Assembly: GCA_016839905.1 (NCBI GenBank)
Contig: JAEOTJ010000270.1
Location: 1-23,274, forward strand
DNA length: 23,274 bases
Direction of reading: 5' to 3'
From: Promethearchaeota archaeon
GTDB taxonomy: Archaea; Asgardarchaeota; Lokiarchaeia; Sigynarchaeales; SOKP01
The notes under the pieces were generated by a model, which worked only from the letters and a program-made list of their open reading frames with translations, was not told where the DNA came from and made no database searches. Shown here in pieces: positions 1-23,274 of the stretch (its first letter is position 1; each line of letters begins with the position of its first letter). The translations under genes were made by a program, and so were the position numbers.

Positions 1-74
1 AATCCGTGAATATCGCCTTTTTCTGAATTCTTTAGAGCAAAGTTCTTTACTTTTAAAATGAAATCTTCAGACAT
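1..74 (-). CDS. N-terminal 24 residues of a cytosolic protein cut by the window edge
   Basis: An ATG at 72-74 opens a minus-strand frame that runs off the left edge and reads MSEDFILKVKNFALKNSEKG and then DIHG. The fragment is a short amphipathic helix followed by a D-I-H-G turn. HD-superfamily phosphohydrolases often begin this way, with a His shortly before the first metal-binding motif, but too little is visible to assign the family. It is divergent from the small membrane protein gene at 171, so the AT-rich 75-170 stretch probably holds both promoters. Confidence 0.45.
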   Translation of the reverse strand, partial: MSEDFILKVKNFALKNSEKGDIHG

Positions 75-170
75 TTAAACAATCTTTTTTTTTAATTGAA
101 TATGATATAATTTAATAATTAAAATTGATATTTAACTGAATAATAAAATAAAAGAGATGAGATTTTTAAT

Positions 171-353
171 ATGATAGAACAAGCACTATTTCAAGATCCC
201 GGAAGTCCAGGTTCTATTGATATAGGAATGATAATTGGATTAATTATATTAGTGGTAATCATTGTATTTATATCCATCTTGGTTTATAAAGTTCTAAAGG
301 CAAGGAAGGGTGTTAAAAAAGCCGAAAAGGACGATAGTGAACCACTACTATAA
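171..353 (+). CDS. Small single-pass membrane protein (60 aa)
   Basis: The product has a short polar N-terminus with Pro and Gly (residues 1-16), one hydrophobic helix (about 18-41) and a basic, then acidic, C-terminal tail (KARKGVKKAEKDD). By the positive-inside rule the tail faces the cytosol. A purine-rich GAGATGAG sits about 10 bases before the ATG. The next gene, 15 bases downstream, encodes a similar protein: both share M-I-I-G-L-I at the start of the helix and L-K-A-(R/N)-K at its end, so they look like a tandem duplicate pair in one operon. I recognise no family. A subunit-like or scaffold role is possible but not shown. Confidence 0.6.
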   Translation: MIEQALFQDPGSPGSIDIGMIIGLIILVVIIVFISILVYKVLKARKGVKKAEKDDSEPLL

Positions 354-368
354 ATAGAATAGAGAAAA

Positions 369-530
369 ATGACCACGACAACATCTAACATTGATATATT
401 TATTGTATTTATGATAATTGGATTAATAGGCATAATTTTAAGCATTTTGCTTATTATATACTTAATTTTAAAGTTTCTTAAGGCAAATAAAAAGGTCGAA
501 TCTGAAAATAAGGAGAAAATTAAGAAGTAA
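369..530 (+). CDS. Small single-pass membrane protein (53 aa), paralog of the upstream gene
   Basis: Found by direct reading. ATG at 369 and TAA at 528-530 enclose a 53-residue frame: Thr-rich start (MTTTTSNIDIF), a hydrophobic helix at about residues 10-36, and a Lys/Glu-rich cytosolic tail (KANKKVESENKEKIKK). It has the same architecture as the product of 171-353 and follows it by 15 bases, so it is probably the second cistron of a two-gene operon. Its last 11 bases overlap the convergent gene at 520-1479. Its length, correct topology and similarity to the upstream product support it as real, but a gene this short stays uncertain. Confidence 0.55.
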   Translation: MTTTTSNIDIFIVFMIIGLIGIILSILLIIYLILKFLKANKKVESENKEKIKK

Positions 531-1479
531 GAATCCGTTCATGAAATGTATCATATTTTTCAATTACTTCTCCAGTATTTTTATTTAATTTGACATAAAC
601 CATATAACCTCTATTATTAGCCATACTTTCTGCTAAGCAGAGCATTATAGTAATGATCTCCTCCTCCTCTTTAATGATTGGAATAATATATTCCCATTTT
701 GAGAAAAATCGATATTCTAAACCTATTAATCTCGCCTTGTTGTACAATTCCATCTCCCTCGTTCCTTTTTTAATCATTATTTCCATTACTACATGGTTTT
801 GAGATGATAAATGCTTTTTTTTGGTAAGCTTGAACGATACATAGTCTTCAATATCTTGAACTTCATAAATATTATAAATAAAAGGAATTAGTCCAGGAAT
901 AAAATTTCCCCCTGGATGTGAAGATTTTACCCATAATTTTAACATGATCCTGTATGTGAAATTAAAGATATAAATTCCAGAAAAAATATAGGCTAGGATA
1001 ACAAAGATATTCCAATCTGCATTAATCCTACCTAAAATGCGGAAAATTAAGAGAAATGCTCCAGATATCATCGCTAAAAATGGATTTATTGCTCGATCTA
1101 TAGCAAAACGATATTCTTTTTTAGAAATTGGATATAAGGCAGGAATTTTTGATGTTGTAAGGAGGTCGAGTGTAATATGGAGCCCATAACCTAAAAATCC
1201 AACAATCCAAGCCCATAGAAATAGAGCGTCAGTTAGAAGAGAAAAGATAAGCGCAATTAAAGCTGATATGATAAGAGCGATAACATATGAATGAGAAGCT
1301 GATTTATGAGCTAAGTAATATGAATTAAACTTTTTTTTTAAAGGTTGAAATATAATATCGAGATCGGGTAAAATCACCATGAGACCAAGAATATAAATAT
1401 ATTCTGGATCTAAGCTTAGATTATTTATTGCAAATATGCCAAATAGAACTCCAATAAAAAAATGAGAAAATAAATCCAT
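520..1479 (-). CDS. Membrane-bound metal-dependent hydrolase, YdjM/DUF457-like
   Basis: A 319-residue protein whose first half is membrane-embedded. Conserved features of the YdjM-like integral membrane metal-dependent hydrolase family are visible: His6 in the MDLFSH start, a PDLD motif at 38-41, HKSASHS at 58-64 and GLHITLDLLTT at about 99-109 (His101, Asp105). These His/Asp residues would ligand the metal. The second half has further hydrophobic segments and a soluble C-terminal domain rich in beta strands (about 200-319) that I do not recognise. The natural substrate of this family is unsettled; some members are linked to membrane or DNA-damage processes. It is convergent with the small membrane protein pair and downstream of the selenoprotein-like cluster, with no obvious functional tie to it. 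Confidence 0.75.
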   Translation of the reverse strand: MDLFSHFFIGVLFGIFAINNLSLDPEYIYILGLMVILPDLDIIFQPLKKKFNSYYLAHKSASHSYVIALIISALIALIFSLLTDALFLWAWIVGFLGYGLHITLDLLTTSKIPALYPISKKEYRFAIDRAINPFLAMISGAFLLIFRILGRINADWNIFVILAYIFSGIYIFNFTYRIMLKLWVKSSHPGGNFIPGLIPFIYNIYEVQDIEDYVSFKLTKKKHLSSQNHVVMEIMIKKGTREMELYNKARLIGLEYRFFSKWEYIIPIIKEEEEIITIMLCLAESMANNRGYMVYVKLNKNTGEVIEKYDTFHERILTS

Positions 1480-1540
1480 AATTTTTCAGTTTGTAGTTAT
1501 TATTAAATTCTATTATTTTTATTAGGACACTATCCTATTG

Positions 1541-1575
1541 TCCATCTTTCACTAGCATTTTCTGAAAGAGATCAT
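1541..1575 (-). promoter_or_regulatory. Candidate SECIS hairpin A (eukaryote-like core), 3' of selenoprotein-like gene A
   Basis: On the minus strand: ATGA (1572-1575), one base, stem CTCTTTC (1564-1570), a 13-base loop AGAAAATGCTAGT, stem GAAAGAT (1544-1550), then GGA (1541-1543). Six of seven pairs form. Flanking ATTG and CAAT can extend the helix below the core. Copies B and C have TGA where this one has GGA, so this is the least canonical of the three. It begins 7 bases after the stop of the extended reading frame. Known Lokiarchaeal and eukaryotic SECIS elements have an AUGA/UGA non-Watson-Crick core and an A-rich apical loop; the helix here is shorter than the eukaryotic one. Confidence 0.5.
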
Positions 1576-1581
1576 TCAATT

Positions 1582-2049
1582 TTATTTATTATCTTTATAA
1601 TAATGAGCGAAATATTCATTATCTTTACCATATTTCTTTCGGATGAGTGTTTTAAACTTGGAGATATCTAATCGATTCTTCACTTTTTCTCATCAACACC
1701 CAACATCGGGTTGTAATTGAATTTCGCTATTAGGATATATATTAAATTCAATATTATCGCGAATTGGGTTGAATTTTCTCATGGCTCCATTTTCATCGGG
1801 ACCATAGGCATTAACTCCAACATCATCATAAATAGAATTATTTACAAAATCAATTAACAATTGCAAATAATTATGAATATAGCCCTCATTTATTGGAAAG
1901 ATAGAATCTTCAGGATTTTCAAGTACTTGTTTATCGACTATAGCCAAAGCTTCAACAAATGTAGCATCGTCCTTCACATTTACTACAAATTTCTTTCCTT
2001 TCTGATGCCCTTTTAGGGGTAAATTAATATCAAAAATGATTTTTTTTAT
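1582..2049 (-). CDS. Putative selenoprotein A: small beta-grasp-like protein with in-frame UGA UGA (UU)
   Basis: With UGA read as Sec this is 155 residues. Residues 1-118 look like a small beta-grasp (ubiquitin/ThiS/MoaD-like) fold: strand KKIIFDI, strand FVVNV, helix DDATFVEALAIVDK, and a final NIYPNSEIQLQPD strand. UGA UGA (1690-1695) gives C-U-U at 118-120. The frame then stays open for 35 codons (EKVKNRLDISKFKTLIRKKY onward, ending FAHYYKDNK) to TAA at 1582-1584, and that tail is conserved in copies B and C. A conventional caller would see only 1693-1977 from an internal GTG, losing the first strands. The start I infer is ATA at 2047-2049, six bases after AGGTGAT, because the conserved N-terminus has no ATG, GTG or TTG. 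Alternative: two coupled cistrons, the second starting at GTG 1681-1683. Confidence 0.6.
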
Positions 2050-2127
2050 TTTTCAATCACCTACTTTCTTTTCTTTAATATTTTTAAATGGAAACATGGA
2101 GTTTTTATTCAAGAGGCCATCTTGTTG

Positions 2128-2162
2128 TCAATCTTTCACTAATATTTTTTAAAAGATCTCAT
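2128..2162 (-). promoter_or_regulatory. Candidate SECIS hairpin B, 3' of selenoprotein-like gene B
   Basis: On the minus strand: ATGA (2159-2162), one base, stem ATCTTTT (2151-2157), a 13-base A-rich loop AAAAAATATTAGT, stem GAAAGAT (2131-2137), then TGA (2128-2130). Seven pairs form, the last a U-G wobble. AUGA facing UGA is the quartet of eukaryote-type SECIS elements. The first pair is A-U here and G-C in copy C, a compensatory change. It starts six bases after the stop of the extended frame. Confidence 0.6.
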
Positions 2163-2168
2163 TCATTT

Positions 2169-2624
2169 TTAATTTCTATCATGCTTTTCAAAATAATGAG
2201 CAAAATTTTCATTTTCCTTTCCATATAACTTTCTTATAATCGTTTTAAATCTCCCATAATCCGGTCTGCTTGCCACTTTTGCTCATCAACCTCAGGAATC
2301 GGATGTTAATGAAATCTCACTGTTGTCATATAAATTAAAATTAAGATTTTTTTGAATGGGCATGAATCCTCTCGCACTAGCCGCAAAAACATTTATATCG
2401 GAGTAGAGTATGTTATCTTGTGGAGACCAAAAGAGCTGAAGGTAGCTCCTTACAAAAATATGATTCTTTGAGAAGGGTGATAACTCCGGATTTTTAAACA
2501 TTCTCTTGTCAACCTCAGCTAATGCTTCAATAAGAATGGCATCATCTTTTACCTCTACTACAAATTCTCTATTTTTGCTAACTCCATTTTCAGGGATCCT
2601 TAATTGAAATGTAATTTTTTTTAT
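2169..2624 (-). CDS. Putative selenoprotein B: beta-grasp-like protein with U-G-U-U motif
   Basis: With UGA as Sec this is 151 residues. The fold pattern matches copies A and C: KKITFQL strand, EFVVEV strand, helix KDDAILIEALAEVDKRM, SYLQLFW, and terminal NLYDNSEISL. Three in-frame UGA codons (2292-2294, 2286-2288, 2283-2285) with a Gly between give S-U-G-U-U at 110-114. The frame continues in a conserved tail (AKVASRPDYGRFKTIIRKLY onward, FAHYF) to TAA at 2169-2171. The only conventional start in the beta-grasp part is ATG at 2499-2501, which removes the first 41 residues. I therefore infer ATA at 2622-2624, nine bases after a perfect GGAGG. It is 31 bases downstream of the CxC thioredoxin-like gene. 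The coupled-cistron alternative (GTG at 2271-2273) is weakly supported by a GAGGT just upstream. Confidence 0.6.
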
Positions 2625-2655
2625 TTTTATTTACCTCCTTAATTTTTTTATTTGA

Positions 2656-2943
2656 TTAAATCAATCCTTTATTTTTAAGTAATTCAGGTAAATGCTTTTT
2701 TAAAGCAATTGTTGATGTAAATTTGCGTTTTCCATCTATTAAAACACAATTTCCAAGAATATTATTATTGCGAGCTTCGTCTGAATTTAGGTTTTTTGTA
2801 TTAAAATTAATAAGCTTAATATAAGGGGTTAAGATTTCAAAAATCTGGTTCATATAATTGTCCCACATGCATAAACACGTATCTAATGGAACATAGATAT
2901 CCAAGTTCAATTTATCAGATTTAAATATTTTTTGTTCATTCAT
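2656..2943 (-). CDS. Small thioredoxin-fold-like protein with CxC motif
   Basis: A 95-residue protein: strand LDIYVPL, then D-T-C-L-C-M-W (residues 22-28) at the helix start where thioredoxins carry CxxC, a helix (MNQIFEILTPY), strand IKLINF, a helix with SDEARNNNILG, strand NCVLIDGK, then a C-terminal helix (TIALKKHLPELL). The alternation fits a thioredoxin or ArsD-like fold, and the G-N-C-V-L-I-D-G stretch resembles the strand after the usual cis-Pro site. A paired CxC could bind As(III), Hg(II) or another soft metal, or act as a redox site. It sits between two putative selenoproteins on the same strand, so a chaperone or reductant role for that pathway is reasonable inference. The family is not identified with certainty. 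Confidence 0.65.
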   Translation of the reverse strand: MNEQKIFKSDKLNLDIYVPLDTCLCMWDNYMNQIFEILTPYIKLINFNTKNLNSDEARNNNILGNCVLIDGKRKFTSTIALKKHLPELLKNKGLI

Positions 2944-3029
2944 GCGATTAATCTACTTAGACTAATTATGTTGTATTATTATATTTTTTTCTTATATTTT
3001 ATTAAAAATAATAGGAGGCCTTCCTATTG

Positions 3030-3064
3030 TCAGTCTCTCACTAGGGTTTTCTGATAGACTTCAT
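3030..3064 (-). promoter_or_regulatory. Candidate SECIS hairpin C, overlapping the end of selenoprotein-like gene C
   Basis: On the minus strand: ATGA (3061-3064), one base, stem GTCTATC (3053-3059), a 13-base loop AGAAAACCCTAGT, stem GAGAGAC (3033-3039), then TGA (3030-3032). Six of seven pairs form, with one A-G mismatch. The AUGA/UGA quartet and A-rich loop are intact. The extended frame of gene C ends at the TAG inside the loop, so this element partly overlaps coding sequence, unlike A and B. Confidence 0.6.
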
Positions 3065-3529
3065 TCTTTTTTTTTTCTGGAAGTAATGAGCGAAAGTTTC
3101 ATGTTGCTTTCCATATTTACTCATTATTATTCGTTTGAAGGTACCATAATCTAAGCGTTCTTTCATGACATCAGCTCATCAATCAGCATGGACAGATAGA
3201 ATTATTTTGCTATTGGGGTAAAGATTAATATTAATATCTTCGTTTAAGCCCATGAATTCTCTATTAGGTCCATACGCATTTATCGCACATTCCTCGTAAA
3301 TTTTATCCTCTTCTGCATCCCAGATCAATTGAAGATAACTCTTAATTAGACCTTTATATAAAGGAAATACAGATTTTTCAAGATTATCAAATACCCTCTT
3401 ATCGAGTATTCCTAGGGCATCAACAATAGTACCATCATCTTTAATTTCAACGGTAAAATCAATACCATTTGATAAAACTCTTTCCGGGGCAATGATAGTT
3501 AGGTTTATTTTCTTAATTTTAATTATCAC
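3041..3529 (-). CDS. Putative selenoprotein C: beta-grasp-like protein with in-frame UGA UGA (UU)
   Basis: The first of the three paralogs in transcription order. The beta-grasp-like part reads KKINLTI, FTVEI, helix DDGTIVDALGILDKRVF, SYLQLIW, and NLYPNSKIILSVHAD. It is followed by UGA UGA (3176-3181) and then ADVMKERLDYGTFKRIIMSK and KYGKQHETFAHYF to TAG at 3041-3043. A GTG at 3527-3529 could start it, but that codon lies inside the AGGTGAT ribosome binding sequence. Alignment with A and B favours ATT at 3515-3517. The UU pair sits a few residues after the last strand, where ThiS/MoaD/ubiquitin proteins carry Gly-Gly. It lies 24 bases after the HgcB-like gene, so it is probably co-transcribed. 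A separate second cistron starting at ATG 3164-3166 is the alternative. Confidence 0.6.
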
Positions 3530-3553
3530 CTATTTTTTAAATATTAAATAAAA

Positions 3554-4072
3554 TTACTCCATATCTTCTTTCTTGGTTCTTTCTTCTTCTGGCACTGGGC
3601 AGCAAGTGTTTAAATTAGGTTTTATGAATTCATCAAAAGCTTTTAAGACTTGCTTATCAAAACTTTCGGGAATGTTAGGACCACAACAGCTTGTTGATGT
3701 ATCTGTTGGTGAGCAACAACTAGTTGATGGAGCTATAGGAGCACTTTCAGTAGGGGCACATCCACATCCGCAATATGCCTTTCCACTCTTTTCTGCCTTC
3801 TTACGTGATCTTGCATCCCATAAACAACCACATCCTTCTTGTTCATTCATGATTATTGCCTGTGTAGGGCAATTTCTTTGACAAGCACTACATTCCGTGC
3901 ATAACTCGGGCTTACTAATTTCAAATTTACCAGAGCCATCAGATATTGGAAGCCCAAATGGACATACTTCACTACAGAGCCCGCAACCATTGCATATGGA
4001 TTTATCAATTAAAATCCGCTCACTTCCTTCAGGAGTACTACAAGAACTTGAATCTTTTTTTGTTTCTGTCAT
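3554..4072 (-). CDS. hgcB-like: HgcB-like 2[4Fe-4S] ferredoxin with vicinal-cysteine tail
   Basis: A 172-residue protein with 20 cysteines. Two CX2CX2CX3C clusters (Cys27/30/33/37 and Cys58/61/64/68, each followed by Pro) would bind two [4Fe-4S] centres. After them comes E-G-C-G-C (81, 83), at the place where HgcB has its extra conserved Cys, then C-G-C-G-C (101-105) and three vicinal pairs, S-C-C at 119-120 and 129-130 and T-C-C at 157-158. HgcB passes electrons to the corrinoid of HgcA and ends in a Cys pair thought to handle Hg(II); this tail is much longer than usual. It lies 40 bases after the HgcA-like fusion gene. The CC repeats would also suit As(III). Mercury versus arsenic cannot be settled from sequence. 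Confidence 0.8.
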   Translation of the reverse strand: MTETKKDSSSCSTPEGSERILIDKSICNGCGLCSEVCPFGLPISDGSGKFEISKPELCTECSACQRNCPTQAIIMNEQEGCGCLWDARSRKKAEKSGKAYCGCGCAPTESAPIAPSTSCCSPTDTSTSCCGPNIPESFDKQVLKAFDEFIKPNLNTCCPVPEEERTKKEDME

Positions 4073-4112
4073 AATATTTTCATTCTATTATATTTTCTCT
4101 ATTTATTTTATA

Positions 4113-5795
4113 TCACACTTGATAAAAAAATATACTTAATGCAAAAGGTATTAAACTTACTACTAGTAAAATCATATTGATTTTTGTAAAAATGGGATAA
4201 ATATTTTGAATTTCTCTGGGATTTGTTGCCATTGTATATCCGCTGGAGGACATTGTAGAAAAAAATGCAATCCAAAAATAGAAAAGAAAACTCAATAACA
4301 CTAGGATTATAGAATTATGTAAAATCCAAGAGAGAAAACTTAAAGTAATTCCACTTAATAGCCCAAAGAATAGCCCTTTCTTCACAAAACAAGTAGTGAA
4401 CCCTGAGAGGGGCAAAAATAGGAATATAATTACATTTGCAATTACTATTGCTAAGCATAATTCTGCTAGCCACCAGAAATTACTTGACACATCCATAAAA
4501 ATACTCAAGCCAATAAACAATATTAAGAGAGCTATTATAGGGTAAAAGAAGATTTTTCTAAATAAAAAGGTTATGTGTGTAATACCTGCACGAGCTCTAT
4601 GAGATAATGTAAATTTAGCAAGTTTCATGGAGTCGGGCTTTCTAGCAGGACGTTCCTCTAAATATCGTGGAAGATCTTTTGACCAAACAGATCCATAATT
4701 TATTCTAAATGGAAACTTTTCTGATTTTTTAGGCAATTGTGGTACAGCAACACCCCCTGCTGAGAGTTGGGGGAGGATTAATGTCTTCTTTTTCGTGAGT
4801 TTATGAATATCAGTGGCATAAACGGCTTCTAGCAACTGAGGGTTTCCAAAGTCATTCCCACGAGCCGCACACCATACATTTATGCCATTAGAGTCTACAC
4901 ATAATACCCAGGCATCTATATGTTGGATGTTTCGCATCACTTTAATATAAGTATAGTCGTAATTAGCAGTTACAATTATAGGGGAATTATCATCAGGATT
5001 GCCAGACTTATATATTCCAGGTTCAATAGCGACTCCATCAATCTGTCCAGTGAACAGACATCGATAGATCCTTAATTGTGATTTAATCCCTTTAAAGTTC
5101 TTAAGTTCGGGTCTATAATAACCCGGTTCATCATGAAGACTACCATTGATCTTTTGCAATTCAAGTGTTTGGATTACTCCACTTTTCCATTTTTGTACTG
5201 AGATAACCTTAAAACCAATAGGTTCAAGATAATTAAAAAACCATTTTAAGACATGTGTAGTTCCTAATTGAAGACGTTTAAGTTTCTTTTTATAGCGCCA
5301 GCGCTTAATCTTAAATATGAGTTTAGGAAAACCAGAGGGTATAAATTCAGCTGCCAATAATAAATAACCCCCAGGTTTTAATACCTTCCATGCGTTTCGA
5401 AGGAGGATTTGTTGCTCAAACGGTCGAAGTTCAGAAAGCATAAAAGTACTAACAACAACATCTTGAGAATTGTTTTCGACAGGAAGGTTATTAAAAGTAC
5501 CAATTTGATATTTGAGACTAATCTCTTCTTCCGAAGGATAATTATTCAATGCAAAATTGATCATTTGGTAATTTTTATCGATACCAATAACTTCATTACC
5601 CATTTTAGCAATATTCGCTGCTAGAGATCCAGTACCACAACCAACGTCTATCACCTTATTATTAGGACCAACCTTATTTAAAATCCATTCTCGAACCTTA
5701 ATATTTACTCCTTTCGTCAGAGTAGTGAATTTAGAATCGTAAGTTTCTGGTTCTTCCTCTAATTTACGCATATAAGCAACAGCTATAATCCTCAC
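4113..5795 (-). CDS. hgcA-like: SAM methyltransferase fused to HgcA-like corrinoid membrane protein
   Basis: 560 residues in three parts. Residues 1-215 are a class I SAM methyltransferase (IDVGCGTG at 49-56, a GID acidic strand end at 71-73, and a VLKPGGYLLLAAE strand). Residues 225-405 match the corrinoid-binding domain of HgcA: cap-helix N-V-W-C-A-A at 306-311 with Cys309 as predicted cobalt ligand, then LSAGGVAVPQL and YGSVWSKDLPRYLEE. Residues 415-558 hold five hydrophobic helices, the HgcA number, with SSSGYTMATNPREIQ near the last loop. HgcA transfers a methyl group from methylcobalamin to Hg(II). The usual G-K-G-T after the cap Cys is R-G-N-D here, so this is a divergent member. The start is GTG 5793-5795, or ATG 5769-5771. 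It follows the ACR3 gene by 10 bases and precedes the HgcB-like gene. Confidence 0.85.
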   Translation of the reverse strand: MRIIAVAYMRKLEEEPETYDSKFTTLTKGVNIKVREWILNKVGPNNKVIDVGCGTGSLAANIAKMGNEVIGIDKNYQMINFALNNYPSEEEISLKYQIGTFNNLPVENNSQDVVVSTFMLSELRPFEQQILLRNAWKVLKPGGYLLLAAEFIPSGFPKLIFKIKRWRYKKKLKRLQLGTTHVLKWFFNYLEPIGFKVISVQKWKSGVIQTLELQKINGSLHDEPGYYRPELKNFKGIKSQLRIYRCLFTGQIDGVAIEPGIYKSGNPDDNSPIIVTANYDYTYIKVMRNIQHIDAWVLCVDSNGINVWCAARGNDFGNPQLLEAVYATDIHKLTKKKTLILPQLSAGGVAVPQLPKKSEKFPFRINYGSVWSKDLPRYLEERPARKPDSMKLAKFTLSHRARAGITHITFLFRKIFFYPIIALLILFIGLSIFMDVSSNFWWLAELCLAIVIANVIIFLFLPLSGFTTCFVKKGLFFGLLSGITLSFLSWILHNSIILVLLSFLFYFWIAFFSTMSSSGYTMATNPREIQNIYPIFTKINMILLVVSLIPFALSIFFYQV

Positions 5796-5805
5796 CCAAT
5801 TCTCA

Positions 5806-6852
5806 TTAAATCACAGGTTTTTCGGACTCCCAAAAACTACGCTTTTCTAGAAATTTTCCTAAATATATAATAAATAACATTATTGGCACTTCCCAAAATA
5901 GCCCCATTGTGGTACCTAATGCGGCAATAGAACCAATCCCATACATGGCGATAGCAGTGGCAATCGCAATTTCAAAATGACTTGATGAGCCAATAATTAC
6001 CGTAATAATTGCTTCATCATATTTTAATTTAAATAATTTTGTAATTAAAATATTATATCCAACCACAATTGCAAATCCAAGCAAGAGTGGAATTGAGATT
6101 AATATTAACAAGTCTGGATTTTTCAGTAAAACGTCTCCATTCAACGAGAAGAGAATTATTAGGGTTGTAAGTAAAGCAATAATTGAAACCTTTCCAACAA
6201 AAGGTCGATATGTGTTGTCAAACCAATCATCGCCTTTAGACGCGATAATTAATCGTTTACTAATAATACCAAGAACTAAAGGAAGCCCAATAAAAAAGAA
6301 TAACGAAATTAACAAAAAAACCCAATTAATTGGAATATTTTGAATACCTGTTAATAATACTACTATAGGAACGTAAAGAAATATTATAGTAATCGTATTC
6401 AAACTAGTATTAACGACATTTTGTTCTTGGTTCCCATCTGCCATCCAACCCCAAACTAAAACCATTGCAGTACAAGGAGAGCTTGAAAGTAATATAATGG
6501 CTACGATTAATTGCTCATGTCCAGGTAAAAAAATGCGTGCCATTAATAAACCAATAATGGGAGCGATGATCCAGTTCGATACAAGCGTTAAAATAATTGG
6601 TTTAGGATTTTTCCCTAATTTTTTCAACTCAGAACCTTGTATGTTCAACATTGCGGGATACATCATTAAGAAAAGACAAATCCCAATTGGTATGGATATC
6701 TCACCAATTTTCCAAGAGTCAATAGCTGTACTAATCCCTGGTATTACTTGAGAAAGAATTATACCGATGATGATGCATAGTACAACCCAAAGCGGTAGAA
6801 GTTTTTCAAAATAATTAATACTTCTCCCTTTTTCCTTTTGTTTCTCATTCAT
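5806..6852 (-). CDS. acr3 (arsB): ACR3-family arsenite efflux permease
   Basis: 348 residues, with hydrophobic segments fitting the ten-helix ACR3 fold. Family hallmarks are visible: S-S-P-C-T-A-M-V-L-V-W at 124-134 with the essential Cys127, followed by W-M-A-D-G-N; S-H-F-E-I-A-I-A-T-A-I-A at 291-302; and F-W-E-V-P-I-M-L with Glu321, the second residue needed for transport. It exports As(OH)3 using the proton motive force. It is the first gene of the minus-strand island and is divergent from arsR across a 185-base intergenic region. No clear ribosome binding site precedes its ATG, so it may be leaderless. Confidence 0.92.
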   Translation of the reverse strand: MNEKQKEKGRSINYFEKLLPLWVVLCIIIGIILSQVIPGISTAIDSWKIGEISIPIGICLFLMMYPAMLNIQGSELKKLGKNPKPIILTLVSNWIIAPIIGLLMARIFLPGHEQLIVAIILLSSSPCTAMVLVWGWMADGNQEQNVVNTSLNTITIIFLYVPIVVLLTGIQNIPINWVFLLISLFFFIGLPLVLGIISKRLIIASKGDDWFDNTYRPFVGKVSIIALLTTLIILFSLNGDVLLKNPDLLILISIPLLLGFAIVVGYNILITKLFKLKYDEAIITVIIGSSSHFEIAIATAIAMYGIGSIAALGTTMGLFWEVPIMLFIIYLGKFLEKRSFWESEKPVI

Positions 6853-6941
6853 TTTATGATACCAATTTATATTTTTTTAAAAAATGATGTTATTTTATTT
6901 AATATTACTACTTATAAGACCTAAGATATTAAAATAATTAA

Positions 6942-7002
6942 TCAAATTTATATGTGTCGATTTAGTTTTATAAAATGGTTCAAATTTATATTTATCGATT
7001 TA
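6942..7002. promoter_or_regulatory. Divergent arsR/acr3 control region with a 23-base direct repeat
   Basis: Two 23-base copies, at 6942-6964 and 6980-7002, differ at two positions; both begin TCAAATTTATAT and end TCGATTTA, 38 bases apart. The second overlaps the best TATA-like box for arsR (about 6983-6993), which lies about 45 bases before the arsR ATG. Its position between a divergent ArsR regulator and ACR3 makes it the natural ArsR operator pair. The repeat may partly reflect two TATA boxes. Confidence 0.6.
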
Positions 7003-7037
7003 TTTATTATAATTAAAGCAAATTAGTTTAATAATCA

Positions 7038-7442
7038 ATGGTTGGGATGATCATTAATTTAAAACGTGATGAAAAAATCAAGAAGATGTTATGTAGTTGT
7101 GAGGATGGTTGCAATTCCGAGGATTATTTTAAAAAATTACAAGGATTAGGGGAGGAATTAAAGTTTAGGGAAGAGTTTATTAATTTACCTAATTTTGCTT
7201 TGGCATTAGCATCAAAAGAACGACTCATTATAATAAATTCTTTAAAAGAAAAAGACCGGTGTGTATGTGAATTAGAAGTAATCTTGAGCAAATCGCAATC
7301 AACGATTTCCCATCATTTAAGGAAACTTGAGAGAGCTAATTTAATAACAGGGTATAAAAAAGGTAATTTTACTTATTATTCAAGAAATCAAGAAATATTG
7401 AACGAATATCTAAAATTGTTAAAAATAGAATTAGCAATTTAA
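7038..7442 (+). CDS. arsR: ArsR/SmtB-family arsenic-responsive repressor
   Basis: 134 residues with a winged helix: L-A-S-K-E-R-L-I-I-I-N-S-L, then R-C-V-C-E-L (Cys75, Cys77) matching the ELCVCDL metalloid-sensing motif, then the recognition helix SQSTISHHLRKLERANLI and a wing with GNFTYYS. An N-terminal C-S-C-x3-C (Cys19, 21, 25) supplies extra thiols that could complete a three-coordinate As(III) site, as in some bacterial ArsR variants. Binding of As(III)/Sb(III) would release it from DNA. It is divergently transcribed from the acr3-hgcA-like-hgcB-like operon and probably controls both directions through the repeats at 6942-7002. Confidence 0.92.
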   Translation: MVGMIINLKRDEKIKKMLCSCEDGCNSEDYFKKLQGLGEELKFREEFINLPNFALALASKERLIIINSLKEKDRCVCELEVILSKSQSTISHHLRKLERANLITGYKKGNFTYYSRNQEILNEYLKLLKIELAI

Positions 7443-7521
7443 GAATTAAAATTTAATATATAAAATCCCTTACAAATAGCATGGTTTTCATTGCTTTAAA
7501 TTATTGAAATTATTACTTAGG

Positions 7522-7593
7522 ATGATTATTTTAGGGAAAGGTGAAGAAGAATTCATAAAAAAAATGAAGGAACATATAAAAAAACGGATGTAA
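7522..7593 (+). CDS. Possible 23-residue leaderless or remnant ORF downstream of arsR
   Basis: ATG at 7522 and TAA at 7591 enclose MIILGKGEEEFIKKMKEHIK and then KRM, an amphipathic lysine-rich peptide. It has no clear ribosome binding site and no relative in the window. It could be a real small peptide, the remnant of a larger gene, or chance. The rest of 7443-7607 shows nothing else. Confidence 0.2.
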   Translation: MIILGKGEEEFIKKMKEHIKKRM

Positions 7594-7607
7594 TTATTTA
7601 ATATCTT

Positions 7608-8189
7608 TTAGTTCTTTTTAAAAATGAAAGCGTTAAATATTACTCCTTCTAAAATTTCAACGGAGAGATCATAATCCTTTCCAATTTCAATAGGATCAAC
7701 TGCATCCGGATGTTTGGGGAATTTCTTTCGTATTTGCTTTATACCCATAGGTGTAGGTTCGAAAATACATAATTTCCCTTTTTTTTTTAATACCCTTACC
7801 GTTTCTTTAAACGCAGAATGTTTATCTTCTATATGATGCAACGCTCCCAGTATATATACAGCGTCAAAGGAATTTTCCCCAAATGGCATATCCTCAGCAT
7901 TAAAGGCTTGGAATTTTATCAAATGATCCATATTTACTTTTTTTGCGTTATTCAACCAATCTTGCTTAGCATACTCAGATTTATCAAAATCAGGTTCTCC
8001 AGTAAGGACTTTATACCCATTGAGTGCAAGAATTATGGCCATTCTACCTACACCTGTACCAATATCTAAAATTTTTGCTTCCTTATCAAGGTCTAACTGT
8101 TTTACTACTTTATCAAGAAACTTAAAAACAAATCCAAACTCCGCGTCAAATATTTCAGCTATTTGCTTAGCATCCATCCTTATTTTCAA
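7608..8189 (-). CDS. Class I SAM-dependent methyltransferase
   Basis: About 190 residues with a Rossmann methyltransferase fold: motif I ILDIGTGVGRMA at 40-51, the acidic residue after strand 2 (T-G-E-P-D, near 65), FNAEDMPFGENSFDAVY (motif for substrate and cofactor contacts), A-L-H-H-I-E-D, and ETVRVLKKKGKLCIFEP. The substrate is not predictable. It has only one cysteine, so it lacks the conserved cysteines of ArsM arsenite methyltransferases. The start is TTG at 8187-8189 overlapping the upstream stop by four bases, or ATG at 8175-8177 (MDAKQIAEIF). The second has AAGGATG close by and is the start that was copied into the fragment at 9110-9145. It is translationally coupled to the nitroreductase gene. 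Confidence 0.85.
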   Translation of the reverse strand: MKIRMDAKQIAEIFDAEFGFVFKFLDKVVKQLDLDKEAKILDIGTGVGRMAIILALNGYKVLTGEPDFDKSEYAKQDWLNNAKKVNMDHLIKFQAFNAEDMPFGENSFDAVYILGALHHIEDKHSAFKETVRVLKKKGKLCIFEPTPMGIKQIRKKFPKHPDAVDPIEIGKDYDLSVEILEGVIFNAFIFKKN

Positions 8190-8989
8190 GCTCCCAATCG
8201 AGTAATTCTTATTTTGGGGCGTGGTGCTGCATAAGAGTACATTATATTGGGATATCCTATTACAAAAACACCATGAACCTTTCCAGGGATTTTAACCATA
8301 TTTTTACGAATCTCCTCATTTGAAATTAATACCCAATTAGCAAATCCAATCCAACAGGTTCCCAATCCCAGAGTTTGAGCACTTAGCATTCCATAAGTGA
8401 TGGCTATTGTTGAATTTACGAGATCATCGGTATTATTTGAATGTAGTATGAGAACATGAGGGGCATCATAAAAGATAGGATCTAAACCTTTTTTTCTTTT
8501 ATATTCAAGTGTTTTTTCATATGCTTCAGGTAACATTGAATTCTTGACTAAATCATTTAGAATTGCATCTGATAATGCTTTTTTTTGATTATCATCAGAA
8601 ATTATTTGGATTTTTAATCTACGGAAATTACCACCCGTTGGTGCATATCTCATCGAATTAATGACCTTATCCAATATTTCTTTTGGTATTTTTTCTTTCT
8701 TATATTGTCTAATTGACCTTTTAGCACGTAGAAACTTTTGCAGCATATCATAGGAGATTAGCGAGCTAGGATCCTCAATTCCCTTAAAGGTTATTGGCTC
8801 ATCACGCATACTACTGTAGATTATAGCTTCTTCTGGGCAAACTGAAATACAATGGCCACATCCTATACATCCAAATAGTTTGAATTGAACTTGTTTGTTT
8901 TCGTCTAGTCTAAAATTTAAAGCTGGACATTCATTTATACACTGCTGACAATTAGTACACTTTACTTTATCAATCCCTTTAATTGGCAT
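8186..8989 (-). CDS. Nitroreductase with N-terminal 2[4Fe-4S] ferredoxin domain
   Basis: About 267 residues. Two CX2CX2CX3C-P clusters (C-T-N-C-Q-Q-C-I-N-E-C-P and C-I-G-C-G-H-C-I-S-V-C-P) fill the first 60 residues. A nitroreductase (FMN) domain follows: RSIRQYKKEKIPKEILDKVI, A-P-T-G-G-N, and a late L-G-L-G-T-C-W-I-G-F motif. Such fusions, common in anaerobic archaea, couple ferredoxin-type electrons to reduction by flavin. The ATG at 8987-8989 lies eight bases after GTGAT and is preferred over the TTG two codons earlier. It may form an operon with the methyltransferase (four-base overlap) and lies downstream of the winged-helix gene. The substrate is unknown. Confidence 0.88.
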   Translation of the reverse strand: MPIKGIDKVKCTNCQQCINECPALNFRLDENKQVQFKLFGCIGCGHCISVCPEEAIIYSSMRDEPITFKGIEDPSSLISYDMLQKFLRAKRSIRQYKKEKIPKEILDKVINSMRYAPTGGNFRRLKIQIISDDNQKKALSDAILNDLVKNSMLPEAYEKTLEYKRKKGLDPIFYDAPHVLILHSNNTDDLVNSTIAITYGMLSAQTLGLGTCWIGFANWVLISNEEIRKNMVKIPGKVHGVFVIGYPNIMYSYAAPRPKIRITRLGA

Positions 8990-9109
8990 GATCAATAATC
9001 ACTTCTATATTTCTTTTTTTTAAAATATTAAATTATAGTTCTTTTATTTTAATATCAATAAACATTGGAAATTTCAAAACTCTTTCTCTCTTTTTTTTTT
9101 ATTATTTTA

Positions 9110-9145
9110 GCATCAAATATTTCAGAGATTTTTTTTAGCATCCAT
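9110..9145 (-). pseudogene. Fragment duplicating the start of the SAM methyltransferase gene
   Basis: Minus-strand sequence from ATG 9143-9145 reads GGATGCTAAA, then a run of A, then TCTGAAATATTTGATGC. It matches about 35 bases at the ATG start of the methyltransferase (8142-8177), about four in five identical with one indel that breaks the frame. It lies two bases after the stop of the winged-helix gene, so it looks like the scar of a local duplication or rearrangement. Confidence 0.5.
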
Positions 9146-9147
9146 TT

Positions 9148-9492
9148 TTAGTTTTTATCTCCCATTTGAGTATTCATCATAAAAGCTAATCCTCCTGGTG
9201 TGGTCTTCCAACCTAAATCTGAGTTTATAATATAAAAACACTGTTCAAGCATAGATAAATGATATAAAATCTGATCATCTTGTAGGTTAAACTGGCTCTT
9301 GATGTCATTTAATTTCCGAACTTCAAAACCAATAAATTTTAATAGTTCTCTTCGAGTTTCATTCATCATTGTTCTATAAGCACGGTAATGACCTAGCTTT
9401 TTATCGATATTTTTCGTTTTTTCTCTATATTCTTTTATTTCTTCAGGAGTCATTTTTAGCTTCTTTATCATTTCTTTTAACTCATCATCCAT
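9148..9492 (-). CDS. Small winged-helix (ArsR-like) DNA-binding protein
   Basis: 114 residues from ATG 9490-9492, which follows GGAGG at 12 bases; the frame is also open 11 codons further upstream. The N-terminal third is a charged helix (MTPEEIKEYREKTKNI). Residues about 55-110 look like a winged helix: E-T-R-R-E-L-L-K-F-I-G-F, a helix, recognition helix DDQILYHLSMLEQC, then a wing and GWKTTPGGLAF, the strand pattern typical of archaeal HTH proteins of the ArsR type. No Cys metal-sensing motif is seen. It is probably a regulator of the downstream nitroreductase/methyltransferase genes or of itself. Confidence 0.65.
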   Translation of the reverse strand: MDDELKEMIKKLKMTPEEIKEYREKTKNIDKKLGHYRAYRTMMNETRRELLKFIGFEVRKLNDIKSQFNLQDDQILYHLSMLEQCFYIINSDLGWKTTPGGLAFMMNTQMGDKN

Positions 9493-9650
9493 AAAATTTT
9501 GTTCCCTCCTTTTTCTAACTATCATATATTTTAGGTAGTCTAAAATAATTATAAAGTAAAAATAAATAAATGTTTCGGTTCCTAACTATCTTATATTCGA
9601 TTAAAAGATCGCTAATTAAAGCAAAGTATTGCAATTTTAAAACCCAATTT

Positions 9651-10130
9651 TCAATCTTCCATAGAATATATGAGTTTCTTTAGTAAAATTTCTAAATTTT
9701 CGATTTCACTCGGAGTAAAGTCTCTAAAAAAATCAGTTAAATTAGATTTTTGAGGTTTTCTATAAAATTGGAGCTCTTTTCCTTTTCTAGTCAATTTTAC
9801 GAGTGAACTACGCCCATCTTTAGGATTTGATTCAAGAGTTACTAATCCATTATCTTTCATTGTCTTTACTACTCCAGTAATGGTAGAACGAGCACATTTT
9901 GCTGCAGTTGCTAAATATTTTAGAGGAAATCCATCTTCTTTCCAGAGTATCCGTAAAATAAAAAGTTGAGGAGGTGTAACTCCATCAATATAATGGGTTC
10001 TTATGAGATTACGTTCATGGTGATCGAACTGAGATTTAATTTTCTTTATTAAGTCAAATATTTCGGAACTTAAATCAGATAAAGTCTTATTTATCTTATA
10101 TGTTTTATCACTCAAAAGAAAATTCCTCAT
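9651..10130 (-). CDS. MarR-family transcriptional regulator
   Basis: 159 residues with the MarR layout: dimerising N-terminal helices, then D-G-V-T-P-P-Q-L-F-I-L-R-I-L, A-T-A-A-K-C-A-R-S-T-I-T-G-V-V-K-T-M (recognition helix), a wing with N-P-K-D-G-R-S-S-L-V-K-L-T-R-K-G, and a C-terminal helix pair. The D-x-R-S/R wing and L-T-x-K-G are typical. MarR proteins bind inverted repeats as dimers and respond to small phenolics or oxidants. No ribosome binding site is evident, so it may be leaderless. The nearest possible targets are the nitroreductase and winged-helix genes downstream on the same strand. Confidence 0.9.
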   Translation of the reverse strand: MRNFLLSDKTYKINKTLSDLSSEIFDLIKKIKSQFDHHERNLIRTHYIDGVTPPQLFILRILWKEDGFPLKYLATAAKCARSTITGVVKTMKDNGLVTLESNPKDGRSSLVKLTRKGKELQFYRKPQKSNLTDFFRDFTPSEIENLEILLKKLIYSMED

Positions 10131-10212
10131 TAATTCGGATCAAAACTATTTAATTAATGGGAAATGAAATATATAAGTTTATTCCAAGATTAGAGTGCAA
10201 ATTTCATAGTGC

Positions 10213-10854
10213 TTAAGCATAAGAAATTAAGAATTTCTTTGCTATTTTTTTTGTTTTAGGACTGATACTTGAAATCTGTCTCTTAACGAATTCTAATAGT
10301 TTCTCTTTATTTGGATATCTATTTACAATCAATTCCAATCCTTCAATAATAAAACTCATCATTACAGCTTTTTGTTTTTCTGGGAATGGATTATCCGTTT
10401 CAAGTATTAGGAGCCGATTTATTATTCTTTCTAGGAGTTGTTCTTTAACAGAAGCTATAATTGCGCAGTTTTTTACACAAAATTCAGCTGTCATAAACTT
10501 CTCATCCTTCAATAATTCCATATAATCATCGATAATGTCGATAAATTTATTTTCGTTGTCGACTTTAGCAAGTTTCGCAAGAAGTATTAGTCCAAAATCG
10601 CGATGATAAGAATTGGGATGATTCAAAAGCTTATAAAGGTCATCCCAGTAAGTATAAAATAAATCAGGTTTGGATGAGCTTGCTTCCTCAATTATATAAA
10701 AACAATGATAATATTTCATTATTTGAGGATGGTTTATCATATTTTCTATGACAAAATCTCTTATCTCTTCATTATTTATTACCATTTCCACATATTTATT
10801 TTTATCAAAATCTTTTTTCGAGATTTCTTCTAGCATTTTTTCTATTATATTCAC
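10213..10854 (-). CDS. Helical-repeat (HEAT/ARM-like) protein
   Basis: 213 residues that look almost wholly alpha-helical, in antiparallel pairs with D/N-P caps between helices: DFVIENMINHPQIMK, LYKLLNHPNSYHRDFGLILL, and ERIINRLLILETDNPF. The region L-L-N-H-P-N-S-Y-H-R-D-F-G-L-I-L-L-A-K-L-A is a recognisable HEAT-type unit, and the C-terminus (SPKTKKIAKKFL) is another. Such proteins are scaffolds; no partner is evident. The start may be GTG 10852-10854 (inside AGGTGA) or ATG 10834-10836; AGGTGA lies 14 bases from that ATG. No catalytic motif is seen. Confidence 0.6.
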   Translation of the reverse strand: MNIIEKMLEEISKKDFDKNKYVEMVINNEEIRDFVIENMINHPQIMKYYHCFYIIEEASSSKPDLFYTYWDDLYKLLNHPNSYHRDFGLILLAKLAKVDNENKFIDIIDDYMELLKDEKFMTAEFCVKNCAIIASVKEQLLERIINRLLILETDNPFPEKQKAVMMSFIIEGLELIVNRYPNKEKLLEFVKRQISSISPKTKKIAKKFLISYA

Positions 10855-10952
10855 CTATTATCTTCTAATGTTGTTATTGGATGTGTACGTAAAACATAGA
10901 TAACATTATTTTCAATTACTTTTTCAATATTTTTTGATCAATAACCACCATC
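10851..10952 (-). other. Coding-like short frame with one in-frame UGA; the rest of 10855-11163 is gene-free
   Basis: Minus-strand codons read D-G-G-Y, UGA (10938-10940), then SKNIEKVIENNVIYVLRTHP and ITTLEDNR before TGA at 10851-10853, overlapping the start of the helical-repeat gene. The composition is protein-like, but there is no start codon and no family match. It may be a gene remnant. From 10956 to 11163 I see only AT-rich sequence and the promoter of the next gene; the open frame at 10966-11151 has poor composition and is not accepted. Confidence 0.25.
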
Positions 10953-11080
10953 TTAATATTAAATAATGATATTTCAAATATTTTCTTTTTCATCTGAAGT
11001 AGATATAATAGTGATTAATGAAAAAATGAAGATTTTTGTCGGGTTGATATTTATCATTAAATATGTAAATTATAATGGCT

Positions 11081-11100
11081 CGAATATATATTTATATATT
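11081..11100 (+). promoter_or_regulatory. TATA-like promoter element for the degenerate AAA+ gene
   Basis: The sequence AATATATATTTATATATT lies about 65 bases before the ATG at 11164. A start of transcription about 25 bases downstream would give a leader of roughly 35-40 bases. No strong ribosome binding site precedes the ATG. Confidence 0.4.
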
Positions 11101-11163
11101 GTTCCTATTATTCAATTAATGCGTAAAAACAAATTAAAAATAAAAAAATAAAGTTGTTATAAT

Positions 11164-12420
11164 ATGGCTGAAACAGGCGAAAATTTAAAGTTTTCTAAGT
11201 ATTTTAAAAGAACTTCTGCCTTGGAAATTAATATTGATAAAGAGGACATCTTTTATCGTGATAAATATAACGAGATTATTAGTTATATTAAGTTATTGTT
11301 AAGTGATTCTGAAGACTTGGAGATTTATAACCATTTAAAGCCAAAAGGAACACTTTTGGTTAATATAAATCTTGGAACAGATATTTTGGATTATATAAAA
11401 TTAATTTCGAACCATTACTATCTTGAATTGATTGAACTCAATCTTATCGAAATTCTAAAATCACCGAAGGAATTTCTTGAAGTTTTTAATAGTATTCTTT
11501 TAAATTTAATTAAGAAGATCCAAGAAAAAGATAAAGAAAGTAAAAATATAGAAAATAAGCAAGAAGAGGGTAAGGATATAAAAAAAAGACTTATATTAAT
11601 AAACCAGCATAAGAAATTAAGTAAAAACAATGGTGAAAAAAGCCTATTTGATAGATTTATTTCTTTATTCCAAGAAAATATGAATGACATCGATTTATTC
11701 AACAATAATTTGATACTAATATGGATTAATTATGATTACCAAGAATTGATAGAGAATTCAGATGATTTATATGAAATATTTGACTTGTTCATAAAAATTC
11801 CTATTTTAAATCAAATCGAACGTGAGACAATTCTTAGAAATTTTTCAGAGAAGAACTCCAATATCGTATTTGATGTCGACGCTATTGTGAATAAAACTAG
11901 AAATTGGGAAATAAAAGACCTTAAACACTTGTTAAAAATTGGTATCTTGAAACATCACATGAAATATGATTTAAATGTGACGACTAATGAAATTACAGAC
12001 ATTTTACTGGAATTAATAGAATCAGGAGAATATATTCCCGTGCTCAGTCAAAATAACTTAGAAACTAAAGAAAAGTTAGAAGTAAGTGAAGAACCTCTTA
12101 ATTATGTTGATAAGAATTTTATAAAAAATGATAATCATAGAGATCGTGAAACGATTAAATCATACATAAACGATATTCAAGGAGAAAGATATTCTGAATT
12201 CATGTTAAATCAATTATATGAAAATGCAGCATCTAAAAATTATAATGAACTAATTGTCATTATTGATAAACTTAATAAGAAGGAAGTAATCGAGGAAAAT
12301 GATAGGAAGATCCTTGCAAAATATCCTTTTATCTTAAATGATGTTCCAAACCTAGCTCAACTTAATTTGGAAAAAGCAAAAAAGAGAATAGATCTCATTA
12401 AACAAGCATTTGGAAAATAA
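11164..12420 (+). CDS. AAA+-like protein with lost ATPase motifs (pseudo-ATPase)
   Basis: 418 residues. Segments follow the order and spacing of a classical Cdc48/proteasomal AAA+ module: K-P-K-G-T-L-L-V-N-I-N-L-G-T-D (59-73) at the P-loop (normally PPGTGKT), R-L-I-L-I-N-Q-H-K (142-150) at Walker B (normally ...IDEID), L-I-L-I-W-I-N-Y-D (183-191) at sensor 1, F-I-K-I-P-I-L-N-Q-I-E-R (209-220) at the arginine-finger strand, and D-L-K-H-L-L-K-I-G-I-L (252-262) at the lid helix. Walker Lys and Asp-Glu are gone, so ATP hydrolysis is unlikely. Residues 120-160 form a charged linker. Residues 270-418 are helical and unassigned. It stands alone between divergent and convergent neighbours. A structural or adaptor role is inferred. 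Confidence 0.6.
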   Translation: MAETGENLKFSKYFKRTSALEINIDKEDIFYRDKYNEIISYIKLLLSDSEDLEIYNHLKPKGTLLVNINLGTDILDYIKLISNHYYLELIELNLIEILKSPKEFLEVFNSILLNLIKKIQEKDKESKNIENKQEEGKDIKKRLILINQHKKLSKNNGEKSLFDRFISLFQENMNDIDLFNNNLILIWINYDYQELIENSDDLYEIFDLFIKIPILNQIERETILRNFSEKNSNIVFDVDAIVNKTRNWEIKDLKHLLKIGILKHHMKYDLNVTTNEITDILLELIESGEYIPVLSQNNLETKEKLEVSEEPLNYVDKNFIKNDNHRDRETIKSYINDIQGERYSEFMLNQLYENAASKNYNELIVIIDKLNKKEVIEENDRKILAKYPFILNDVPNLAQLNLEKAKKRIDLIKQAFGK

Positions 12421-12528
12421 TAAAAAATTAACATTGCTATTAAGAAAAAACATAAAAATCGGAATTAGTTTTTTATTTTTAATTGGATGTCTATAAATTT
12501 TTAATATAGTTTCTTTTTTCTAATAAGA

Positions 12529-14595
12529 TTATATTGGAGTTAATTTATTGGGATCTTGATATTTTTTCGGAGCAGAACTTTTATCACTTTTAGTTGGCAA
12601 GTCTTTTTTAGTTGGTTTGAATTGAATGAGAGATTTATTGCATGCCCAACAAATATTATCTAAGTCCTCCAATGCGTTTTTACAATTCGTGCAATAATAA
12701 GTACCACAATGAGGACAAACAAACGTATAACCCGTAATGGGTCCTTTATGTATTAAACAATAATGCTTTTCTTTAAAGAAACTAATATCCTTTTTCGTGA
12801 TTGCATCTTTCTTTTTTCCTAAGTCCTTTAATCTGATAATCACTCCCTCTGTTTGCCTTAAGTTTCTTTTCATTCTTTTTATAAAGCCAAGCCCTACTAA
12901 AGTGATAAAGGCTATTACAGAGGCAAGGACAATGAACGTTAACATGAGAAAAATTATGAGGGTATCATCATTTTCATGGGGTTCTTCAGCAGACGGAAAC
13001 TCTATTCTTATTGATGCGCAATTTGAACTAATATTACCAAATTCATTATACGCGACTAAAATATAGAAAAATATTCCTTCTTCTAATTCAGTAAGGTGAA
13101 TACTATTATTTTCTAGTCCAGATTCAACTAACGTCAAGTTTTTATTGAACTCTGTAATAGAATTATTAGATTTGTAAATGGAATAATTATCCGCGTTAGG
13201 GGAGCTGGTCCAAGTAAGAATGATATCTTGAAAATGATTATCAGAGATATAATTTATCTGAAAATCATTATACAGTAAGGGGGTAACTTGAACATTTATG
13301 GCCCGACAGTTTGAACTAGAATTCCCATATCTATTAAATGCTACGATTTTATAAAATAAAGCATCATCTTTTGGATGAATAATGGAATAGGTATTATTCG
13401 TGATATTGATGGCTATAATAGTAAGGTTATTGTTAATTTCCGTGATTGTTTCATTATATTCATAAAGCGTATAATTATTAGCTACCCCTATTTGAGTCCA
13501 AGTTAAATTAAATATTCCATCTAAGTCAGGTTCATGGGCATTTGTATTTAAGATTAATTCTCCAGGTTCATTTAAATTAACTGTAAAATATCTAACATCA
13601 GAGTGATATGGTTGACCAGAGGAATTACCGAATATTTGAATTCCGTGTGTACCATCGGCAGGCATCCTTATCGTGTGATTCCCGTATATTGATACGTTTT
13701 GCCCATTCAATGAATAACATAATTCATCCATCGTAATGCTTTCATTAAAACAAATGAATAAACCTGGAACTTTATTATCTCCAATATCATAAAGCGGATC
13801 CCATGAATATGCGAAAGCATCAAAATAATATTCTGCACCAGCTTGAGGATAGGAAGTACTGATACAAACTTCATTTACATAATCTAAAGGCCAATCTAGA
13901 TTATAAGGACCATAATATTGAGTTGAATTCCCCTCGGGAGTTAATTGGAGTTTATATTTTTGAAGCCCTAAATTTTGATATCCTTCATGCCCACATTCAA
14001 AATCAATTCTTAAATGATACCACGTGTTATTCTCAAAACTTGTTATCAAAAAATCAGTAACACCCTTATAATAGTATAAATTGCCGCTAAAGATCTTAAT
14101 ATAGGCACCGTTGTAGAACTCTGGGTCTAAATTTTGACGTAGTGTAATATAGAAAAGTTTGTTTGTGTTATTTCCAAATATCCAAAGCTCAACGGTACCA
14201 CTACTTTGGCTTCCAAAATTATGTGTTGCCTCTGATCTATCATCAGTTCTTATATCATTCATTCCTACTACTTTTTTATGGCCTTCAAGTTCATCCCAAA
14301 TTGTAGGGCGATCATAACCATAACCTGCACTAAAGTACCAATCATTATAAGAAGTATCCCCTTCAGTTCCACTTTCGAACCCATAAGTTGCAGGAAAATA
14401 TCCATCCATGGCGTTGTAATATGTCTTATTCTCAGGATATGTAATTGTAATCTCAGATGCACTACTTTCGGGTAATTTTATGTTGTTAAAAGCCGAATTT
14501 TTCAATGTTCTATCCTTTAAATTCGGAGTAATAAAAAGTGGATATGGTAATATGAGAAAAAATATAAGTACGGGAATTATTTTTTTATTTTTCAT
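12529..14595 (-). CDS. Surface protein: signal peptide, ConA/LamG-like region, two FN3-like domains, TM, cytosolic zinc finger
   Basis: 688 residues. A signal sequence (MKNKKIIPVLIFFLILPYPL) leads into an extracellular part. About 60-265 resembles a concanavalin/lamin-G fold (TVELWIFGNN, NTWYHLRIDF, YYFDAFAYSWDP). About 345-440 and 440-535 are two FN3-like domains, with ILTWTSSPNADNYSIYKSNN in the second. Many N-x-S/T sites are present. A membrane helix at about 545-572 is followed by a basic stop-transfer (KRMKRN). Eight zinc ligands lie in the cytosol: Cys613, His616, Cys627, Cys630, Cys635, Cys638, Cys649, Cys652 (B-box/RING-like spacing). It could transmit binding of sugars or other surfaces to an internal partner. 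It is a tandem paralog of 14617-16659. Confidence 0.75.
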   Translation of the reverse strand: MKNKKIIPVLIFFLILPYPLFITPNLKDRTLKNSAFNNIKLPESSASEITITYPENKTYYNAMDGYFPATYGFESGTEGDTSYNDWYFSAGYGYDRPTIWDELEGHKKVVGMNDIRTDDRSEATHNFGSQSSGTVELWIFGNNTNKLFYITLRQNLDPEFYNGAYIKIFSGNLYYYKGVTDFLITSFENNTWYHLRIDFECGHEGYQNLGLQKYKLQLTPEGNSTQYYGPYNLDWPLDYVNEVCISTSYPQAGAEYYFDAFAYSWDPLYDIGDNKVPGLFICFNESITMDELCYSLNGQNVSIYGNHTIRMPADGTHGIQIFGNSSGQPYHSDVRYFTVNLNEPGELILNTNAHEPDLDGIFNLTWTQIGVANNYTLYEYNETITEINNNLTIIAINITNNTYSIIHPKDDALFYKIVAFNRYGNSSSNCRAINVQVTPLLYNDFQINYISDNHFQDIILTWTSSPNADNYSIYKSNNSITEFNKNLTLVESGLENNSIHLTELEEGIFFYILVAYNEFGNISSNCASIRIEFPSAEEPHENDDTLIIFLMLTFIVLASVIAFITLVGLGFIKRMKRNLRQTEGVIIRLKDLGKKKDAITKKDISFFKEKHYCLIHKGPITGYTFVCPHCGTYYCTNCKNALEDLDNICWACNKSLIQFKPTKKDLPTKSDKSSAPKKYQDPNKLTPI

Positions 14596-14616
14596 CGGAC
14601 ATCATTTTTTTTTCTT

Positions 14617-16659
14617 TTATTTGGGATTTTGATATTTTTTAAGAGCTGAATTTTTATCACTTTTAGTTGGTGGATGTTTTATAATTGGTTTGATTTGCTT
14701 GAGAGGTTTTTCGCATGCCCAACAGATACGTTCCATGACCTCCAATGCGTTTATGCAATTCATGCAATAATAAGCACCACAATGAGGACAAACAAACGTA
14801 TAGCCCGTAATGGAGCCTTTATGGACTAAACAATAATGCTTTTCTTTAAAGACTGGAATATCTTCTTTTATGAACACATTTTTCTTTTTTCTTAAGTCCT
14901 TTAATGTATTAACCACTCCTTCTTTTTGCTTTAATTCTCTTTTTATTCTTTTCATTGAACTGCCCCCTATCAAAGTGATTGAAATTATTACAGAAATAAG
15001 GATCATTATCATTATAATGAGAAAAATTATGAGAGTATCATTATTGGGTTCTTCTCTAGGTGGAGCCCCTAATCTTATTGATGCACAATTTGAAATACTA
15101 TACCCAAATTCGTTATATGCAACTACAATATAGTAAAATATTCCTTCCTCTACTTGAGTAATGTTAAAACTATTCTTTTTTAGTCCAGATTCAACTAATG
15201 TTAAGTCATCATTGATCCCTGTAATATATTTTTTAGATTTATAAATAGAATAATTATCCACATTAGGGGAATTGGTCCAAGTAAGAATGATCTCTTTAAA
15301 ATGAGAATGATACATGTAATTTACCTGAAAATCATTATATAATAAAGGGGTAAGATGAACATTTATGGACAGGTAACTTGAACTAGAATTCCCATATCTA
15401 TTAAATGCTACGAGTTTATAAAATAAGACTTCGTTTTCTTGACGAATCATGGTATAGGTCTTATTCGTTATATTAGTGGCTAAAATAGTAAGGTCCTGAT
15501 TAATTTCCATGATCGGCTCATGATGTTCATAAAGAGTATAATTGTTAGCTACCCCTATTTGAGTCCAAGTTAAATTAAATACTCCATCTAAGTCAGGTTC
15601 TTGGGCACTTGTATTTAAAATCACTTCTCCAGGTTTATACAAATTAACCGTAAAAAATCTAATATCAGAACGATATGGTTGACCAGAGGATGTACCGAAT
15701 ATTTGGATGCTATATAACCCATCAGCAGGCATCCTTATCGTGTGATTTCCATGTATTGATACGTTTTGTCCATCTAAAGAATAATATAATCCTTGCATCG
15801 TCATGCTTTCCTCAAAACAAACAAATAATCCTGGATCTTTATTATCTCCAATATCATAATGTGGATCCCATGAATAAGCAAAAGCATCGAAAAAATATTC
15901 TGAACCAGATTGAGAATAATCAGCATTGATCTCAACTTCACTTATAACTTCCACAGGTTCATATAAACTATAAGGGCCATAATATTGAGTCATCCCCCCC
16001 TCGGGTGTTATTTGGAGTTTAAACTCTTGAGTGCTTAAATTTTGATATTTTCCATTCCCACATTCAAAATCAATTCTTAAATGATACCACGTGTTATTAT
16101 CAAGACTTGTTATCAAAATATCAGAGTATCTAAAAAAATACAAGCTACCGTTCGTGATCTTAAGAAAGATGCCTGTGTAAAGATCAGAATCTATAGGACC
16201 ACGAAACAAGATATAGAAGGCTTTATTTGTATTAATTCCAAGTATCCAAAGCTCAACTGTACCATTACTCTGCATTCCAACATTATGTGTTGCGGATGGG
16301 CGATCATCAGTTCTAGTGTCATTTATTCCCACTACTTTCTTATGGCCTTCAAATTCATCCCAAATTTTAGGATAAGTATAACCATAATTTGATATAAATC
16401 TCCAATCATTACTAGAAGTATCCCCTTGAGTTCCACTATCGAATCCGTAAGTCGCGGGATAATATCCATCCATGGCGTTATAATATGTGTTATTCTCAGG
16501 AGTTATAATTTTAATTTCAGATGTACTACTTTCGGGTAATTTTATGTGGTTAAAAACCGAATGTTTTAATGTTCTCTCCATTAAATTTGGAGTAATAAAA
16601 AATTGATAAGGTAATATAAGAAAAAATATAAGAATATGAATTATTTTTTTATTTTTCAT
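14617..16659 (-). CDS. Surface protein with cytosolic zinc finger, tandem paralog of the next gene
   Basis: 680 residues with the same order of parts as its neighbour: signal sequence MKNKKIIHILIFFLILPYQF, ConA/LamG-like region (TVELWILGIN, NTWYHLRIDF, YFFDAFAYSWDP), two FN3-like domains with ILTWTNSPNVDNYSIYKSKK, a membrane helix at about 542-566 and cytosolic zinc ligands Cys610, His613, Cys624, Cys627, Cys632, Cys635, Cys646, Cys649. The most conserved stretch between paralogs is the zinc finger (KEKHYC, ITGYTFVCPHCG, ICWAC). The extracellular loops vary more, which fits a shared internal partner with diverging external ligands. It is 21 bases upstream of the second copy, so the pair is probably co-transcribed. 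The ligand is unknown. Confidence 0.75.
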   Translation of the reverse strand: MKNKKIIHILIFFLILPYQFFITPNLMERTLKHSVFNHIKLPESSTSEIKIITPENNTYYNAMDGYYPATYGFDSGTQGDTSSNDWRFISNYGYTYPKIWDEFEGHKKVVGINDTRTDDRPSATHNVGMQSNGTVELWILGINTNKAFYILFRGPIDSDLYTGIFLKITNGSLYFFRYSDILITSLDNNTWYHLRIDFECGNGKYQNLSTQEFKLQITPEGGMTQYYGPYSLYEPVEVISEVEINADYSQSGSEYFFDAFAYSWDPHYDIGDNKDPGLFVCFEESMTMQGLYYSLDGQNVSIHGNHTIRMPADGLYSIQIFGTSSGQPYRSDIRFFTVNLYKPGEVILNTSAQEPDLDGVFNLTWTQIGVANNYTLYEHHEPIMEINQDLTILATNITNKTYTMIRQENEVLFYKLVAFNRYGNSSSSYLSINVHLTPLLYNDFQVNYMYHSHFKEIILTWTNSPNVDNYSIYKSKKYITGINDDLTLVESGLKKNSFNITQVEEGIFYYIVVAYNEFGYSISNCASIRLGAPPREEPNNDTLIIFLIIMIMILISVIISITLIGGSSMKRIKRELKQKEGVVNTLKDLRKKKNVFIKEDIPVFKEKHYCLVHKGSITGYTFVCPHCGAYYCMNCINALEVMERICWACEKPLKQIKPIIKHPPTKSDKNSALKKYQNPK

Positions 16660-16887
16660 TGGATATCAGTTTTTCCTTTATTAAGGCACTATACTAGAAT
16701 AAGTCATTATCAAATATTAACCTTCAATTTTTATGGAGTTAAAGATATTAAAAGTAATCAAAATTAAAGAATAGTATCAAGAAATTCATCAAATTAAAGG
16801 CAACCAGATGTGATAACCTTTATTGATAAGATGACTTCTAAGAAAAAATTTTATCTAATCGAAACGATAGCATATATTATGAAGAAA

Positions 16888-17067
16888 TTATCGTCTTTTC
16901 TTAAATATTACTACTCCTACTATTGTGATAACAATCCCCGCTATTCCCATTACTAAAATTAATTCTAGTGGAAAAGGTGGGTTATCAATTCCCGAGTCTT
17001 CTGGAGTAAATTAAGTCGGCAGAATATTTACTGTTAAATATAGAGAGGATAAAGGTCTTACAAACAT
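16888..17067 (-). pseudogene. Decayed 3' end of a surface protein gene (C-terminal membrane anchor)
   Basis: Minus-strand frame: MFVRPLSSLYLTVNILPT, TAA (17011-17013), FTPEDSGIDNPPFPLELI, a hydrophobic helix (LVMGIAGIVITIVGVVIF), KKRR and a final TAA (16888-16890). This is the typical C-terminal anchor of archaeal cell-surface proteins after an Ig-like strand. The internal stop and the missing N-terminal part mark it as a remnant. The rest of 16660-17117 is AT-rich, without another gene, and includes the SMC promoter. Confidence 0.55.
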
Positions 17068-17080
17068 TTATATATATTTC
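17061..17080 (+). promoter_or_regulatory. Promoter of the SMC operon (TATA box)
   Basis: TTTATATATATTT at 17067-17079, preceded by CAAACA as a possible BRE. Transcription would begin near 17100-17105, leaving a short leader before the ATG at 17118. It overlaps the start of the remnant gene on the other strand. Confidence 0.5.
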
Positions 17081-17117
17081 TTTACCATTTTATTATTACA
17101 TGGATGATAGTTAGTTT

Positions 17118-20100
17118 ATGACAAATTTAAATTATAAAAATAAAGTTCAAAAAATTAAATCAGATTTTAAACGGAAAGTCTACATTTCTAAATTATTTTT
17201 AGAAAATTTCTTAACTTTTCAAAAGGGTGAAGTAGTTTTTTATAAGTCTCCCTCCTTAAATATAATTGTCGGGCCTAATTGGTCAGGCAAGACAACGATA
17301 TTTCAAGCCATTAAATTTGCTCTTGGAAGCAATGAAAGAGACGAGAGATACAAAAAATGGTCGGATTTCATAAGACACCATCAAAATAAAGCAATGGTAG
17401 AAATTCATATTCAAAATGGAATAGAATTAATACAATTGAGAAGGACTGTAATCGCCGGGCAATCTCCTTTCTTTTCAATTAAAAAAGAAGGGGATATTTT
17501 TAAAAAGGTACAAGCTCTTGAAGTACAGAAGCTCATCTCGGATTTAAACATTAATCCAGATAATCAATTTGCGTTTGTTGGCCAAGGCAAAATTGATAAT
17601 ATTAAGGAATTAAAGCCTAATGAACTATGTTCTTTTCTAGAAAAAGGTATGGGATTAAAATCTTTAAGAGAAGAGATATTGCAACAAAAATATGATGTTT
17701 TAAACCTAAATAGTGAATTAAATTCATTAAAAACAAAAAAAAATACAATAAATATTGGGCTTGAGTTATTACGCCCTAAATTGGAACGCTTAGATGTAAA
17801 GAAAAAATTGGAAGAGCAAAAAAGGATTCATGAAGATGAACTTTTATGGGCAAACAAGAAGAAACTGAAAGAGGACATTAAAAATTTAGAAGAAGAAATA
17901 TTGAAAATTAAAGCTTATATAGAAGAGATACAACTAAAAAAGGTTGAAAATGAAAAAGAACTTGAAATCTTTCAAGAAAAAATAACAAATATAGAAAAAA
18001 ACATCAATGAAATCTCTGAAAAATTAGGAGAAAAGAAGTTCCAAAAACAAGAATTAGAAGTAAGAGTTCAATCTTGGCAAAAAGATAAAATTAAAATGAA
18101 ACAAGAATTAGAAGCCCTTGAAGAGCACATTACAAGAAGAAAAAAAGTACTTGATAATTATACAAGTCAAAAAAATACCTTAGACAAGGAACTCAATCTA
18201 ATTAAATTGGAAGAAAGCAAGGTTGAGAAGAACATTGATGATTTAATGAATGAACTCTCAGTTTTAAAGCAAAAAATAAAAAGAAATAAAAATTTTCTTG
18301 ATGAATATAATCAAGTTTTACTCGTAAAAAAGGCGAAACTGGAGGAAATTCAGGAAAATGAGGAATACATTGAAGCATATAATGATGAAATCAAGCAATT
18401 ATTTCAAAGTTTTGAAGATATTGAACATAAATTGGATAAAAACAAGTGGTTTTTAAAAGATCCTACTGCAAATCTACTCAAGAAATTAGATAAGGAAAAA
18501 ACCGTGATTGCATCAAAGCTTTATGATATTAATGATGAACAAAGACAATTAGAAAGAATAAGAGAGAAGAAATTTAGAAAGCTTAAACAAATGCAAGGTT
18601 CCTTGAGTCATAGGAGGGTAATGCTTCCATCAAATATAACAATTCTTAAAGATGAAATAAAAAAAATACCTTCTTTAAAAAGCGTTAAAGGGCCCATAAT
18701 CGATTTTCTAAAATATGATGACAGTTTAAGTTATGCAATTGAGTCCGTATTAGGTGAAAACTTGCTTTATAGCTTCGTTGCTGATAATTGGGAAACTTTT
18801 AACCTCCTGAAAATACTAAAAAAGAAGTTCAATGCATATTGTAATATTTATCTTACTAAAAACTTGAAAGTCAATCCTTATCCTAAGATTTCTACTAAAG
18901 GAGTGATTGGATACTTAGTAGACTTAATAAAATTCATGAATAACGATCTAGATATTAAAAAAGTCATATATTCTAAGATTAAGAACTGTCTTGTTGTTCA
19001 AGATTATCGAGCGGGACAGGCAGTATATGCCACGACTAATTTTAGTGGAAAATGTGTGACTTTAGAAGGAGAGCAAATTGTATCATATAAATATGCTTTT
19101 GAAACCCCTTATACAAAACGTTTAAAAGGATTTCTAAGTGCAGGCACACAAAGGGAGCAAGCAAGCGTATTAGAAACAGAATTACAATCGTTGAATGAGG
19201 AAATCTCACAATTACAAGTTAAAGCTTCAAAGCTTGATAATAGACACAAAGAGATTTACAAAAAAAAAGAAGCTTTTGAAGATCTTTTATATACTTTTAA
19301 ACAAAAACAGAGAATTACTACCAAAAAGAATAATTTATATGATAAAAGAACTAATTTAGAAGAACTTAACACGAGTATAGATGAGGAAATTCAAGTTTTG
19401 GACTCTAAATTAAAAGAATTAGAATCCCAAAAAGAGCCAGAGTTTTTCAAGTGGAATGAGAGATTTAATCAAATCCCCTTGGAATTAAATGAATTTTATG
19501 AGGAAAAGAAAAAATGGGATAAAAAATTAAAGGAGAATCAAGAGATTTTAAAAGAAATCGAAGAAAACATTAATCAACACTCCAATAAACTTAGTGCTAT
19601 AAAAACAGAGCATAAAATCAAAAAAGAGAGCTTTCAAAAATCAGATAAAGAAGCATTTGAAATATTCAGAGAAATCGGAAATATACAAGATGAGATTGAT
19701 AAAATCAAGGAAAATATATCCAATTTAAACCTTAAGAAAAAGGAGATTCAAGAAGAAAAAAGCATTTTAGATAAGAGAAACATCTCGATAAAAATAAATT
19801 TAGAACAAACCAACATCAAATTTAATTCTACTCAACAAGAATTAAAGTCAAAAAATAACGATTTAAAAAGAATTAATGTAGAAATTGGAGAGAAACCCCC
19901 CAAAATTCGGCTAATTGAAGAAATCAAAGGGGATATTTTAAAAATCAATAAAGAATTACTCAGATATAGCGATGTGGATGATTCTATAATAGTTGAACGA
20001 GACCAAATGATTGATTCATTAAAAAAAATTGAAAAAAATCAAAACGATTTAAAAAAAGACATTAAAGCAGCAATTAAAGCAGAAAATAAGATGGAGGATA

Positions 20101-20585
20101 CTTACTATAACAAGTTTAAAATAGTCCTTAATAACTTAAAATCAAAAATAAATCAAAAATTTAAGAATTCAGATGTAAAACAATACTGTACTCTTGATAT
20201 CGTTGGGGATTTTGAAAATCTGGGAGTTGAAATCAAGGCGGCAACTTCAAAAGAACTCGTAAGGGAATGTACGGCCTTAAGCGGGGGTCAAGTCTCATTA
20301 ATTTCAATTTGCTTGATTCTCTCTCTCCAAGACATAAGAACAACACCACTTTGCATGTTTGATGAGGCAGCCATGTTTTTAGATGATAAAAACACGGAAG
20401 TAGCGTATAATTTAATTAAATCCACGCTTGAAAAACGCTCTATTCAAATAATTGTTTTTCTCCCCCAAGGAAAAAATCCCGAGTTTTTAAGCTTGGCTGA
20501 TAAAGTAATTGGAGTTGCCAGGACGGGCAAGAGTGAATCCTCACACGTGTTTGAAAAACCAAAAATAATAAAAGTTGATGATTAA
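17118..20585 (+). CDS. smc: SMC-family chromosome organisation ATPase
   Basis: 1155 residues. Head: FLENFLTF and S-L-N-I-I-V, then Walker A G-P-N-W-S-G-K-T-T at 52-60 and Q-loop F-V-G-Q-G-K at 153-158. A long coiled coil follows from about 190 to 500. The hinge at about 515-675 includes KGPIIDFLKYDDSLSYAIES and a Gly-rich G-F-L-S-A-G end. A second coiled coil runs to about 1000. The C-terminal head has the signature ALSGGQVSLISI at 1053-1064 and Walker B L-C-M-F-D-E at 1078-1083. SMC dimers with a kleisin and kite subunits bind DNA and extrude loops. Trp replaces the near-invariant Gly at position 55, and the N-F-L-T-F and PSLNIIVGPN phrasing recalls Smc5. It abuts the kleisin gene with no gap. 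Confidence 0.9.
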   Translation: MTNLNYKNKVQKIKSDFKRKVYISKLFLENFLTFQKGEVVFYKSPSLNIIVGPNWSGKTTIFQAIKFALGSNERDERYKKWSDFIRHHQNKAMVEIHIQNGIELIQLRRTVIAGQSPFFSIKKEGDIFKKVQALEVQKLISDLNINPDNQFAFVGQGKIDNIKELKPNELCSFLEKGMGLKSLREEILQQKYDVLNLNSELNSLKTKKNTINIGLELLRPKLERLDVKKKLEEQKRIHEDELLWANKKKLKEDIKNLEEEILKIKAYIEEIQLKKVENEKELEIFQEKITNIEKNINEISEKLGEKKFQKQELEVRVQSWQKDKIKMKQELEALEEHITRRKKVLDNYTSQKNTLDKELNLIKLEESKVEKNIDDLMNELSVLKQKIKRNKNFLDEYNQVLLVKKAKLEEIQENEEYIEAYNDEIKQLFQSFEDIEHKLDKNKWFLKDPTANLLKKLDKEKTVIASKLYDINDEQRQLERIREKKFRKLKQMQGSLSHRRVMLPSNITILKDEIKKIPSLKSVKGPIIDFLKYDDSLSYAIESVLGENLLYSFVADNWETFNLLKILKKKFNAYCNIYLTKNLKVNPYPKISTKGVIGYLVDLIKFMNNDLDIKKVIYSKIKNCLVVQDYRAGQAVYATTNFSGKCVTLEGEQIVSYKYAFETPYTKRLKGFLSAGTQREQASVLETELQSLNEEISQLQVKASKLDNRHKEIYKKKEAFEDLLYTFKQKQRITTKKNNLYDKRTNLEELNTSIDEEIQVLDSKLKELESQKEPEFFKWNERFNQIPLELNEFYEEKKKWDKKLKENQEILKEIEENINQHSNKLSAIKTEHKIKKESFQKSDKEAFEIFREIGNIQDEIDKIKENISNLNLKKKEIQEEKSILDKRNISIKINLEQTNIKFNSTQQELKSKNNDLKRINVEIGEKPPKIRLIEEIKGDILKINKELLRYSDVDDSIIVERDQMIDSLKKIEKNQNDLKKDIKAAIKAENKMEDTYYNKFKIVLNNLKSKINQKFKNSDVKQYCTLDIVGDFENLGVEIKAATSKELVRECTALSGGQVSLISICLILSLQDIRTTPLCMFDEAAMFLDDKNTEVAYNLIKSTLEKRSIQIIVFLPQGKNPEFLSLADKVIGVARTGKSESSHVFEKPKIIKVDD

Positions 20586-21248
20586 ATGGCAGATTCTGAA
20601 TTGATATTTCAAAATTTAGTTAAGAAAATTGAAGATATTCAGAAAAGTGTTAATTTAGGAGAGATTAATTTGCTTGATCTGGAATTAGTTCCCTTATTTA
20701 ATGATTTAAGAGATACACTCAATATAAAAAACCTCAATGAGCATTCCAGAACATATAAAGAAGCGTACAATCTTCTTGACCATAAGTTCAATGAATTAAA
20801 AAGCCTATTAAGCTCATCTAATATTGAACAGAAATTCTTGAAATACTTCGAATTAAATCCTAGCGATGAAGAGATCTCCAGCTTATTTGAAAATTGTTGG
20901 AGAAAAGCATTTGCTATTGATGTATTATCATATCAATTCTTAGATTCTTCTAAAAGTCTGTTAAAAAGAGAAAAAAGATCTCCCTTGGAAAGTCCAACGA
21001 TTGAATATGAGGAATATAATGAAGATTTCATCCTTAAGGTTCCAAAATTAAGGTATACTGAAAAAATGACTCAATATCTAGAAGAAATAAAAAAGAAGAT
21101 GCCTTGTTCATTCAATGATATATTTGAAGAGGAACAAGATGATATAAATTTATGTAAGAATTTCGTTTATATTCTACATTTATTGCAATCTGGCATGATT
21201 AAATTTCAAAAAGAAACCAATTTTTTATATTTAGAAGAGGAGGAATAA
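20586..21248 (+). CDS. scpA: ScpA-like kleisin
   Basis: 220 residues. The ATG directly follows the SMC stop. The N-terminal helices (FQNLVKKIEDIQKSVNLGEI and LLDLELVPLFNDLRDTLNI) fit the kleisin part that binds the SMC neck; I-N-L-L-D-L-E-L-V-P-L resembles the I-D-I-x-D-I-P-I region of ScpA. The middle (about 65-160) is acidic and variable, the kite-binding linker. The C-terminal 60 residues form a winged helix (F-V-Y-I-L-H-L-L-Q-S-G-M-I-K-F-Q) that binds the SMC head cap. It is shorter and more divergent than typical ScpA (about 240-260 residues). The assignment relies on fold pattern plus operon position. Confidence 0.75.
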   Translation: MADSELIFQNLVKKIEDIQKSVNLGEINLLDLELVPLFNDLRDTLNIKNLNEHSRTYKEAYNLLDHKFNELKSLLSSSNIEQKFLKYFELNPSDEEISSLFENCWRKAFAIDVLSYQFLDSSKSLLKREKRSPLESPTIEYEEYNEDFILKVPKLRYTEKMTQYLEEIKKKMPCSFNDIFEEEQDDINLCKNFVYILHLLQSGMIKFQKETNFLYLEEEE

Positions 21249-21252
21249 TAAT

Positions 21253-21783
21253 ATGAATGAAATGTCTATATTAATGCATGTAATGAGTAAAAAAGAAGGC
21301 TCTGGTCGATATGGGGCAACAATGAAAGAAATACTTAAAATACTATCTATTTCACCTGACAGTAAGAATGCTTCCATTTATTTTCAAGATTTAATTGCTA
21401 ATTTTTCAAAATACCTTGAACCTTTGGGACTTCAGACCAAATTCAATCCAATTGATAATAATTGGTTCATTTCTCATGAGGCCGAAATATCTGATATTAT
21501 CAATGCCAATCCTTTTGAAGGAAAGCCCAGGTTAGCGGCCACTTTATTATGTTCCTTAATTTGTTGCCTTAGAAATTCGGGAATTGGAAAAATCCATCAA
21601 ATTAAAGAATTAAGAAAAAAGAAAAACGTTGTTGAAGATTTGAAAGAGTTAGAAGAAAAAGGATATTTAGAAATTGATGATAATCACTTACAAGTACGTT
21701 TAACTCCTCTTATCGGATATCAACTAGATCTTAGTAAATTATTCATTAAATTGGCTTTAAAATTAGAGCAAAAAGAAAATTAA
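21253..21783 (+). CDS. scpB: ScpB-like kite subunit
   Basis: 176 residues, starting four bases after the kleisin stop. Two winged-helix units are visible. The first includes T-M-K-E-I-L-K-I-L-S-I-S and a strand pair. The second has RLAATLLCSLICCLRNSGIG, K-I-H-Q-I-K-E-L-R, K-N-V-V-E-D-L-K-E-L-E-E-K-G-Y-L-E-I, and a strand with L-T-P-L-I-G-Y, as in ScpB where A-x-I-A-Y...R-G...L-x-x-L-x-x-x-G-L-I is typical. ScpB dimers hold the kleisin linker. Third gene of the smc-scpA-scpB operon; its end is 14 bases from the convergent GTPase gene. Confidence 0.75.
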   Translation: MNEMSILMHVMSKKEGSGRYGATMKEILKILSISPDSKNASIYFQDLIANFSKYLEPLGLQTKFNPIDNNWFISHEAEISDIINANPFEGKPRLAATLLCSLICCLRNSGIGKIHQIKELRKKKNVVEDLKELEEKGYLEIDDNHLQVRLTPLIGYQLDLSKLFIKLALKLEQKEN

Positions 21784-21797
21784 AGAAAAGAAATACA

Positions 21798-22442
21798 TTA
21801 TTTTCCAGTGGTTATTTTTAACATCATCTCTGCCACAGCATTATTGTAGGTTTCAATATCAGCAAATCCTTCAACTGTTTCTCCACAAGTAGTAAAAATG
21901 TTAATAATAGTTATCTTTCTTTCTTTGAAAAAGTCGGTAATCTTCTTTTTTATTTCTTCAAGTTTTTTCTCTTTTTGTGCTTTATTACCCTTGAGCAAAT
22001 CAAACTTGTTTATACATATATTTATCTTATCGGGGAAAAATCTAACATCATTAAAAAAACTAAATTGAGTATCAATATCTCGGTCGAGTGAGAATACACC
22101 TATAATCTGCGTTGCGATTCTACTAATCGTTATTATTCCCATCTTGACGACAGCGCGCTCTCGATCGCCCCCCGGCGCGAAGATGGTATGAGCTTTTTTA
22201 GATGCATCCTCACGGAAAACTACTCTGTTTGGATGGATAGTTTTTGTTTCTTTTTCATTAAGGGCATTTTCCTTATCACCGCCTGGAACTGTAGCTTCTC
22301 CCGAAAAGTCTGTTTTTATTACTGTACATTTAAGTCCTCCCTCGACTTTTTCTATATCTCCTTTATTCAAATATCTAACAAATAATCGCAGTATTGAAGT
22401 CTTACCTACACTAACATCTCCTAATAATCCTATATTAACCAT
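21798..22442 (-). CDS. Ras-superfamily small GTPase, SRPRB/COG2229-like, with atypical G3
   Basis: 214 residues from ATG 22440-22442, eight bases after a GGAGGTG site that lies in the end of the previous gene; the frame is open 15 codons further. G1 is G-L-L-G-D-V-S-V-G-K-T-S near residue 5. A Thr in K-T-I-H-P (about 70) could be the switch I Thr. G3, usually D-x-x-G-Q, is A-P-G-G-D-R-E here, so the catalytic Gln is absent. G4 is I-N-K-F-D, G5 is T-T-C-G-E. The final helix is amphipathic and no lipidation site is seen. It probably cycles slowly or needs a GAP. It is coupled to the upstream 272-residue gene. Confidence 0.85.
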   Translation of the reverse strand: MVNIGLLGDVSVGKTSILRLFVRYLNKGDIEKVEGGLKCTVIKTDFSGEATVPGGDKENALNEKETKTIHPNRVVFREDASKKAHTIFAPGGDRERAVVKMGIITISRIATQIIGVFSLDRDIDTQFSFFNDVRFFPDKINICINKFDLLKGNKAQKEKKLEEIKKKITDFFKERKITIINIFTTCGETVEGFADIETYNNAVAEMMLKITTGK

Positions 22443-22443
22443 T

Positions 22444-23262
22444 TTAGGACACCTCCGATTCAAGAAGTTTATTAAGAAGCACTTCATAATCTTGGACGAG
22501 GAACTGTTCTAAAAAAGCGTTGTTATGGGCATGTATGAGGGCAATCAACACTTCTTTCAGATTTTTAGCGCCTTTAGCATATTTTATCAGATTTTCTGAT
22601 GAAGGCTCATCAGTAAAATCTTTTGCTTCTTTCTCAAATCCAAAGTTTTTCCTATCAGGTAGGGAATTAAAGAAACCAAAAGCGGAATACCCTTGATATT
22701 GGAAAAAAACAAAGAATCTAGATTTAATAGAAGTTATAATTTCACTAAGATAAACACTCGGATACAATTCTCCTAAGATTAGATAATCATCTTGCTTAAT
22801 CACGAAATATGGAGAAATAGGCGATTGATGAGCACCATACATTTCTTTAGGGGGTAAGGAAATGAAAGGTAATTTTTCTTCAACAATAGCCCATAGATCT
22901 TCTCTTTTTTTTTCTATTAATAATTCTTTGATTTCTTCATAAGCGTAATAGAAATCTGTTTGAAGTCCTAATAATGAACTCAAATATACAGACAATGAAG
23001 CAAATGTAGCTTCTAAAAGAGGTTGTCGTGAACTGGTTTCACCAGGTTTTACAGCACCTTTCCAGGCTCGAAGAGCTGAATAGACGAATCCCTTTACATC
23101 GAAAAAGTTTCCACACAGCAGTATGAAACTTGGCGAGCTTCCTCTCGCATCAGTAAAAAATTTGACAGATTTATTTAATAATACTTCTTCCAAATCTTTA
23201 TCGAGAAATTTAGAATGTACTTGTGGCATCTGTAACCAGCCAGTTCTCTTTTTTTTCGCCAT
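22444..23262 (-). CDS. Unrecognised 272-aa protein coupled to the GTPase gene
   Basis: 272 residues beginning MAKKKRTGWLQMPQV. I recognise no family. The middle has hydrophobic strand pieces (SFILLCGNFFDVKGFVY, SRFFVFFQYQGYSAFGFF) and a helix ARSV-like region (LLEATFASLSVYLSSLLG). The end is helical and acidic (EVLIALIHAHNNAFLEQFLV). There is no signal sequence or clear membrane helix. Its stop lies one base before the GTPase ATG and it carries the GTPase ribosome binding site, so the two are co-translated and may act together, for example as a GTPase effector or regulator. That role is inference from position. A Gly/Ser/Pro loop (DARGSSPSF) might be a binding loop but matches no known motif. 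Confidence 0.7.
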   Translation of the reverse strand: MAKKKRTGWLQMPQVHSKFLDKDLEEVLLNKSVKFFTDARGSSPSFILLCGNFFDVKGFVYSALRAWKGAVKPGETSSRQPLLEATFASLSVYLSSLLGLQTDFYYAYEEIKELLIEKKREDLWAIVEEKLPFISLPPKEMYGAHQSPISPYFVIKQDDYLILGELYPSVYLSEIITSIKSRFFVFFQYQGYSAFGFFNSLPDRKNFGFEKEAKDFTDEPSSENLIKYAKGAKNLKEVLIALIHAHNNAFLEQFLVQDYEVLLNKLLESEVS

Positions 23263-23274
23263 ATAATTAACACT

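Follow-up and report, generated by a model that had tools for sequence, protein, structure and literature searches.

A predicted beta-grasp domain ending in adjacent selenocysteines: a putative selenoprotein family of Asgard archaea linked to arsenic genes

Three tandem paralogous genes, each with two successive in-frame UGA codons, were recognized in a 23,274-nucleotide stretch of contig JAEOTJ010000270.1 from a Promethearchaeota archaeon; this whole stretch of DNA is the window that was analysed. The genes almost certainly encode adjacent selenocysteines (Sec-Sec), which is supported as strongly as sequence comparison allows. A role of these proteins in arsenic handling is likely. The best explanation, which we hold with some reserve, is an Asgard Sec-Sec family on a beta-grasp carrier, whose diselenol, together with a thiol, would serve as an arsenic-handling carrier. 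The family is apparently unlisted among known selenoproteins. Two successive UGA recodings with apparently one 3′ SECIS element would allow processive Sec insertion to be tested directly, and in the archaea closest to eukaryotes. Should the explanation be true, a metal site made up of two selenols and one thiol would link selenium to the handling of arsenic.

The three genes are as follows.

1582..2049, minus strand: selenoprotein gene A (type A, G-C-U-U at the site), Sec codons at 1690-1695
2169..2624, minus strand: selenoprotein gene B (type B, S-U-G-U-U), Sec codons at 2283-2288 and 2292-2294
3041..3529, minus strand: selenoprotein gene C (type C, H-A-D-U-U), Sec codons at 3176-3181

These positions confirm the three tandem paralogs with UGA UGA described in an earlier sequence-only reading of the window, as well as the extra UGA that gives U-G-U-U in gene B. 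After read-through, B and C show 49% and 45% identity to A, and the tails beyond the site have the motifs R-x-D, F-K-x-x-I, Y-G-K, and F-A-H-Y in common. No family of Pfam or NCBIfam was found for A, B, or C; two Pfam matches at E 0.04-0.06, far under the cut-off, were seen for gene B only.

The UGA pair is invariant among the relatives. A pattern search of genome contigs revealed 46 loci, every one with a title naming Lokiarchaeota or Lokiarchaeia, and these loci and the window contain 55 family ORFs. Two of the ORFs are cut off ahead of the site and were excluded from the count; TGA TGA is present in all of the remaining 53, including the three from the window. When 227 genomes of the phylum were scanned, the family was present in 62 of them with 82 matches, 77 of which reach the site, each with at least two TGA, while the other five stop earlier. 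In three of the 77, the aligned stretch also includes a single TAA or TAG codon. That the two TGA codons are adjacent was confirmed in the sequences that were read (53 family members and 11 divergent members), and the 77 scan matches were counted for at least two TGA. The divergent Asgard members, which are 29-46% identical to the first of the 11, all have UGA UGA and Cys-Sec-Sec at the site. Because relatives keep TGA TGA, a chance origin of the UGA pairs is excluded.

A profile search against 5.8 billion proteins revealed 329 relatives, and among the 120 that were listed (two of them the window's own), 88 terminate exactly at the site and 32 run on as Trp-Trp. The family is thus hidden among short hypothetical proteins, since most of the listed entries end at the site. 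A search with the tail only returned six proteins, all with Trp-Trp. The Trp-Trp sequences are what gene calling under a UGA = Trp code would give. Among the listed database relatives of the divergent members, 31 of 31 end directly before the pair, in Cys. The named source organisms are Asgard archaea except for two entries labelled as bacterial genomes (P0079 and P0143), which may represent mis-binned genomes. The search for homologs with Cys-Cys or Sec at the site, proposed in the sequence-only reading, therefore yielded the UGA pair in 53/53 and 11/11 members, while a Cys version was seen in none of the 120 (of 329) and 31 listed database proteins or the six tail-search matches, and a Gly version in none of the family members seen. 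That reading had also pointed out that UGA differs from GGA by a single base; no intermediate between the two was seen, and an origin of this kind stays unsupported.

The tail behaves as translated protein. Over 22 disjoint gene pairs (46 sequences), the uncorrected pN/pS was 0.215 for the tail and 0.227 for the domain. The corresponding values were 0.239 and 0.284 for all pairs of at least 60% identity, and 0.211 and 0.209 for those of at least 70%; among pairs of at least 80% identity, the tail is less constrained (0.227 vs 0.171). Judged from these ratios, amino-acid purifying selection is acting on the tail as on the domain. The conserved motifs in A, B, and C and this selection bear out the claim that the frame stays open past the UGA pair. 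The contrary possibility, that the position is always a stop with an independent start for the tail, did not hold: no relative without the UGA pair was found, and the tail is selected in frame.

A eukaryote-like SECIS element is located at or directly after the stop codons. Its core, AUGA...GA (or AA), is accompanied by an upper stem with an apical loop rich in A, and a second hairpin follows the element.

1541..1575, minus strand: eSECIS-like element of gene A (AUGA at 1572-1575, stem, AAAA loop, GA core)
1523..1537, minus strand: second covarying hairpin after the element of gene A
2128..2162, minus strand: eSECIS-like element of gene B (AUGA at 2159-2162)
2110..2124, minus strand: second covarying hairpin after the element of gene B
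3030..3064, minus strand: eSECIS-like element of gene C (AUGA at 3061-3064)
3012..3026, minus strand: second covarying hairpin after the element of gene C

The family element matches the Asgard type I SECIS model as it appears in the accessible part of PMC11227280. The frame of gene C passes the UGA of its SECIS, enters the SECIS loop, and ends at TAG 3041-3043, perhaps because an indel occurred in the poly-A stretch immediately upstream. Rfam at gathering thresholds gave no match in the window, and the SECIS was therefore modelled from the family sequences. In the 44 aligned elements, the invariant positions are GA in the first half of the core, three adenines in the loop, G-U on the loop's 3′ side, and A in the second half of the core. 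Changes on both sides are seen in 11 of the 14 pairs, and the observed covariation values were reached by none of 500 shuffles. A lower stem (helix 1) was considered and dropped as unsupported (3/44 at p ≤ 0.05). By folding energy of single sequences, the element of A is no better than its shuffles, and those of B and C are only mildly better.

A scan with fixed rules detected the element after 48 of the 51 A/B/C-type genes (2 of the 53 genes have too little 3′ sequence) and 9 of the 11 divergent genes, vs 32 of 602 control genes from these loci; stricter scoring gave 41/51, 3/11, and 5/602. The SECIS prediction suggested earlier thus gave a positive result, in occurrence as well as in stem covariation. 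The members missed by the scan are L006, which has no recognisable SECIS element, L022, which has a UUGA core, L044, L142, and L146. At L019, one SECIS is apparently common to two consecutive family genes. The 44 sequences were also used to train a covariance model, with which 59 matches were obtained in 21 genomes; many of the training sequences come from genomes in this set. The model recovered 3 of the 11 divergent loci. Nineteen of 28 weaker matches outside the family were examined: 13 mark the ends of genes that were taken for HdrA or VhuD and contain an in-frame TGA, and 6 do not (one region is partly masked). For four of the 13 ORFs, which were scanned, HdrA or VhuD models were the best matches, under their cut-offs. 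As a model built from the family finds the ends of HdrA/VhuD genes, the element is of the organisms' own SECIS type. The second hairpin is also visible after HdrA/VhuD genes and three divergent members.

Selenocysteine machinery, whose absence would have spoken against Sec, is present in the related genomes. O-phosphoseryl-tRNA(Sec) selenium transferase (SepSecS) was above the cut-off in 21/21 related genomes vs 1/14 controls. SelD was above the cut-off in 19/21, with one in-frame TGA in each such match; the SelD model matches weakly in all 14 control genomes and exceeds the cut-off in 2. These two enzymes answer the earlier call for a machinery check. The Rfam tRNA-Sec model was above the cut-off in 5/21 related genomes and 5/14 controls, with lower matches in all 14 controls, and is weak evidence. 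The vicinal diselenol reading proposed from the sequence is supported, as it agrees with a UGA pair that never varies, a tail under selection, a 3′ SECIS with covariation, and the presence of Sec machinery in related genomes.

In the predicted model, a beta-grasp domain of the SAMP1/CysO/MoaD type ends in (Cys)-Sec-Sec and is followed by a conserved, partly helical tail of 35 residues. The closest folds are SAMP1, CysO, MoaD, and Urm1; matches to PI3K, Ras-binding, and transcobalamin folds were set aside as common beta-grasp architecture. Foldseek gave no match at E ≤ 0.001 for the predicted model, and its VIA Z is below 8 throughout. In the structural alignment, the last aligned residues are the first Sec and the last residue of SAMP1, a Gly, which agrees with the idea that the UGA pair lies at the Gly-Gly position of ThiS/MoaD. 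The predicted fold and this alignment are what the family would have in common with the sulfur carriers MoaD, ThiS, CysO, SAMP1, and Urm1. It differs from them in having no Gly-Gly, no ThiS/MoaD Pfam match (none in 49 members at E 0.05), and a conserved tail beyond the site; every member read has Sec-Sec and the tail, and none has a C-terminal Gly-Gly.

A third soft residue, Cys or Sec, accompanies the pair in 63 of 64 members, by three routes. In type A (33/33) and the divergent type D (11/11), Cys is immediately ahead of the pair (-1). In type B (2/2), Sec is two positions before it (-2). Type C has neither, but Cys is found at -36 in 17 of 18 members, the exception being L044; in gene C of the window, it is 36 residues ahead of the first Sec. 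This Cys lines up with V77 of the type A model, where the third strand begins. In the ubiquitin-type sheet topology, the third strand adjoins the strand leading to the position of the pair. The supply of a third ligand in three ways suggests a putative three-coordinate soft site, the kind preferred by As(III).

The other genes around the family in the window are listed below.

520..1479, minus strand: YdjM-family membrane protein, a frequent downstream neighbour (20/47 loci, window included)
2656..2943, minus strand: small predicted thioredoxin-fold protein with C-x-C (TRXL), a conserved partner with no Pfam family
3554..4072, minus strand: HgcB-like ferredoxin with a Cys-Cys-rich tail, under the HgcB cut-off
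4113..5795, minus strand: fusion of a CpaM-like SAM methyltransferase, an HgcA-like corrinoid domain (NVWCA motif), and a hydrophobic part
5806..6852, minus strand: ACR3-type arsenite efflux transporter, 281 bits, just under the cut-off of 282.8
7038..7442, plus strand: ArsR/SmtB metalloregulator, divergent to the operon, 72 against a cut-off of 55

The window thus contains an ArsR regulator and an arsenite exporter, the components by which an ars operon was recognized. Counting the window, ACR3 is present in 27 of 47 loci, ArsR in 30, the CpaM-HgcA-like fusion in 13, and the HgcB-like ferredoxin in 17; the thioredoxin-fold protein is found somewhere in 37/47 loci. Several loci have ArsR, ACR3, and the family with no HgcAB. 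ACR3 lies within 5 kb upstream of the family in 23/35 loci and is above the cut-off in 9/21 genomes. The CpaM-like and HgcA-like parts of the window fusion are both under their NCBIfam cut-offs. With the equivalog models, HgcA scored 162.9 vs 275 bits and HgcB 44.5 vs 99 in the window, and the fusions of two relatives and one HgcB-like protein were likewise under the cut-off. The sequence-only reading suggested that the pair would bind As(III) or Hg(II); of the two, the context favours arsenic over mercury, since ACR3 and ArsR accompany the family more frequently than do the HgcAB-like genes. None of the ACR3, ArsR, thioredoxin-fold, or HgcAB-like genes was found within 5 kb upstream in 9/35 loci, and divergent members adjoin aldehyde:ferredoxin oxidoreductase (3/11) or cation-efflux transporters (3/11, two of which were scanned), so arsenic may not be the sole partner.

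At the level of sequence comparison, the Sec-Sec coding, the SECIS element, and the gene context are established, and for the third-ligand geometry, As(III) binding, and hand-off we infer the following scheme. One SECIS at or after the stop would direct Sec insertion at two successive UGA codons, or three in type B. The two selenols and the third soft residue (Cys -1, Sec -2, or Cys -36) would form a three-chalcogen As(III) site. The neighbouring thioredoxin-fold C-x-C protein may keep the Sec site reduced or swap arsenic with it. ACR3 would then take over the arsenic load and export it; in loci that have the CpaM-HgcA-like corrinoid methyltransferase, this enzyme may receive the load instead. 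A narrower version is put forward tentatively: in a family with no Cys form among the members seen, Sec-Sec (in most members Cys-Sec-Sec) would replace the Gly-Gly of a ubiquitin/sulfur-carrier fold as the active centre, As(III) would be carried for ACR3 and in some operons for corrinoid-dependent methylation of arsenic by an HgcA-like protein, and part of the genes would start at AUU or AUA.

Four other readings were weighed against this carrier. The Sec-Sec pair could act in an oxidoreductase as a diselenol/diselenide or selenenylsulfide redox centre that the C-x-C neighbour recharges; As(V) and methylated As(V) are examples of what such an enzyme might reduce. The frequency of the thioredoxin-fold protein is in line with this, as are the likely redox function of most uncharacterised selenoproteins, stated in the accessible part of the review PMC13188914, and the reported absence of arsC from Asgard genomes in the available portion of the cold-seep survey PMC10060404; however, a thioredoxin-type ArsC-like gene is beside the family in 10/47 loci, and a vicinal pair with a third soft residue reached by three routes would look more like a binding site. 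A redox centre is considered unlikely, though to be taken seriously. Service to the HgcAB-like corrinoid system, in which the family would take or give Hg(II) or the methyl-metal product, is improbable. It draws on the fusion and ferredoxin genes in the loci, and on the Cys-Sec selenoproteins that the available part of PMC13188914 Table 1 gives for HgcA and for the SAO organometal system of bacteria, but the more frequent linkage of ACR3 and ArsR, the loci with no HgcAB, and the low HgcA and HgcB scores in the window argue against it. A role with mercury alone was likewise rated low.

A MoaD-like carrier of sulfur or selenium that serves a tungsten cofactor or the modification of tRNA, and whose Sec-Sec is an unusual terminus, would be in keeping with the closest folds and with the aldehyde:ferredoxin oxidoreductase beside three divergent members; the lack of Gly-Gly in the members read, the conserved 35-residue tail, and the lack of ThiS/MoaD matches make it very improbable. 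The UGAs could also be ordinary stops or Trp codons followed by a spurious tail, as the listed database proteins that end at the site or read Trp-Trp would have it. This is contradicted by the invariant UGA pair, the domain-like selection on the tail, the covarying SECIS, and the Sec machinery; its probability is close to nil, and both the true-stop and the UGA = Trp readings were rejected.

The preferred arsenic-handling carrier can be compared with known systems. ArsD-type metallochaperones are proposed three-ligand As(III) carriers encoded in ars operons. The family resembles them by analogy, as a proposed carrier of this kind in an ars operon, and differs in its predicted fold and selenium ligands. 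The bacterial SAO (Sec-assisted organometal) proteins SaoC and SaoL, and MbdU and Sec-HgcA, in the available part of PMC13188914 Table 1, likewise combine a vicinal soft pair with a proposed metal or organometal role; these are Cys-Sec proteins listed from bacteria, whereas the family is Sec-Sec and from Asgard archaea. The SAO/MbdU models of NCBIfam gave no family at E 0.1 for A, B, or C. The Asgard selenoproteins HdrA, VhuD/FrhD, FrhA, SelD, Prx-like, AhpF-N, and DsbA-like, described in the accessible text of PMC11227280, have the same Sec machinery and an eSECIS-like 3′ element. The family is not among these seven, from which it differs by adjacent Sec-Sec, the predicted beta-grasp domain, and the arsenic context. 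Within the portions available, neither an adjacent-Sec motif nor such a family appears in PMC13188914 Table 1 (119 families or subfamilies) or among the seven Asgard families of PMC11227280, and no description of the family or of adjacent Sec was found in PMC9723677, PMC10418091, and PMC10060404.

The start codons of the family are unusual. Three of the 55 ORFs were left out of the survey (L044 with no motif, L014 with a mis-set motif, and L016 at a contig edge). In 16 of the 52 others, there is no ATG, GTG, or TTG from the last in-frame TAA or TAG to the first conserved residue, and ATT is present in that interval in 11 of the 16. The number rises to 24/52 when an upstream TGA is also counted as a stop. 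For the thioredoxin-fold neighbour, with all three stops counted, it is 2/35, a lenient control because the thioredoxin-fold motif lies further from its start. In the window, gene A has no ATG, GTG, or TTG after the nearest in-frame stop (TGA), and a strong Shine-Dalgarno sequence is followed by ATA at 2047-2049. These codons are likewise absent after the last in-frame TAA of gene B, where ATA at 2622-2624 or 2628-2630 is the candidate start. Gene C may start at GTG 3527-3529 or at an ATT downstream of it. Non-AUG initiation would be the simple reading of these starts.

A conventional start codon (ATG, GTG or TTG) is frequently missing from the genes of the predicted beta-grasp selenoprotein family with adjacent UGA UGA (Sec-Sec) codons, which was observed for 16 of the 52 assessable genes from the window and from many loci on contigs of related genomes. 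In such genes, ATT or ATA is often located near a strong Shine-Dalgarno sequence with short spacing. Candidate non-ATG start sites were recognized at two places in the window:

2047-2049, candidate non-ATG start site
2622-2630, candidate non-ATG start site

At the 3' side, the SECIS is succeeded by another hairpin, whose loop is U-U-G-C-like. This second hairpin accompanies the Sec-Sec family genes, and is also found 3' of HdrA/VhuD genes and in three divergent Cys-Sec-Sec members. In addition to loci L108-L126, it is present in the window:

1523-1537, second hairpin
2110-2124, second hairpin
3012-3026, second hairpin

At L019:9910-10940, two successive family genes of different types apparently have one downstream SECIS in common. 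In the window at 3041-3082, the SECIS UGA is out of the frame of gene C, a minus-strand family member, and the frame enters the SECIS loop and ends at TAG, adjoining a long A run. This frame end is possibly an assembly indel or a recent change.

The SECIS covariance model also matched at small ORFs of three related loci (L120:2178-2531, L125:2184-2429, and L113, minus strand, near the match), which appear membrane-anchored and contain a single in-frame TGA close to the end, in contexts such as C-D-I-F-U and C-D-L-P-I-U. They may be additional unlisted Asgard selenoproteins; the L120 and L125 ORFs, the two scanned, had no NCBIfam match at E 0.001.

Among gene neighbours, aldehyde:ferredoxin oxidoreductase and ferredoxin-like genes adjoin divergent members at L137, L141, and L146. 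Other genes in the window are:

4113-5795, minus strand, HgcA-like corrinoid domain fused to a CpaM-like methyltransferase, within the ACR3 operon; the fusion may be a corrinoid enzyme that methylates arsenic
12529-14595 and 14617-16659, two tandem copies encoding a protein of ~680 residues, which contains a hydrophobic segment and is rich in Cys toward its C-terminus
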